From NCBI GenBank assembly GCA_015657675.1, contig JACDQI010000158.1, positions 1 through 64,000 on the forward strand: a DNA stretch of 64,000 nt, in the 5' to 3' direction. Under the pieces are notes generated by a model. It was not told the DNA's origin. It did no database searches and worked only from the letters and a program-made list of their open reading frames with translations. Positions 1 to 64,000 of the stretch are shown here, piece after piece. A program made the translations under genes and the position numbers. The stretch comes from Devosia sp. (lineage in GTDB: Bacteria; Pseudomonadota; Alphaproteobacteria; Rhizobiales; Devosiaceae). The first letter of the stretch is position 1; every line of letters starts with the position of its first letter.

Positions 1-40
1 CCGCGTGACAGGCCGGCGCGCGCCTGATGGACAGCCTCAG

Positions 41-319
41 ATGAGCGACACTCCCGTCAACCCGCAGAAGTATGCCGTCGCCCTCGAATACGAGAAGGGC
101 AGCCGCGAGGCGCCGCGCGTCATCGCCAAGGGCCGCGGTATCATTGCCGAACGCATCATTGCGCTGGCCGAAGAGAACGACATCTTCATCGAGGCCAACC
201 CGATGCTCGCCAAGGCGCTGAGCGGGGTGGAGATCGACGACGAGATCCCGGTCGAGCTTTTCGAAGCGGTGGCCGAGGTCATCGGCTTCGTGCTGCGCGC
301 CCGCTCCCGGCTGCTCTAG
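41..319 (+). CDS. FlhB-like (EscU/YscU C-terminal-domain-only) protein
   Basis: Translation VNPQKYAVALEYEKGSREAPRVIAKGRGIIAERIIALAEENDIFIEANPMLAKAL resembles the cytoplasmic C-terminal domain of FlhB; ATG at 41 preferred over 5. Confidence 0.75.
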   Translation: MSDTPVNPQKYAVALEYEKGSREAPRVIAKGRGIIAERIIALAEENDIFIEANPMLAKALSGVEIDDEIPVELFEAVAEVIGFVLRARSRLL

Positions 320-1398
320 GCCACATCGTAGATGATCACCCCCTGCAGCTGCGAGCTGTTGGTGAAGGCGATGTTGGTGAGCGCCGAGGAGGCGCCGGTG
401 CCCGAGCCGTAGAGCGCCAGCGTTGCGGCGCCACTGGTCACGGCTCCCTGGATGGCGCCGGCGATAGCCGACATGCCATTGGCCCAGCCGCTGAGCATCA
501 TGCCCTGCACCGCCGAGCTGATCGACGAGAAGGGCAACCCGGTCAGCACGGCGGAGCCTGTCGACGACCCCTTGCTGCTCAGCTGCAGGCAGAACGTTGC
601 CACGCAGAGCCGGCCGATGCGCGTGTAGCGGCCGCCATTGCTGGCGCCATAGGTGATGCCGACGGACGCGCCGCCGAAGGTCAGCCCCGGCGTCCAGGTG
701 CCCTCGCGATAGTCATCGAGCGTAGTCGGATCGGACGAGGGCAGTTGCGTGGTCGGGAACTTCAGCTGCCCGGCCGGCAGGGTGAGTAGGCCACTGGTGC
801 GGTCGGCGAGCAGCACGTCCTTCCAGGTCGCGCCGTCGGCCGAGACCTTGATGCGGAGGTCGTCATCACCGGCGAGGCCAATCTCGGCGCGGCCGGAGGC
901 AGCGGTCTGCAACAGCAAGCTCGCCGTATCTGCCGCGGCGGCCTTGTCGATGTTCAGCCGATGGCTGGTGCCGTCGTGGGAAAAGCGGCTGGCATCGGCG
1001 GCAACGGCCAGGCGGGTGCTGAGGTCCGGCGTGGCGTTGACGCCCAGCTTGGAATAGCTGCCGCCAATGGCATTCCAGACGCCGGCCTGACGGCGGACGA
1101 ACTCGGCGTCGGCTTCGACATAGAGCAGCCAGCCGTCGAGCGGGGTGTGGAACATCCAGGCGCCATCGAGGAAGCAGGCGATCTTGCCCGCCTTGCCGGC
1201 CCAGGCGCCGGTCGGGCCGCTCGCCACCAGATAGGCATCGCCTTCGGTCGGCGATCCCGGCGGGGTGGCCAGAGTCCGCGATTTCACCACCGGCTGGACC
1301 AGCACGTCGAGGGACCGCATCGCCTCGTTGTAGGTCACTTGCTTTTGCGCCTGCTGCGGCGCGATGTAAGGCAACTTGAGCCGAGGCGTCGTATCCAT
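316..1398 (-). CDS. DUF2793 domain-containing (phage tail/GTA-like) protein
   Basis: N-terminus TPRLKLPYIAPQQAQKQVTYNEAMRSLDVLVQP...GDAYLV...GWLLYVEAD typical of DUF2793. Confidence 0.75.
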   Translation of the reverse strand: MDTTPRLKLPYIAPQQAQKQVTYNEAMRSLDVLVQPVVKSRTLATPPGSPTEGDAYLVASGPTGAWAGKAGKIACFLDGAWMFHTPLDGWLLYVEADAEFVRRQAGVWNAIGGSYSKLGVNATPDLSTRLAVAADASRFSHDGTSHRLNIDKAAAADTASLLLQTAASGRAEIGLAGDDDLRIKVSADGATWKDVLLADRTSGLLTLPAGQLKFPTTQLPSSDPTTLDDYREGTWTPGLTFGGASVGITYGASNGGRYTRIGRLCVATFCLQLSSKGSSTGSAVLTGLPFSSISSAVQGMMLSGWANGMSAIAGAIQGAVTSGAATLALYGSGTGASSALTNIAFTNSSQLQGVIIYDVA

Positions 1399-1463
1399 GG
1401 CGTGTCGTTTGCTCCGTGATCAACTTCCGCCAAGCGTAAGGCGGCCCGTGGCGACGGGGATAA

Positions 1464-2531
1464 GTGGAGACTGAATTGGCCCGGACAATTGCCGACCTCG
1501 AAACGCCCTGCATCCTGATCGACCTCGAGAAGGTCGAAGCGAACCTGCAGCGTGCGCAGGCGCATGCCGACGCCAATGGCTATTCGCTGCGGCCGCATAT
1601 CAAGACGCACAAGCTGCCGCGCTTTGCCAAGCGACAGCTCGAGTTGGGCGCGCGCGGCATCACCGTGCAAAAGCTCGGCGAAGCCGAAGTGATGGCCGCA
1701 GCCGGGCTCGACGATCTCTTCCTGCCCTACAATATCCTGGGCGCGGCGAAGCTCGCCCGGCTCAAGGCGCTCAACGACAAGGTGACCATCGCGGTCACCG
1801 CCGATAGCCCCGATACGGTCGCGGGTTATGCGCAGGCCTTCAGCACCGGCAAGCCGCTCACGGTGCTGGTCGAATGCGATACCGGCAGCAAGCGCTGCGG
1901 CGTGCAGACGCCGGCGCAGGCGCTCGCCCTGGCGCGGCAGATCCAGGGTTCACCCGGTCTTCGCTTTGGCGGGCTGATGACCTATCCGCCGGGCGGCAAG
2001 CTCGACGCCACAGAGTCCTGGCTGCGCGAGGCGATCGATCTCTTCACCCAGGCCGGCATCGCCGTGCCCAAGGTCACCAGCGGCAACACGCCCGACATGT
2101 GGCGCAGCGGCCAGAGCGTCGTCACCGAGCGCCGCCCGGGCACCTATATCTACTACGACAGGATGCAGGTGGCGGCCGGTGCCGCGTCGTTCGACGACTG
2201 CGCGCTCACAGTGCTGGCTACCGTCGTCAGCCGGCCGACTGCCAACCGCATCGTGCTCGATTCAGGCTCGAAGACGCTCTCGAACGATATCGGCAATCTT
2301 GAAGGCTATGGCCTCATCAAGGGCACCGACATCACCCTCAAATATCTCAACGAGGAACACGGGGTCATCGAACTCGCGACCCCGTCCGATACGCCGCGGG
2401 TCGGCGACCGGGTGCAGATCATCCCAAACCATGTCTGCGTGGTTTCGAACCTCTTCGACGTGGTCAATCTCGTCACCGGCGACACCGTGGTTGAGACGGT
2501 CCCGGTTGCAGCCCGCGGCAGAGTCGACTAG
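1464..2531 (+). CDS. D-threonine aldolase/alanine racemase-fold PLP-dependent enzyme
   Basis: ETPCILIDLEKVEANLQRAQ...LRPHIKTHKLPRFAKRQLELGARGITVQKLGEAEVM (PLP lysine motif) and C-terminal PNHVC metal-binding motif. Confidence 0.85.
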   Translation: METELARTIADLETPCILIDLEKVEANLQRAQAHADANGYSLRPHIKTHKLPRFAKRQLELGARGITVQKLGEAEVMAAAGLDDLFLPYNILGAAKLARLKALNDKVTIAVTADSPDTVAGYAQAFSTGKPLTVLVECDTGSKRCGVQTPAQALALARQIQGSPGLRFGGLMTYPPGGKLDATESWLREAIDLFTQAGIAVPKVTSGNTPDMWRSGQSVVTERRPGTYIYYDRMQVAAGAASFDDCALTVLATVVSRPTANRIVLDSGSKTLSNDIGNLEGYGLIKGTDITLKYLNEEHGVIELATPSDTPRVGDRVQIIPNHVCVVSNLFDVVNLVTGDTVVETVPVAARGRVD

Positions 2532-2561
2532 ACCTCTTGCCCGAACGGGAGTGGTATCTAA

Positions 2562-4498
2562 ATGGTCGCTGATTGGTATGACGGCTTCGAGCTGACGAGC
2601 CTCTGGAGCAAGGATGACAGCCGTTACACGCTGACCCTGGTCAATCACGGCGACACGCCCGTCTCCGGCTTTTCGCTGGGCTTTTCCGGGCCGGCGCCGG
2701 TCAGCATGGACTCCCCGATCACCGGCGGCCGGATGGTGCAGCGGCTCTCGAACTATTGCGAGATCGCGGCGCCGGCCGACTTCACCCTGGCGCCCGGCGG
2801 CAGCTGGGTGATCGAGATCGGCAAACTGGACTTCCCGATCCGCCACTGGACCGATGGCACCACCACGGCCTTCGTCATCCTCGCCGATGGCGACATCCGC
2901 CCGGCGCTGACGCGGCCCGTCGGCCTTGCCGGCTCGGACGCAACGCGCAAGCGCGGCACCATGGCCATGCCGGTGCCCGAAGCGCCACCGGTGCCGGTGT
3001 CGATCGTGCCCTGGCCCAAGCTGGTCGAGGTCGGTGGCCGGCGCACGCCGCCGCTCGGACTTGCCATCATGGGGGAGAACGAAGCGACCGAAACGGTCGC
3101 AGACAATTTCACCGCGCTGACACAGTTCCTGTTTCCGGGCGAGGGTCTCGTCCGCGACGACGAAGAGGGCGGCTATCCGGTTGATATCCGCTTTGACCGC
3201 GACCTTGCCGAAGACGGCTATGTCATCACCTTTTCCACCGAAGGCGCCGAGATCGCCGGGGGCGCCTATACCGGGCTCTTCTACGGGCTCGTGACGCTCG
3301 GGCAGATCCAGCGCGGCGCGCGGCTCCATCCGCAGAGCTTTAGCTTCCCGACCGAAGGGACCATCGAAGACAGCCCACAGATGCGCTGGCGCGGCTGCCA
3401 TCTCGATGTGGCGCGGCGGTTCTATTCGAGCGAAGAGGTCAAGCAGTTCCTCGCCATCATGGCGTGGAACAAGCTCAACGTCTTCCATTGGCACCTGTCG
3501 GATGACGAGTCCTGGCGCATCGAGATCGAGGCCTATCCCGAGCTGGTCGAAAAGGCCGCCTTCCGCGGCCATGGCCTCGATATCCCGCCGCTGCTCGGCT
3601 CGGGCCCGGAAAATACCGGCGGCTACTACACCAAGGATGCGATCCGCGACATCGTCGCGGTGGGCGAGGATTTCGGCATCGAGATCGTCCCCGAGATCGA
3701 TGTGCCCGGCCATTGCTACGCCATGCTGCAGGCCCTGCCGCAGCTCAAGGATGCCGGCGAGAACGGGCTCTACTATTCGATCCAGTCGTTCCCGAACAAC
3801 TGCCTCAACCCCGCAGTCGACGCGGTCTACGACGTGGTCGAGACCATCTTCGGGGAAATGATCGAGCTCTTTCCCTCGGCCTTCTTCCATGTCGCGCCGA
3901 TGAAGTGCCGGTGGATGCCTGGGCCAGCTCGCCCAAGGCCAATGCCATGCGCAAGGACCTCGGCGTCGAAGGCGCCGCGCCTTTGCAGGCAGCGTTCCTG
4001 CGGCGCCTGCAGGAATTCCTCACCGCGCAGGGCAAGGTCACAGGTGCGTGGGAAGAAGCGGCGCTCGGCGGCGGCATCGACAAGGACAATTGCTATCTCG
4101 TCGGCTGGCACAAGGTAGAATCGAGCCAGCGGCTCGCGGCCGAGGGCTACCAGGTCGTCGTGGCGCCCGGGCAGGCCTATTATCTCGACATGGCCAATGG
4201 ACCGGACTGGCACGAATGCGGCGCAGCCTGGGCCGGCTGGTCGTCCCCCGAGACCGCCTATGCGTTCGCGCCGACCGCCGGCTGGAGCGCCGCCGAGACC
4301 GCCAACCTGATGGGCGTGCAGGCCTGCATTTGGTCCGAGCCGATGAGCGAGCGCGCCGTGTTCGACCGGCTGGTGTTCCCGCGCCTTTCGGCCATTGCCG
4401 AGACCGGCTGGACGGCCCCCGAGCGCAAGGATTTTACCCGCTTTGCCGCGCTGGTGGGGCTGATGCCCAATCTCTACGGTACGCACGAGAATCTCTGA
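2562..4498 (+). CDS. Beta-N-acetylhexosaminidase (GH20), interrupted by an apparent 1-bp deletion near 3894
   Basis: Frame 1 (2562-) carries WRGCHLDVARRFYS...WNKLNVFHWHLSDDESWRIEI; the C-terminal half (ADEVPVDAWASS...CIWSEPMSERAVFDRLVFPRLSAIAETGW) is in another frame; one extra G restores HVGADEVP. Confidence 0.85.
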
Positions 4499-4974
4499 TG
4501 TCCGACCTGCTCGTCCGCCTCTACGACCTGCCGCACTTCGATGCGGATGCGAAAGTCGCTGCGGCGGGGGTGGTGGTGCGTCGCGCGCTGCCGCCGGAGC
4601 GGCACATCGTGCTCGACTGGATTGCAACGACATTCGGACCGAACTGGGCCAGCGAAGCCGCGGTGGCGCTGTCGAGCCTGCCGGTGACCTGCTGGGTCGC
4701 CGTCAAGGACGGCGCGCTTCTCGGCTTTGCCTGCCATGATGCGACAGCGAAAGGCTTTTTCGGCCCGACCGGGGTGGGCGAGGCGGCGCGCGGCCAGGGG
4801 ATTGGCGAGGCCTTGCTCAGCGCCACGCTGCGCGGCATGCGCGAAGCCGGCTATGGCTACGCGGTCATCGGCGATCCCGGCCCGGTCGCGTTTTACCAGA
4901 AGCGACTCAATGCGCTGGAGATCCCCAACTCCGATCCCGGAGTTTATGCCGGCATGCTGCGGAGCCCCGACTAA
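4498..4974 (+). CDS. GNAT family N-acetyltransferase
   Basis: GVGEAARGQGIGEALLSATLRGMREAGYGYAVIG acetyl-CoA binding motif; ATG overlaps the upstream stop (TGATG). Confidence 0.8.
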   Translation: MSDLLVRLYDLPHFDADAKVAAAGVVVRRALPPERHIVLDWIATTFGPNWASEAAVALSSLPVTCWVAVKDGALLGFACHDATAKGFFGPTGVGEAARGQGIGEALLSATLRGMREAGYGYAVIGDPGPVAFYQKRLNALEIPNSDPGVYAGMLRSPD

Positions 4975-5023
4975 CCCTATCTTTACCGCACGCGGCTAAT
5001 CTTGCTCGCTGGAACGCCCGCAA

Positions 5024-7213
5024 ATGCTGGGTTTCGGAGCTGTCGTCATGTGCCCGCCGCCTACCCACCGGATCGATGCGGATGATGTCGACGACGTCGA
5101 AGCCGGCAGCGAAAAGACCCCCGCCCTGCTGACCGCCAAGCTGCGCCGCACGCAGCGGCTGCTGCGCCGACAGACCGCGCGGCTGGAAGCGACGCTCGAC
5201 GCCATCACGCATGGCTTTGCCATGTTCGATAGCCGCGACCGGCTGATCACCTGCAACCTGGCGTTTCTGAACCAGTACAGCCTGCCAGTGAGCTGTGCCC
5301 GCACGGGCACCAGCCTGCAGCGCATACTCGAAGCGCGAATCACCGCCGGTACCCATGTTGGTGACCCCGAACAATTCATCACCGAGCATCTGGCTCTGGC
5401 GCGGAGGGCGCATGGCGTCAGCCGCGACGAGCAGCTTCAGACAGGCGAGCTTGTCACCGTCGGTTTCCGGCCGATGGCTGATGGCGGCTTTGTCTGGACC
5501 CAGAACGCTGCGGCGCTGCAGGCGCCAGTTGTCGAGGCAGCCCGTCCAGCAGCGGAAGCTGTCGCCGTCCATGATGAGCCCGTCGCGGAGCTTCCGACCG
5601 AAGACGTCGCTGTCGAGCTGTCTGTAGCGGAGCTCGAGCTGCCAGAGACAGCCGCGGCCGAGGACCTCGCCGTCGAGCTGCCGGAAACGCTCGCAACTGA
5701 CGATGATCTAGCCGCCACACTCGCAACGGCAGACGCCGACACTGCCGCAGCCGACGAGGACGGAGACGAAGACGACCTGATGGCCGGTTTCGGCGCGTCC
5801 GATGATCTGGACATCGCCGCCGATCTGCCTGACCTCGAAGCCGCTGCCATCACGATTGACGGCGTCCTCGATGGTGACGCGCTTGTGGACGTCGCCACCA
5901 GTGCTGAGCTGCTCGCCGAAGACCGCTTGGTCGAAAGCGCGGCGCTGGAAGCGGAGACGGCGCTCGATACGGCGATCGACGATGCCGCATCAGCCTTTGC
6001 AGGCCTCGATGAGATCGACGCATCGATGGGCGTCGACGACCACATCAGTGCGGCTGCCGAAGTCGAGGTCGAGATGCCGGACCTGACGGACGACAATCCG
6101 TTTAGCCTCGAAGACGCGGCAGTGGCCGAGTCCGTCGACGACCCGATGGCGTTCGACCTGCCAATGGATGACGAGGTCGAGACCGCAGTATCGGGGGATG
6201 ATCCCTTGGCGGCCTGGGCCGAGGATCTGGCCGAGGACGCTGGCGAGGACCCGCTCTCCGCCGATGTTGCGTTCGATACCGACCTCGACGACATGGGACT
6301 GGACGCAGAAATAGATCCGATGGCTTCGGAAGACGTCGACATGCCGGAGCCGGTCGAGGCACAGTCGGTCGACGACCCCGAACCGGCGCGGTTTAACGAT
6401 CTCGACAGTGAGCTGCGCCGTGCCATCGCGAGCGATGAGCTGACCCTCGTCTATCAGCCGATCCTCAGCATGCAGAGCCAGGCGATTGTCGGCTTCGAAG
6501 CACTGCTGCGCTGGATGCATCCCGAACATGGCGAGCTCAGTGGCGCGCAGTTCATGTCGCTGGCGGAAACCACGAGTCAGATCGTCCCCGTCGGCGCCTG
6601 GGTGCTGGAGCACGCACTGGCGGAAGCGGCGCATTGGCCTGAGCGCTATCGCGTGGCGATCAACATCTCGCCGGCGCAGTTCCGCGAGGGTGACCTTGCG
6701 GCAACGCTACCGACGCTGCTTGAGACCCACGGCCTCGCCGCCGAGCGGGTGGAACTTGAGTTCACAGAGTCCCTGTTTATCGCCGATGGCGAAGCCAATC
6801 TCGAAAAGCTGCAGCACTTGCGCTCAATGGGGATCAAGCTGGCGCTCGACGATTTCTGCGCCGGCCAATCGTCCATCCAGGACGTGATGGCCTTCGCGTT
6901 CGATCGCATCAAGGTGGATGGCGATTTCATTCGCCTCGCCGACGCGGCAGGCCCGGCGCCTGCCGTGGTGCGGGCCTTCGCCGAACTCGGCCAATGGCTG
7001 GGCATTCCGGCGACTGCCGAGGGCATCGAGACCGCCGAACAGCTGCGCGCCGTGCACGCGCTCGGCTATGCCGAAGCCCAGGGCTTCCTCATCGCCCGGC
7101 CGATGGACCGCTACGCCCTGATGGGGCTGATCGGGGCGGACTATCGGGATGATGGCGATGATGCTGACCCGCTCGCAGACTTTGACCTCGAAGCGCTGAG
7201 CGCGACGGCCTAG
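5024..7213 (+). CDS. PAS-like domain, long acidic linker, EAL domain protein (c-di-GMP phosphodiesterase-like)
   Basis: N-terminal PAS-like ATLDAITHGFAMFDSRDRLITCN; D/E/A-rich low-complexity middle; C-terminal EAL domain (VGFEALLRW, INISPAQF, ELEFTES, LDDFCAGQSS, IKVDGDFI, AEGIET). Confidence 0.8.
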   Translation: MLGFGAVVMCPPPTHRIDADDVDDVEAGSEKTPALLTAKLRRTQRLLRRQTARLEATLDAITHGFAMFDSRDRLITCNLAFLNQYSLPVSCARTGTSLQRILEARITAGTHVGDPEQFITEHLALARRAHGVSRDEQLQTGELVTVGFRPMADGGFVWTQNAAALQAPVVEAARPAAEAVAVHDEPVAELPTEDVAVELSVAELELPETAAAEDLAVELPETLATDDDLAATLATADADTAAADEDGDEDDLMAGFGASDDLDIAADLPDLEAAAITIDGVLDGDALVDVATSAELLAEDRLVESAALEAETALDTAIDDAASAFAGLDEIDASMGVDDHISAAAEVEVEMPDLTDDNPFSLEDAAVAESVDDPMAFDLPMDDEVETAVSGDDPLAAWAEDLAEDAGEDPLSADVAFDTDLDDMGLDAEIDPMASEDVDMPEPVEAQSVDDPEPARFNDLDSELRRAIASDELTLVYQPILSMQSQAIVGFEALLRWMHPEHGELSGAQFMSLAETTSQIVPVGAWVLEHALAEAAHWPERYRVAINISPAQFREGDLAATLPTLLETHGLAAERVELEFTESLFIADGEANLEKLQHLRSMGIKLALDDFCAGQSSIQDVMAFAFDRIKVDGDFIRLADAAGPAPAVVRAFAELGQWLGIPATAEGIETAEQLRAVHALGYAEAQGFLIARPMDRYALMGLIGADYRDDGDDADPLADFDLEALSATA

Positions 7214-7238
7214 GCCCGCCTCCGCCCAAATCCACCAG

Positions 7239-7319
7239 CTGTCACCCCTGCGAAAGCAGGGGTCCATTCTTCAGCCCGCGCTGGCGGATACGTGGATCCC
7301 TGCTTTCGCAGGGATGACA
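7239..7319. repeat. Intergenic inverted-repeat element (TGTCACCCCTGCGAAAGCAGGGGTCCA...GTGGATCCCTGCTTTCGCAGGGATGACA)
   Basis: Two near-perfect inverted arms of about 27 bp, each with its own small palindrome (CCTGCGAAAGCAGG / CCTGCTTTCGCAGG). Confidence 0.8.
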
Positions 7320-7365
7320 TCGAGCGTGCTGCTCAACACGCCGGTGGACGACGTCCCGCATAAGA

Positions 7366-7390
7366 GAAGGGCGGGATTGCTCCCGCCCTC
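7366..7390 (-). terminator. Putative intrinsic-type hairpin GGGCGGGA-TTGC-TCCCGCCC
   Basis: 8-bp perfect GC stem immediately downstream of the minus-strand ORF ending at 7400. Confidence 0.55.
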
Positions 7391-7399
7391 TGCTTCATC

Positions 7400-7477
7400 C
7401 TAGCGGATGAAGAACACGATGATGATGATCAGCCAGATCGGCACGCCGAGCAGCCACAGTCCAATGCCACGAAACAT
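7400..7477 (-). CDS. 25-aa hydrophobic microprotein MFRGIGLWLLGVPIWLIIIIVFFIR
   Basis: Start preceded by AAAAGGAGACGACC (strong Shine-Dalgarno); single predicted TM helix; too short for the supplied ORF track. Confidence 0.65.
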   Translation of the reverse strand: MFRGIGLWLLGVPIWLIIIIVFFIR

Positions 7478-7497
7478 GGTCGTCTCCTTTTGCCCGG

Positions 7498-8520
7498 TTA
7501 CCAGCGGCGGAAGATGGTCGAGAAGTCAGCGTTCTTGTCGCGGTGATTCCCGCCCTTCTGGGCCGCCCAGTAGGCGCCGACAGCGCTGACCAGCAGCGAA
7601 GCGGCGGTGAGGAAGGCGGCCAGCACGGTCATTTTGCGCGCCGTCTCGGCGACTTCGGCCGCTTTGGCTTTGGCAGCGTCCATGGCGACTACGACCTGGT
7701 CGACGCGGGCATCGGCCTGGGTCATGCCGGTATTGGCAGCCACGGCCTGGGCCAGATAGGTGCGGTCATCGGCCGGCAGTTCGCCGCTGAGTGCGCTCTG
7801 GAGGAAGATGCGACCAGCTTCGGCACGCACCGCAGTGGTGTCAGCCGACATTGCGGGAGCAGCAACTGCAGACGTTGTAGACGCCATCGGCGTCGCGGCT
7901 GGGGCAGCCGGTGCCGCTGTCGCATCGGCAGCAGGCGCAGCCGGAGCGGCAGCGACGTCAGCAGCCGGAGCGGCCGACCCGGAGGTCATGGGGCGGAACA
8001 GCATGTCGGTGAAGTACGCATCCGGGTTGGCTGCAGCGCCTTCTGCAGCACCGCCGGCGACGTTGGAAGCCGCATTGGTCACGGCACCGGCAACATTGCC
8101 GACCGTGGTCGCGGCAGCACCGAGGCCGCCGAGAGCAATGATAGCCCCCAGGATCAGCGCACCGGCCCAGACCAAAAGGCCATGGGCGCCGTCGCGCACG
8201 TCGCTTTCATGCTCGCTGGCATCGCCGTGGCGCTTGCGCAGCCGACCGGTGATGTAGCCGCCAGCCATGAAGCTCGATATCTGCACCCAGAGCAGCCAGC
8301 TGGCCGCCGCAATGGCGATCCAGATGGTGGGGACGTCATCGGCCGCGTTGAAGTTGGTAAAGCTCAGCCCGACGGCCGAGCCGAAGGCCAGGAGGACGAT
8401 CGAGATCGCCGAGGCGAGGGCGATGCCGGCAACGATCGCCGGCCAATCGACATAGCTGCGGTCGTCGGTCTGGGTCGGCACGGCGCCAACCACGACATCG
8501 GTTTGGGAGGGAAATGTCAT
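7498..8520 (-). CDS. Multi-TM membrane protein with Ala/Pro-rich central segment
   Basis: SYVDWPAIVAGIALASAISIVLLAFGSAVGLSF and further TM stretches; low-complexity PAADVAAAPAAPAADATAAPAAPA. Confidence 0.7.
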   Translation of the reverse strand: MTFPSQTDVVVGAVPTQTDDRSYVDWPAIVAGIALASAISIVLLAFGSAVGLSFTNFNAADDVPTIWIAIAAASWLLWVQISSFMAGGYITGRLRKRHGDASEHESDVRDGAHGLLVWAGALILGAIIALGGLGAAATTVGNVAGAVTNAASNVAGGAAEGAAANPDAYFTDMLFRPMTSGSAAPAADVAAAPAAPAADATAAPAAPAATPMASTTSAVAAPAMSADTTAVRAEAGRIFLQSALSGELPADDRTYLAQAVAANTGMTQADARVDQVVVAMDAAKAKAAEVAETARKMTVLAAFLTAASLLVSAVGAYWAAQKGGNHRDKNADFSTIFRRW

Positions 8521-8546
8521 CTTGTGCTCTCCGGGGTTAGGGCTGC

Positions 8547-8621
8547 TCAGCGCAGGCCGAAGAACGACAGGATGGCGAGGACGACGACGACGAGGCCGAC
8601 GAGATAGATGATGCCATTCAT
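8547..8621 (-). CDS. 24-aa hydrophobic microprotein MNGIIYLVGLVVVVLAILSFFGLR
   Basis: Complete micro-ORF with a single TM helix; AAGGG-type upstream purine tract. Confidence 0.6.
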   Translation of the reverse strand: MNGIIYLVGLVVVVLAILSFFGLR

Positions 8622-8760
8622 GGGATGTGCCCTTCTGTGACGCGTTTCGATCACGACACAATTACGGCACGGACTTTTGGTTGCCGCCGGAACGCCCAAA
8701 TATTGAGCAGTCCGTGACGGAACCTTTCGTCACGTTCTGCGTATCTGGCGGCAAAAAGAA

Positions 8761-8782
8761 AAGGCGGGGTCGCCCCCGCCTT
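8761..8782 (-). terminator. Hairpin AAGGCGGGG-TCGC-CCCCGCCTT followed by a T-rich tract on the minus strand
   Basis: 9-bp perfect stem just 3' of the minus-strand ABC transporter operon. Confidence 0.7.
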
Positions 8783-8806
8783 CGCCTTTGCCGTGGTTCG
8801 GTGTGC

Positions 8807-9781
8807 TTACTTCAGCGCGTCGGTGATGACGGTGGTGTAAGCGCCTTCCGGAGCCTTGGAGATGATCTTCTGGTCGACCAGCGCCTTGATGGTGCGCTCA
8901 TAGGCGGCCATGCTGAGCGCCGGGTCCGTGGCGTCGACGAGCTTGGAGACTTCGCCCACCATGTAGCGCTGGGCCGAGAGCTCGGCAGCACCGGTGTCGT
9001 CGCTGTCGACGACGATCTGGGCAGCCTCATCGGCATTGTCCAGAGCGTACTGCCAGCCCTTCATCGAGGCCTTGAGGAAGCGGGTGTAGGCGTCGACCTT
9101 GGCCGGATCCTTGAGCGTGTCCTCCATGACATAGAGGCCGTCCTCGAGCAGGTCGTTGCCCATCTCGGTGTAGTTGAAGATGGTCAGGTTATCCGGGCCA
9201 TAGCCGGCAGCCAGCGCCTGGCCGTACTCGTTGTAGGTCATGACCGAAATGCAGTCGGCCTGCTTCTGGATCATCGGCTGGATGTCGAAGCTCTGCTGCA
9301 GAACCTTAACGTCGCCGCCTTCGGTAGTCGTGAGGCCTTCCTTGTTCATCCAGGCAAAGAACGGGTATTCATTGCCGAAGAACCAGACGCCGAGGGTCTT
9401 GCCCTTGAAGTCGGCCACAGAGGTGACGCCGCTTTCCTTGGGGCAGATCATCATCAGGCCGGACTTCTTGAACGGCTGAGCGATGTTGACCAGGGGAACG
9501 CCCTTGTCGCGGGCCGCAGCAGCGGCGCCCATCCACTCGACGATGATGTCGGCGCCACCGCCGGCAATTACCTGCGGCGGAGCGATATTCGGGCCGCCCG
9601 GCACGATGGTGACGTCGAGGTTCTCTTCGGTATAGAAGCCCTTCGCCTTGGCCACGAGATAGCCCGCGAATTGCGCCTGCGTCACCCACTTGAGCTGCAG
9701 CGTCAGCTTGTCCTGAGCCAGCGCGGCCGTTGCAGTCAGCGCCATGGCGCCAGCTGCCAATGCCAATAGAAGCTTTTTCAT
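8807..9781 (-). CDS. NMT1/THI5-like ABC transporter substrate-binding protein (pyrimidine-type)
   Basis: Signal peptide MKKLLLALAAGAMALTATAALA; KLTLQLKWVTQAQFAGYLVAKAKGFYTEENLDVTIVPGG. Confidence 0.85.
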   Translation of the reverse strand: MKKLLLALAAGAMALTATAALAQDKLTLQLKWVTQAQFAGYLVAKAKGFYTEENLDVTIVPGGPNIAPPQVIAGGGADIIVEWMGAAAAARDKGVPLVNIAQPFKKSGLMMICPKESGVTSVADFKGKTLGVWFFGNEYPFFAWMNKEGLTTTEGGDVKVLQQSFDIQPMIQKQADCISVMTYNEYGQALAAGYGPDNLTIFNYTEMGNDLLEDGLYVMEDTLKDPAKVDAYTRFLKASMKGWQYALDNADEAAQIVVDSDDTGAAELSAQRYMVGEVSKLVDATDPALSMAAYERTIKALVDQKIISKAPEGAYTTVITDALK

Positions 9782-9801
9782 GTTCGTCGTCCCTACCCCA
9801 G

Positions 9802-10896
9802 TTATGCCCGTCCACCACGGACGGACGGATGCCAGAACGTGATGGCCCGCTCGATGAGCGCCACCACGCCGTAAAAGGCAGATCCCGCCACCGCCGCTAC
9901 GGCGATCTCTGCCCAGACGAGGTCGATATTGAGCTTGCCGACCTCGGTCGAAATCCGGAACCCCATTCCCACAATGGGGGTGCCGAAAAACTCCGCTACG
10001 ATTGCGCCGATCAAGGCGAGAGTCGAGTTGATCTTGAGCGCATTGAAGATGAAGGGCGCTGCGGCGGGCAGTCGCAGCTTGAACAGCGTCTGCCAATAGC
10101 CTGCCGCGTAGGTGCGCATCAGGTCGCGCTCGATCGAGCTGGCGACATTGAGGCCCGCCACCGTGTTGACCAGCATGGGGAAAAAGGTCATCGCCACGAC
10201 GACCGCCGCCTTGCTCTGCCAGTCAAAGCCGAACCACATCACCATGATGGGCGCGATGCCAATGATCGGCAGCGCTGATGCGAAGTTGCCGATCGGCAGC
10301 AGGCCACGTTTCAAGAAGGGAGAGCGGTCAACCAGGATCGCGACGAGAAAGCCGGCGCCGCAGCCCATCGCATAGCCTGCCAGCACTGCCTTGAAGGTCT
10401 GCTGGAAATCCGCCGCGAGCGTCGGGAGAGAGTTGATCAGCCGATCGAAAATCTGGCTGGGCGCGGGCAGCAGCACCATCGGCACATTGGCGCCGCGGGT
10501 GATGAACTCCCACATCAGGAGCAGCACCAGCCCGAAAACGAGCGGGATCACGAGGCCGAATATCCGGCTGGAAACGCGCTTTTCTCGGATGGCCTGCGAC
10601 AGCCGCTCCACGAAAAGCCAGGCGAACCCCCACCAGGCGACCAGCGCGAGCCAGAAGAAGGCCGGCGCGGTCTCATAGACCGGCAACGTCAACAGCAGTC
10701 CGATCGCGCCGATCAGCATCAGCAGGCCATCGAACCAGAAGGGGAACGGCCGGCGGAAGCGCAGCAGCGAGACGGTGCTGAGGACAAGGAAGAACTGAAA
10801 CAGCAATGGCGCGGTGCCATTAGCGAGAGCCATGCCGAGCGCGACGGCGCTCAGAATGCCCGAGATCCAGGCGAGAAGGGTCTGGATCCGGCTCAT
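9802..10896 (-). CDS. ABC transporter permease
   Basis: Binding-protein-dependent permease loop (AGYWQTLFKLRLPAAAPFIFNALKI); extra N-terminal TM region. Confidence 0.85.
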   Translation of the reverse strand: MSRIQTLLAWISGILSAVALGMALANGTAPLLFQFFLVLSTVSLLRFRRPFPFWFDGLLMLIGAIGLLLTLPVYETAPAFFWLALVAWWGFAWLFVERLSQAIREKRVSSRIFGLVIPLVFGLVLLLMWEFITRGANVPMVLLPAPSQIFDRLINSLPTLAADFQQTFKAVLAGYAMGCGAGFLVAILVDRSPFLKRGLLPIGNFASALPIIGIAPIMVMWFGFDWQSKAAVVVAMTFFPMLVNTVAGLNVASSIERDLMRTYAAGYWQTLFKLRLPAAAPFIFNALKINSTLALIGAIVAEFFGTPIVGMGFRISTEVGKLNIDLVWAEIAVAAVAGSAFYGVVALIERAITFWHPSVRGGRA

Positions 10897-11774
10897 GCCC
10901 GCGCCCCCATCCGGGCGTTGGCGAGCCGCTCGGCAAAGCCGACGGCAATCACCAGCGCTGCAGCGAGTCCGGCAGCAATAAAGAGCGCGGCCCAGATCTG
11001 CACAGTCTGGCCGTTATACGATCCGGTCAGCAGCCGCACGCCGAGCCCGCCACCGGCATTGTTGGAGAGCTCGCCCACCACCGCGCCGATCAGCGAGATG
11101 GCGATGCCAACCTTCATCGAGGCAAAGAGGAACGGGATAGCCGAGGGCCAGCGCAGCTTGGAGAACACCTGCCAGGGCGAGGCATTGTAGGTGCGCATCA
11201 GGTCGAGCTGAATGGACTCCGGCGTCCGCAGGCCCTTGACCATGCCGACGACCACCGGGAAAAAGCTCAGATACATCGAGATCAGCGCCTTGGGCAGCAT
11301 CCCGGTGACCCCCACCGCGCCGAGGCCGACCACCACCATCGGCGCAATCGCAAGGATCGGGATGGTCTGGCTGGCAATGATCCAGGGCATCAGCGAGCGG
11401 TTGGACGCATCGTTGTGGACGATCATCACCGCGAGCCCGACGCCGAGCAATGTCCCCAGGGCAAAGCCGAGCAGCGTGCCGCCCAGCGTGATGCCGGCAT
11501 GGTAGGCCAGCGAGCGCTTGGAGGTGATGTCGGTGCCGATCGTGGCGTTCCACACTTCGGCGAACACCTGATGCGGCGACGGCAGGACGGGTTTGGCCTG
11601 CGCCCATGTCGAAAGCGCGAAATCGGTGAACGGCACGTTCGTCAGGTTGGCGCGACTGTTCAGCGTGTCCTGCCAGGGCGCGTTCATCCAGATGGCGGCG
11701 GCGTACCAGAAGAGCACGATCGCGGCGAGCACGATGAGAACGGGCAGGGTCTTGCCGTCGAGAAGCTGGCGCAC
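10893..11774 (-). CDS. ABC transporter permease
   Basis: YNASPWQVFSKLRWPSAIPFLFASMKVGIAISLIGAVVGEL; 4-nt overlap with the next permease. Confidence 0.85.
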   Translation of the reverse strand: MRQLLDGKTLPVLIVLAAIVLFWYAAAIWMNAPWQDTLNSRANLTNVPFTDFALSTWAQAKPVLPSPHQVFAEVWNATIGTDITSKRSLAYHAGITLGGTLLGFALGTLLGVGLAVMIVHNDASNRSLMPWIIASQTIPILAIAPMVVVGLGAVGVTGMLPKALISMYLSFFPVVVGMVKGLRTPESIQLDLMRTYNASPWQVFSKLRWPSAIPFLFASMKVGIAISLIGAVVGELSNNAGGGLGVRLLTGSYNGQTVQIWAALFIAAGLAAALVIAVGFAERLANARMGARA

Positions 11775-11777
11775 GCC

Positions 11778-12559
11778 CTACTCCTCGTACGAGTGGCCGG
11801 CGCGCAGGCGTCGCGCACCCGCGCAGCCAAACGCAGGAACTCGGGCGTCTCGCGGATATCGAGCGGCCGCTCCGCCGGCAGGTCGGATTCGATGATGTCG
11901 GTCACCCGTCCCGGCCGCGGGCTCATCACCACGATCTTGGTGCTGAGATAGACCGCCTCGGGGATCGAATGGGTAACAAAGGCGATGGTCTTTTTCGTCC
12001 GCGCCCAGAGCTTGAGCAATTCGGAGTTGAGATGATCGCGCACGATCTCGTCGAGCGCGCCGAACGGCTCGTCCATCAGCAGCAGGTCAGCGTCAAAGCT
12101 CAGCGCTCGAGCAATCGAGGCGCGTTGCTGCATGCCGCCCGAGAGCTGCCAGGGAAACTTCTTCTCGAACCCGGTGAGGTTCACCAGTTCGAGCGTGCGC
12201 TGGATGCGCGCCGCCCGATCGGAGAGACCCATGATCTCGAGCGGCAGCGCCACGTTCTGCTCGATGGTGCGCCAGGGGTAGAGCGCCGGCGCCTGGAACA
12301 CATAGCCATAGGCGCGGTTGAGCCGGGCATCGCTGGGCGAGGTGCCGTTGACGGTGATGCTGCCCGAGGTCGGCTGTTCGAGATCGGCAATGACCCGGAG
12401 GAAGGTGGTCTTGCCGCAGCCGGAGGGCCCGATGAAGGAGACGAACTCGCCCGCGCCGATCTCGAGATTGACATCGGAAAGGGCTATGACGTCGCCATCA
12501 TTGGTCGAAAAGGTGAGGCCGAGATTTTTGGCGGAAACGACGCTGGCGGCCAAACTCAC
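11778..12559 (-). CDS. ABC transporter ATP-binding protein, apparent 1-bp deletion near 11806
   Basis: Walker A GPSGCGKTTFLR, LSGGMQQRASIARAL, LLMDEPFGALD; restoring one base gives the C-terminus RVRDALRAGHSYEE* at 11778. Confidence 0.85.
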
Positions 12560-14010
12560 ACCCCGCTCTGCGGAATGCCGGTGCGCTCAACCTTGCGCGG
12601 CGCAGTGATCTCTTTCCACTGGCTCAGCGCCCGGTTGACCGGACCCATCGGCTCGCGCGGCACAAACTGGCCGTGGCCCTGGCGGGGATCGAGCTTGTCC
12701 TCAGTCACCGCGACATGGCCGCGGGTCAGCACGAAGCGCGGCAGGCCCTCGACCTCGAAACCTTCGAAGACGTTATAGTCGATGGCCGACTGCTGCTTGC
12801 TCGCACTGATGGTCTTTTTCCGCTTCGGATCCCAGACCACCAGATCGGCATCGGCGCCGACCAGCACCGCACCCTTCTTGGGGTAGAGGCCAAGGATCTT
12901 GGCGATGTTGGTCGAGGTGACAGCCACGAACTCATTCATGGTCAACCGACCGGTGTTGACGCCATGCGTCCAGAGCACGGGCAGACGATCTTCGAGACCA
13001 CCCGTACCATTCGGGATCTTGGCAAAGTTGCCGATGCCGTTGCGCTTTTGCGCCGTGGTGAAAGCGCAGTGGTCGGTTGCCACCACCTGCAGCGAGCCCG
13101 ACTGCAACCCGGCCCAGAGCGAGTCCTGGTGCTGCTTGTTGCGGAAGGGCGGGCTCATGACGCGGCGCGCCGCGTAGTCCCAGTCGCGGTTGAAATATTC
13201 GGACTCGTCGAGCACCAGGTGCTGGACCAACGGCTCGCCATAGACGCGCATGCCCTTCTGCCGGGCGCGGCGGATGGCCTCGTGCGCCTGCTCGCAGGAG
13301 GTGTGCACGATGTAAACCGGCACACCCGCCATATCGGCGATCATGATGGCGCGATTGGTGGCTTCGCCCTCGACTTCCGGCGGTCGGGAATAGGCGTGGC
13401 CTTCCGGACCATTGTTGCCGGCATCGAGCAGCTTCTGGGTCATGGAGGCGACGACGTCACCGTTCTCGGCATGCACCAGCGGCAGCGCGCCCAGTTCGGC
13501 GCAGCGCGTGAACGACGAGAACATCTCGTCGTCATTGACCATCAGGGCACCCTTATAGGCCATGAAGTGCTTGAAGCTGGTGATGCCGCGATCAACGACA
13601 TCGGCCATCTCGTTGAACACCTGCTCGCCCCACCAGGTGATCGCCATGTGGAACGAATAGTCGGCGCTCGCCTTGCCGGTCTTGTTGTCCCACATCTTGA
13701 GCGCATCGAGCAGCGATTGGTTGGGCGAGGGCAGGCAAAAATCCACCACCATGGTGGTGCCGCCGCTGAGCGCCGCGCGCGTACCGGACTCGAAGTCATC
13801 GGCCGAGTAGGTGCCCATGAACGGCATTTCGAGATGCGTATGGGGATCGATGCCACCGGGCATGACGTAACAGCCACTCGCATCCAGCGTCTCGCCGCCC
13901 GAAAGGTTCGGCCCGATCTCGGTGATGGTGCCGTTCTCGACGCGGATATCGGCCTTGTAGGTCAGATCGGCGGTGACGATGGTGCCGTTCTTGATGATCT
14001 TGCTGGTCAT
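12556..14010 (-). CDS. hydA: Dihydropyrimidinase
   Basis: MPGGIDPHTHLEMPFMGTYSADDFESGTRAALSGGTTMVVDF; carboxylated-Lys region FKHFMAYKGALMVNDDEM. Confidence 0.93.
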   Translation of the reverse strand: MTSKIIKNGTIVTADLTYKADIRVENGTITEIGPNLSGGETLDASGCYVMPGGIDPHTHLEMPFMGTYSADDFESGTRAALSGGTTMVVDFCLPSPNQSLLDALKMWDNKTGKASADYSFHMAITWWGEQVFNEMADVVDRGITSFKHFMAYKGALMVNDDEMFSSFTRCAELGALPLVHAENGDVVASMTQKLLDAGNNGPEGHAYSRPPEVEGEATNRAIMIADMAGVPVYIVHTSCEQAHEAIRRARQKGMRVYGEPLVQHLVLDESEYFNRDWDYAARRVMSPPFRNKQHQDSLWAGLQSGSLQVVATDHCAFTTAQKRNGIGNFAKIPNGTGGLEDRLPVLWTHGVNTGRLTMNEFVAVTSTNIAKILGLYPKKGAVLVGADADLVVWDPKRKKTISASKQQSAIDYNVFEGFEVEGLPRFVLTRGHVAVTEDKLDPRQGHGQFVPREPMGPVNRALSQWKEITAPRKVERTGIPQSGV

Positions 14011-14591
14011 TGCGCATTCCCCGTTGTGCTGGAAGGCCCCTCACCCGTCTCGGCCTTCGGCCGAGCCACCCTCTCCCCGACGGGGAGAGGAATAGGCGGT
14101 GCATTATTTGAAAGTCTTGCGGCCAAAGCCGCGCGCGCTGCGTGTGCCCCTCGGGTTCCTCTCCCCGTCGGGGAGAGGGTGGCCGGAGCGTAGCGAAGGT
14201 CGGGTGGGGGGGTGCCCGCAATCACCAACCGGATTGAGAGGAGCACACCATCGCGATCGGAAAGAACGTCAGAGTTCCAGAATCGGAGCACCGAATACCC
14301 CTGCGCACAGAGGAAATCCGTCCGCCTCTGGTCCACAGATGATGTCGCATGTTGACCACCATCCAGTTCGATGACGAGACCTTTTTCTCGGCAAACGAAG
14401 TCAGCCACATAAGGACCTACGGGTACCTGCCGTGCAAACTTCAGCCCGTCGAAACTGCGGTTCTTGAACGCGTACCACAGTCGGTTCTCTGCATCGGTGG
14501 CCCGCCGTCGAAGGGTTCGCGCACGAGAAGCGCTTGCCCGTCCCGGACTGGGAGCAACGTCGCTGTGATCCGAACCGCCCCCCGCCATCAT
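14007..14591 (-). CDS. DUF559 domain-containing (VSR-like endonuclease fold) protein
   Basis: LRRRATDAENRLWYAFKNRSFDGLKFARQVPVGPYVADFVCREKGLVIELDGGQH; overlaps both neighbouring genes by a few nt. Confidence 0.85.
   Translation of the reverse strand: MMAGGGSDHSDVAPSPGRASASRARTLRRRATDAENRLWYAFKNRSFDGLKFARQVPVGPYVADFVCREKGLVIELDGGQHATSSVDQRRTDFLCAQGYSVLRFWNSDVLSDRDGVLLSIRLVIAGTPPPDLRYAPATLSPTGRGTRGAHAARAALAARLSNNAPPIPLPVGERVARPKAETGEGPSSTTGNAQ
14037..14213. repeat. Pair of inverted REP/RPE-like palindromic elements (CTCTCCCCGACGGGGAGAGG cores)
   Basis: 14037-14090 and 14158-14213 both contain CCTCTCCCCG(A/T)CGGGGAGAGG with flanking CTCACCC/GGGTG(G) arms in opposite orientation. Confidence 0.8.
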
Positions 14592-15841
14592 CACCCCACA
14601 ATCTCCGCCGTTTCCAGCACCGCGTGCAGCAACACGTCGCAGCCGGCGCCGGCCCAGTCTTTGGAGATTTCTTCGGCTTCGTTGTGGCTCAAGCCGCCGA
14701 CGCAGGGGCACATGATCATCACCGAGGGGGTGATGCGGTTCATCCAGCAGGCGTCGTGGCCGGCGCCCGAGATGATGTCCATATGGCTGTAGCCGAGCTT
14801 TTCAGCTGCGTTGCGGACGCGCTTGACCAGCGTCGGATCGAACGCCACGGGATCGAAGTGCCCGACAGCTTCCACCGCGCAGCCCACGCCCAGCGCTGCG
14901 CAGATCTTCGGCGCCTCGGCCTCGATGCGAGCCCGCATGCCGTCGAGCTTGGCCTGATCGGGGGAGCGGATATCGATGGTGAACACCACCGTGCCGGGCA
15001 GCACGTTGCGCGAGTTGGGCGAGAATTTCACCTGCCCCACGCCGCCGACGGCACCGGGCTGGTTTTCCATCGCCACGGTCTGCACCATCTCGATGATGCG
15101 CGACATGGCAAGGCCGGCATTGACCCGCATGTTCATCGGGGTCGAGCCCGTATGGGCTTCCTTGCCGGTGAGGGTGAACTCGAGCCACCAAAGGCCCTGA
15201 CCGTGCGTCACCACGCCGATCTGCTTGTTCTCAGCTTCGAGGATCGGACCCTGCTCGATGTGATATTCGAGATAGGCGTGCATCTTGCGCTGCCCGACCG
15301 GTTCGTCGCCGACCCAGCCGATGCGCTTGAGCTCGTCCCCGAAGGTTTTGCCCTCCTGGTCCTTCCGGCCATAGGCATAGTCGAGCGTGTGGACGCCCGC
15401 GAAGACGCCCGAAGCCATCATCGCCGGCGCAAATCGCGCGCCTTCCTCGTTGGTCCAGTTGGTGACGACGATCGGGTGCTTGGTCTTGATGCCCAGGTCG
15501 TTCATCGAACGGACCACTTCGAGCCCGGCCAGCACACCCAGCACGCCGTCATAGCGGCCGCCGGTCGGCTGGGTGTCGAGATGGCTGCCGACATAAACCG
15601 GCAGCGCATTCGGGTCGGTGCCCGGACGGGTGGCGAACATGGTGCCCATCTGGTCGACACCCATGCTCATGCCGGCGGCCTCGCACCATTTCTGGAACAG
15701 CGCTCGGCCTTTGGCGTCGTCGTCGGTCAGCGTCTGCCGATTGGAGCCGCCGGCAATGCCGGGGCCGATCTCGGCCAATTCATGAATGGAGCCCCAGAGG
15801 CGATCAGGATTGATCCGAAGATTTTCGCCGGGAGCTGCCAT
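14591..15841 (-). CDS. Zn-dependent amidase/hydantoinase-carbamoylase family hydrolase (likely beta-ureidopropionase)
   Basis: PVYVGSHLDTQPTGGRYDGVLGVLAGLEVVR, WTNEEGARFAPAMMASGVFAG, EYHIEQGPILE; operon context. Confidence 0.9.
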   Translation of the reverse strand: MAAPGENLRINPDRLWGSIHELAEIGPGIAGGSNRQTLTDDDAKGRALFQKWCEAAGMSMGVDQMGTMFATRPGTDPNALPVYVGSHLDTQPTGGRYDGVLGVLAGLEVVRSMNDLGIKTKHPIVVTNWTNEEGARFAPAMMASGVFAGVHTLDYAYGRKDQEGKTFGDELKRIGWVGDEPVGQRKMHAYLEYHIEQGPILEAENKQIGVVTHGQGLWWLEFTLTGKEAHTGSTPMNMRVNAGLAMSRIIEMVQTVAMENQPGAVGGVGQVKFSPNSRNVLPGTVVFTIDIRSPDQAKLDGMRARIEAEAPKICAALGVGCAVEAVGHFDPVAFDPTLVKRVRNAAEKLGYSHMDIISGAGHDACWMNRITPSVMIMCPCVGGLSHNEAEEISKDWAGAGCDVLLHAVLETAEIVG

Positions 15842-15854
15842 TCACGTGTCCTTC

Positions 15855-17350
15855 TTACTTCATGCTCGGGAAGCTGAACTCGGCGCCGTTTTTGATGCCG
15901 GCCGGCCAGCGCGTCGTCACGGTTTTGAGGCGGGTGTAGAAATGCACGCCTTCGGGTCCGTAGATCGAGTGGTCACCGAAAATCGACCGCTTCCAGCCGC
16001 CGAACGAGTGGTAGGCCACCGGCACCGGCAGCGGCACGTTGATGCCGACCATGCCGACTTCGATCTTGTCGGCGAACTCGCGGGCGGCGTCGCCGTCGCG
16101 CGTAAAGATCGCCGTGCCGTTGGCGTACTCGTGGCCGTGGATGAGGTCGACGGCTTCCTGGTAGGTCTTGGCGCGCACCACCGAGAGCACCGGCCCGAAG
16201 ATCTCCTCGCGGTAGATCTTCATGTCCGGCTTCACGTGGTCGAACAGCGTCCCGCCGACAAAGAAGCCGTTCTCGTAGCCCTGCAGCGAAAAGCCACGGC
16301 CATCGACCACCAGTTCGGCACCGGCTTCGACGCCGGCATCGATGTAGCCGACGATCTTGTCGCGCTGCACCTTGGAGACGATGGGGCCCATCTGGGCGTC
16401 CTTGTCGGTCGCGGGGCCGATCTTGAGCGCTTCGACGCGTGGCTTGAGCTTGGCGATCAGCGCGTCAGCGGTCTTATCGCCCACCGGCACGGCGACGGAG
16501 ATCGCCATGCAGCGCTCGCCGGCCGAGCCGTAGCCGGCGCCCATCAGCGCGTCGGCGGCCTGGTCGAGATCGGCATCGGGCAGCACCACCATGTGGTTCT
16601 TGGCGCCGCCGAGAGCCTGGATTCGCTTACCGGCCTTGGTGCCGCGCTGGTAGACATATTCGGCGATCGGGGTCGAGCCGACGAAGGAGACCGCCTTGAT
16701 GTCGGGGTGGTCGAGGATGGTGTCGACCGCTTCCTTGTCGCCGTGCACGACGTTGAGCACGCCTTCAGGCAGGCCGGCATCCATCAGGAGCTGCCAGGCA
16801 AACATCGGCGCCGACGGATCGCGCTCGGAGGGCTTGAGGATAAAGGTGTTTCCGCAGGCAATGGCCAGCGGATACATCCACATCGGCACCATGGCGGGGA
16901 AGTTGAACGGGGTGATACCCGCCACCACGCCCAGCGGCTGGCGATCGGAATAGCTGTCGATCGAGGGGCCGACATTGCGGCTGAACTCGCCCTTCAAAAG
17001 CTGCGGGATACCGCAGGCGAACTCGACGCAGTCGATACCGCGCGCCAGTTCGCCCAGCGCATCGTCGTGCACCTTGCCATGCTCGAGGCTGATCAGCCGC
17101 GCCAGTTCCTCGGCGTTCTTTTCGAGCAGTTCCTTGAACTTGAACATCACCCGGGCGCGCTTCATCGGCGTGGTGTTGGCCCAGCCGGGCAGCGCCTTTT
17201 TTGCGGACTCCACGGCCGCGTTGATTTCGTCGACGTCGAGAGCGGCAGGGTGGCGATGGCCTCGCCAGTGGCCGGGTTGAAGACCGGCTGGGTCCGCTTG
17301 CTCGTCGAGGTGACTAACTTGCCGCCAATGGCATTCTGGATGGTCGTCAT
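15855..17350 (-). CDS. mmsA: CoA-acylating methylmalonate-semialdehyde dehydrogenase, apparent 1-bp deletion near 17243
   Basis: N-terminus [37 protein letters not shown] in one frame, remainder ([19 protein letters not shown]...[14 protein letters not shown]...[24 protein letters not shown]) in another. Confidence 0.9.
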
Positions 17351-17426
17351 GATGAGATCTCCGCTTGGGTGTCCGGCTTAGAACATGCATTCCATTTGTT
17401 GCGCAATAGAACGTGCGTTCTAAAAC

Positions 17427-18758
17427 CTAGTCCAGCGTCTTCAAAATCTCCGCCAGCTTGCCGATCAGCGTATCGATATGGCTCTTTTCGATGATCAGCG
17501 GCGGCGACATGGCAATGATGTCGCCGGTCGTACGGATCAGGATGCCGGCCTCGAAGGCCTTCACGAAGGCCGAGAAGGCGCGCTTGGTCGGCGAACCGGC
17601 GATCGGCTCGAGTTCAACCGCGCCGATCAGGCCGAGATTACGGATGTCGATGACATGCGGCAGGCCCCTGAGCGAGTGCAGCGCCTCTTCCCAATACGGC
17701 GCCATTTCGGCGCCGCGCGTGAGGAGGCCCTCGTCCTTGTAGGTCTCGAGCGTGGCAAGACCTGCCGCCGAGGCGACCGGGTTCCCCGAGTAGGTATAGC
17801 CGTGGAAGAACTCGATGACGTGCTCGGGGCCCTGCATGAAGGCGTCGTGGATTTCCGAGGTCACCAGCACGGCGCCCATCGGGATGGTGCCGTTGGTCAA
17901 ACCCTTGGCGCAGACGATCATGTCGGGCGTGACGCCGAAATAGTCGGCGGCGAAGGGCGTGCCGACGCGGCCGAAGCCGGTGATGACTTCGTCGAAGATC
18001 AGCAGGATGCCGTGCTTCTTGGTAATCTCGCGGAGCTTTTTGAGATAGCCCTTGGGCGGAATGAGCACGCCGGTCGAACCAGCGACCGGCTCGACGATCA
18101 CCGCTGCGATGGTCGAGGCGTCGTGCAGCGTGACGATGCGCTCGAGTTCGGAGAGCAGGTCGTCCGCACCGGTCTCGCGCTCGCCGCGGGTGAACTGGTT
18201 CTTGCCCGGGGTATGGGTGTGCGGCATGTGGTCGACGCCGGTCAGCAGCGTGCCGAACATCTTGCGGTTGGTGACGATGCCGCCCACCGAGATGCCGCCA
18301 AAATTGACGCCGTGATAGCCGCGCTCGCGGCCGATCAGGCGGAAGCGGGCGCCTTCGCCGCGCACCCGATGATAGGCAAGCGCTACCTTGAGCGCCGTCT
18401 CGACCGCCTCGGAGCCCGAATTGGTATAGAGCACGTGGTTGAGGCCTTCGGGCGCGATGTTGACCAGCGCGTTGGCCAGTTCGAACGCCTTGGGGTGGCC
18501 CATTTGGAACGCCGGGGCGTAGTCCATCTCGCCGGCCTGCTCGGCAATCGCCTCAACGATCTTGGGGCGGCAGTGACCGGCATTGACGCACCAGAGACCC
18601 GCCGTGCCGTCGAGGACTTCGCGGCCGTCGGAGGTCCAGTAATGCATGTCCTTGGCGCGGACGAACATGCGGGGCGCCTTCTTGAACTGCCGGTTGGCAG
18701 TAAAGGGCATCCAGAACGCACTGAGGTCGTTCGGCGTGACATTGAGGCGGTTGGACAC
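17427..18758 (-). CDS. Class III aminotransferase (beta-alanine/omega-amino acid:pyruvate transaminase type)
   Basis: LWCVNAGHCRPKIVEAI, YTNSGSEAVETALKVAL, LIFDEVITGFGRVGTPFAADYFGVTPDMIVCAKGLTNG. Confidence 0.9.
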   Translation of the reverse strand: MSNRLNVTPNDLSAFWMPFTANRQFKKAPRMFVRAKDMHYWTSDGREVLDGTAGLWCVNAGHCRPKIVEAIAEQAGEMDYAPAFQMGHPKAFELANALVNIAPEGLNHVLYTNSGSEAVETALKVALAYHRVRGEGARFRLIGRERGYHGVNFGGISVGGIVTNRKMFGTLLTGVDHMPHTHTPGKNQFTRGERETGADDLLSELERIVTLHDASTIAAVIVEPVAGSTGVLIPPKGYLKKLREITKKHGILLIFDEVITGFGRVGTPFAADYFGVTPDMIVCAKGLTNGTIPMGAVLVTSEIHDAFMQGPEHVIEFFHGYTYSGNPVASAAGLATLETYKDEGLLTRGAEMAPYWEEALHSLRGLPHVIDIRNLGLIGAVELEPIAGSPTKRAFSAFVKAFEAGILIRTTGDIIAMSPPLIIEKSHIDTLIGKLAEILKTLD

Positions 18759-18837
18759 CTTGAGGCTCCCAGGCAGAATGTTGATTGATCCGGTCAGATT
18801 AATTGCAGCTTGACGGACGGTTGTGTTATCCAGAAAT

Positions 18838-18853
18838 TTGACCAGTTGGAAAA
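18838..18853. promoter_or_regulatory. RutR-box-like site TTGACCAGTTGGAAAA
   Basis: 12/14 matches to TTGACCANNTGGTCAA; lies between the divergent transaminase and RutR-like genes. Confidence 0.45.
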
Positions 18854-18903
18854 AATGTTAGCACTCCCATGCCGCCGATCAAGGTGAAAATGCTCCCCGT
18901 CCG

Positions 18904-19611
18904 GTGCTCGAAGGAGTGTGGCCGTTGACTACTGCCGACAAGGCCAAGAAGGCAGCACCCGGCGCGGCCGACAAGCCGGCCAAGCCGATGCCGCGTCCGC
19001 TGACCCGAATCCAGCGCGAAAAGCAGGACATCATCCTTGATGCCGCGCTCGATATCTTCTCGGTGCATGGCTTTCGCGGCGCGACGATCGACCAGATCGC
19101 CGAGGCGGCGGGGATGAGCAAACCGAACCTGCTCTACTATTTCCCGCGCAAGGAAGAGATCCACAAGCGGCTGATCGCCGAGATGCTCGACATCTGGCTG
19201 GCGCCGCTGCGCGAATTCTCCGCCGATGGCGACCCGGTGCCGGAGATCCGCTCCTATATCCGGCGCAAGCTGGAAATGAGCCGCGACTTTCCGCGGCAGA
19301 GCCGGCTGTTTGCCAACGAAATGCTGCAGGGGGCGCCGCGCACCATCGACATGCTGGCTGGCGATCTCAAGCAGCTGGTCGACGAAAAGGTGAAAATCCT
19401 TGAGACTTGGATGGATCAGGGCAAGATCACCCGCACCGATCCCTATCACCTGATCTTTTCGATCTGGGCGACAACGCAGCACTATGCCGATTTCGACGCG
19501 CAGGTGCGCGCCGTGCTCGGCCCGGAACGCGGCGGCGACGGCCGCTTCGAGGACGCGGCGCGGTTTCTCGAGAACCTCTTCCTGCACGGCCTCTTGCCCA
19601 AGAAAGCGTAG
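18904..19611 (+). CDS. rutR: TetR/AcrR family regulator, RutR-like
   Basis: HTH ILDAALDIFSVHGFRGATIDQIAEAAGMSKPNLLYYFPRKEEIH; YcdC/RutR-like C-terminal domain; adjacent to pyrimidine catabolism genes. Confidence 0.75.
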   Translation: MLEGVWPLTTADKAKKAAPGAADKPAKPMPRPLTRIQREKQDIILDAALDIFSVHGFRGATIDQIAEAAGMSKPNLLYYFPRKEEIHKRLIAEMLDIWLAPLREFSADGDPVPEIRSYIRRKLEMSRDFPRQSRLFANEMLQGAPRTIDMLAGDLKQLVDEKVKILETWMDQGKITRTDPYHLIFSIWATTQHYADFDAQVRAVLGPERGGDGRFEDAARFLENLFLHGLLPKKA

Positions 19612-19710
19612 ACAAGAAGACGTAAACGCGGCCGTTAAAACTCTCCCTCCTGGCTGAACCGGCTGTGGAGGGATCGTCGCTCACACTGCTGGCTCCAGAA
19701 GGAGCATTGC

Positions 19711-20421
19711 ATGCGCATCCCGCTTGCCGTCCTGATTGATGCCGAAAACATCTCGTCCGCCCTCTATGACGGACTGCGCGCTACCGTCGAGTCCCTCGGC
19801 GCGCCGATCGTCTGGCAATTGCATGGCGACTTCTTTTCCTGGCCGCATCCAGGGTGGCAGGAGATCGCGCAGCGCGACGGCATCGACATGCGCCACCAGT
19901 TCCACGCCGGCAAGAATTCGTCCGACATGGCCATGACCATCGCCGCCATGGACCTGCTGCATGCCGGACGGATCAAGGGCTTCTGCCTGGTCTCGAGCGA
20001 CAACGACTTTGCGCCGCTGGCGCGACGCCTGCGCACCGACAATGTTGCGGTCTATGGGTTCGGCGCCGAGAAGGCCGGGGTGGCGTTCCGCCAGGCCTGC
20101 AATGCTTTCCACGTGCTGGTCCCACCGGCGCCGCTACTGCCGGCGGCGGTGGAGCGGGGCCTGGACCAGCTCGACATCCGCCGGCTGCACGAGTTGCTGC
20201 ACAGCGTCTGCCGCGAAAGTGGTACGCATGGACGCGTGCTGACGGCCACGGCGGCCAGCTACATCAAGGCCAATGCGCCCGATCTCGCCGCGCGGGTCGG
20301 CGGCGCCGGAAAGTTCCTCAAGGCGCTCAAGGCGCTCGATCTCGTGGCCATCCACGAAGAAGGACCGCAGCGCTTCATCAGCGTCAAGTTCAACAAGCTG
20401 GCCGTCGTCAGCAAGGCTTAG
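19711..20421 (+). CDS. NYN-domain ribonuclease-like protein with C-terminal OST-HTH/LOTUS-like domain
   Basis: LAVLIDAENISSALYDGL, KNSSDMAMTIAAMDLL, GFCLVSSDNDFAPLARRLR; C-terminal winged-helix-like LHELLHSVCRESGTHGRV. Confidence 0.85.
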   Translation: MRIPLAVLIDAENISSALYDGLRATVESLGAPIVWQLHGDFFSWPHPGWQEIAQRDGIDMRHQFHAGKNSSDMAMTIAAMDLLHAGRIKGFCLVSSDNDFAPLARRLRTDNVAVYGFGAEKAGVAFRQACNAFHVLVPPAPLLPAAVERGLDQLDIRRLHELLHSVCRESGTHGRVLTATAASYIKANAPDLAARVGGAGKFLKALKALDLVAIHEEGPQRFISVKFNKLAVVSKA

Positions 20422-21317
20422 CGGTCTGGCACCAGGGCCAATACCACGAGGCCCAAAACGGTAACGCCAGCGCCGATAACGACGCTGAGCGTGGTCCAGC
20501 CATGGCCAGCGACACCCTCGAAGACAATGACGAAGGCTGGCGTCAGGTAGCCATAGGCGATGACCTTGGCGGCCGGCAGGTGGCGCGAAGCGAACTGGAT
20601 GAGGAAAAAGCAGATCGCGGTCGGCGCGACCGCCAGGTAGAGCAGCACCCACCAGACGACAGCCGGCAGCTGCAGCCAGTCCACGGCCAGGATTTCCGGG
20701 AGGCCATAGGCGGTGATCCAGAGCGCCGTAGCCGTCAGCGTCCAGAAGCTCAGCACCAGTGCCGGCTCCCCGCGCTGAAACTTGCGCAAGAGCGGCGTGT
20801 AAATGGCGTAGGCGACGCAGCCGACGAAGTAGATCAGTTCGCCCAACCCGACATCGAAGCGCAGAAGGGCATCCAGATCGCCGCGGAAGATCACCCAGAT
20901 GGCGCCGATGCCGGCCAGCAGCAGGCTCAGCAATACCGCCGGTCCGGCGCGCTGGCCGACCAGGAAATAGGCCGTCACCGCTGTCATGATGGGCACCAGC
21001 GTGTAGACCGCGCTGGTCGCCACCGGCAGCGTCATAGTGAGCGCGATGAACATAGTGACGAAGTAGATCGCGGTCAGAAAACCGGTGATGCCGAAGCGCC
21101 AGGGCGCCTTGGGGAGCGCGAACTTCTGCCGGGCAATGCCGAAGGCGAAAGCACCCATCAGCAAAGCTGCGAGAATGAAGCGCACAGCATTGAGCGGCGC
21201 GGGCGCAAGGTAGGGTACCGCCAGCGCGCCAGACGTGAACGAACCGGCGATAAAGGCTGCAAAGAGCAGCATGCCCAGATGCGCCAGGGCGCGAGGCGAG
21301 ACGGACGGGAGGGTCAT
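20418..21317 (-). CDS. DMT superfamily (EamA) transporter
   Basis: Ten hydrophobic segments, EamA-like repeats. Confidence 0.8.
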   Translation of the reverse strand: MTLPSVSPRALAHLGMLLFAAFIAGSFTSGALAVPYLAPAPLNAVRFILAALLMGAFAFGIARQKFALPKAPWRFGITGFLTAIYFVTMFIALTMTLPVATSAVYTLVPIMTAVTAYFLVGQRAGPAVLLSLLLAGIGAIWVIFRGDLDALLRFDVGLGELIYFVGCVAYAIYTPLLRKFQRGEPALVLSFWTLTATALWITAYGLPEILAVDWLQLPAVVWWVLLYLAVAPTAICFFLIQFASRHLPAAKVIAYGYLTPAFVIVFEGVAGHGWTTLSVVIGAGVTVLGLVVLALVPDR

Positions 21318-21364
21318 GGCGCCGGGCCTAGAACCCGGCGCGACAAATGTCCAGCAGGGACGGC

Positions 21365-22402
21365 TCAGGCGGCGCGCGGCGCCGATGACCCAATGGCATG
21401 TTCGTCGGCAAACAGGATCGAGTGTCCGGGCGCATCCTTGGCGCGATAGAGCGCGGCGTCGGCACGTTCGATCAGGTCCTTGGCGAGCATATGCTTGGTG
21501 CGCTGGGCGATGCCGACGCTGAGGCCGACTGCGGCCTCGACCGTGCCCAAGCCGTAAGGCAGCGTGACGCGGGCATGCAGACGGCGGGCAAGATCGAGCA
21601 AATCGCTCCGGCTGGCCTCGCCCTGGCGGAGCACGACGAACTCGTCGCCCCCGAGGCGCGCCACCACGTCATCGGGATGCACGGCATGCTTGAGGCGCTG
21701 GGCGACGCAGATCAGCAGCTGATCGCCGGTGGCGTGCCCATAGCGATCATTGACCTGCTTGAAGTCGTCGAGATCGAGGTAGAGCAGCGAGAGCGGCTGG
21801 TCGCGGGCGAAGGCTGAGTCCAGCGCTTCGGCAAGGCCGCGGCGGTTGATCAGACCGGTCAGCGGATCGCGGGTTGCCAATGCACTGGCGGCGCGGCCGC
21901 GGTCGTCGAGGTGCACAGCCAGCCGTGACAGTCGAAACAGCAGGAACAGCAGGAGCGAGACAGTCAGACCACCGGTGATGATGCGCAATGTCGCGACGTC
22001 GGCGGCAACCTCGGTCCCCAGGCGTCGCGGCGTCCAGGCCAGAACCAGCTCGGTACCAGCCAGCAGTATGGAGGTTTCGTCGGCCGCAAGCTTGTCCGCC
22101 GGCACAAGATGCGCACCGCTCAGCAGGAAATCGCGACCGAGCTTGCTGATGGTGACGCTGTCGATCTGCGCGCCAGACTGCTGCAACAGGCCAACGGCGA
22201 TGCCGGCGCGCTCGCGCTCGACTTCAATTGCCTTGGTGTCCATCAGCTGGATCGCCTGGACCGTCGACATGAAGAAATAGATGGTCAGCGCAATGATGCA
22301 GATGGTGCCGATGGTCAGGAAGCGCCCCGGCGATCGCCACTTGCGCCGACCAGGATCTGCATCCCGGTTCCCGTCCGTGTCGAAAAGCAGATGCTGCGTC
22401 AT
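21365..22402 (-). CDS. Membrane-anchored GGDEF diguanylate cyclase
   Basis: DPLTGLINRRGLAEAL, LDLDDFKQVNDRYGHATGDQLL, ARLGGDEFVVL. Confidence 0.9.
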   Translation of the reverse strand: MTQHLLFDTDGNRDADPGRRKWRSPGRFLTIGTICIIALTIYFFMSTVQAIQLMDTKAIEVERERAGIAVGLLQQSGAQIDSVTISKLGRDFLLSGAHLVPADKLAADETSILLAGTELVLAWTPRRLGTEVAADVATLRIITGGLTVSLLLFLLFRLSRLAVHLDDRGRAASALATRDPLTGLINRRGLAEALDSAFARDQPLSLLYLDLDDFKQVNDRYGHATGDQLLICVAQRLKHAVHPDDVVARLGGDEFVVLRQGEASRSDLLDLARRLHARVTLPYGLGTVEAAVGLSVGIAQRTKHMLAKDLIERADAALYRAKDAPGHSILFADEHAIGSSAPRAA

Positions 22403-22526
22403 AATCCAAGACCCTATTCCCACTGCGGCGACGCTAGACCCTGCGGGGTTCCACAGTCCTTACCGCGGAAACACAAGTTGGATCGATGGTTTAGAGGGTC
22501 CTAAGGGGCGCGGCCGGGTGCGACGT

Positions 22527-23576
22527 TCAGGCGGCGCGGGGAACAGCTTCGGCAGTTTCATCAAAGACGATGGCCAGGCCTTCGACCGCTTTGGCGCGGT
22601 AGAGCGCCGCGTCGGCGCTGGCGACGAACTGGCTGACGGTCATGGTCTGGGTACGCACCGCAACGCCGATGCTCAGGCCGACCGAGGCCGTTACATTGCC
22701 CAGCTCATAGGCAAGCGTCAGCTTCTCGTGGATCCCGGCCGCCAGTTCGCCCAACTGCTCGCGGGTCGCGGGACCACGGCGCAGGACGACAAACTCGTCG
22801 CCGCCCAGGCGCGCCACAAAATCGTCTGGTGCCACGGCGGTCAGCAGGCGCTGCGCCACGCCCTGCAGCAGCTGGTCACCAGCGGCGTGGCCAAAGCGAT
22901 CATTGACCTGCTTGAAGCCGTCGAGATCGAGATAAAGCAGCGACACCGGCGTCCCGGCACCGAAATTGGCATCGAGCAGTTCGGCAAAGCCGCGACGATT
23001 GGCAAGGCCCGTCAGCGGATCGCTGGTCGCCATTTCGCGGGCGGCTCGACGGCGCGCTTCTAGATCGCGCGCCAGCCGATAGAGCCGATGCAGGATGAAC
23101 ATCACGATGGCCAGCACGAGCACCGCGCCGCCGATGCGCGGGCCAGCAATCTCGGCAAAGGTTTCGGAGCCAATGCGCTCGGGCGTCCAGGCCAGAACCA
23201 ATGTCGTGCCGGCCAGCGGCAGTGATGTCTCCTCCGGGCGGAGCTTTGCCGGCGGCGCCAGTCGTGCTTCGTGCAAGAGGTAGTCGCGGCCGATCTTGCC
23301 AGCGATGACGCTGTCGATCGCCTGACCCGACTGCTGCGCCAGGCCGACGGCGACGATGGCCCGCTGGCGCTCCTTGTCCACCGACTTGCCGTCGATCGTC
23401 TGCACCGCGCCCAAGGCAGCGACGATGAAAAAGCAGAGCAGGAAGACGACGCCGAACACCCCGCTGACGATCAGCTGGCTGGGCGAGGACAGAAACTTGT
23501 AGAGCCAATTCTGCTTCGGCAGACCCGCCACCGGTACACCGGTAACGCCCGATTGCAGAAGAAAATGCTGCGCCAT
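22527..23576 (-). CDS. Membrane-anchored GGDEF diguanylate cyclase (paralogue of the adjacent gene)
   Basis: DPLTGLANRRGFAELL, LDLDGFKQVNDRFGHAAGDQLL, ARLGGDEFVVLRRG. Confidence 0.9.
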   Translation of the reverse strand: MAQHFLLQSGVTGVPVAGLPKQNWLYKFLSSPSQLIVSGVFGVVFLLCFFIVAALGAVQTIDGKSVDKERQRAIVAVGLAQQSGQAIDSVIAGKIGRDYLLHEARLAPPAKLRPEETSLPLAGTTLVLAWTPERIGSETFAEIAGPRIGGAVLVLAIVMFILHRLYRLARDLEARRRAAREMATSDPLTGLANRRGFAELLDANFGAGTPVSLLYLDLDGFKQVNDRFGHAAGDQLLQGVAQRLLTAVAPDDFVARLGGDEFVVLRRGPATREQLGELAAGIHEKLTLAYELGNVTASVGLSIGVAVRTQTMTVSQFVASADAALYRAKAVEGLAIVFDETAEAVPRAA

Positions 23577-23684
23577 TCCCATCCACCTTTTCCCAACGCA
23601 CAGGCTAGCGGCGCAAACGTTCAGTCTTCCTTACCAAGGTGCAAGAATCTGAAGACCCGGTCGAAGATAATGCTGCATCGGCCC

Positions 23685-24353
23685 CTAGGCCGGGGAGCGG
23701 AACTCCTGCGGGAACCCTGGAGTCCCGCAGATCTCGCGCAGGCTCAATAGAGCGCCATTCGCGGTATCAACCGTCAAACGCAGGCGATCAGCAATCCGAT
23801 GCAGGTCATCGTCGTCCACATCTCCGCTCGAGATATTGGCGAGCTCTGCCACCTCGTAGTAAAATCCACCCAGCTGCCCCTGAGCGATGGCTGGCAGGAC
23901 TAGCCTGCCGGCCGTTTCGGCAAAGACCCTGGGTGGGGGAATGTTTCTGAGTTGGTTTCGAGCGGCGCCGATGGCGGCGGACAACATCTGCTTGTCTGGC
24001 GATGCGGTCTCGAGGACCTCGATAAGCCGTCGCCTGATGGTCACCAACTCACGAGCGGTGTGTGCCACTTCCCAACCGAGGGCCATCGCGAGGGAGGACA
24101 CCTGCTCGGCGCGACGCGACCGCTCTGCCTCGGCGTGCTCCTGGGCCAGAATTGTGTCTCGATCCCTCGCCAGCCGGGCCGTCTTGTAGGTTACCCAGGC
24201 TATGCCGCCAAAGCCGACCAGTCCGGCGATCAAGGTCTGCCAACTCTGCAGTTCCAGGTAGAGGCGAGGACCCCACAGCACCGATGCCAGCAGCCCAGCG
24301 CTGATCGCAAAAAGAACAAGCCATAGGCCTGCTGGAGTTTCGTGGGCGGGCAT
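23685..24353 (-). CDS. Hypothetical membrane protein (two N-terminal TM helices)
   Basis: TM segments LWLVLFAISAGLLASVLW and LIAGLVGFGGIAWVTY; ATG directly follows the hicA-like stop codon. Confidence 0.6.
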   Translation of the reverse strand: MPAHETPAGLWLVLFAISAGLLASVLWGPRLYLELQSWQTLIAGLVGFGGIAWVTYKTARLARDRDTILAQEHAEAERSRRAEQVSSLAMALGWEVAHTARELVTIRRRLIEVLETASPDKQMLSAAIGAARNQLRNIPPPRVFAETAGRLVLPAIAQGQLGGFYYEVAELANISSGDVDDDDLHRIADRLRLTVDTANGALLSLREICGTPGFPQEFRSPA

Positions 24354-24572
24354 CTAGAGCCGCTTGCCTATTCCGGCCTGCTTGAGCACTTCATTTGCCG
24401 TATGCCGTGACTTGACCGTAACGGCGACGGTGACATGCCGCTTGCTGAGCGGGCTCCACCACAGTTCATGGCTCCCCGATGCCTGTCGCGAGAATTCACA
24501 GCCATGCTCGCGCAGAATTCGACGCAGTTCCTTATAGAGGTCCGCCACGCGCAATTCCCCCGATTGCGACAT
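24354..24572 (-). CDS. HicA-like type II toxin (mRNA interferase family)
   Basis: ELRRILREHGCEFSRQASGSHELWWSPLSKRHVTVAVTVKSRHTANEVLKQAGI matches the HicA fold signature (G-S-H-x-x-W). Confidence 0.8.
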   Translation of the reverse strand: MSQSGELRVADLYKELRRILREHGCEFSRQASGSHELWWSPLSKRHVTVAVTVKSRHTANEVLKQAGIGKRL

Positions 24573-24617
24573 CGATAAGCGCGGGATGCAGTATCCCGAT
24601 CCAGCTATTTCTTGGCT

Positions 24618-24914
24618 TTAGCCGACTGCAGCAACCTGCAAGGACCGCTCGATGCGGGCAACAACGGCGTAGTCGAGCGTCTGCTCACCATTGGAGGGCC
24701 ATACGCCATTGGCACGCATCAACTGGGGGATAATGAGCTCGATTTCGGGGACGAGGTCATCCATGGAGGCGGCCTCGAGCACCAGGCCGGGCACATCCTC
24801 GCTCATGGCGACCCAGACGCCCGCTTCTGCGTCCCAGTCAGCCGTCACGGTTATGTTGTGCGCTACATCGGCCAATTTCGCGTCCTCAAAAAGACGAACA
24901 AGCTCAGCGACCAT
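24618..24914 (-). CDS. DUF1902/HicB-like antitoxin
   Basis: ITVTADWDAEAGVWVAMSEDVPGLVLEAASMDDLVPEIELIIPQL; immediately upstream of the HicA-like ORF. Confidence 0.75.
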   Translation of the reverse strand: MVAELVRLFEDAKLADVAHNITVTADWDAEAGVWVAMSEDVPGLVLEAASMDDLVPEIELIIPQLMRANGVWPSNGEQTLDYAVVARIERSLQVAAVG

Positions 24915-25099
24915 CTTATACCCCCAGGGATCGAAGTGAACAGATTTCTGGGACGCGGCGACTATATCGCCACGCTCCCTTCCGTCCGGTTAACGCCCTC
25001 GCCTTAGAGCAGTTCACAACTCCCGCGTCAGCAGGTTTAGCAGAATTTCTGAGCCCTATCAGTAGTAGTGCTTATGATGTCCAACAGTATACCTGGCGT

Positions 25100-26419
25100 C
25101 TATTCCGCCGGTTCAACCACCTTGGCGGCGGGGTTGTTGGGGTGGGTCGTCCAGTTGGCGTATTCACCTGAGACGATCTTGCCGGTGCGCTCGTCGAGCA
25201 TGCCGGGAGCGAGGGCTTCCATGGTGATGCAGTCCTCGACCGGGCAGACATTTACGCAGAGGTTGCAGCCGACGCACTCGTCGTTCATGACCTCGAAGTG
25301 ACGCTTGCCGTCCTTTTCCTTCGTGATCGCCTGGTGCGAGGTGTCCTCGCAGGCAATGTGGCAGCGACCGCAGGAAATGCAGAGATCCTGGTTGATCTTG
25401 GCCTTGGCCACGTAATTGAGGTTGAGATACTGCCAGTCCGAGACGTTGCGCACGGCGCGGCCGGCGAAATCGTCGAGGGTCTTGTGGCCCTTCTCGTCCA
25501 TCCAGTTGGAGAGGCCCGAGATCATCTCCTCGACGATCTTGAAGCCATAGACCATGGCGGCGGTGCAGACCTGCACGTTGCCGGCGCCCAGCGCCATGAA
25601 TTCGGCCGCATCACGCCAGGTGGTGACGCCGCCAATGCCCGAGATCGGCAGGCCGTAGGTTTCCGGATCGCGGGCGATCTCGGCCACCATGTGCAGCGCG
25701 ATCGGCTTGGCCGCCGGGCCGCAATAGCCGCCATGGCTGCCCCTGCCGTCGATCGAGGGCTCGGGCGAGAAGGTGTCGAGATTTACCGCGGTGATCGAAT
25801 TGATGGTGTTGATCAAACTCACCGCGTCGGTGCCGCCATTCTTGGCAGCGCGCGCCGGGCGGCGGACGTCGGTGACATTTGGCGTCAGCTTGGTGATGAC
25901 CGGCATGCGCGAGTACTGCTTGCACCAGCGCACGACCATTTCGACATATTCAGGCACCTGACCGACCGCAGCGCCCATGCCGCGTTCGCTCATGCCGTGC
26001 GGGCAACCGAAATTGAGCTCGATGCCATCGACGCCGGTCTCTTCGACCAGCGGCAGGATGGCCTTCCAGGCCTCTTCCTCGCAGGGCACCATGATGGAGG
26101 CGACCACGGCGCGGTCGGGCCAGTTCATCTTGACCTGCTTCATTTCCTGCAGGTTGATCTGTAGCGAGCGGTCGGTGATGAGCTCGATATTGTTAAAGCC
26201 CAGCAGGCGCCGGTCGGCGCCCCAGATGGCGCCATAGCGCGGGCCGTTGACGTTGACGACCGGCGGGCCTTCTTCGCCCAGCGTCTTCCAGACCACGCCA
26301 CCCCAGCCGGCCTTGAAGGCGCGCTCGACATTGTAGGCCTTGTCGGTCGGCGGCGCGGACGCCAGCCAGAACGGATTGGGGGATTTGATACCGACGAAGT
26401 TGTTACGGATATCAGCCAT
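25100..26419 (-). CDS. preA: NAD-dependent dihydropyrimidine dehydrogenase subunit PreA
   Basis: FVGIKSPNPFWLASAPPTDKAYNVERAFKAGWGG; C-terminal 2x[4Fe-4S] CISCGRCHIAC and CVGCNLCVNVCPVEDCI. Confidence 0.93.
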   Translation of the reverse strand: MADIRNNFVGIKSPNPFWLASAPPTDKAYNVERAFKAGWGGVVWKTLGEEGPPVVNVNGPRYGAIWGADRRLLGFNNIELITDRSLQINLQEMKQVKMNWPDRAVVASIMVPCEEEAWKAILPLVEETGVDGIELNFGCPHGMSERGMGAAVGQVPEYVEMVVRWCKQYSRMPVITKLTPNVTDVRRPARAAKNGGTDAVSLINTINSITAVNLDTFSPEPSIDGRGSHGGYCGPAAKPIALHMVAEIARDPETYGLPISGIGGVTTWRDAAEFMALGAGNVQVCTAAMVYGFKIVEEMISGLSNWMDEKGHKTLDDFAGRAVRNVSDWQYLNLNYVAKAKINQDLCISCGRCHIACEDTSHQAITKEKDGKRHFEVMNDECVGCNLCVNVCPVEDCITMEALAPGMLDERTGKIVSGEYANWTTHPNNPAAKVVEPAE

Positions 26420-26430
26420 GGTGATCTCCC

Positions 26431-27774
26431 TCAGTGTCCGCTCAGGAAACGGTTGATGCTTTCGGCGGCATCGCGGCCTTCGGCCACGGCCGTCACGGTG
26501 AGGTCGTCGCCGCCGGTGGCGCAGTCGCCGCCGGCCCAGACCTTGGCGAGCGAAGTGCGACCCTCGGCATCGACCGCGATCTTGCCGCCCGCCAGTTCGA
26601 CGCCGTCGCCATCGCTGGACAGGGTCTGGCCGATGGCCTTGAAGATCTGGTCGCAGGCGATGGTGGTGGTTTCGCCGGTGGCTTTCAGGGCACCGGCCTC
26701 GTCGAGTGCCATGTAGCTGAGCTCGAGACCGGAGACGCGACCATCGGTGGTCAGCACCCGCTTGGGCGCCAGCCAGTGGCGGATGGTGACGCCCTTGGCG
26801 GCGGCCAGATCCTGCTCGAATTCAGAGGCATTCATCTGCGCCTTGCCGCGGCGGTAGACCATGGTCACCTGCTCGGCACCCAGTAGCTTGGACTGCACGG
26901 CCGCATCGACCGCGGTCATGCCGCCGCCGATCACCACCACGCGGCGGCCGATCGGCAGCGATGAGAGGTCGCTGGCCTGGCGCAGGTCGGCGATGAAGTT
27001 GATGGCGTCGTCGACGCCGACGGCATTTTCGCCTTCGGCCCGCAGCGCGTTGACGCCGCCCAGGCCCATACCGAGGAATACAGCGTCATATTTCTCCGTC
27101 AGATCGGCGAGGGAGAAATCCTTGCCCAGCGCCTTGCCGGTCTGGATGTCGATGCCGCCGATGGCGGTCACATAGTCGACCTCGGCCTGCGCGAAGTCGT
27201 CGGTGCTCTTGTAGCTGGCAATGCCATATTCATTGAGGCCGCCGGCCTTGGGCCGCGCATCGAACACGGTGACAGTGTGGCCGTGCATCGAGAGGCGGTG
27301 CGCACAGGCAAGGCCCGCCGGGCCGGCGCCGACGATGGCCACCTGCTTGCCGGTTTCGGCGCCGCGCTCGAAGAACTGCACGTCCTTTTGCATGGCGACA
27401 TCGGTGGCGTAGCGCTGCAGCTGGCCGATCTTGACCGGCTTGCCCTCCGCCGCCTCACGCACGCAGGCCTCTTCGCAGAGCTGCTCGGTGGGGCAGACGC
27501 GGGCGCACATGCCGCCCAGGATGTTCTGCTCGAAAATGGTCTCGGCCGCGCCGAGCGGGTTGTCCGTGACGATTTCGCGGATGAACAGCGGAATGTCGAT
27601 GGAGGTCGGACAGGCGGTCATGCACGGCGCATCGTAGCAGAAGTAGCAGCGATCCGCCTCGACGATGGCCTCGTGATGGGTCAGTGGCGGGTGCAGATCC
27701 GAGAAATTCTCGGCGTACTGCTCGGGCGCCAGGCGCCCCGCTACGATGCCGTCCTTGAGCAAACCCTGCACCAT
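26431..27774 (-). CDS. preT: NAD(P)-dependent dihydropyrimidine dehydrogenase subunit PreT
   Basis: CPTSIDIPLFIREI, CARVCPTEQLCEEACV, VAIVGAGPAGLACAHRL. Confidence 0.92.
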   Translation of the reverse strand: MVQGLLKDGIVAGRLAPEQYAENFSDLHPPLTHHEAIVEADRCYFCYDAPCMTACPTSIDIPLFIREIVTDNPLGAAETIFEQNILGGMCARVCPTEQLCEEACVREAAEGKPVKIGQLQRYATDVAMQKDVQFFERGAETGKQVAIVGAGPAGLACAHRLSMHGHTVTVFDARPKAGGLNEYGIASYKSTDDFAQAEVDYVTAIGGIDIQTGKALGKDFSLADLTEKYDAVFLGMGLGGVNALRAEGENAVGVDDAINFIADLRQASDLSSLPIGRRVVVIGGGMTAVDAAVQSKLLGAEQVTMVYRRGKAQMNASEFEQDLAAAKGVTIRHWLAPKRVLTTDGRVSGLELSYMALDEAGALKATGETTTIACDQIFKAIGQTLSSDGDGVELAGGKIAVDAEGRTSLAKVWAGGDCATGGDDLTVTAVAEGRDAAESINRFLSGH

Positions 27775-27831
27775 GGTTCCATGCCCTCCTTAGACCCATT
27801 CCAGAAAATGAGGCTAACCCCGGTCAGAAAT

Positions 27832-27847
27832 TTTATCAATTGGTCAA
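27832..27847. promoter_or_regulatory. RutR-box-like site TTTATCAATTGGTCAA upstream of preT
   Basis: 12/14 matches to TTGACCANNTGGTCAA, including a perfect right half-site. Confidence 0.45.
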
Positions 27848-28024
27848 AATTGGACTTTTTCACTCCGTACGCCGTCGCGCCGATCACTTTTTTTCGAACG
27901 ACGGACCTTGGTCTGAGTCTAGCGGTCCGATCGCGCTAAGCCGCTGAGTCTTCGACGAGAACTCGACAGTAGGGCCGACAATGGGGTGATGCACCCGGGC
28001 AACAGTTCCACTTGAAACAGTCCC

Positions 28025-28045
28025 GTTCATATTCAGTTCATATTC
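28025..28045. repeat. Tandem GTTCATATTC direct repeat upstream of the RlpA-like gene
   Basis: GTTCATATTC-A-GTTCATATTC. Confidence 0.6.
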
Positions 28046-28101
28046 TCGCCCCATCCGGCCGGCATCTCGCGCCCGTTCGTAAACTTCAGTGAGATAGTAG
28101 C

Positions 28102-28452
28102 TTGCATAAAAACATCGTTGTGATCGCCGGCCTGGTGATGGCTATGACTTCCACCACCGGGGCGTTTGCCGGCGATCAATGCGGCGGGGCATCCTGGTAT
28201 TCGCTACCAGGCAACCGCACGGCGAGCGGGGACCGGATGAACCCCAGCGCCATGACCGCGGCTCACAAGACCCTTCCCTTCGGCACCAAGGTGCGCGTCG
28301 TGGATCAGCGGACTGGTAAGTCGATCCTGGTCACGATCAATGACCGGGGCCCGTTTGTGCGGGGCCGGATCATCGATCTCTCCAAGGCGGCAGCCACCAA
28401 GCTCGGCTTCCGCAATGCCGGCCACACCAAGGTCTGCATCGAACGGGTCTAA
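28102..28452 (+). CDS. RlpA family septal ring lytic transglycosylase-like protein
   Basis: ASWYSLPGNRTASGDRMNPSAMTAAHKTLPFGTKVRVVDQRTGKSILVTINDRGPFVRGRIIDLSKAAATKLGF; TTG start. Confidence 0.9.
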   Translation: MHKNIVVIAGLVMAMTSTTGAFAGDQCGGASWYSLPGNRTASGDRMNPSAMTAAHKTLPFGTKVRVVDQRTGKSILVTINDRGPFVRGRIIDLSKAAATKLGFRNAGHTKVCIERV

Positions 28453-28472
28453 CCAGACCTCGTCGCAAATCA

Positions 28473-28510
28473 GAGGGTCACCCGATGCATGCGGGTGGCC
28501 CTCTTCATTT
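28473..28510 (+). terminator. Hairpin GAGGGTCACCCG-ATGCAT-GCGGGTGGCCCTC followed by TTCATTTT
   Basis: Long near-perfect stem plus T-rich tail 3' of the RlpA-like gene. Confidence 0.75.
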
Positions 28511-28571
28511 TAGCGGCCTTGACCGACGGGGCTCAGACGGTCACCTCTCTTCCCAAACAGGAGAGATTGCC

Positions 28572-30365
28572 GTGCCGATTGCCAGCTGGCCCGAGAGTGC
28601 CCCCGACCTGATCGACGTTGCCGCCGGCCGCAAACCAGCGGACCTGGTGGTCCGCAACGGCCAGTGGGTCAACGTGCATTCAGGCGAGATCATCGGCGGG
28701 ATGGACGTGGCCATCATCGCCGGGCGGTTCGCCGCCATTGCCGATGATCTCTCGTACGCCATCGGACCCCAGACGAAAGTGATCGACGCCGCCGGCCGCT
28801 ACATGGTGCCGGGGCTCTGCGACGGGCACATGCATGTGGAAAGCGGCATGGTCACCGTCACCGAGTTCGCCCGCGCGGTGATCCCGCATGGCACCACCTC
28901 GATGTTCATCGACCCGCACGAGATCGCCAATGTGCTCGGCGCAAAAGGCGTGCGGCTGATGCATGACGAGGCCATGGCGCAACCGATCAACGTCTTCGTG
29001 CAGGCACCGAGTTGCGTGCCATCGGCGCCCGGCCTCGAGACGCCTGGCGCGACGCTCTCGGCCGAGGAAGTGGCGCAGATGATGGCCTGGCCCAACATCA
29101 TCGGGCTGGGCGAGATGATGAACTTCCCCGGGGTCATCGCCAAGGATCCCAAGATGCTGGCCGAGATCGCGGCGACGCAGCGGGCCGGCAAGACCGTAGG
29201 CGGGCATTATGCGGCGACCGACCTCGGCAAGCCCTTCGCCGCCTATGTGGCGGGCGGTCCGGCGGACGATCACGAGGGCACCCGCAAGGAAGACGCCATC
29301 GCCCGGGTACGCAACGGCATGCGGTCCATGCTGCGGCTCGGCTCGGCCTGGTTCGACGTCGCCGCGCAGGTCAAAGCCATCACCGAGGACGGGCTGGACA
29401 GCCGCAATTTCGTACTCTGCACCGATGACAGCCATTCGGGCACGCTGGTGCGTGAGGGGCACATGGACCGCGTGGTGCGCCACGCCATCGCGCATGGCCT
29501 CAAACCCCTCACCGCCATCCAGATGGCGACACTCAACACGGCAACGCATTTCGGGCTGGAACGCGAGCTCGGCTCGATCACCCCGGGCCGCCGCGCCGAT
29601 CTGATCCTAACCTCCGATCTCGCAGCGCTGCCGATCGAGCTGGTGATCGCGCATGGTCAGGTGATGGCCGAGAACGGCGTGCTGACGGCCGATATGCCGG
29701 CCTGGGACTATCCCGACTACGCCCGCAAGACCGTTAATCTCGGCAAGACCTATGCGGCTGGCGACTTTGCCATCACGGCGCCCGCCGGCCGCAATGCCGT
29801 CACTGCACGCGTCATCGGCGTCATCGAAAACCAGGCCGGGACCCGGGCCCTGGAAAAGACCCTGCCGGTGGAGGACGGGTTCGTCGCCATGGATCGCGGC
29901 GACGACGTCTGCCAAATCGCGCTGGTCGAGCGGCATCGCGGCACCGGCACCGCGGTCAACGCGCTGGTCTCGGGTTTTGGCTACAACGTCGACTGCGCCG
30001 TTGCTTCAACCGTGGCGCATGACAGCCACCACATGATCGTGGTCGGCACCAATCGCGAGGACATGGCGCTTGCCGCCAACCGGCTCGGCGAGGTCGGGGG
30101 CGGCGCCATCGTCGTTTCCAAGGGCAAGGTGTTGGCGCTGGTCGAGCTGCCAATCGCCGGGCTGATGTCGGACGAACGGGCCGAGATCGTCGCCCGCAAG
30201 GCCGACCGGCTGGTCGAGGCGATGCGCGAGTGCGGCTGCACCCTCAACAACGCCTATATGCAGCACTCACTGCTGACCCTGGTGGTGATCCCGGAACTGC
30301 GCATCTCTGACAAGGGCCTGGTCGATGTGCGCACCTTCGAGACGGTCGATCTCTTCGTGAACTGA
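28572..30365 (+). CDS. ade: Adenine deaminase
   Basis: DLVVRNGQWVNVHSGEIIGGMDVAI, GLCDGHMHVESGMVTVTEFARAVIPHGTTSMFIDPHEIANVLG; GTG start with upstream CAGGAGA. Confidence 0.92.
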   Translation: MPIASWPESAPDLIDVAAGRKPADLVVRNGQWVNVHSGEIIGGMDVAIIAGRFAAIADDLSYAIGPQTKVIDAAGRYMVPGLCDGHMHVESGMVTVTEFARAVIPHGTTSMFIDPHEIANVLGAKGVRLMHDEAMAQPINVFVQAPSCVPSAPGLETPGATLSAEEVAQMMAWPNIIGLGEMMNFPGVIAKDPKMLAEIAATQRAGKTVGGHYAATDLGKPFAAYVAGGPADDHEGTRKEDAIARVRNGMRSMLRLGSAWFDVAAQVKAITEDGLDSRNFVLCTDDSHSGTLVREGHMDRVVRHAIAHGLKPLTAIQMATLNTATHFGLERELGSITPGRRADLILTSDLAALPIELVIAHGQVMAENGVLTADMPAWDYPDYARKTVNLGKTYAAGDFAITAPAGRNAVTARVIGVIENQAGTRALEKTLPVEDGFVAMDRGDDVCQIALVERHRGTGTAVNALVSGFGYNVDCAVASTVAHDSHHMIVVGTNREDMALAANRLGEVGGGAIVVSKGKVLALVELPIAGLMSDERAEIVARKADRLVEAMRECGCTLNNAYMQHSLLTLVVIPELRISDKGLVDVRTFETVDLFVN

Positions 30366-30417
30366 GGGCCGCCCCCAGGGGGAGGCGGCCCGGCCCGAGG
30401 TTGGGATCCCGGGCAAC

Positions 30418-30564
30418 TCAGCGACCGCGGACGCGGCGGCCGATTTCGGTGCGGTCGACGCCCATGTCCCTGAGCAGGTGGTCATCCATCTGCTGCATGC
30501 GGGCGACATCGACCTTGGACTGCAGCCAGGTGCGGAACAGGTAGGCGAGGTTCTGGCGGGGCAT
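30418..30564 (-). CDS. DUF1127 domain small protein
   Basis: MPRQNLAYLFRTWLQSKVDVARMQQMDDHLLRDMGVDRTEIGRRVRGR. Confidence 0.85.
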   Translation of the reverse strand: MPRQNLAYLFRTWLQSKVDVARMQQMDDHLLRDMGVDRTEIGRRVRGR

Positions 30565-30767
30565 GATCTGATCCTTTTCAGAAGCGCAAAGCTCCGCCGT
30601 TGGCGGACACGGCCCACCTTCGAAGCTCTTGCGGTTGATGTTTTGGCGCTTTGCTTGCCGGAAACTGGTCGCTGGTCCGGCGGTCAAATCGACATCTGTT
30701 TCTTGCGCCTTTGCGCCGATGCCCGCTACAACCGGGTTCGCAATGCATTTTTCAGAAATGAAATGTG

Positions 30768-31652
30768 ATGGACGCAAGCGGCGCCGATATTTCCTGGGAT
30801 GACCTGCGGCTGTTTCTCGATGTTGCACGACTGGGCGGGCTCAGTGCCGCGACGGCAACAACCGGGCTTTCCGCAGCGACGCTCGGCCGGCGGGTGACCG
30901 CGCTCGAGCGGCAGATCGGCGAGCCGCTGTTTGTCCGCAGCCAGTCCGGCTACCAGCTGACCGGGGCTGGAGAGCAGTTGCTCGAGCGCGCCGCGGATGT
31001 GGAAGCCGCCATGCGCGGTCTGGTGCGCTGGCGGAACGGCAATGTCGGCGAACGCATCGTGCGGCTCTCGGCGGGATCATGGACCTCGCATTTCGTCGCC
31101 ACCGCCATCGGCGCGCTGTGGAACGTCGAGGATGGTATTCGCGTCGAGTTCCTCACTGCTGACGCCAAGGTGGATATCGGCCGCCGCGCCGCCGATATCG
31201 GCATCCGCTCGCGGCGCCCGACCGAACCCAACCTCGCCGGCCAGCGCGTCGGCACCGTAACCTATGCGCTTTATTCGGGCCGCAAGCTGATCAACGGGGT
31301 CGCCGCCGGCATGTTTATCGGCCTCACCGGCGAGGCAGGCAACAGCGCCTCCGCACGCTGGCTGATGGCACATAATGGCGATCGCATCGGCGGGCGCGGC
31401 AACGATGTGCATTCGGTCCGCGAGATGGTGGCGGCGGGAGCGGGTCTTTCGATCTTTCCCTGCTTTGTCGGCGACAGCGATCCGCGCCTCGTGCGTATCG
31501 CGCAGCCGATCACGGAGCTCGAAACCGAGCAGTGGCTGGTCACCCATCACGAGGAACGGCATCGGCCGGAAGTGCGCATGGTGGCCGACCGCGTTGCCGC
31601 CGTGCTGCGCGAAAACGCGCCGCTGTTTCGCGGCGAACTCAGGCGCCCCTAG
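30768..31652 (+). CDS. LysR family transcriptional regulator
   Basis: DDLRLFLDVARLGGLSAATATTGLSAATLGRRVTALERQIGEPLFVRSQSGYQLTGAGEQLL. Confidence 0.9.
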   Translation: MDASGADISWDDLRLFLDVARLGGLSAATATTGLSAATLGRRVTALERQIGEPLFVRSQSGYQLTGAGEQLLERAADVEAAMRGLVRWRNGNVGERIVRLSAGSWTSHFVATAIGALWNVEDGIRVEFLTADAKVDIGRRAADIGIRSRRPTEPNLAGQRVGTVTYALYSGRKLINGVAAGMFIGLTGEAGNSASARWLMAHNGDRIGGRGNDVHSVREMVAAGAGLSIFPCFVGDSDPRLVRIAQPITELETEQWLVTHHEERHRPEVRMVADRVAAVLRENAPLFRGELRRP

Positions 31653-31722
31653 GGTAAGGCTGCGTAAACGCTGGCCCTGCTAGAGTTCTGGCGGGGAATG
31701 CAATTGCCGGGGGGGTCGGGCC

Positions 31723-32274
31723 ATGTTCAAAGCCACAGCCTATGTCGTGGGACCGACCGATGGACCGGGCGCTGCCGTGTCGGACATGGCGCGCAATATC
31801 GGTTTCGAGACAGTTTTGCCGTTTGCCGGCCCGGCCGTCGCCGAGCAGCAGACGGCCCGCACGCCGCTGATCTTCTTCCTTTTCGCGGCGGTCGAGAACC
31901 TCGCGCTGCTGCGCAACACGGCCGAGAGCATTCGTCACTTCCCCAGCCGGCGGCTGCGCATGCTGCCGCTGGTCTATTTTTCCGAGAGCCCGTCTCCGGA
32001 GGTCATCCAGGCCTGCATCGGCATGGGTTTTGATGACGTGCTGACACTGCCCTTCACCCGTGAGCGGGTGGTGGAGCGACTGACGCGGCAGGTGAACCGC
32101 TCGCTCGTCTACTACGAGACGCCGACCTATTTCGGCCCCGACCGGCGCCGTGGCACGACCCCGACGGCCGAAGAACGGCGCAACGCCATTGCCAATCGCG
32201 TCCGGCGCTTCGAGATCGTCCGCACTGTCAGTTCAGGCGTCAGTATCTTGCGGGACGACGCGCGCGCTGCCTGA
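31723..32274 (+). CDS. Receiver-like (degenerate) protein with C-terminal YFGPDRRR motif
   Basis: Receiver-like alpha/beta pattern (RMLPLVYFSESPSPEVIQACIGMGFDDVLTLPFTRERVVERLTRQV) then ETPTYFGPDRRRGTTPTAEERRN. Confidence 0.55.
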   Translation: MFKATAYVVGPTDGPGAAVSDMARNIGFETVLPFAGPAVAEQQTARTPLIFFLFAAVENLALLRNTAESIRHFPSRRLRMLPLVYFSESPSPEVIQACIGMGFDDVLTLPFTRERVVERLTRQVNRSLVYYETPTYFGPDRRRGTTPTAEERRNAIANRVRRFEIVRTVSSGVSILRDDARAA

Positions 32275-32390
32275 GTCTGCGGCAGGTCGTGCAACGTTAC
32301 CATGGCCGGAAATCCGGCCTTTATCGTCTTGTGCCGATGGCTCAAACTGACTAGTTTCCGCGCCGTAGTACAAGCGCGGGCTTCTCCCCA

Positions 32391-33569
32391 ATGAGATTCG
32401 GTCTTGAGCTGCCGCCCCATATACGGGTCTTCGGCGGCTTTCTGGTTTATTCGTTCTGCATGGGCAGCCTGCCGCCCCGTCTCCCGGACATCCAGCGCGC
32501 CATGGGTGTGGAGGAGGGCGGCCTCGGCTTCGGATTGATCGGCGCTGCCGTCGGCACGCTGATCTCGCTGAGCTTTGCCGGCCCGCTGCTGGAACGCATC
32601 GGCTATCGCCGCGCGCTGCTGACCCTCATTCCGCTGCTCTCGGTCGGCTACGCCTCAGCGAGCTTTGCCACCGGGCCGCTGGCGCTGTTTCTGCTGCTGC
32701 TGCTGCTGCCGGTCGGGCTCGTCATCGGCGGCATCGAGATCATCCTCAATCTCGAGGCCGACCGGGTCGAACATCAGCTGGGCCGGCGGATCATGAACCG
32801 CTCGCATGCCTTCTGGAGCTTCGGCATGTTCTCGGCCGGCCTGCTCTCGGCCGGCATCGCCCAGGCCGGGCTCAGCCCGCAACTGCACCTCCTCGGCATG
32901 ATCCCGATCGTTTCTCTGGCGGTCATGCTGATCCTCGGGCGCTTTGAGCCGGCGCCGGCCCGGACTGGCGGGTCGACCGAGGAAAACAAGGGCTTTGCTT
33001 TCCCCACCTTGCCGATCCTCATCCTCGTGGTGGTCACTCTCTCCGCGATGATCATGGAGGGCGCCTTCCTCGACTGGTCGGCGATCTACATGCGCGATGT
33101 GTTCTTCGTCGATCCGTTCCTCGCCGGCTTTGCCGTGGCGCTTGCAGCATTCACGCAGGCCGCCACGCGGTTTTTCGCTGATCGGTTCGTTGAGCGGTTC
33201 TCGCCTGTGTCGGTGGCACGGGTGCTGCTCAGCGTGCTCGGCCTCGGCACCCTGCTGGTGTTCTTTGCCAGTTCGGCGGCCATGGCGCTTGTCGGCTTTG
33301 CGCTGATCGGCGTCGGTACCTCGGTGTTGTTCCCGCTCGCCATGTCGGCGGCGGCGCAGCGCACGGACCGCCCGGCGGCGGCGAATGTCGCGTCGCTGGC
33401 GCAGATCTCGTTCGTCGCCTTTCTCCTCGGCCCGCCGCTCCTGGGCTTTGTCGCCGAGCATTTCGGTATCCGCTGGAGTTTCGGCTTCGGTATTCCCCTC
33501 GTCATCCTTAGTCTTGTCTTTGCCGGCGCCCTGGGCCGCAAGCCAATCCCCCATGAGGTTCCGGCATGA
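32391..33569 (+). CDS. MFS transporter
   Basis: 12-TM pattern; FCMGSLPPRLPDIQRAMGVEEGGLGFGLIGAAVG. Confidence 0.88.
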   Translation: MRFGLELPPHIRVFGGFLVYSFCMGSLPPRLPDIQRAMGVEEGGLGFGLIGAAVGTLISLSFAGPLLERIGYRRALLTLIPLLSVGYASASFATGPLALFLLLLLLPVGLVIGGIEIILNLEADRVEHQLGRRIMNRSHAFWSFGMFSAGLLSAGIAQAGLSPQLHLLGMIPIVSLAVMLILGRFEPAPARTGGSTEENKGFAFPTLPILILVVVTLSAMIMEGAFLDWSAIYMRDVFFVDPFLAGFAVALAAFTQAATRFFADRFVERFSPVSVARVLLSVLGLGTLLVFFASSAAMALVGFALIGVGTSVLFPLAMSAAAQRTDRPAAANVASLAQISFVAFLLGPPLLGFVAEHFGIRWSFGFGIPLVILSLVFAGALGRKPIPHEVPA

Positions 33570-34741
33570 AGCAGCACCATCGAATTTTCGGCGTTTTCTT
33601 CATCTTCGCGCTGACCATGGGGGCGCTGCTGTCGCGCCTACCTGACCTGCAGTTCGAATTCGGGCTGACCGAAGGCCAGCTTGGCCTGCTGCTGCTGACC
33701 ATGTCGGTGGGCGCGCTGCTCGGGCTGACGGTTTCGAGCCCCCTGATCGAGCGGCTTGGCGCCAGGAAAACCGCCTTCATCACGGTGTTCGGCGCGTCCC
33801 TCTGCTACCTCGCCATTCCGTTCATGCCGAGCGCGCTGCTAGCGGCGCCGTTCTTTTTCATCGCCGGCATCTTTGCCGGTGCGCTCGAGATCAACGTCAA
33901 TCTCGAAACCGACCGGCATGAGGCCGTCCTCGGCTACCGGATCATGAGCCGTGCCCACGGCATGTGGAGCCTGGGGTTCTTCGTCACGGCCTTCATAGCC
34001 GCCGGGGTGCGCCAGCTCGGCATCTCCCCTGAGCTTCACATCTTCGGTGCGCTCGTGGTCGCCGGAATTGCCGGCTACTTCGTCTTTTCCAAGATCGAGA
34101 ATGCCCCGCACCGGCCCGACAGCCATGCGGGCGACATGCCGCTCGTTGCCTTCCCGACCATTGGCCTGCTGCCGCTCTGCCTGATCGGCGCGGCGCCGCT
34201 GCTCGTCGAAGGTGGCGGCATCGACTGGTCGGCCATCTACATGCGCGACGTCTTCGATGCCTCGCCGTTCCTCGGCGGCATGTCGATCACGGTGTTCTCG
34301 CTGTTCATGGCGCTGGCCCGCATCTTCATGGACCCGGTCGTTGACCGCTACTCGCCGCGTATCGTCGCCGGCACGCTGCTCGCCATTGCGGCGCTCGGGC
34401 TCGTCATCGTCGGCGTCGCGCCGAACCCCTATGTGGCGCTGTTCGGCTTCGTGCTGATGGGGCTGGGGTGTTCCTCGGTCTATCCGCTGGCCGTCTCGGC
34501 CGCGGCGCAGCGCACTGATCGGCCCGCCTCGGTCAATGTCGCTTCGCTGGGGCAGATGACTTTCGTGGTGTTCTTTGCCGGTCCGCCACTGCTCGGCTTT
34601 GTGGCGCAGAGCTTTGGCATCCGGATGTCCTATTTCGCCATCCTGCCGCTCTTGATCGCGGCATTGCTGGTGATCCGGGCGCTTGCCCCCAAGCCGGTGC
34701 CGCTCGTGACCGAACCCGAACCGCTTTCGCCGCACGGCTGA
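33566..34741 (+). CDS. MFS transporter (paralogue)
   Basis: FALTMGALLSRLPDLQFEFGLTEGQLGLLLLTMSVGALLGL; 4-nt overlap with upstream gene. Confidence 0.88.
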   Translation: MKQHHRIFGVFFIFALTMGALLSRLPDLQFEFGLTEGQLGLLLLTMSVGALLGLTVSSPLIERLGARKTAFITVFGASLCYLAIPFMPSALLAAPFFFIAGIFAGALEINVNLETDRHEAVLGYRIMSRAHGMWSLGFFVTAFIAAGVRQLGISPELHIFGALVVAGIAGYFVFSKIENAPHRPDSHAGDMPLVAFPTIGLLPLCLIGAAPLLVEGGGIDWSAIYMRDVFDASPFLGGMSITVFSLFMALARIFMDPVVDRYSPRIVAGTLLAIAALGLVIVGVAPNPYVALFGFVLMGLGCSSVYPLAVSAAAQRTDRPASVNVASLGQMTFVVFFAGPPLLGFVAQSFGIRMSYFAILPLLIAALLVIRALAPKPVPLVTEPEPLSPHG

Positions 34742-34748
34742 GTGCGCC

Positions 34749-35217
34749 ATGGCCGAGTTGCCCCCCATTGTCGACCTGCGGCAATCGCCGACGGCGCTGC
34801 GGGTGCAAAGGGGAGTGATGCGTTTCCTGCGCGTGGCGCATGACTTCTGCTGCTATGCGGAAGTGCCGCTGGCCAATGGCCGTCGCGCCGACGTTGTCGG
34901 CGTCGGGCCGAAAGGCGAGATCTGGATCGTCGAGATCAAGTCCTCGCTCATCGACTTCCAGGTCGACCAGAAATGGCCGGCTACAAGGAATTCTGTGACC
35001 GGTTCTTTTTTGCCAAGCCGCCCGAACTGGACCCCGATATCTTCCCGGCCAACGAGGGGCTGATCTCGGCGGACGGACATGATGGGGCGATCCTTCGGAT
35101 GAGTGCGGATACACCGCTGCCGGCGCCCGACGAAAGGCGTTGATGCTCAAGCTGACGCGGTTGGGTGCGGACCGTATCCACACCCTGATGGACCCTGAAA
35201 CCGGTAACTTTCCTTGA
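34749..35217 (+). CDS. mmcB: MmcB family DNA repair protein, two apparent 1-bp deletions (near 34977 and 35125)
   Basis: VMRFLRVAHDFCCYAEVPLANGRRADVVGVGPKGEIWIVEIKSSLIDFQVDQKWP | GYKEFCDRFFFAKPPELDPDIFPANEGLISADGHDGAILRMSADTPLP | ARRKALMLKLTRLGADRIHTL in three consecutive frames. Confidence 0.8.
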
Positions 35218-36371
35218 CCCTCAGCCCGCGCCTCAACATCCGCCTCGTGTTCCTGATCCAGGCGCTGGCGACCGGCTCGATGTTCACCCGCATTCCCGAC
35301 CTCCAATCAGGGCTCGGCATTTCCGAAAGCGTGCTCGGGCTTTGCCTGCTCGGCCAGCCGGTCGGCGCGATCCTGACCTTCCTCCTCTCCAGCCGACTGG
35401 TGGAAACGGTCGGCACCCGCACCATCATCCTCTGGGGCATTCCGCTGGCTGCTGCCGGCGTGGCCGGCCTGGCGCTGGCGCCATCGCCACTGCTGCTGTT
35501 TTTCGCCTTCGCGCTTTTCGGCGTGATGTTTGCGCTCACCAATGTGGCGATGAATGTCGAGGCCGACCGGGTCGAGGCGGCGACCGGCAAGCGGCTGATG
35601 AACTCGTGCCATGGCCTGTGGAGCGTCGGGCAGATGGTGACGGTCACCCTCGGCGCGATCGCCCGCGGCTACGGCGTGCCGGCCACCTGGCACTTTGGCA
35701 TCATCGTGCCATTCATTCTCATGGCCACTTTGGCGTTGGTGCTGCCCATGCAGGGCGCACCGGCCCGGGCCCATACGCGGACCGGACCGCAGAAGCGGTT
35801 CTCGCTGCCCACCATCGCGACACTGCTGCTGGTCGGCTACGCCATTGGCGGCGCCATGCTGGAAGCGGCAGTGCGGAACTGGTCAGTGATCTATATGCGC
35901 GACAGCTTCGTCGTCCCTGGCTGGGTCGAGACGCTGACGCTGCCGGCCTTCATCGGCGCCACCGTGGGTGGACGACTGCTGGCCGACCGGCTGATTGCCC
36001 GCTTCGGCGCCACGCCCTTTGCCCGGACGCTGGGAGTCATCGGGCTGGTCGGACTGGGGCTGGTCGTGGTGGCGCCGACGCCCACGGTGGCGCTGATCGG
36101 GTTCTTCATCATCGGGGTCGGAATCTGCGTGTCTTTCCCGCTCTCCACCTCGGCGGCGGCGCGGTTGGGCGATCGCCCGGCCTCGGAGAACGTTGCGGCG
36201 CTCACCATGACGACGCAGATCACGCTTTTGGGCACGCCGGCGCTGCTGGGCTGGGTCGCCAATACGTTCGGCATCCGCAGCATCTACATCGTCATCGTGC
36301 CGGTGGTGCTGTTGGCGATCTATCTCGCCAAGTACCTTTCGCCCAAGCCGGTCGTGGCCACTCCGGCCTGA
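35214..36371 (+). CDS. MFS transporter (third paralogue)
   Basis: FLIQALATGSMFTRIPDLQSGLGISESVLGLCLLGQPVGAILTF; TTG start overlapping the mmcB stop. Confidence 0.85.
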   Translation: MTLSPRLNIRLVFLIQALATGSMFTRIPDLQSGLGISESVLGLCLLGQPVGAILTFLLSSRLVETVGTRTIILWGIPLAAAGVAGLALAPSPLLLFFAFALFGVMFALTNVAMNVEADRVEAATGKRLMNSCHGLWSVGQMVTVTLGAIARGYGVPATWHFGIIVPFILMATLALVLPMQGAPARAHTRTGPQKRFSLPTIATLLLVGYAIGGAMLEAAVRNWSVIYMRDSFVVPGWVETLTLPAFIGATVGGRLLADRLIARFGATPFARTLGVIGLVGLGLVVVAPTPTVALIGFFIIGVGICVSFPLSTSAAARLGDRPASENVAALTMTTQITLLGTPALLGWVANTFGIRSIYIVIVPVVLLAIYLAKYLSPKPVVATPA

Positions 36372-36375
36372 GCCG

Positions 36376-38037
36376 CTACTCGCCCATTTCCTCGCGCATC
36401 GCACCGGCCGGCGGGATCGGTCGCGCCGGGGGAGCGGAGGAAACTCCAGTTGTGCCGAGCCGGTCGCGCAACTCCGCCATCAGCTCAAGCCGCTGCCGAT
36501 CGGTCACGGCGTTCTGCAGCTGGTGGCTGAGATCGATGATGAAGCTCGCATAGGCATTGTGCCAGTCCGACGTCATCTGCGCCGGATCGATACGCTGCTG
36601 GGCCGGATGCGCAACCGCACCGACGCCACTCGGATGGAGTTCGAAAGCGTCATCGAGCATGGGCAGGATCACCTGATCACCGCCCAGCCCGTCATCAGCG
36701 ATGATTTCGGTGCGCAGCGCGGCGCGTTCCTCGTCCTCGCCATGCGTGAGGAAGATGGCGCCATGCGCCGGCAGGCGTTCCTTGATCCAGGCGCGCAGTT
36801 CGCTGTCGTCGGCGTGGGCGGAGTAATTGCCCAGGCTGCGCACCTTGGCGCGGACAGGGACCAGTTCGGAATGGATGCGGACTTCCTTGGCGCCGGACTG
36901 GATGATCTGACCCAGCGTGCCAGGTGCCTGATAACCGACGAACAGCACCGTGGCGTTGGCGCGCGGCAGGTTGTTGCGGAGGTGATGCTTGATGCGGCCA
37001 GCATCGGCCATGCCGGAGGCCGACATGATGATGGCGCCGCCGCGGATCTGGTTGATGGCCTTGCTGTCCTCGACCGCCTCGACAATGCGGAAGCGTGGAT
37101 CGTTGAACAGCTCGTTTGCTGAAAGCTCGACGTCCTCGAACATGGCGTCGAACTTCTTGTAGACGCCGGTCACTTTGGAGGCGAGCGGGCTATCGAGAAA
37201 CACCAGTTTGGGGTCGATCTCGCCCGATTTGATCAAGACGCCAATGTCGTGCAGCAGTTCCTGGCTGCGTTCGACCGCGAAAGCCGGGATCACCAGGTTG
37301 CCGCCGCGCCGCATGGCTTCATTGATCTCGGTCTTCAGCGACTCGCGGCGCTGCACCAGGGTGTAGTCGTCGCGCTCGCGGCCGCCATAGGTCGACTCGC
37401 AGATAATGTAGTCAAAGCCCGCGGGTGCATCGGGCTCCTTGTAAAAGACCTTCTCGTCCGGGCCGAGATCGCCCGAGAAGAGGATCGTCACGGTCTTGCC
37501 GTCGCTGTCCTTGACCTCGACTTCGATGGAGGCCGAACCGAGGATGTGGCCGGCGTTCCAGTAGCGGGCGCGCACGCCGGGACCGGGTTCGATCCATTTG
37601 CCGTAGTCGACGCCGACGAGGTTCTGCAGCACCTGCTTGGCGTCCTCGGTCGTATAGAGCGGCTCGACTGGTTCCTCGGCGCGGCGTGAGCGCTTCTTGG
37701 TCTCGCGCTCGGCTTCACTTTCCTGGATGCCAGCGGAATCGGCGAGCAGGAACTCGAGCAGACCATTCGTCGGCTTCGTGCCGATCACCGCCTTGCGATA
37801 GCCCAGGCGCGCCAGCTTGGGCAGCAGGCCGCAATGGTCGATATGGGCGTGAGTCAGGAGTACGAAGTCGAGCCTTTTTGGATCGAAAGGCATCGGCTTG
37901 TAGTTGAGATCGCGGACGGACTTGTTGCCCTGGAAGAGGCCGCAATCAACGAGGAACTGCCCGCCGGGATGCACCACGCGATAGCATGATCCGGTGACCG
38001 TGCCGGCCGCCCCGTGGAAATTCAAGGTGACGGCCAT
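36376..38037 (-). CDS. MBL-fold beta-CASP (RNA-metabolising metallo-hydrolase) protein
   Basis: LLTHAHIDHCGLLPKLARLGY, ESTYGGRERDD, GGAIIMSASGMADAGRIKHHLRNNLP, GNYSAHADDSEL, LTHGEDE. Confidence 0.9.
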   Translation of the reverse strand: MAVTLNFHGAAGTVTGSCYRVVHPGGQFLVDCGLFQGNKSVRDLNYKPMPFDPKRLDFVLLTHAHIDHCGLLPKLARLGYRKAVIGTKPTNGLLEFLLADSAGIQESEAERETKKRSRRAEEPVEPLYTTEDAKQVLQNLVGVDYGKWIEPGPGVRARYWNAGHILGSASIEVEVKDSDGKTVTILFSGDLGPDEKVFYKEPDAPAGFDYIICESTYGGRERDDYTLVQRRESLKTEINEAMRRGGNLVIPAFAVERSQELLHDIGVLIKSGEIDPKLVFLDSPLASKVTGVYKKFDAMFEDVELSANELFNDPRFRIVEAVEDSKAINQIRGGAIIMSASGMADAGRIKHHLRNNLPRANATVLFVGYQAPGTLGQIIQSGAKEVRIHSELVPVRAKVRSLGNYSAHADDSELRAWIKERLPAHGAIFLTHGEDEERAALRTEIIADDGLGGDQVILPMLDDAFELHPSGVGAVAHPAQQRIDPAQMTSDWHNAYASFIIDLSHQLQNAVTDRQRLELMAELRDRLGTTGVSSAPPARPIPPAGAMREEMGE

Positions 38038-38054
38038 CGCATTCTCCGGATCAG

Positions 38055-38612
38055 CTATAACGTGTTATTTGGGCGCGCTTTAGCAAGGATGCGCTGCAGC
38101 GTGCGCCGATGCATGTTGAGGCGGCGCGCCGTCTCGGAGACGTTGCGGTCGCAGAGCTCATAGACGCGCTGGATGTGCTCCCAGCGGACGCGATCAGCCG
38201 ACATCGGATTTTCCGGCGGCTCTGGCGCCTGCCCGGTCGAGAGCAGAGCGTTGATCACGTCGTCCGCATCGGCGGGCTTGCTGAGATAGTCGACCGCGCC
38301 GAGTTTGACCGCGGTCACCGCGGTGGCGATGTTGCCATAGCCGGTCAGCACCACGGCACGCGCGTCGCCGCGCTTCAAATGCAGGGCGTTGATGACGTCG
38401 AGGCCGTTGCCGTCCTCAAGCCGGAGGTCGACCACCGCATAAGCTGGCGCTTCCTGGTTGACGGCCGCAACCGCGCCCGCAACGGTGTCCGCGATCCGGA
38501 CATCGAAGCCGCGTTTCTGCATCGCCCGCTCCAGGCGGGTGAGGAAGGCCTTGTCATCGTCGACAAGGAGAAGCGACCGATCGGCCGCAAGTAGGTCTTC
38601 AACTGTGCTCAT
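38055..38612 (-). CDS. regA: ActR/PrrA/RegA-type response regulator
   Basis: LLLVDDDKAFLTRLERAM, DLRLEDGNGL, Fis-type HTH CDRNVSETARRLNMHRRTLQRIL. Confidence 0.88.
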   Translation of the reverse strand: MSTVEDLLAADRSLLLVDDDKAFLTRLERAMQKRGFDVRIADTVAGAVAAVNQEAPAYAVVDLRLEDGNGLDVINALHLKRGDARAVVLTGYGNIATAVTAVKLGAVDYLSKPADADDVINALLSTGQAPEPPENPMSADRVRWEHIQRVYELCDRNVSETARRLNMHRRTLQRILAKARPNNTL

Positions 38613-38721
38613 CGCTGCCTCATGTAGGGCTTTGCGGGGCAAAGGTCAAAGTGCTGCCCTGGAGTTCCGCGCCCAATACGAGCGCAGCAACGCAATTTTT
38701 CCATGAAAAGTTTTTCCTCCC

Positions 38722-40008
38722 TCAGGCCTCGTCTATGCGCCGGCGGTCCCAGACGACGCGGACACGAGCCTTGCCGCTGCTCGCCGCGTTCTCGAAAGCC
38801 AGCCGCGCGCCGGAGCGTTCGAGCAGAGTCTTGGCGATGAACAGCCCCAGCCCCAGCCCGCCGCCTTCGGTGGCTGAACTGCGGGTCGAGACATACGGGT
38901 CGCCCAGCCGGGTCATCATCTCCAGTGGAAAGCCCGGCCCGTCATCGGTGATGGTGACACTGACCGAGGCCTTGTCCCATGCGCACTCGACCTGCACGTC
39001 GGTGCGGGCGTAGTGCACGGCGTTCTCGATCAGGTTGCCCAACCCATAAAGCAGGCCGACATTGCGGCGCAGCACCGGATCGGGGCCGGCGGCGGTCGAT
39101 TTGGAGATGGTGATGGTCTTGTCGCCCTGCTGGTGCGGCGTCGCCACTTCGGCAACCAGCTCGCTGAGCGTCACCAGCGCGAAGGGATCCCCGCCGTCGG
39201 CGCCCAGATTGCGCAGCTTGACCAGAATGTCGCGGCAACGGGCCGTCTGGCTGATGATGAGCTCGATATCCTCGCGCAGCGGGCCTTCCGGCAGGTCGGT
39301 CCGCATCTCCTTGGCGGCCAAGGCGATCGTGGAGAGCGGGGTGCCCAGTTCATGCGCCGCCGCTGCCGCAAGGCCATCGAGCGAGGCCAGCTGTTCGCGG
39401 CGCGACAGCTGCAGCTCGGTTGCCGCAAGGGCGTCGGCAAGCTGGCGGGATTCGTGCGCAACGCGGTTGGTATAGGCCGCAATGAACACCGTGCCGCAGA
39501 GCAGGCTGACCCAAATACCGATGATGTAGACCCGGTCGAAGACGATCCGCTCGTCCGGATTCCAGGGCAGGCTGAGGTGAAAGATCGAGAGCAGCGACGC
39601 AATGACGATAGCGAGGCCGGCCAGGATGAGGGTCGAGCGCTGCGGCAGCGTCGTGGCCGATACCGAGACCGGCGCGAGCAAGAGCAGCGAGAACGGGTTC
39701 TCCAGCCCGCCGGTGAGCGCCAGCAGCCCGCCAAGCTGCAGGCAGTCATAGGCCAGCTGGATGGTCGACGTGCGGGCCGAGCCGCGGGTCGCCGGGCCGA
39801 CGCGGAACAACAGCCAGAGATTGACCGCTACGGAGAACGCGATCAGCGACAGGCACTCGACCAGCGGCAGGGGAAATCCCAGCCCGAAATCGACGAAAAG
39901 CACGCCCACCAACTGCCCGGCGATGGCCAGCCAGCGCAGCCCGACCAGCGTTTCGAGCCGGAGCGGCCGCCCGCCGCCGGCGGCATAGTCCTGCAGTTCT
40001 GTGGCCAT
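38722..40008 (-). CDS. regB: RegB/PrrB/ActS-type sensor histidine kinase
   Basis: Quinone-site-like GGLENPF, H-box AAAHELGTPLSTIALAAKEM, GGGLGLGLFIAKTLLERSGA. Confidence 0.9.
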   Translation of the reverse strand: MATELQDYAAGGGRPLRLETLVGLRWLAIAGQLVGVLFVDFGLGFPLPLVECLSLIAFSVAVNLWLLFRVGPATRGSARTSTIQLAYDCLQLGGLLALTGGLENPFSLLLLAPVSVSATTLPQRSTLILAGLAIVIASLLSIFHLSLPWNPDERIVFDRVYIIGIWVSLLCGTVFIAAYTNRVAHESRQLADALAATELQLSRREQLASLDGLAAAAAHELGTPLSTIALAAKEMRTDLPEGPLREDIELIISQTARCRDILVKLRNLGADGGDPFALVTLSELVAEVATPHQQGDKTITISKSTAAGPDPVLRRNVGLLYGLGNLIENAVHYARTDVQVECAWDKASVSVTITDDGPGFPLEMMTRLGDPYVSTRSSATEGGGLGLGLFIAKTLLERSGARLAFENAASSGKARVRVVWDRRRIDEA

Positions 40009-40156
40009 GCTCTCGGCACCTCCGCGCAAATCGACCCAACCGGGCCAGTCCTAGTAAGGACCGGGCGGAATTCAAGGGCAACAATCTGTGATGCGACTTC
40101 TTGATCCGGTCCCGGATGGGGCCACATCCCCAGTGTTCGTGACTGGGAGAACTGAA

Positions 40157-40606
40157 ATGAACACTGCACTGATCAAACCGCAATGGGGCCCTTTGACCAT
40201 CGGCCTGATGGTTCTTGGCTTCATCCTCTGGTGGCCGCTCGGCCTGGCTGTCCTGGGCTATATCGTCTGGGGCGAGAATTTCGGCGGCTCCGCCGAGAAG
40301 GCGCAACGCATGATGGACAAGGGACGCTCCTTTGCCCGCAACTGCGCTCCGCGCGGCAGCTGGAACCGCCAGGGTTTCCGCAACACCAGCGGCAATGCCG
40401 CCTTCGATGACTATCGCGAAGAGCAGCTCCGTCGCCTCGATGAAGAGCGTCGCCGTCTCGACGAAGAGATCAACGCCTTCCACGAGTACATGAGCCAGCT
40501 GCGCCAGGCCAAGGATCGCGAAGAGTTCGACCGCTTCATGCGGGACCGCAACGGCTCGCGCCAGGGCTTTGGCCCGACCACCGACAATGGATCGCCCACC
40601 AGCTGA
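40157..40606 (+). CDS. DUF2852 domain-containing membrane protein
   Basis: PQWGPLTIGLMVLGFILWWPLGLAVLGYIVWGENFG. Confidence 0.8.
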   Translation: MNTALIKPQWGPLTIGLMVLGFILWWPLGLAVLGYIVWGENFGGSAEKAQRMMDKGRSFARNCAPRGSWNRQGFRNTSGNAAFDDYREEQLRRLDEERRRLDEEINAFHEYMSQLRQAKDREEFDRFMRDRNGSRQGFGPTTDNGSPTS

Positions 40607-40651
40607 GCGGACCGAGATAACTCCTAAGCGGGCACCTTCCTGCTCGCAACT

Positions 40652-40680
40652 AGCGCCCCGCATTGCGGGGCGCTTTTTTA
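40652..40680 (+). terminator. Intrinsic terminator AGCGCCCCG-CATTG-CGGGGCGCTTTTTTA
   Basis: Perfect GC stem plus T6 run downstream of the DUF2852 gene. Confidence 0.85.
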
Positions 40681-40722
40681 TCGTATTGGCAACGGCAAGA
40701 ATCTGGTCAACTAGTCTCCATC

Positions 40723-41463
40723 ATGATTGCCCTTATGCAAAAGAAATGGCCGACCGTCACCGAAACCGAGGTTGACGGAAGGATGGTCGAGGTCGCGGTG
40801 CGCGTGAGCCTGCGAGCCCGCAACTATCGCCTGTCACTGCCGCATGCCGGCGGCCCTGTGCTGACCGTTCCCAATCACGGCCGCTGGCAGGAGGCGCAGG
40901 CTTTCCTCAACCGGCAGCGCAACTGGCTGGCGGCGCGGCTCGAGCGGGCGGCCAAGCCGGTCTCGTTCAAACGCGGTGCAGTCATCCCGCTGCGCGGCGT
41001 CGACCACCGCATCGTCGCCACCGGTAAGGTGCGCGGCCGCGTCGAAGTACTCGAAGTTGACGGCGAACTCACGCTGCAGGTCCCCGGCGAGGTGGCGCAT
41101 CGCGCCCGCCGGCTCACCGACTGGCTGAAGACGGAAGCCCAGACCGACCTCGAAAAACGCGTCGCCGTGCATGCCCGCCGCCTCGGCGTCACCTATACAT
41201 CGGTGTCGATGCGCTCGCAGGCGACCCGCTGGGGCTCGTGCTCGGCCACGGGCCGGCTCAACTTCAACTGGCGCCTGATCATGGCGCCCTCCTTCGTGCT
41301 CGACTATGTGGCGGCGCACGAAGTGGCGCATCTGGTGGAAATGAACCACTCGGATGCCTTCTGGAACACGGTCGCCAAGACCCTCCCGAGCATGAATCGC
41401 GGCCGCTCCTGGCTCAAGACGCATGGCCGGCAGCTGATGGTCTACGGTATCGAGGAACAATAA
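40723..41463 (+). CDS. M48/DUF45 (SprT-like) metallopeptidase
   Basis: RWGSCSATGRLNFNWRLIMAPSFVLDYVAAHEVAHLVEMNHSDAFW (HExxH variant HEVAH). Confidence 0.9.
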   Translation: MIALMQKKWPTVTETEVDGRMVEVAVRVSLRARNYRLSLPHAGGPVLTVPNHGRWQEAQAFLNRQRNWLAARLERAAKPVSFKRGAVIPLRGVDHRIVATGKVRGRVEVLEVDGELTLQVPGEVAHRARRLTDWLKTEAQTDLEKRVAVHARRLGVTYTSVSMRSQATRWGSCSATGRLNFNWRLIMAPSFVLDYVAAHEVAHLVEMNHSDAFWNTVAKTLPSMNRGRSWLKTHGRQLMVYGIEEQ

Positions 41464-41512
41464 GGGCCCGCCTCACGACGAGCCCTTTCTCAACTCGGGT
41501 CTGTGGGCGACA

Positions 41513-43748
41513 TCAGCCGCCGCCGAAAATATCACCCAGCGCATCCATCAGGTTCCGCCGCGGCCGTTCGGCCTGCGGCTGCTGGATATCCTGCGGATTT
41601 ACGGTCGGCGCGGCTTCCATCGGCGCCAGGTTCGGGTCGAGCGGGTCTGCGGGCGTGAAGCCGCCTGGCAGGTCGGAGACCGGCAGGCCCTGGTGGGCGA
41701 TGGTCATGAATTCTGACCAGATCTCGGTCGGGACATTGCCGCCAGAGAGCGTGGTGCCCGTATCGTCGTCATTGCCGAGCCAGACGCCGGTGACCATGCG
41801 CGAGGTGTAGCCCAAGAAGAGCGCATCGCGGGCCTTCTGGCTGGTTCCGGTCTTGCCGGCGATCGGCCAGCCGTTGAGATGAGCCTTCTTGCCGGTGCCG
41901 ATTTCCAGCGCGGTGGTCATCATGTCGTTCATTTCGCCCACGACTTCGGGTGCGATGACCTGGCCGGGACGGCCGGAATCTGCTCGTAGAGCACCTTGCC
42001 CGAGGAGGTCTCGATGCGGGTGATGACGTTGGGAATGACGCCGATGCCGCCGTTGGCAAAGGGCGCATAGGCGCCGGTCAGCTCGAGCAGCGAGACTTCC
42101 TGGGTGCCCAGCGCGATCGAGGGGACGGCCTGCATGGGCGAGGAAATGCCCATTCGGGTGGCCGTATCGACGACGACCTGCGGGGTCACGTCGATAGCGA
42201 GGCGCGCCGCGATGGTGTTCAGCGAGTAGGCAAGGCCCTGGCGCAGCGTCACCGGGCCGGCGTACTTGCCCGAGGAGTTGGCTGGGCTCCAGCCGTTATA
42301 GTCGAATGGCGCGTCGTCAGCGACGGTATCGGGCGTATAGCCCTTCTCCATCGCGGCCAGATAAACGAAGGGCTTGAAGGTCGAGCCCGGCTGACGGCGC
42401 GCGTGACCGCGCGGTTGAACTGACTCTGGGCGTAATCGATGCCCCCCACCAGCGCCCGGACGGTGCCATCCACGTCCATGGCGACGAGGGCGCCCTGGCT
42501 GAAGCCCTTTTCCTTGCCGTGTGTCTCGACGGCGGTACGGACGATGTTTTCGGCCTGTTTCTGCAGGTCCCAGTTGATCGTGGTCGAAACGATCACGTCT
42601 TCGGTGACGTCGCCGATATAGGCCTGCATCAACGTTTCAACCCAGTCGGCCACATAGGATTCCGAGCCGGTGACTTTGGTGCGGATGCGCTGGTTGGGGT
42701 CGATGGCGGCGGCCTTGGCCTCGGCGTCCGAGATGTAGCCTTCCTTGGCCATAGACTGCAGCACCAGCCGGGCGCGCGCCGCGGCCGCTTCGGGATTGGT
42801 CTTGGGGTTGACGGTCGAGGGCCGCTGCACGGTACCGGCGAGCAGGGCAGCCTCGCCCAGCGACAGGTTGCGGGCCGATTTGCCGAAATAGGTCTGCGAC
42901 GCGGCTTCGATACCGGTGGCGTTGTGACCGAAGAAGACGCGGTTGAGATAGAGTTCCAGGATCTCGTCCTTGGAGTAGTTCTGCTCGAGCCAGAGCGCCA
43001 GCATGGCTTCCTGCGCCTTGCGTTCCAGCGTCTGGTCGCGGGTGAGGAAGAGGTTTTTGGCGAGCTGCTGGGTGAGCGTGGAGGCGCCGCGCGTCACTTC
43101 GCCGGCGCGGACGCTCTCGAGCGCCACCGAGGCCAGGCCGATCAGATCGATGCCGAAATGCTCGTAGAAGCGCCGGTCTTCGATCGAAACGAACGCTGCC
43201 GGCACGTAGTAGGGCATCTCGCGCAGCGAGATGGCTTCGCCGCCGGTCTTGCCGCGGTTGGACATCAGCTGTCCGTTGGCAGCAACAATGCGGATATTGG
43301 CCGGACGCTCGGGAATGGCCCAGGACGTGGAGGCCGGCATCTGCATGGCGAAATAGGCGATAACGCCGGCAACGGCGATACCGGCCCAGATGCCGAGCAC
43401 CAGCAGCCAGGTAAACAGCTTCCAGATGATGCGGCCAAAGGTCAGCTGCTTGCGCGGGCGGCGGCCGCTGGTTTTCTTGGGCTTGGGGCGTCGGCCGCGC
43501 TGCGGGCGGACGTCTTCTTCATCGTCATAGCCATCATCGGCATAGACGGCGTCAAAGCTGCCGACCCGCGGTTCGACGCGGGAATTCTTGCTGGCGCGAG
43601 GGCTTTTCGGGGTTTTGGCGGTTGGTTTGGACTTGCTCGCCGGCTGCGGCTTGGCTTTGCCGCGGGTCTTTTTGGGGTTGCCCCCGACCCGATCGTCCGG
43701 CGAAACGTGAAAGTCCATGAAGAGGGCCCCGGCATCTTTCTTGCGCAT
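41513..43748 (-). CDS. Penicillin-binding protein 1A, two apparent 1-bp deletions (near 42402 and 41967)
   Basis: GT51 FVSIEDRRFYEHFGIDLIG, GASTLTQQLAKNLFL; transpeptidase KTG box AGKTGTSQKARDALFLGYT; three consecutive frames form one protein. Confidence 0.88.
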
Positions 43749-43955
43749 GGCGTCGGTACCCCCGTGAGTGCAGCTCGAACGGAACCGGGACGCCGTGGCA
43801 ATCCGACCGTCTCACGGTTGCCGGATTTCCGGCCGTCTCCCGTGCGGTCCCTTAGGGCTATCGAGGCTAATTGTGGCCGGTTTATGTGACGTTACACCCC
43901 CGGGTCAATGACTGTGATGCGTCGGCCACAGCTCTGTGATCGATGGCTGGGAAAA

Positions 43956-43994
43956 GGCGGCGGGCCGGAGGCTCGCTCCGGTCCGCCGCAGACG
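43956..43994 (-). terminator. Long hairpin GCGGCGGACCGGAG-CGAGC-CTCCGGCCCGCCGC then TTTTC
   Basis: Stem-loop and T tract on the minus strand just 3' of the terC-like gene. Confidence 0.65.
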
Positions 43995-43997
43995 AGG

Positions 43998-44990
43998 TCA
44001 ATGGCTCTCCCGCACCTGCTGGGTGGGCGTCTTGCGGGTCCGCCAGAGCGAGTAGCCGATGCCGGTGGCCAGGATGGCGAACGTGATGCCGAGCGACCAT
44101 TCGGCGGGGAATTTCTCCCAGCCCAGGAGGTCGGCAATGACGATCTTGGAGCCGATGAACACCAGCAGCACGGCCAGCGCCTGCTTGAGATAGGCGAAGC
44201 GATGCAGGATCGCCGCAAGGGCGAAGTAGAGCGCCCGCAATCCCAGGATAGCGAAGATGTTGGACGTGTAGACGATGTAGGGATCGGTGGTGATGGCGAA
44301 GATGGCCGGCACCGAGTCTACGGCAAATACCAGGTCGGCGACCTCGATCATCACCAGCGCCAGCATCAGCGGGGTGATGTAGCGCACCATCTTGCCGGTC
44401 TTTGGATCGGGTCTCTTGACGATGAACCGGTCCCCTTCCAGCGTTTCGGTAACCCGGAAGCGCTTGCGGAGGAACTTCAGTACCGGATTGTCGGCAAGGC
44501 TCGAGCCATCGTGCTTGATGAAGAGCATCTTGATGCCGGTGAGCACCAGGAAAGCGGCAAATACGTAGAGCACCCACTCGAACTCGCTCACCAGAGCGGC
44601 GCCGAAGCCGATCATGATGGCCCGGAGCACGATGACGCCGAGAATGCCCCAGAACAGTACGCGATGCTGATACTGACGGGGGATCGAGAGGTAGCCGAAG
44701 ATCATGGCGATGACGAACACATTGTCCATCGCCAGGCTCTTTTCGACGACAAAGCCGGTTACATATTCGAGGCCGGACTGGGCACCGAGACTCCACCAGA
44801 CGAAGCCGCCGAAGGCCAGTCCGAGGGCCATGTAGCCTGCCGAGAGCACCAGGCTCTCGCGCACTCCGATCTCATGACCGTCGCGATGCAGTACGCCCAG
44901 ATCGAAGGCGAGCAGCGCCGCGACGATGGTCAGAAAGCCAGCCCACATCCAGAGGGGCTGACCCAGGACATCGATGATCAGGAAGTCCAT
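43998..44990 (-). CDS. TerC/Alx family integral membrane protein
   Basis: FVVEKSLAMDNVFVIAMIFGYLSIPRQYQHRVLFWGILGVIVLRA, VMIEVADLVFAVDSVPAIFAITTDPYIVYTSNIFAILGLRALYFAL. Confidence 0.93.
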   Translation of the reverse strand: MDFLIIDVLGQPLWMWAGFLTIVAALLAFDLGVLHRDGHEIGVRESLVLSAGYMALGLAFGGFVWWSLGAQSGLEYVTGFVVEKSLAMDNVFVIAMIFGYLSIPRQYQHRVLFWGILGVIVLRAIMIGFGAALVSEFEWVLYVFAAFLVLTGIKMLFIKHDGSSLADNPVLKFLRKRFRVTETLEGDRFIVKRPDPKTGKMVRYITPLMLALVMIEVADLVFAVDSVPAIFAITTDPYIVYTSNIFAILGLRALYFALAAILHRFAYLKQALAVLLVFIGSKIVIADLLGWEKFPAEWSLGITFAILATGIGYSLWRTRKTPTQQVRESH

Positions 44991-45036
44991 GTTCACTTCC
45001 GTCGTAAGCACAAGCTGGCAACGGGAGCGTCATGCA

Positions 45037-45519
45037 TCATGACGGCTCTTCCTCAAGGCCCAGGGCGAGCTGGACGCGATGGAGCGCACCGAGCTCTGCC
45101 GGGTGCACCAAGCCGTCGGCGGAGAGCACCCGCGAGCAGGTGGCAGCAACGAGCCGCGCTTCGGCCGGACTGATGGTCGCCCCAGTGATGGCCAGCAGCG
45201 CGGAGCGTTCGGCGGCTGCCGCATCATGCTCGTAGTTGCGCAGGTGTTCGGTGAGTTCAGCGGCCAGGTCGGCCACCGAGAATCCGTCGAGCTGGGCGCT
45301 GGTGGTGAAGGCCTCGATGAGCTTGCGGCGCTCGGCAATGTCCATGCGGCCGTCGGCATGGGCGATGACGGCGGCTGCCGCCACCAATACCCGCAACAGC
45401 TCATCGCCCGGCGCCGCGTCGGCTTCCTGGCGAATCTCGCGCGGGCTCAGCCGGTTGCGCTTGAGCAACAGACCCTCGCGCGAAAAGATGTCGTTCTCGG
45501 TGGTTCTCGATCTTGGCAA
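45037..45519 (-). CDS. TerB-domain protein
   Basis: LLRVLVAAAAVIAHADGRMDIAERRKLIEAF...LLAITGATISPAEARLVAATCSRVLSADGLVHPAEL. Confidence 0.8.
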   Translation of the reverse strand: MPRSRTTENDIFSREGLLLKRNRLSPREIRQEADAAPGDELLRVLVAAAAVIAHADGRMDIAERRKLIEAFTTSAQLDGFSVADLAAELTEHLRNYEHDAAAAERSALLAITGATISPAEARLVAATCSRVLSADGLVHPAELGALHRVQLALGLEEEPS

Positions 45520-45729
45520 TTGTCACTCCTCTTTTCCCTTGAGGGTCAGGAGCGGCATTGCGGCCAGGCAGGTCTTCCGGGCCACAACACAGCGGCCGGA
45601 GCCCCCGCGACTGTGATCCGACATCGCGCTGCAGATGGTCTTGCAGCGCCAGAGGGGCCCGGATCACGTCATAAGGAGGTCGGAGGGCCAAAGGGTGGCT
45701 TCAAGGGGCGCGACAGGGAGTCGCGGGGC

Positions 45730-46692
45730 TTAGCGACGACGGCCGCGGCCAGGGGCAACTGGTTGGTTTGAGGTATTCTCGTCCGAGAGCTTCCGCCACC
45801 GCGCCAGCCGTTCCGGATCAAGCGTGCCGGCCTTGACCGCTGCCTGCACGGCGCAACCCGGCTCGTGGGCATGGGTGCAGTCGCGGAAGCGGCAAAGCGG
45901 CGCCAGTTCGGTGATCTCGGCAAAGACCGTGTCGAGGCCTTCTGCCATCTCGCTGACATGCAGCGTACGGATGCCCGGGGTATCGATCACCCAGCCACCC
46001 GCGGCGATAGGGTGCAGCGACCGCGACGTTGTCGTATGCCGGCCCTTGGCGTCGCTCTCGCGAATGCCGCCGGTCAGCTGGCCGGCCGAGCCGGTGAGTG
46101 TATTGACCAGCGTCGATTTGCCGACGCCGGACGAGCCCACCACCGCCACCGTCTGGCCGCTGCCGCACCAATCCGCCAGGGCCTCGGCCGCTGCCGGCGT
46201 GCGCGGATCGACGACAACGATGGGCAGATCGCGCTGCAGGCCTTCAGCCCGGGCACGGTAGTCGGCGGCGTCGGCGGCGGTATCGGCTTTGGTCAGCACC
46301 AGCACCGGCGTGGTGCCGGCCTGATTGGCCAGCGCCAGATAGCGCTCCAGCCGGGCGATGGAAAAATCGGCGTTGCAGGAGGTGACGACAAACAGCGTAT
46401 CGATGTTGGCGCCGCCCAATTGCTGGCTGCCATCGCCGAGGCGGCGGGCGAGCAGCGTCCGGCGCTCCAGCCGCCGCGCCACCAGCCGGGTCAGCGGATC
46501 GACCAGCACCCAGTCGCCCACGGCGTAGTCGCCAGTCTGGGTTTTTGGGGGCAGCGCCACTTCGGCGGGTCCCTCGGCATCGACGCCGCCGAGCCGCGCG
46601 CGGTGCACCGAGACGATGCGGACCGCCGCCAGCCCGGCCTCATCGGCATAAAGCTGGTCGGCAAAGAAGTCCGACCAGCCGAGCCCGGCCAA
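45730..46692 (-). CDS. rsgA: Ribosome small-subunit-dependent GTPase A
   Basis: Circularly permuted GTPase: VLTKADTAADA, GSSGVGKSTLVNTLTG, DTPGIRTL, Zn motif CRFRDCTHAHEPGCAV. Confidence 0.93.
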   Translation of the reverse strand: MAGLGWSDFFADQLYADEAGLAAVRIVSVHRARLGGVDAEGPAEVALPPKTQTGDYAVGDWVLVDPLTRLVARRLERRTLLARRLGDGSQQLGGANIDTLFVVTSCNADFSIARLERYLALANQAGTTPVLVLTKADTAADAADYRARAEGLQRDLPIVVVDPRTPAAAEALADWCGSGQTVAVVGSSGVGKSTLVNTLTGSAGQLTGGIRESDAKGRHTTTSRSLHPIAAGGWVIDTPGIRTLHVSEMAEGLDTVFAEITELAPLCRFRDCTHAHEPGCAVQAAVKAGTLDPERLARWRKLSDENTSNQPVAPGRGRRR

Positions 46693-46731
46693 TATCGCCG
46701 CGCCGTTCAGAGGCCGGCCTCGATCTTGGCG

Positions 46732-46881
46732 TTACGCATCATCGCCCGGGACATCCGGGGTGGCGGCAGGCGCATCGGCCTCGGCGGCCTTCAGCTTTTC
46801 TTCGGCCTTGGCAGCATTCTTGAGCTGCTTCAGCCGATCGCGCTCCCGGCGTTCGAAATCATAGTTCGGCTTGCGAGCCAT
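46732..46881 (-). CDS. 49-aa conserved-type small charged protein
   Basis: MARKPNYDFERRERDRLKQLKNAAKAEEKLKAAEADAPAATPDVPGDDA; not in the supplied ORF track. Confidence 0.65.
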   Translation of the reverse strand: MARKPNYDFERRERDRLKQLKNAAKAEEKLKAAEADAPAATPDVPGDDA

Positions 46882-46958
46882 GGGCGTGACCTTTCCTCAA
46901 AGTCTGGTTCTGGTCGCCTTGGCGGCAGAAGGCAAGTAAAGATCAGGGCGACCTACGC

Positions 46959-48194
46959 TCAGCGCATCGCAAGCTGGTCGCGTCGCGCCACGAGGAAGGT
47001 CCTGTCCGGCTCGAACTGGGTAAGGGCAATGGCCCGATCATAGGCGCACCGCGCCCCGGCAGGATTGCTGGTGCGGCTCAGCAGCTCTGCCCGTGCCGCG
47101 TGAAAAGGCTGGTAGCCCTCCAGAGCGGTCTCCAGCCGATCGATTTCGGCCAGGGCAACATCAAGGGCGCCGATCTCGGCCAGTGCCACGGCCCGATTGA
47201 GGCGCACCACATCGGTGGGCTCGAGCTGCAGCAGTTCGTTGTAGAGCAGGGCAATCTGCGGCCAGTCGGCGCTCTCGCCCTCGCAATGGCAGGCGGCGAT
47301 TGCGGCCTTGAGCTGGTAGGGTCCGGTGCTGCGCCGCGCCAGGGCCTGCTCGAGCAACGCTACCCCGGCGACAATCTCGTCCCGCCGCCAGAGCCCACGA
47401 TCCTGATCCCCCAGCGCAACGCTTGCACCGGTATGTGGGTCGAGCCGCGCAAAGCGCCGCGCGTGGCTGATCATCAGCAGCGCCAGGCAACCTTCGATTT
47501 CGGCGTCTGCTGGGTGCAGTCGATTGAGCAGGCGGCAGAGAAAGATCGCTTCTTCGGCCAGGTCCTTGCCGCCGACGGGCCCGGCATTATAGCCGGCCGT
47601 AAAGATCAGGTAGATCACAGAGAGCACCGATTCGAGGCGTTCGGGCCAGATGTCGATATCGGGCACCGCATAGGGAATGCCCGAGGCGGCGATCTTGGCC
47701 TTGGCGCGCGACAGGCGCTGGCCGAGGGTGGTTTCCTGATCGAGGAAGATTTCGGCGATCTGCGCCGTCGAGAGCCCGCCGAGCGTCCGCAGCGTCAGGG
47801 CGACCTGCGACTTCTTTTCAAGCGCTGGGTGGCAGCAGGTAAAAATCAGGCGCAGGCGCTCGTCGGGGATACTCTCGGCGTCGGTTTCGGCGGCTTCTTC
47901 ACCAGAGAGCACGATCAGGCTTTCCTTTGCGCGATCATGGGTCTTGCGGCTGCGGATGCGGTCGAGCGCCTTGCGGTAAGCCACCTGCAGCAACCAACCC
48001 TGGGGGGAGGCCGGAATACCCGAGCGGCTCCAGTGCGTGACGGCGGCCAGCATGGCGTCCTGCAGAACGTCTTCGGCCAGCTGAAAGTCCCGCAAACGCG
48101 AGATGAGGGCGGCAATGAGCCGCCCCCGGTCGTCGCGTGCCAGCGTGTTGAGAGCCTTGGTGACAGCGACGGCGCCGGAGGCGGGGGAAGTCAT
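46959..48194 (-). CDS. RNA polymerase sigma factor, ECF42-like with long C-terminal extension
   Basis: LRDFQLAEDVLQDAMLAAVTHW, GWLLQVAYRKALDRIR, C-terminal FTAGYNAGPVGGKDLAEEAIFLCRLL; next to a DGPF protein. Confidence 0.88.
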   Translation of the reverse strand: MTSPASGAVAVTKALNTLARDDRGRLIAALISRLRDFQLAEDVLQDAMLAAVTHWSRSGIPASPQGWLLQVAYRKALDRIRSRKTHDRAKESLIVLSGEEAAETDAESIPDERLRLIFTCCHPALEKKSQVALTLRTLGGLSTAQIAEIFLDQETTLGQRLSRAKAKIAASGIPYAVPDIDIWPERLESVLSVIYLIFTAGYNAGPVGGKDLAEEAIFLCRLLNRLHPADAEIEGCLALLMISHARRFARLDPHTGASVALGDQDRGLWRRDEIVAGVALLEQALARRSTGPYQLKAAIAACHCEGESADWPQIALLYNELLQLEPTDVVRLNRAVALAEIGALDVALAEIDRLETALEGYQPFHAARAELLSRTSNPAGARCAYDRAIALTQFEPDRTFLVARRDQLAMR

Positions 48195-48211
48195 GGGAGA
48201 ACCCTGTTCAA

Positions 48212-48571
48212 TCAGCCTGCTGGGTTGTAGTCCATCAGCGGCCGGACCTCGATAGTGCCAAAGTTTGCCGAGGGAATATCGGCGGCATAACGAAGCGCTG
48301 CATCGAGGTCGGGGACATCCACGATGTAGTAGCCGCCCAGATGCTCCTTGGTGTCGGCGAACGGGCCATCCATGGTTTCGACCTTGCCGGCCTTGCGGCG
48401 CAGCGACGTTGCCGTCTCGATACCCTTGAGCCCTTCACCGGCGACCAGCACGCCATCGGCATTCATCCGGGTGTTGAGCTCGAAGAAGCCGCCCATCATC
48501 TGCTTGAAGTCTTCGGTGCCATAGGCCGGCTCGCGGGTCGGGTCGTTGTAGATCAACAGCATGTACTTCAT
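48212..48571 (-). CDS. YciI/DGPF domain protein
   Basis: MKYMLLIYNDPT...ETMDGPFADTKEHLGGYYIVDVPDLDAALRYA. Confidence 0.92.
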   Translation of the reverse strand: MKYMLLIYNDPTREPAYGTEDFKQMMGGFFELNTRMNADGVLVAGEGLKGIETATSLRRKAGKVETMDGPFADTKEHLGGYYIVDVPDLDAALRYAADIPSANFGTIEVRPLMDYNPAG

Positions 48572-48605
48572 TTTTCAATCCTTTCAGGGGTTTAGGGGTG
48601 TGAGA

Positions 48606-48998
48606 TCACCAGCCCAGCACGATGCGGGCGAGGGCGACGAGGAGCGAGAGCATGGCGAGAAGGTTGGCGGTGTTGCCGACATAGCGCAGCGGATGGGCAC
48701 CATTGTCGATCTTGAGCCCGAAGGGATGGACGAGGCGACCGATGACAACGAGGGCGCCCGTGACATGCAACCAAAGGCCCGGCGTGCCCTGGGCTTCGGC
48801 CAGCACCATCAGGATCAGGGTGAAGGGCACCCATTCAATGAAATTGCCGTGCTGGCGGATCCGGAGCAGCAGCTGCGGATTGCCGCCATCGCCGATCGAC
48901 TGCTTTAGTTCAGCCCGCACCATGGTGATGCGCATCCAGAGCGGCGCCCAGATCAGGATCAGCGGGAGGGCGTAGAGAGTGGTGATGGAGAGGGTCAT
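48606..48998 (-). CDS. MAPEG family protein
   Basis: NPQLLLRIRQHGNFIEWVPFTLILMVLAEAQGTPGLWLHVTGALVVIGRLVHPFGL. Confidence 0.85.
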   Translation of the reverse strand: MTLSITTLYALPLILIWAPLWMRITMVRAELKQSIGDGGNPQLLLRIRQHGNFIEWVPFTLILMVLAEAQGTPGLWLHVTGALVVIGRLVHPFGLKIDNGAHPLRYVGNTANLLAMLSLLVALARIVLGW

Positions 48999-49146
48999 TT
49001 GACGCAGCGTCCTTTCGTGTTGCTATGACCCAAGGACGCCATCGGTTTGCCGTTCTCGACATGGCCCAAAAGATTTTTTAATTTATTTTTTGGGCGCAAA
49101 GGGCGCAGGCGGGTATGCCACCACCGGCGCTACTACGATATTTATT

Positions 49147-49157
49147 GCTCACTGAGC
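49147..49157. promoter_or_regulatory. Palindromic operator candidate S1: GCTCACTGAGC
   Basis: Exact 5-1-5 palindrome in TTTATTGCTCACTGAGCTATCAG upstream of the TPR gene. Confidence 0.65.
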
Positions 49158-49225
49158 TATCAGAAACTACTCTGAGGTGCGTGCGCCTGTTTGGGCCGTC
49201 GCGATCAGGTGGGGACGGCACGGTG

Positions 49226-50849
49226 ATGATAAAGGTGCGGGCCAGCAGAGCTACTGCCAAGCAAGCACTGGCTGCACTAGACCGCAAACAGCGGGTTGCA
49301 GCTCATGCCGTCGACGGCACCGGCGCACTCGAGCTCAGCCTCTCGCCGATGGCCCGACTGATCCAGCTCTTTGAGAGCAAGATCCGGCATATCCGTTCCA
49401 TCGTGATGAATCTGCTGCTCGTTACGGCTATTGCGGTGGTGGTGCCCATTCTCGCGAGCGAGTTGTTCGGGTCGCGCGTGACCATCGAAAAGATCGATGT
49501 GCCCGAAAGCATGGAGCAGATCGGCCTCTCGGGCACAGTGGTGGCAAACCGGCTTTGGGACGCCTGGTCGGACTTGACCACCAATGTCGCCATCGCGAAG
49601 AAGGCGCAGAATGTCACGCCAAGCTCGCAGCGGATCGAGTTTTCGATTCCTGACTCGGGCATCTCCTTTGAGTCCCTGATCCACCACGTCCGGGCCTTCT
49701 TCGGTCGGTCCGATATCCGGATCGTCGGGGAGATGGTCTGTGAAGCCGAGCCCTGCGCGCGAAAGACCATGGCGCTGCGCTTGCGGGTGCTCGACGGCAA
49801 AGCGCATGTCATTCAGCTCGCGGCCATCGGCAATGAGCCCGAAGAACTGTACTATCGGCGCGCCATGTCTGAGGTGCTGATGGTGACCGATCCGGTGCGC
49901 GGCATCCTGGCGCTCCGCGACAATGATCAGGAACGGGCGATCGCTGAATTGCGCCGGCTGGTCCGCGACAGGCATGCCGATAGCGCCTGGGCGCTCACCT
50001 TTGCGGGAATCATGCTGACCAACCGGGGTGACTTTGCTGCAGCGCGTGCCAGCCTGGATCAGGCCCTTGCACTGCAGCCGCGCCTGTCTATCGCCCTGAT
50101 CAGTCGCGCTGCCGCCGAGGCCGGAGAAGGCGAGCTCGATCGCGCCATGGCGACAATTGAGCAAGCGATCGCCATCGACCCAAAAGATGGACGTGCCTTC
50201 ATGCGGAGGGCCGAGATTGAAGAACGACGGGGTGAGCGCGCAGCGGCGATCAAGAGCTACCGGACTGCCGCGACCTTGCTGCCCAATGCTCCCGAGCCGC
50301 TCTTTGGTCAGGCAACCATGCACTATCGTTCGGGCGCCTATGCGGAGGCGCGTACCGCCTATTCCGAGGCAATCGAGATTGACCCCAATTTTGTAGATGC
50401 CGGACCGGCTGGCGCTGCTTGCCCTCCTGGAGATGAACTTTGCCGAGATGGCCCGCCAGTATGGCGAGGTTGTCCGGCTCCGCCCGGATGACGCGGATGC
50501 CTATGCCCAGCTGGCTTATGCCCTGGGCGCCGAGAACCGACTGCCAGAGGCCGTCGATGCCTATCGCCGGGCCGTGGCACTTGCCCCGCAGCAGGCCAGC
50601 TACGCGCAGGGACTGGGTACAGCGCTGAGCCGGCAGGGGGATCAACGCGCGGCCCTTGAGGCATTCGAAGCTGCCCAGCGCCTCGATCCTGAACTCGACG
50701 GCATCTGGTTCGAGATCGGCGACACGCTGCGGGCCCTCGATCGCCAGGCTGAGGCGCATCAGGCGTTCCAGAAATACCTCACGCTCGAACCCGACGGGAC
50801 CATGGCCGACTTCGCCCGGACCCACCTTGCCCAGGAGGCCTCCCCATGA
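49226..50849 (+). CDS. TPR-repeat membrane protein, apparent frameshift near 50402
   Basis: N-terminal TM IVMNLLLVTAIAVVVPILASELF; TPR-like repeats in two frames (ARASLDQALALQPRLSIALISRAAA...AYSEAIEIDPNFVDA | RLALLALLEMNFAEMARQYGEVVRLRPDDADAYAQLAYALG). Confidence 0.75.
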
Positions 50850-51334
50850 CGTTACTGCCCGCTGCCAAGTCAGCGCTGACCCTGATCGGCGCGATCGGTT
50901 TTTCCGCAACAGCTTTTGCCCAGGGGCTGGATGAGTTGCCGCCCGATGTCGAAGCTGTCGCGGCCGAGTATGTCCAGCAATGCAAAGTCGCGGGCGGTCA
51001 GCCCGATTTCAACCCGCTCGACTATGTGACGCTGGTGTTTTTCGGCAAGGACTGGAGTGCAGGCGGCGCCGAGTCCTACATCGTCGACACGTCGGCACTC
51101 GCCTGCGTCGGAGCCTCGGCAAGGCCAGCTTGCGAGGGGGGCTCGTGTATCGTGGCGGTGCTCAATCCACGCGGCAAAGATCGCTTCGTGGTCGACTTCG
51201 AGGGGCCCGCAGCGAGTTGGCGGCTGCTCGGACCCAACGCGGCGGAGCGTGGCCCCGAAGTCGATATCGAGATCACTGGTGGCGCGGGTCCGCAGCGCTA
51301 CCGCATTACCGGCCGTGGCATGCAGCCTTATTGA
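50846..51334 (+). CDS. Hypothetical secreted protein
   Basis: Signal peptide TLIGAIGFSATAFAQG; 4-nt overlap with the TPR ORF. Confidence 0.65.
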   Translation: MTLLPAAKSALTLIGAIGFSATAFAQGLDELPPDVEAVAAEYVQQCKVAGGQPDFNPLDYVTLVFFGKDWSAGGAESYIVDTSALACVGASARPACEGGSCIVAVLNPRGKDRFVVDFEGPAASWRLLGPNAAERGPEVDIEITGGAGPQRYRITGRGMQPY

Positions 51335-51343
51335 TGGGCTGGC

Positions 51344-51703
51344 CTAGACCAGTGCAACGCGCTGCGGCGATTGCGGGTCATAGGCAAGCGCCACCGCACT
51401 GCCTTCCTTGTATTTTTGCCGCGCTGTGGCGAGCACGTCCTCCCGCTTGAACGAGGAGAGGGCGGCAACTGGAATACGGCTGGCCTGATAGCTTGTCCCG
51501 CCCACCTGGTAGCTGACGGTGAGCATCGGAAAGTAGTCGGTGGCGCCGCTGCTGGTCTCGCGCTCGCCCAATTCGAGCGCGGCAATCGTGCCGGTGACAC
51601 GCGGCCATTGCGTCTTGACTGCATTGCGCCGACGCAGCGCAACCACGACGAGAGCAATGACGCCGACGAGAACCAGGAGCAAGGTGAGGGCTGTCGAGTC
51701 CAT
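51344..51703 (-). CDS. DUF3592 domain-containing protein
   Basis: WPRVTGTIAALELGERET...YFPMLTVSYQVGGTSYQASRI...YKEGSAVALAYDPQSPQRVAL. Confidence 0.8.
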   Translation of the reverse strand: MDSTALTLLLVLVGVIALVVVALRRRNAVKTQWPRVTGTIAALELGERETSSGATDYFPMLTVSYQVGGTSYQASRIPVAALSSFKREDVLATARQKYKEGSAVALAYDPQSPQRVALV

Positions 51704-51727
51704 TGGCGGATCCTTTGAGTTGTGCCG

Positions 51728-52786
51728 CTAGCGGGGCTGCGTGGATGGGGGGCGACTGTCGGGACTGGCTGCGGACGTCCGCTCTGCCGGGGTCACGAGG
51801 CGACGCAGCAGGCTGGCGCCGGGGGCGGCAAGCAACGCGCCACAGGCCAGGGCAGACCCCACCCTGAGCGCAAACACCAGAGCCAGCTCTCCCCCCATCA
51901 CATTGCTGTAGTAGAAGACGTCGAGCACCAGCCAGACGACAAGGAAATCGCCTGTGATGGCTGCGCAGCTTGCCACCATGGCGAGCAGTGGACCGCGATC
52001 GAGCCTGCGCAAGAGCAGCAGGCTGAGTGCCAGCGCGCTGCCGGAGCCCAGCCGCAAATAGAGCGCCGCGAGCTCACCCGAGAGGACCAATTCAATGCCG
52101 CCCGACAGCAGCGAGATCACCAGGGCGGCAATGGGGCTGCGCAGCGCGAGTCCAACGATCAGCGGCACAAGGACGGTAACGCCCACAGTGGCGTGACCAA
52201 TGATAAGCGCATCGTCGGATGCCGCGCGCCAGGCGAATACCGAAAACCAGGAGAGGGTGTTCACGCTCGAGATTATGCTGCCGACCAGCACGCACACCAG
52301 CCAAGCCACCGGGGGTGACTTCGCGGCCGGCGCGGTGACGGGCGTCTGGACCCACTGGGCAACGATCGGCGCTGCGGCTGCGGAGGCGGTGGAGCTGGGC
52401 GGCGGCGGTTGGACTTCACTTTTCTTGATCACTGCGGCGGCAAGCGGAGGAGCGGTCGCCGTCACTATGCCCGTCGCCAGTTCGGCGATCAGCTCGATCG
52501 CCCAGGCAGCGAGTTCGCGCTGCAGACCCAGATCCGTCTCGAGCCGTGATGTCAGCCTCGCCTGCTCGAAGCTCAGTTGATCGCGCGGCGCGGCAACCAA
52601 ATTGGCAAATGCTCCGATGGCGAGGGCCTCGCCAAGCACCCGAATCTCGCGCCGCGCCAGCGGGGCGTGGTCGGCGAGCAAGGCGGCAAACCGCCTGCGG
52701 TCGGACACGATCGCGGGTCCGCCATGCCGCGCCAGGATCAGCCGCGCCGCACTGGCAACGTCACTGCGGGACTGGTCCCTTTCCAT
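51728..52786 (-). CDS. Hypothetical multi-TM protein
   Basis: Soluble N-terminus followed by at least five TM segments; operon position between vWA and DUF3592 genes. Confidence 0.6.
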   Translation of the reverse strand: MERDQSRSDVASAARLILARHGGPAIVSDRRRFAALLADHAPLARREIRVLGEALAIGAFANLVAAPRDQLSFEQARLTSRLETDLGLQRELAAWAIELIAELATGIVTATAPPLAAAVIKKSEVQPPPPSSTASAAAAPIVAQWVQTPVTAPAAKSPPVAWLVCVLVGSIISSVNTLSWFSVFAWRAASDDALIIGHATVGVTVLVPLIVGLALRSPIAALVISLLSGGIELVLSGELAALYLRLGSGSALALSLLLLRRLDRGPLLAMVASCAAITGDFLVVWLVLDVFYYSNVMGGELALVFALRVGSALACGALLAAPGASLLRRLVTPAERTSAASPDSRPPSTQPR

Positions 52787-52790
52787 GCGC

Positions 52791-53492
52791 TTACCAGACC
52801 AGTTCGCCGGTAGCGTCGGCCTGCGAAACGGCCTCGCGCGCGAGTTCGGCGACGGCGCCGCCTTCAATCGTAAGCGGCGACGAGACGGTCTTGACCGGCG
52901 CTGTCGTCGCCCAGCGGATGCGATTGGTCAACTCCTGGGCATTGTGCGCCTGCAGCACTTTGAATTCGGGGTGCGCGATGAAGGCGTCGAGGACATCGAG
53001 GTCGGCATCGCTGCCGATGGCGACGGCGATGCGGACGCTCTTTTTGCCGTAGGGGCTGGCGAGGAGCGCTGCCAGGCCACCGGCAAAATCGTCAGTGGGT
53101 TGGCCATCGGAGACCAGAACGATCACCGGCGGCAATTGCCGGCCGGGCATGTTCTCGGGGTTGAGCACGGAGGCAGCGAGCAGCAGGGCTGTTCCGAGGT
53201 GCGTCTCACCACCAGCGGTCAGATCGCTCCACTGCAGCGCATCGACGGGTACGGGCGTGCCGATATGCCAGTCGGCCCCGTCGCCAAAGCGCAGGACCCG
53301 GACCATGACCTGGGTTTCGGCATTGTCGGCTGCCGCTTCGCGCATGGCCGGGAGGGCTGCGGCCATGGCGTGGTTGAGCGAAGCAATCTTGTCGCCGGAC
53401 ATGGAGCCTGAACAGTCCGCGATCAAAATGAAGTGGAGCTGGCGGCGGGCAATGCCCAGGGCACTCAGTCCGTTGAGGTCGTTGGTCGTCAT
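52791..53492 (-). CDS. TerY-like/YegL-like von Willebrand factor A domain protein
   Basis: MIDAS motif IADCSGSMSGDKIASLNHAM, GGETHLGTAL, LVSDGQPTDD. Confidence 0.85.
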   Translation of the reverse strand: MTTNDLNGLSALGIARRQLHFILIADCSGSMSGDKIASLNHAMAAALPAMREAAADNAETQVMVRVLRFGDGADWHIGTPVPVDALQWSDLTAGGETHLGTALLLAASVLNPENMPGRQLPPVIVLVSDGQPTDDFAGGLAALLASPYGKKSVRIAVAIGSDADLDVLDAFIAHPEFKVLQAHNAQELTNRIRWATTAPVKTVSSPLTIEGGAVAELAREAVSQADATGELVW

Positions 53493-53504
53493 GACACGCT
53501 CCGA

Positions 53505-54950
53505 TCAGCTCTGCTTGGCAATGGTGATGACCAGCGCGTTGTGCAGGATGCGGCCGCCGGGCTGCAGCCGTGCCGATCGTTGCGGCGCGACCACCTCGGA
53601 ACTTCCCGACGGCGAAAACACTGTCCAGTTGCCACTGCCCAGGTTCTTGAGCCCGACGATGCTGGGGTCGGTGGGATGTGTGGTGACCTCGGCGGAAAAG
53701 CCGAGCCCCGATTTCTCAAGTCCGGGGAGACTTGCCAGGGCTGGGCGATCTCCGGGGACCACCGGCAGGCGCCGTCCACCAACCACCAGCACGAGACCGA
53801 CGGGTGATCGCGCTTCGGCTGCTGCTTCGGGCATCGGGGTAGCACGCATCTCTGCCCGGGGCGAGCTGGGGGCTCCGGCCGCGAGCGGGGCCATACCCGG
53901 AGCTGCCGTGCCGACGACGATGGATCCACCGGTCTCTGCGAGGGCCGGGGCGGGTTCGAGCTGCCGCGCCTTGAGCGTCACAGCGACAAAGAACGGTACC
54001 GTGAGGAACGCGGCCAACCACATGCCGTACTCTCCCAGCAGGGCATAGTTGGAGTTCCAGAACCCATGCAGCAGCGAGGCCAGCAGCCAGCCCCCGAGCG
54101 CGATCGGAATCGCCAGGTTTGGACGGCGCAGACCCAGCCCGATGGCGTAGCCAACGATGCCGGCCCAGGCCATGTGTCCGACAATGCCCTGGAGGGAGCG
54201 CGGGATGGACAGTTGCAGGGCATACATCACCCCGGCAAAGGCGTTATTGCCCGTGGCAGCAAGGCCGCTGGCCATGGCCGTATTGTAGTATTGGACAAAG
54301 GTCTCGGCGAGGATAAAGCCGGCGCCCGACGCGACACCCGCGAGCAGACCATCAAGCGGAGTGCGCACGCTGAGCGCATTGAAGATCTGACCCTGCAGGG
54401 TTGGCTTCCGCGACACCGCAAGAAAGCCAAAACCGACCATGATCAGTATCGGGAGTGCCTTGACCAGCTCCTCGCACAGACCCGCGCCAAAGAACATCGA
54501 GACGAACTGGTCGGAGAACGGCGCATTCAACGGCACTTCGCCGCCTGGCAGCAGGGTCCGGAAGATATAGGCGATCGGCATGAAGATCAGCGTCATGCCC
54601 GGCAGCGTGCCGACTGCGATGACCATGAACAGCAGCGGAAACGCAAAGGCCAGCAGAGGCTTGGTCGACCGCGAGTAGGTGTAGATCGCCATGAAGATGG
54701 CAAACAGGATCATGCCACCGACGATGAGCGCATAGGTCCAGTTGCCCTCTAGCGTATTCGTGTTGGCGGTAAACAGCAGGACACAGGCAATTACCGTGAT
54801 CGCAGTGGGCAGGATCAGTTTGCTTTTCCAGAAGCGGATGGAACGCGACTTGAAGGGCAGTACCTCGGAAAGCACCGACGAGCCGTGATCGCGCGGTAGC
54901 GGCGGCATCTCCAGGCTCGCGCGCTTGGCATTTTCCTCAGACATTTCCAT
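53505..54950 (-). CDS. PrsW-like intramembrane metalloprotease with C-terminal FHA-like module
   Basis: FFGAGLCEELVKALPI (EExxK), GAGFILAETFVQYYN, IVGHMAWAGIVGYAIGL, LHGFWNSNYA; soluble C-terminal module DPSIVGLKNLGSGNWTV. Confidence 0.8.
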   Translation of the reverse strand: MEMSEENAKRASLEMPPLPRDHGSSVLSEVLPFKSRSIRFWKSKLILPTAITVIACVLLFTANTNTLEGNWTYALIVGGMILFAIFMAIYTYSRSTKPLLAFAFPLLFMVIAVGTLPGMTLIFMPIAYIFRTLLPGGEVPLNAPFSDQFVSMFFGAGLCEELVKALPILIMVGFGFLAVSRKPTLQGQIFNALSVRTPLDGLLAGVASGAGFILAETFVQYYNTAMASGLAATGNNAFAGVMYALQLSIPRSLQGIVGHMAWAGIVGYAIGLGLRRPNLAIPIALGGWLLASLLHGFWNSNYALLGEYGMWLAAFLTVPFFVAVTLKARQLEPAPALAETGGSIVVGTAAPGMAPLAAGAPSSPRAEMRATPMPEAAAEARSPVGLVLVVGGRRLPVVPGDRPALASLPGLEKSGLGFSAEVTTHPTDPSIVGLKNLGSGNWTVFSPSGSSEVVAPQRSARLQPGGRILHNALVITIAKQS

Positions 54951-56091
54951 TCTCCTCTGGCTTTGAGTCCGGCGCTTTTTGCTCTGTTGGTTCGGGCGGC
55001 GCGGTGGTGGTGGGGGGGTCTGCCGCCGGCGGCGTGGCCGGCGAGGCTGGGGCCTGCTCCATCACCGGGGTCTTGTCGGGCGGATCGGCAGGCCGAACCA
55101 CGCCCGTCGCTGGCTGCGCTGGCGCAAAGGGTGTCCATGGCTGCCAAGGATTGCCCAATGCCAGCACGAGGACGAACAGCAGAGCGGCAACGCCCCAGCC
55201 CATCGACAACAGGAGCGGTGTGCGCGCCGGGGCAGCATGAACCGCAGTTGCCGCTGCACCTTTGGTCGCCCGCAAGCCTGAACCAACGAGGAAGCCAAGG
55301 GCGATATCGTCGCCACTGCCTTGCGCAGTGACATTGGCCAGCCAGGCGCCCAGTCCGTCAGCGACGCTGGCGAGACCGCCATTTGAGATCATGTCGCGAT
55401 AGTGTCGCCCGATCGCCAGAAACTCGGCATCGCCGGCAAACGACTTCGCCAGACCATCGGTGGAGAGCATGACAAAGTTCTGCTCCCCGTCGGGACCCGA
55501 TCGGGGCAGGCTGGCGCTGCGCGCCGAACTGGGCGCATCGAGACGGCAGAGCGAATAGGTCTCTTCGCCAAAAAGGCCTGCATCATCGGCCAGGGCCTTG
55601 CTCGGCGCGTGGACGCTGCTCCCGATCAGGATATCGCCATCCCCGATCTGGAGCACCAGAATGTGCCGCTCGCTGATTGCTGCAGCCACCAGGGTCGCGC
55701 CATAGGGGACAAGAACTTCGTTCAGCAGATCAGGGTCGATACCCTGTGAGTTGGCATGGGCGGTGACGCGGCCAATCCAGTGCTGATGGATGCGCACCAC
55801 GAGTTCGGCTCGCTGGTCCTCGGAGAGATTGCAGGGATCGTCAGCTTCGGATTCCAGCAGGTCGCCGAGGGCTGCCAGTGTGCACTCAACGGCAAATCTG
55901 GACCCCAGATGGCTCAGCGGATGCGCCTTGCCACCATGGCCATCCGAAACCACCAGGGCACAGCGCGGCGAGCCGTGGCTTGCCGGGAGAAAGCCGATGG
56001 CATCCTGATTGCGCATGCCCTTGCGCACATGCGAGGCACCGCGCGTTGTAGCGCCCCAGACCTCCCATGTGTCTGCGGTCGAACGCGTCAT
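54937..56091 (-). CDS. PP2C-family Ser/Thr phosphatase with C-terminal TM and Pro-rich tail (YegK-like)
   Basis: GATTRGASHVRKGMRNQDAI, ALVVSDGHGGKAHPLSHLGSRFAV, LQIGDGDI, MLSTDGLAKSF, GSGDDIALGFLV. Confidence 0.88.
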   Translation of the reverse strand: MTRSTADTWEVWGATTRGASHVRKGMRNQDAIGFLPASHGSPRCALVVSDGHGGKAHPLSHLGSRFAVECTLAALGDLLESEADDPCNLSEDQRAELVVRIHQHWIGRVTAHANSQGIDPDLLNEVLVPYGATLVAAAISERHILVLQIGDGDILIGSSVHAPSKALADDAGLFGEETYSLCRLDAPSSARSASLPRSGPDGEQNFVMLSTDGLAKSFAGDAEFLAIGRHYRDMISNGGLASVADGLGAWLANVTAQGSGDDIALGFLVGSGLRATKGAAATAVHAAPARTPLLLSMGWGVAALLFVLVLALGNPWQPWTPFAPAQPATGVVRPADPPDKTPVMEQAPASPATPPAADPPTTTAPPEPTEQKAPDSKPEENGNV

Positions 56092-57445
56092 CGACCGGCC
56101 TGCAATTTCCAGGCGAAATCGATGACCCCGTTGCGTCGGCCGAACTGCACTTTGGTACCGGCTACCAGTCGCATGGCCTTGCCGGGTGGGACGGTCGCCG
56201 TCTGGCCATCCGCAAAGCTGGCAGTCCAGGGGCGGTCATCGAGATTGCGGAGGCCCGCAATGGCGGGGTCGGCCGGGTGCGGCTCTACCTGCCCAAGAGC
56301 GACGCTGTCGTCAAAGCGCCTGGCCGGATCAAGGTGGTGAGCGAAAAGCTGGGTCCCGGCATGGAGCGCCAGACGGTCGCGGCCGAGGTTGAGCAAGAGC
56401 GGCAGGCCAACCTCCCCGCCGCACGAGATACAGGCGAAGCGCTCGGCTGTCGGATCACCGTCATCGGCATCGCAGGCGTATTCGAGTCCGCAGCCCGGAC
56501 AGACGACAAGACTGTCCCGCAGTCGCGCAAAGGCGTCCCGCCATTCTGTTTCGAGCACGCGCGCGCCGGGCGCTGCGCTCAGTCCGGCAGTAAATGCGCG
56601 TTCAAAGAGGGCCCGGACGGACGCCGAGAGCCTGCGCCAGCGCATCACGATGGGCTCATGCATACCGGCCAGCGGGCCGTTCGAGTCGTCCTGCGGGTGA
56701 AACAGGAAACGCGGGTTGAGGCCGTAGAGCTGGTACTCGGCGTCGCCATCGAGGATGGCAATCGCCGCCTCAGCCTTGCCATCCAGCGGATGCCACGCCA
56801 TCAGGATGTAGAACAGCATCACCGCCATTGAGTAGAGATCGGTCTGGGTCGAGGGCAGCGCTTCGCGACGCACGATCTCCGGTGCCATGAACTTGCGCGT
56901 GCCATAGACCGCCGCCGCGCGCCGTTCACGTCTGTGTTATCATTGTCGCAGATGGCGATGTCGCCGGTGGCAGGATCAAGAAAGATATTGCCGAAGTTGA
57001 TGTCCTGGTAACAAAGCCCGCGGGCATGCAGATGCAGGAAGCTGTCGGCGATCCGCAGGCAGGCCGTCGCGCCGGCCCGCAAGGATGGGGTCATGCGCGC
57101 CGGCGGCGCAGCGATGATATCCTTCATGCCGCGAAAGCGCTTTTCGCGCAGCGGCATCACATAGCCCAGTTCGCTTCGTCCATTGGCCATAGCCAGGTCG
57201 ATCGGCCAGAGATAGCGCTCGTCGGGTCGCCCCGCGGCCATGGCTTGACGCAGGCGCACGATGATCCGTTGGTCATTGGCCAGCGTGTGAGCATGATACA
57301 TCTTGTAGGCCAGCCGCCGGCCGTCGAAATCAGCCAGATAGACACTGCCTTGGCCGCCGGCACCCAGAAAGGCCTCAACTCGCCCGTGCAGGCCACTCTG
57401 CGTCAGGCTGAGGGCGTGGCCCGGCCGCAACGGCTCGGCGCTCAT
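56088..57445 (-). CDS. Atypical protein kinase with Zn-ribbon and FHA-like C-terminal module (YegI-like), apparent 1-bp deletion near 56925
   Basis: GAGGQGSVYLADFDGRRLAYKMYH, HARGLCYQDINFGNIF, CDNDNTDVNG (DFG replaced by DND) | FMAPEIVRREALPSTQTDLYSMAVMLFYILMAWHPLDG, CPGCGLEYACD...FACISCGG. Confidence 0.85.
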
Positions 57446-57505
57446 GGCCTTCGCCTTGAGATGCGGTGATCGACAGGATCAGACAAGAGCGGCGCTCCAT
57501 TAAAG

Positions 57506-57516
57506 GCTCAGTGAGC
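57506..57516. promoter_or_regulatory. Palindromic operator candidate S2: GCTCAGTGAGC (followed by ATATAAT)
   Basis: Exact palindrome in the divergent intergenic region of the kinase and small-secreted genes. Confidence 0.7.
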
Positions 57517-57549
57517 ATATAATCACCGCAATTCGTGTCAATCTGTATT

Positions 57550-57560
57550 GCTCAGTGAGC
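57550..57560. promoter_or_regulatory. Palindromic operator candidate S3: GCTCAGTGAGC (TATTGCTCAGTGAGCATTA)
   Basis: Exact palindrome 44 bp centre-to-centre from S2. Confidence 0.7.
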
Positions 57561-57643
57561 ATTAATGACTAGATTGCTCCCGGCGCCGCGACCGCATCCG
57601 GCTCGATCTGCCGCTCCGGGAGAGCGGCTGGCATGGAGGACTA

Positions 57644-58006
57644 ATGTTTCGACCACTCGGATTGGCCATTTTTGCAGCGGCAGCCATGGCTGCGGCCCCC
57701 GCGTCGGCCAAATCCATCGACGAGGGCACCTACACCTGCTTGTACTATATCGGCGACACCCTGCTGAGCATGGGCGATATCGAGATCACCGGGGATAGCT
57801 ATCGCGGTCCGGCCTACGACGGAAAGTATGGCCCTTCTTACGACTACGAGTTGACCGATGACGGATACATCGTCTGGCGCGGACCGCTTGGCGGTCTCAC
57901 CAGCGACGGCAACCAGGTCGGCACTTCCACGTTCGAAGACGGCCGTATTGCGATCCAGATCCTGCCGGCCGATGGCCGCCCCTGGGTGATCGGCTGCGAT
58001 CGCTGA
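57644..58006 (+). CDS. Small secreted two-cysteine protein A
   Basis: Signal peptide ...AAAAMAAAPASAKS; DEGTYTCLYY...DIEITGDSYRG...WRGPLGGL...PWVIGCDR. Confidence 0.7.
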   Translation: MFRPLGLAIFAAAAMAAAPASAKSIDEGTYTCLYYIGDTLLSMGDIEITGDSYRGPAYDGKYGPSYDYELTDDGYIVWRGPLGGLTSDGNQVGTSTFEDGRIAIQILPADGRPWVIGCDR

Positions 58007-58051
58007 ACGCATTTGGGCCGGGAGCGAAACCGCTCCCGGCGCTCACACTGC

Positions 58052-58393
58052 CTACTGTCCGCAGGACATGAGCAGGCCGTTGCTGTTGTTCCAGTTGAGC
58101 AGTCGATCCTTGAGAAACCCTGTTACCTCAAAGTCGTCCTTGAGCGGTCCCGAACCGGGCCAAAGGTAGGACCCGTCATAGTCCAGGGAGCCGCCGCCAT
58201 TGCTGGCATCGTCCGTGGGCTCCCAGGCTGCATTGGTCGACTGGAACTGGTAGCTGTTGCCCGTGATGGTCACCAGACCGATCGGAATATCTCCCGTGAT
58301 GGCGCACTTCCAGACGCCGTCGGCCGACTGCGCCAGGACGGGAGATGCTGCAGACAGGGCGAGCAAGAACGTGAACACCTTGAGCGGCTTCAT
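58052..58393 (-). CDS. Small secreted two-cysteine protein B (similar to A)
   Basis: Signal peptide MKPLKVFTFLLALSAASPVLAQ; DGVWKCAITGD...LVTITGNSYQF...GSGPLKDD...GLLMSCGQ. Confidence 0.7.
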   Translation of the reverse strand: MKPLKVFTFLLALSAASPVLAQSADGVWKCAITGDIPIGLVTITGNSYQFQSTNAAWEPTDDASNGGGSLDYDGSYLWPGSGPLKDDFEVTGFLKDRLLNWNNSNGLLMSCGQ

Positions 58394-58411
58394 CGGTCAC
58401 CTCAATTAATT

Positions 58412-58422
58412 GCTCACTGAGC
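58412..58422. promoter_or_regulatory. Palindromic operator candidate S4: GCTCACTGAGC (AATTGCTCACTGAGCATA)
   Basis: Exact palindrome 18 bp upstream of secreted protein B. Confidence 0.7.
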
Positions 58423-58480
58423 ATACATCATATTGTGCGGCACGGAAGCGACATTTGTGATTGGCCCGAAACTAGTCGGG

Positions 58481-58491
58481 GCTCACTGAGC
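58481..58491. promoter_or_regulatory. Palindromic operator candidate S5: GCTCACTGAGC
   Basis: Exact palindrome upstream of the histidine kinase. Confidence 0.65.
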
Positions 58492-58560
58492 AAGCTAAGT
58501 TCCCCTCCGGGGATGCAGGAGCCGATTGGGGGCACGTCCCGAAGCGCTTGAGGGGGCGGA

Positions 58561-60933
58561 ATGACAGCGGGCATGCAGAGCAGAGTGGGCGAGCAGGCAA
58601 AGCTGCCGACGCTCCCGGTATCGACCGACATCATCGAACTCGCGCGGTCCAATGCGCGGACCCGCATCGTGTTCCTGGCCTTCGTTCTGTTTGCGGCTTT
58701 GGCTGGTCTTGTGGTGACGCGGCTGGGCGTTGAACGGTCAACCGGCTCGATCTTTCTGGGCGCTTCCGCCGACCACTATCTCGATACCACGGGTAAGGCG
58801 ACGTTCTCCGACATCACAGGACCTCTGGCGTCGGACTTCACGCTCAGCAATGGCACCATGGTCAACCGGGGCACCACCGGTGGCGTCAATGCCATGCTCT
58901 GGTTGCGCATCAAGCTCCCCGACCTTTCCGGCGATCCATCGCGCCAGTGGATCTTGTCATACCAGGAGACGCGTGCACGGCAGGTGGCACTCTTTGTCGG
59001 TGCGGGCGGCCCTGACGGCACACCCACTCAACTCTACACCCAAGGCACGGTGGACCCCGAAACCGGCCGGGCGGATCGGTTTGCCCAGTTCTCCCTGCCA
59101 GCGTCTGCTCTTTCCGGTCAGGAACTGCACCTGCGGGTCTATACTCTCTCGTCCAAGCGCGCCCTGCTCTGGCTCGAGCCCGCCAATGTCTTTACCGCCA
59201 ACGAAATCACCCAGACGCTGGTGTTTGGCGGGATCTTCGGGGTCATGGTGGCCTTGTTCTTTTATCTGACCTCGATCGGCGTCGTACTGCGCGATCGCAC
59301 CTTCGGCACCCTTGCCGCCATGGTGCTCGTCTATTGCAGCTATGTCGCATCTGATCGTGCCTTCATCGAAACAATCGTGCTGCCTGGCAACCTGATGCTG
59401 TCGCGCATGATGTCGTATGTCTCGACGTTCCTCTGCTACGCCACCTTCCTCGCGTTTTTGCTGCGCTACCTCCGCGTCCGCCAGTATGCGCCGCGCCTTG
59501 CCATCGCCGTGTACGTCGTGACGGCACTCTGCGTGGTCTTTGCCCTGGTGGGCGGCGTTGAGGTGGCCTTCAACGTGGTTGTGACGCGACCCTATTCGGC
59601 AGCGTTCGGCATTTTTGCGCTCGTGAGCGGACTGATTGCGGCACTCTGGGTCTTGCGCTTCGATCTTGGGCGGGGCCTAGGCTATTTCATCTGCTGGTCG
59701 CCGACCATCTCGTCCACAATCTCGCGGCTCTTGCTCGACAGCAATCCCGCCGGAAGTGGTGGGCTGATCTCGATCTATGGGGTTTATGGCGCCGTTACCT
59801 TCTCGCTGCTCAGCTTTGCAATCGTCCTTTCAATCGACATCCAGCAGCGTGAATCCCGCATGCGCAGGGTCGCCGAATCCAATGAGCGCCGATTTCAGGG
59901 GTTTGCATCTTCTGCCTCCGATGGCTTCTGGGAAACCGACGCCGAAGGCCGCCTGACCTTGCTGACCGGGAGCTTCTCAGCCTGGTCGAAAGACGCGGCC
60001 AGCGCCACCCTGCCATCAATCCTGCAGCAACAGGCGAGTGATGCAGGCCAAGACAACATTGAGGTCGTCAGGCGTCAGCTGGCGGGCAGCGCGCCGTTCC
60101 GAGGTCTCGAGATCGAGCTTGCTGCAGGTAGCCGAACGGTCGAGCTCAGCGGCGAACCCTTCGTACAGTCGGATGGCTCGCGTGGCTGGCGTGGCATTCT
60201 GACCGATGTCACCCAACGCAACGCGCGCCGCCAGCGTGAAGCGCGCGAACAGCGGATCGCTGCTGTCGGCCAATTGACCAGCAGTGTGGCTCATGAGGTC
60301 AACAACCTTCTGCATCCGGTGGTCAACTTGTCACGCCGTCTGCGAGACCGGTTGGCGGCCGATGACGAGGGGCGCAACTACCTGCAGGTGATCATGGATT
60401 CGAGCAGCAGGGCCGCAACGATCCTGTCGCGCATTTTGCGCAGCGTGCATCCGCAGACCAGCGTCGCCGTCTCGCTTCCGCTCGCGGACGCCTGCGAAAG
60501 GGTCTGCGAGGAAATTGCAGTCCTGACATCCGGCTCGGTCGACCTGCAGACCCGCATAGCCTGCGATGGCGGCCCGCTGGTCCAGGAGAGCGAGTTGTTC
60601 CAGGTCATCGCCAACCTGGTGTCCAACGCCATCGCGGCGACCGGCAATAACGGCCATGTGCAGATTCTGCTTATCCGCACCGAAGACGGGAGCTGCGAAC
60701 TCTCGGTGACGGACGATGGCCCCGGCATTCCCGAAGCGGACCTGGCCCGCATCCAGACGCCGTTCTTCACCACCAAGCCGATAGGTGAGGGAACTGGGCT
60801 CGGCCTATCGATCGTGCACGATATCGTTCACGCTTGGGGAGCGGACCTGCGCGTCACCTCGAGGCCGAACATCGGTACGGTGTTCACCATTGTGCTGCGT
60901 GATCCGGCCGCTGCAGCCGCTGTCGTTGCCTGA
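58561..60933 (+). CDS. 7TMR-DISM-type membrane sensor histidine kinase with PAS-like domain
   Basis: Extracytoplasmic LWLRIKLPDLSGDPSRQWILSYQETRARQVALF, about seven TM segments, H-box SSVAHEVNNLLHPVVNLSRRLR, N-box NLVSNAIAATG, G-boxes DDGPGIPEADL and GTGLGLSIVHDIV. Confidence 0.85.
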   Translation: MTAGMQSRVGEQAKLPTLPVSTDIIELARSNARTRIVFLAFVLFAALAGLVVTRLGVERSTGSIFLGASADHYLDTTGKATFSDITGPLASDFTLSNGTMVNRGTTGGVNAMLWLRIKLPDLSGDPSRQWILSYQETRARQVALFVGAGGPDGTPTQLYTQGTVDPETGRADRFAQFSLPASALSGQELHLRVYTLSSKRALLWLEPANVFTANEITQTLVFGGIFGVMVALFFYLTSIGVVLRDRTFGTLAAMVLVYCSYVASDRAFIETIVLPGNLMLSRMMSYVSTFLCYATFLAFLLRYLRVRQYAPRLAIAVYVVTALCVVFALVGGVEVAFNVVVTRPYSAAFGIFALVSGLIAALWVLRFDLGRGLGYFICWSPTISSTISRLLLDSNPAGSGGLISIYGVYGAVTFSLLSFAIVLSIDIQQRESRMRRVAESNERRFQGFASSASDGFWETDAEGRLTLLTGSFSAWSKDAASATLPSILQQQASDAGQDNIEVVRRQLAGSAPFRGLEIELAAGSRTVELSGEPFVQSDGSRGWRGILTDVTQRNARRQREAREQRIAAVGQLTSSVAHEVNNLLHPVVNLSRRLRDRLAADDEGRNYLQVIMDSSSRAATILSRILRSVHPQTSVAVSLPLADACERVCEEIAVLTSGSVDLQTRIACDGGPLVQESELFQVIANLVSNAIAATGNNGHVQILLIRTEDGSCELSVTDDGPGIPEADLARIQTPFFTTKPIGEGTGLGLSIVHDIVHAWGADLRVTSRPNIGTVFTIVLRDPAAAAAVVA

Positions 60934-60972
60934 TGCGTGTTGCCGAACTCCATCCGCTCCCTTAACTGTATA

Positions 60973-60983
60973 GCTCAGTGAGC
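60973..60983. promoter_or_regulatory. Palindromic operator candidate S6: GCTCAGTGAGC (TATAGCTCAGTGAGCAATATA)
   Basis: Exact palindrome between the HK gene and the downstream membrane protein gene. Confidence 0.7.
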
Positions 60984-60994
60984 AATATACATGA

Positions 60995-61486
60995 GTGCCG
61001 ATGCAGCCGGTCATTGTGTTCCGCAACCGCATGTCGCAATTCAACTGGGCGCTGATCGCCCTTGGCGTCGCTGCGGCCGTTCCTCTCCTGCTTGCCGACG
61101 GAGCTGACCTGGCGGCGGTGCTGGCCTTCGCAGCCGCAAGCCTGCTGGCATTGGCCGCATTTGCCGTCGGGCTGATCGCTTGGCTGGGACGGCGGCAGGT
61201 GGCCGAACTCACGCTGATTGGCGATATGGCGCATATTGAAATGCTGTCGGCCATCGGTCGCGGCCGCGTTCACAAGGTGCCTATAGCGCAACTGACCGAC
61301 TGGCGTTGGCAGCCCGCGTGGACCCGAAAGCTCGGCGGCACCGGTGCCCGGACCCTGAGCTTTGCACTCGATGGCACGTGCCTCACCATGCCACTTTTTG
61401 GAGCCAGCCTGTTCAACCCCGAAGCATTGCGGCCAATTTGTCCCCAAACCATCGCCGCATTGATGGACTCTGTCGCAGAAAAATGA
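60995..61486 (+). CDS. Hypothetical membrane protein (two TM helices)
   Basis: NWALIALGVAAAVPLLLADG and AAVLAFAAASLLALAAFAVGLIAWLG; exact start uncertain. Confidence 0.55.
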   Translation: MPMQPVIVFRNRMSQFNWALIALGVAAAVPLLLADGADLAAVLAFAAASLLALAAFAVGLIAWLGRRQVAELTLIGDMAHIEMLSAIGRGRVHKVPIAQLTDWRWQPAWTRKLGGTGARTLSFALDGTCLTMPLFGASLFNPEALRPICPQTIAALMDSVAEK

Positions 61487-61543
61487 GCATTTTGGCCCCT
61501 GCCAGCAGGCTATGGGGTGCCTGGCTGTGTTTGGGGGGTATCG

Positions 61544-61930
61544 ATGGATGTGCTCAGTCGCCAGAAGGTTCTTGTGGCCGATGACAATGCCGCCAGCCGA
61601 CTGTCGCTGCGTCTTGAGTTCGAGGATTCAGGCTTTGAGGTCATCGAAGCGGCCGACGGCGACATCGCCCTCTCGATCCTCGCCACACAGTCCTTCCACG
61701 CCGTCGTGACCGACATCTGGATGCCCGGGCGAGACGGTGTCGAGATCGTCAAGGTCATCGCCGCACGGCAGCCCGACGCGGTGATTGTCGCCATCACCGG
61801 CGGCGGGCCCGGCATGAGCATTGCGTCCGCCACGACCCTTGCCAAAGTCTGGGGCGCGACCCTGGTCTACATCAAGCCGTTCGACGTGCGCGATCTGGTG
61901 GCCGACCTGCAGTCTCGCCTAGGGCGATAG
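61544..61930 (+). CDS. Stand-alone receiver-domain response regulator
   Basis: KVLVADDNAASRLSLRLEFEDSGFEVIEAADG, VVTDIWMPGRDGVEIV, YIKPFDVRDLV; no output domain. Confidence 0.88.
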   Translation: MDVLSRQKVLVADDNAASRLSLRLEFEDSGFEVIEAADGDIALSILATQSFHAVVTDIWMPGRDGVEIVKVIAARQPDAVIVAITGGGPGMSIASATTLAKVWGATLVYIKPFDVRDLVADLQSRLGR

Positions 61931-61937
61931 ACCTTGC

Positions 61938-62363
61938 CTACTGGATATCATGCATGCCGCGCAGGATACGCTCCAGCGCCACGGCCAGAACGGCGCGCTC
62001 TTCCCGGGGCAAGGCGCCCAGGATGGTGGCGATCTCGATCAGGGGATCGGACTGCATGAGCGCATGGCCAGCTGGTGTCAGTTCCAGAATCTCGGCTCGA
62101 CCCTTGGGCTGAGTCGCTGCCTTCGTCACGAGACCCTTGATGATCAGTGTTCGGACCGTGCGGCTGACCGGACCATTTGCCATGCCCTGGAAGCGGGCAA
62201 GTTCGCTGGACGTACGTTTTTCCGTCGGCGCCTTGGCGAGGTAGCGCAGCGCGACCCACTGCGCTGGAAACAGGTCCATCGCGTAGCCGCGCGAATGCAG
62301 CAGCCGAGACGTCAGGTCCAGCAGCTCTGCCAGAGCATCGGCTTGCACTTTGGTGGGCTCCAT
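61938..62363 (-). CDS. MarR family transcriptional regulator
   Basis: AQWVALRYLAKAPTEKRTSSELARFQGMANGPVSRTVRTLIIKGLVTKAATQPKGRAEILELTPAGHAL. Confidence 0.88.
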   Translation of the reverse strand: MEPTKVQADALAELLDLTSRLLHSRGYAMDLFPAQWVALRYLAKAPTEKRTSSELARFQGMANGPVSRTVRTLIIKGLVTKAATQPKGRAEILELTPAGHALMQSDPLIEIATILGALPREERAVLAVALERILRGMHDIQ

Positions 62364-62490
62364 AAGTCAATAGATAGCCCATAACGTCCCACCATTCGAT
62401 TGAGCAAATGGACAACCCGCAAGAATCTGCTGGATCAGGCTCGGGAGGTTAGGGCGTCGCCAGGTTGGGTCATCTTTGGAACGCCCGAGG

Positions 62491-63023
62491 CTACGCGCCA
62501 AACTCGCCTTCGAGAACGCCCATAATCAGGTCGTCCTGCCATTGGCCGTCCAGGCAGACCGTCTCGCGTTCCCGCCCCTCGATCTGGAACCCACATTTCC
62601 GATAGCAGTGGATGGCCCGCGCGTTTGTCGCCAGCACGCGTACCGCAACCCGATGCAGGTGTAGATCTGTGAAGGCAAAGCGGAGGACTGCTGAGACGGC
62701 CTCTGTTCCAAAGCCCACCCCGAGATCATCAGCGCGCAATAGCCCGATGGCGAGCGAGGCGTGGCGTTCGGCGAGATTTACGCGATCGAGCCGCACCGAA
62801 CCCAGAAGTCGCGTGCTTTCGATGACCCACGCGTAGGGATGGTTCACCAGCGATTGCACCCATTGTTCAGCGCTTTGCCGGGTGAAGGGCGGAACGCTTT
62901 TCGGGTCGATGCCGTAGAGCCGGATGTTCTCATCCGGCTCCGGGCCGATGTCGAGGCGCGGACCAATGTCGGCGTGCGACGCCGGCCGCAGGGTGAGCCG
63001 ATCGGTGTGCAGAACCGGCGGCA

Positions 63024-63024
<1 letters not shown>
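62491..63024 (-). CDS. RimJ/RimL-type GNAT N-acetyltransferase
   Basis: LHTDRLTLRPASHADI, LGVGFGTEAVSAVLRFAFTDLHLHRVAVRVLATNARAIHCYRKCGFQIEGRERE. Confidence 0.88.

Positions 63025-64000
<976 letters not shown>

Follow-up and report, generated by a model that had tools for sequence, protein, structure and literature searches.

A recurrent palindrome in Devosia sp. as the predicted operator of a MarR-family protein encoded beside a histidine kinase and a receiver-only response regulator

The palindrome GCTCA[C/G]TGAGC occurs in six exact copies within an island of 12 kb in Devosia sp., and its distribution supports the prediction that it represents the operator of one regulator. The strongest candidate for the binding protein is a MarR-family winged-helix protein. 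Its gene occupies the right end of the island (61938-62363, minus strand), close to those of a histidine kinase (HK) and a receiver-only response regulator (REC). We consider it likely that the whole model holds, in which the MarR protein would occupy the operator, repress its targets and be controlled by HK and REC in an envelope regulon. The window investigated here is a stretch of 64,000 nucleotides (contig JACDQI010000158.1, positions 1 to 64,000), to which all coordinates refer unless stated otherwise.

Distribution of the palindrome in the island and the genome

An exact scan of the whole window recovered all six copies listed in the initial annotation, and each of them is located between genes. 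Three copies have a C in the center (GCTCACTGAGC; 49147-49157, 58412-58422, 58481-58491) and three a G (GCTCAGTGAGC; 57506-57516, 57550-57560, 60973-60983). The remaining ~52 kb of the window contain no further exact match, as had been noticed before, and only a single one-mismatch copy at 39159. The chance expectation for the motif in the window is 0.06 versus six observed copies, a number that none of 100 dinucleotide shuffles attained. The AT-rich flanks described initially are present in five of the six copies, but the left side of the copy at 58481 is GC-rich.

Five of the six putative operators are distributed over three divergent regions, and the sixth occupies an internal position. The copy at 49147 is flanked by a MAPEG/YCII/sigma-like operon on one side and the gene for a TPR protein (49226-50849, plus strand) on the other. 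The copies at 57506 and 57550 separate a long operon on the minus strand from sec1, which encodes a small secreted protein (57644-58006, plus strand); the former copy is located on the operon side and the latter on the sec1 side. This operon comprises the genes of a Hanks-type protein kinase (56088-57445), a PP2C phosphatase (54937-56091), a PrsW-family membrane protease (53505-54950), a vWA-domain protein (52791-53492; the last three assigned by Pfam), a membrane protein without family match (51728-52786) and finally a DUF3592 protein (51344-51703). The copies at 58412, on the sec2 side, and 58481, on the HK side, separate sec2 (58052-58393, minus strand), whose small secreted product shows 35% identity to that of sec1, from the conserved HK gene (58561-60933, plus strand) with its 7TMR-DISM extracellular and 7TM sensor, HisKA and HATPase domains (Pfam). 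The sixth copy is found within the HK operon ahead of p60995, a gene for a small membrane protein (61001-61486, plus strand; ATG at 61001), which is followed by the conserved REC gene (61517-61930, plus strand; Pfam) and the convergent marR.

Several peculiarities of the island genes were observed in passing. The sigma-like regulator/YCII/MAPEG operon (46959-48998) faces the operator at 49147 from the opposite side, ~148 bp away, and might be a further target. Apparent frameshifts affect two island genes: the TPR gene is divided over two overlapping frames (50397-50491), and the protein kinase gene contains a one-base frameshift near 56890 (within 56819-56940) directly before GTRKFMAPE in the activation segment, which reflects an error of the assembly or else a broken kinase. 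The PrsW protein and the kinase have C-terminal ends (53505-53900 and 56088-56400, respectively) that are mutually related according to BLAST and resemble a small, beta-rich, FHA-like domain.

The assembly (3.94 Mb, 317 contigs) harbors nine exact copies of the palindrome, compared with a simple chance expectation of ~2.8 per genome. Six of the nine are found within one stretch of 12.8 kb, for which the binomial probability is ~1e-13. The other three are located inside genes (ruvB, a bamA-like and a DUF599-like one), have no AT flanks and were rejected as chance-like. If AT flanks are required, all exact copies fall in the island, and four more sites, two of them intergenic, appear when one mismatch is allowed in addition. 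The motif is accordingly not scattered genome-wide in coding DNA, which the initial annotation had named beforehand as the finding that would speak against an operator.

The proposal of a single regulon that ties together the 12-kb phosphosignalling island is supported with respect to one regulon, but the regulon reaches beyond the island, as documented by the two intergenic, AT-flanked one-mismatch copies. One of them is positioned 41 bp ahead of a third sec paralogue and the other ahead of a gene for a secreted autotransporter-like outer-membrane protein. A fourth paralogue of sec1 and sec2 (contig L149, 1297-1632) has no operator, hence the sec family is not exclusively controlled via this operator. 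Since the assembly is 85% complete, some operator targets have possibly been missed. Comparable target sets were found in other genomes: homologues of p60995 and the DUF3592 gene share one operator in G258, an arrangement that recurs in G294, a single operator serves p60995, HK and REC in G823, and genes for TPR or Sel1-repeat proteins and for small secreted or outer-membrane proteins recur as targets. The theme of the regulon is the cell envelope.

Conservation of the operator and the kinase module

Our comparative analysis showed that this HK, usually accompanied by REC and MarR, is present at 15 other loci in 11 genomes (two each in G099, G258, G277 and G323, one each in G294, G310, G843, G879, G824 and G823, and one on the Microvirga sp. 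VF16 plasmid NZ_CP069355.1), which represent about four lineages and are thus not fully independent. At each of the 15 loci, the HK unit is preceded by an exact palindrome, a copy with one mismatch or a variant that is symmetric. The conservation upstream of orthologues, which had been suggested as a check of the operator, is therefore found in other genomes and, together with the restricted distribution in the own genome, supports the binding site of one regulator. In one of the two G323 modules the site is located 721 bp upstream, ahead of a small secreted gene, one of the G099 kinases occurs without REC or MarR, and the HK-REC operon of G823 is preceded by the operator and has no adjacent marR.

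In a held-out test that excluded the window, GCTCA-1-TGAGC ranked first of 9,216 possible palindromes with matches in 14 of 21 upstream regions, and the runner-up reached four. Exact copies are located upstream of marR in seven of ten regions tested outside the window. A palindromic operator is hence typical of both the regulated promoters and the regulator's own one; marR of the window itself is preceded, at a distance of ~40 bp, by no more than a half-site (TTTGCTCA on the minus strand, 62395-62410), which represents at best a doubtful weak operator. The extended consensus of 34 sites, approximately T-n-n-A-W-W-GCTCA-S-TGAGC-W-W-T-n-n-A, is symmetric, as expected for a dimer that contacts DNA beyond the core. 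Of the 36 exact copies in genomes with the module, 27 lie between genes, and the AT content of the flanks averages 0.69; the corresponding values for module-less relatives are three of 29 and 0.42. The other exact copies on the Microvirga plasmid and in module-less relatives are mostly coding and GC-flanked and were not accepted as targets. In genus g15 of family f1 a small conserved membrane protein is encoded between the operator and marR (L084, 12206-12454; L165, 6272-6517).

The sensor half of HK has relatives in only seven of the 397 genomes of the order, including the own genome. A profile search of the family added four further HK carriers, two of them diverged, and a class-level search for more distant kinases retrieved three weak matches, all without module or motif. 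The kinase is absent from all 18 congeners searched, which indicates that the island has probably been acquired or repeatedly lost.

The candidate regulator and its mode of action

The winged-helix domain of the MarR protein is documented by Pfam MarR_2 with 35.2 bits (cut-off 27). Profile matches include solved SlyA and MarR chains, with SlyA as the nearest solved structure; the score against the SlyA equivalog is 27.7 bits, compared with an NCBIfam cut-off of 120. REC comprises 137 amino acids with Response_reg as its sole Pfam domain. It has no DNA-binding output domain, so that DNA binding within the HK-REC-MarR trio is left to MarR, which is also the only DNA-binding protein that recurs with the sites across families, Microvirga included. 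The strongest pointer to MarR as the binder is its recognition helix. In the segment aligned to the recognition-helix region of SlyA, the MarR proteins of the window, Microvirga and family f19 share GPV[ST]RTVRTL and have GCTCA half-sites, and those of g15 have GPT[AT]RTVRTL with GCTCA, mixed and perfect GATCA-S-TGATC sites. The diverged MarR of G824 has SAVARTVRTL, and its operon is preceded by the perfect palindrome ATGTTCAGTGAACAT (GTTCA-S-TGAAC). This pattern suggests that operator and recognition helix covary, but it reflects about two events and is suggestive rather than conclusive.

Two other explanations of the sites were weighed against binding by the neighboring MarR. They might belong to a different DNA-binding protein, with its gene at another place in the genome, and MarR might regulate something else, which would explain the incomplete site ahead of marR in the window and the operator of G823 next to an HK-REC pair without marR. 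It would also agree with the situation in rhizobia, where MarR proteins with the same helix and no kinase partner lack such sites both in their vicinity and in the other intergenic DNA; the copies in rhizobial genomes with close MarR homologues are chance-like, with the two conserved ones coding, and were discounted. A foreign binder leaves both the exclusive recurrence of MarR with the sites across families, Microvirga included, and the covariation of its helix with the operator without an explanation, and we regard it as improbable. Even less plausible, to the point of being hardly credible, is the assumption that the copies represent a dispersed repeat or a terminator or attenuator hairpin. 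They are indeed short palindromes in intergenic DNA, but arms of five bp around a single base do not allow a hairpin with a normal loop, and none of the terminator-like matches coincides with a copy. Moreover, the copies have nothing in common except the core and the AT flanks, and their half-sites change symmetrically in other lineages. The sequence evidence thus argues strongly for MarR as the protein that binds the operator.

With respect to its mode of action, the operators are located 17 bp ahead of p60995, 18 bp ahead of the sec2 start codon, 22 and 31 bp ahead of DUF3592 and p60995 homologues, and several others 41-46 bp ahead of start codons. The operator at 57506 overlaps the -10-like TATGCT of the arrangement TTGACA-16-TATGCT on the minus strand, the only promoter-like match in the region 48990-62500. 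A general sigma-70 scan retrieved no more promoter matches than shuffled sequences; therefore, this overlap is the only one used here, and with caution. Promoter scoring around all sites was set aside due to the bias introduced by their AT flanks. The distances of 17-46 bp from several start codons make repression by promoter blocking likely, and we infer with moderate confidence that MarR acts as a repressor.

The MarR protein might also bind the sites and mainly activate, or a small ligand instead of HK and REC might set its activity, in which case the kinase would be a mere target that acts on other proteins. MarR proteins are usually ligand-controlled, and several HK and marR sites are located 100-430 bp upstream of the start codons. 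A precedent for activation is the MarR-like RtrC of Caulobacter, which represses if its site overlaps the -10/-35 elements and activates from upstream positions (PMC9648850). However, operators at 17-46 bp from several start codons are too near for ordinary activation, and the tight conservation of HK and REC with MarR favors a functional link. We consider this scenario unlikely, although less so than that of a foreign binder.

In the repression model, a MarR dimer would bind a site of ~17 bp, AWWGCTCA-S-TGAGCWWT, on or just past the core promoter and thereby repress the HK-p60995-REC operon, the genes of the two small secreted proteins, the TPR gene and the kinase/PP2C/PrsW/vWA/DUF3592 operon as well as at least two unlinked envelope genes. 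MarR itself is probably controlled by the 7TM sensor kinase and the receiver-only REC. Phosphorylated REC would alter the grip of MarR on DNA, which would result in a feedback-controlled envelope-signalling regulon. The action of REC on MarR is the faintest step, as it is hinted at by the conserved gene order, and may involve direct contact or an indirect route.

Significance and comparison with known systems

MarR proteins are usually pictured as one-component small-molecule sensors and, to our knowledge, many response regulators that consist of a receiver only have no assigned output. The HK-REC-MarR module is conserved and has an operator of its own, which suggests a two-component route to DNA via MarR. 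It offers a compact test system of one kinase, one receiver, one repressor and one 17-bp site, and it brings a Ser/Thr kinase/PP2C operon under the regulator that also governs a His-Asp pair. The MarR family and the two-component kinase are of known kinds, and the module plus its operator appears to represent a new variation on them. In agreement with the initial annotation, which did not recognize the motif as a known alphaproteobacterial operator, a literature search for the motif letters found primers and unrelated work and no operator report; subscription journals and regulon databases were outside its scope. The most far-reaching version of our proposal is a previously undescribed architecture, in which the signal of HK and a receiver-only REC would reach DNA by way of a phospho-switched MarR repressor encoded with them. 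The operator and the recognition helix of this MarR would co-evolve, and its envelope regulon would include a eukaryote-like kinase/phosphatase operon. We put it forward tentatively and lean slightly towards doubt.

The kinase operon of the island resembles the TerY-P-type triad in the combination of vWA, PP2C and protein kinase genes in one operon, although its Pkinase match is weak and frameshifted. It differs from the triad in that no ter genes were seen in the island and that the PrsW protease and DUF3592 are added. The curated defence models of PADLOC yielded no family for the vWA or PP2C protein and only weak PD-T4-6 matches for the kinase.

The regulator shares with MarR/SlyA-family repressors the winged-helix MarR domain, the AT-flanked palindromic operator and, in relatives, the frequent copy ahead of its own gene. 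It differs from them in the operator core GCTCA-S-TGAGC and in the fixed position of marR next to the HK and REC genes, and it resembles SlyA only weakly over the full length. In Caulobacter crescentus, RtrC is likewise a MarR-like factor that acts downstream of two-component proteins on a pseudo-palindrome, but it has been described as a hypothetical protein whose MarR likeness is based on the predicted structure only, and it has not been reported in an HK-REC-MarR trio (PMC9648850); this comparison refers to the description and not to the letters of the motif. Orthodox two-component systems are similar with respect to adjacent genes for a membrane histidine kinase and a receiver protein that control nearby promoters. 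Their response regulator binds DNA itself, whereas the receiver of the current module lacks an output domain and the separate MarR protein is proposed to take over DNA binding.

Follow-up and report, generated by a model that had tools for sequence, protein, structure and literature searches.

A C-terminal module with a predicted FHA-like fold is common to a zinc-ribbon kinase and a PrsW-like protease of one operon

We analysed a stretch of 64,000 nucleotides from Devosia sp. (contig JACDQI010000158.1; hereafter the window), whose minus strand encodes, in the order of transcription, a protein kinase, a PP2C phosphatase, a PrsW-like intramembrane protease, a vWA protein and a protein with multiple transmembrane (TM) segments. 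All features given below are on the minus strand. The kinase gene (57445 to 56088) is frameshifted near 56909–56918, in a CGG-rich run. Its first part (56819..57445) covers the N-lobe and the catalytic loop up to the frameshift, matches the Pkinase profile with E 7.8e-5 and aligns with residues 1–177 of the kinase of a related locus, L001. The second part (56088..56888; 266 aa), which aligns with residues 181–438 of the L001 kinase and matches Pkinase over its residues 1–45 (E 0.0031), encodes the C-lobe, a zinc ribbon and a C-terminal module, the N-lobe being absent from this ORF. Since the kinase gene is intact in the relatives, the frameshift in the window is either an assembly error or the mark of a true pseudogene. 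The zinc ribbon (CPxC...CxxC; 56415..56501) lies at the junction of kinase domain and module (56115..56399), and its cysteines are invariant in the kinases of the window, L001 and a further related locus, L002. PADLOC matched the kinases only to other phage-defence kinases, for example PD-T4-6 and mad6.

The PP2C phosphatase (54937..56091; PF13672, E 5e-33) has one C-terminal TM segment by hydropathy and carries no module; its gene sits between both module copies. The second copy (53508..53795) ends the PrsW-like protease (53505..54950; 481 aa), which matches PF13367 with E 6.8e-28 and contains the catalytic motifs EELVK, GHMAW and HGFWN (EExxK, GHM and HxxWN). A simple hydropathy count gave 5–7 helices in the PrsW proteins, as against the eight usual for the family. 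Both the N-terminus and the segment after the last helix are K/R-rich, in keeping with a cytosolic location, and the tail is probably cytosolic. The linker between the last TM helix and the module is proline-rich and otherwise variable, with the exception of a conserved GGSIVVG motif (53910..53930) after the helix; S[IV][IV][VL]G was found in 6/6 of the PrsW proteins that were scanned and in the majority of the other copies. The motif was seen in the PrsW copies of the window, L001, L021–L024, L059–L063 and L065, and a similar GDSVVVG occurs in a neighbouring protein at L024 8163–9266.

Downstream lie a stand-alone vWA protein (52791..53492; VWA_2, E 1e-8), which is a candidate common partner of the two modules, and the multi-TM accessory protein (51728..52867), which gave no Pfam match. 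The N-terminal domain of the latter is common to these loci, as tblastn with its residues 31–130 found matches in L001, L002 and L021–L024. Genes for a histidine kinase, a response regulator, a MarR-type regulator and a TPR protein flank the operon (58561–62363 and 49115–50491 of the window). The same four kinds of neighbouring genes are present, rearranged, at L001 and L002 1–5200, which suggests that the conserved neighbourhood is larger than the kinase–PrsW operon.

The initial annotation of this DNA proposed a module of about 95 aa common to the C-termini of the PrsW-like protease and the kinase. We found both of the sequences it quoted on the minus strand, in the PrsW-like ORF and the C-terminal ORF of the kinase, and comparison bore out their relatedness. 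BLASTP of the two C-termini gave 18/48 identical residues (38%) with E=2e-10, and BLASTP of the full-length ORFs (kinase C-terminal ORF against the PrsW-like one) gave E=2e-8. The Smith-Waterman score of the kinase and PrsW modules was 96, while 5000 shuffles had a mean of 27 and a maximum of 53 (z=14). The HMM cross-match that the annotation had set as a check was present both ways: an HMM built from 9 kinase C-termini alone found 7/7 PrsW proteins (window, L001, L002 and L021–L024) with E 4e-13 to 5e-17, and a PrsW-only HMM reciprocally retrieved the kinases. Over whole proteins, Nostoc excepted, cross-matches of the kinase-only and PrsW-only HMMs ranged from E 1e-7 to 1e-19, and hhalign aligned the two modules over 92 columns with 99.5% probability (E 2.9e-22). 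BLASTP, the profile comparisons and the shuffle test rule out a chance similarity; the kinase and PrsW C-terminal modules are homologous. The module HMM, into which the window rows were included, matched the window copies with E 2.6e-41 (kinase) and 1.5e-38 (PrsW; own genome). The interval first given for the pair, 53505–56385, also takes in the entire PP2C gene, and the kinase module starts nearer 56399–56405.

We searched for the module elsewhere. A scan of genome contigs with the C-terminal part of the kinase returned two loci, L001 and L002, in metagenome-assembled genomes labelled Rhizobium sp. and Hyphomicrobiales. At both loci the kinase is intact (445 aa), and the module forms the C-terminus of a 491-aa PrsW. 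Profile searches of the order and class of the window added four more lineages (G073, G198, G594 and G748) with exactly two module matches each, 2–3 kb apart, and searches around G594 and G748 added G1108, G1109, G1110, G1113, G1114, G1117 and G1144. Fourteen genomes, the window included, have exactly two full module copies; where checked by tblastn, G1144 being outside that check, the carriers are the kinase and PrsW, and the gene order kinase–PP2C–PrsW–vWA is conserved. G1115 has the kinase copy only, with the start of PrsW present downstream, and the PrsW copy of the module is present at every locus examined as far as the end of PrsW. In G073, the kinase–PrsW operon has three canonical FHA matches a few kb away (G073:C29:57914–59689, that is, L021 10915–12690).

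The distribution of the module is patchy. The kinase part had no match in 12 genomes of the same genus, and module matches were found in 5/398 genomes of the order of the window (two of them weak and judged to be chance) and in 2/26 genomes in the order of G748. This fits an accessory system that has probably moved horizontally. A general mobile domain was rejected, as no confident match outside a kinase or PrsW was found in the approximately 1,400 genomes searched. Weak matches in G143 and G072 (E ~1e-4) fall in doubtful reading frames and gave E 0.02 and 2.5 with the kinase-only HMM; a weak match in G017 to a longer kinase query falls in an unrelated gene.

The kinase–zinc ribbon–module architecture also occurs without PrsW, on a Methylomonas plasmid (L028), on a Prevotella plasmid (L029) and in genomes of genus g478 (L038–L040); no PrsW match was found at these five loci, and a PrsW search of plasmids gave 0 matches. 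A PP2C and a vWA gene are near the kinase-only loci where the flank is long enough, and a further gene of the Prevotella cluster is annotated TerY-C. The Nostoc kinase, L030, has at most a very divergent copy of the module (kinase HMM E 1e-6). In every lineage with sufficient flanking sequence, a vWA homologue adjoins the module genes. At such loci vWA, PP2C and kinase all accompany the module, with the exception of L030, L038 and L039, where a PP2C was not seen.

In a maximum-likelihood tree of 19 modules (unrooted, with Nostoc L030 left out), the PrsW copies all fall on one side of a branch with support 99/99. Because the PrsW copies form a single clade, the tree argues for one fusion event and shared inheritance, PrsW having gained the module once and then kept it, and recent duplication or gene conversion at each locus is ruled out. 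The presence of kinase-only loci in three distant lineages suggests that the module is older on the kinase side, a direction that comes from the distribution, since the tree is unrooted.

We modelled the module with AlphaFold2. The PrsW module, for which the input was six rows (three PrsW and three kinase, PrsW first), gave an all-beta model of nine strands with pLDDT 90.4 and pTM 0.80. In a Foldseek search of the PDB with this model, ranks 1–28 and also most of the top 50 were FHA domains; almost all of the 28 had a probability of 1.00, and TM was about 0.57–0.67, with E 1.6e-3 and weaker. The leading matches were the FHA domains of APLF, DgcB, PNKP and MDC1, and the best matches include phosphopeptide-bound FHA domains. 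Smad MH2 domains, which have an FHA-type sandwich, were among the further matches. The model thus predicts an FHA-like fold for the PrsW module. For the kinase module, where the input was three rows that included the zinc ribbon, the pLDDT was 59.8 (75–84 on average for residues 71–120), with strands in the aligned columns that match those of the PrsW module; in this low-confidence model FHA domains were the top four PDB matches, with a probability of 0.47–0.66. The two models are not fully independent, as kinase rows were in the first alignment, and, given the low confidence of the kinase model, the same fold for both copies rests on homology and one confident model. The comparison of folds proposed in the initial annotation thus came out in favour of an FHA-like sandwich for the PrsW copy, and gave FHA domains at modest probability for the kinase copy. 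Its description of the module as FHA-like in outline and lacking obvious canonical FHA residues agrees with the PrsW model and with the conservation analysis that follows.

At the level of sequence, the module is not a canonical FHA domain. Pfam FHA matched 0/15 module members at E up to 10, the Devosia genome itself gave no PF00498 match, hhalign of the module against 12 FHA domains from related genomes returned 1–10% probability, and a sequence search of the PDB with the module gave 0 matches. Among 32 modules, P50, N60 and W66 are invariant, and G57, G24 and H49 are conserved in 97%, 94% and 91%, respectively (numbered as in the PrsW segment of the window). HP, GL[RK]N and W are retained in both the kinase and the PrsW clades over a large divergence. 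In contrast, column analysis of the same 32 modules revealed no conserved Gly-Arg, Ser-x-x-His or Asn-Gly of the FHA site, whose expected positions were placed by strand order and not by residue-level superposition. The stretch from the first hairpin to strand 40–44, where FHA strands 3–4 and the Arg and Ser loops are expected, is without strands in the model and shows the lowest conservation within the module, with no invariant Arg or Ser; the expected position of the Asn-Gly loop is taken by NLxxxxW. The fold is thus predicted to be FHA-like, with no recognisable phosphothreonine site.

The gene content places the operon near systems described before. TerY-P triads consist of a TerY-like vWA protein, a PP2C and a Ser/Thr kinase with a C-terminal zinc ribbon, and with an OB-fold in a defence variant (PMC11090510). 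The present cluster likewise encodes a vWA protein, a PP2C and a zinc-ribbon kinase, and the kinase module also occurs at the Prevotella plasmid locus with a TerY-C protein. Unlike these triads, the present operon has PrsW inserted, and the zinc ribbon of its kinase is followed by a C-terminal FHA-fold module, which can be set beside the OB-fold of the defence variant by description only. GAP1-N2 systems have a kinase with a zinc ribbon and an unnamed β-strand-rich domain beside PP2C and vWA (PMC7159879); compared by description only, these kinases probably have the same general architecture, although the systems are GTPase systems of actinobacteria and lack PrsW. For PrsW proteases that have FHA and other signalling domains fused to them, a role as signalling peptidases has been proposed (PMC3482391). 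The present protein is likewise a PrsW membrane peptidase with an FHA-fold domain; it differs in that the module has no Pfam FHA match and has a sister copy on a kinase of the same operon. With FHA domains of PF00498 the module shares the β-sandwich outline and the first 28 PDB matches, but neither sequence similarity nor the canonical phosphopeptide residues. Our search of the literature on PrsW with kinase, vWA and PP2C, which left most subscription journals outside, found no description of this operon; within that literature, PrsW–FHA fusions and TerY-P triads are known separately, and a matched pair of modules in one operon was not found described.

A module that brings both enzymes to a common partner appears to be the most economical reading of these results. 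We consider it nearly an even chance that the module serves as a docking domain of divergent FHA fold, derived from TerY-P-like kinases, and that the tail on PrsW ties the protease to kinase/phosphatase control via a common ligand. The module would have originated at the C-terminus of zinc-ribbon Ser/Thr kinases that act together with PP2C and vWA in TerY-P-like triads. In one lineage, a PrsW-type protease whose gene is inserted between those of the phosphatase and vWA would have acquired a copy as its C-terminal tail. Docked on the same core component (vWA, PP2C and the kinase itself are candidates), the kinase and the membrane protease may bind the same ligand, largely independently of phosphate, because both copies lack the canonical phosphopeptide residues but retain HP, GL[RK]N and W. 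It is also possible that these conserved residues are structural rather than a binding surface. The likeliest ligand would be a core component that accompanies the kinase module in every case, in the first place vWA and in the second the module itself. Our preference for vWA comes from related systems, in which peptides are bound by MIDAS-type vWA domains (PMC7159879); as a candidate it was chosen by co-occurrence, by which PP2C or the kinase in cis would fit equally.

The tether would place PrsW under the control of the kinase and phosphatase, so that a change in phosphorylation would lead PrsW to cut a substrate in the membrane, such as the co-encoded TM protein, and thereby to release a signal. 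A more specific version, in which a kinase–phosphatase–vWA switch controls intramembrane proteolysis, and in which kinase and PrsW occupy the same vWA scaffold through sister copies of a motif-less, phosphate-independent FHA-fold adaptor, is possible, if doubtful. If the docking domain of the kinase is also on a membrane protease, a single compact operon would couple protein phosphorylation to intramembrane proteolysis. To our knowledge, TerY-P-like triads are widespread and their output is mostly unknown. The module could serve as a handle for finding the scaffold protein, and it may become possible to assign a fold to the β-rich tail that has been noted on such kinases.

We weighed this docking to a common ligand against other functions of the module. 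The FHA fold, the phosphopeptide-bound FHA domains among the best matches and the kinase and phosphatase as partner genes are all compatible with a working phosphopeptide reader, whereby the kinase would phosphorylate a Ser/Thr site in PrsW, the phosphatase tail or the TM protein, and the modules would bind it via a non-canonical pocket; the Ser-containing GGSIVVG linker before the PrsW module could be read the same way. However, the absence of conserved Arg, Ser or Asn-Gly from the expected places, the strandless and poorly conserved stretch corresponding to FHA strands 3 and 4, and the lack of an FHA family match in any of the 15 members make such a reader rather unlikely.

We think it more unlikely still that the two copies recognise each other, like effector-associated domains, with the kinase recruiting PrsW directly. 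The placement of the copies, on a core component and on an accessory enzyme within a single operon, matches the published pattern of effector-associated domains (PMC7159879), yet at the Methylomonas, Prevotella and g478 loci the kinase module has no second copy and must therefore act alone or with itself. The least probable is a structural cap or oligomerisation element with no specific common ligand, the second copy being an in-cluster gene fusion with later drift. The invariant positions could be core residues and the direct identity of the kinase and PrsW modules is modest, both of which would suit such a cap, but drift accords poorly with the HP, GL[RK]N and W motif kept in both clades and with a PrsW copy in every locus that reaches the end of PrsW.

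Besides the module, a domain of about 100 residues (DRRR...LL.D..P....E...L..AL..G) was noted at the N-terminus of differing downstream proteins of these loci: in the window (N-terminal part of 51728–52867), L023, L024, L028 (9354–13890), L038 and L040 (7482–8579). Its carriers are TM proteins, a rhodanese protein, tandem Sel1-repeat proteins and an FGE-sulfatase protein. Members are linked by tblastn within two subgroups, and by eye between them, and the sequence looks like a common effector-attachment domain.
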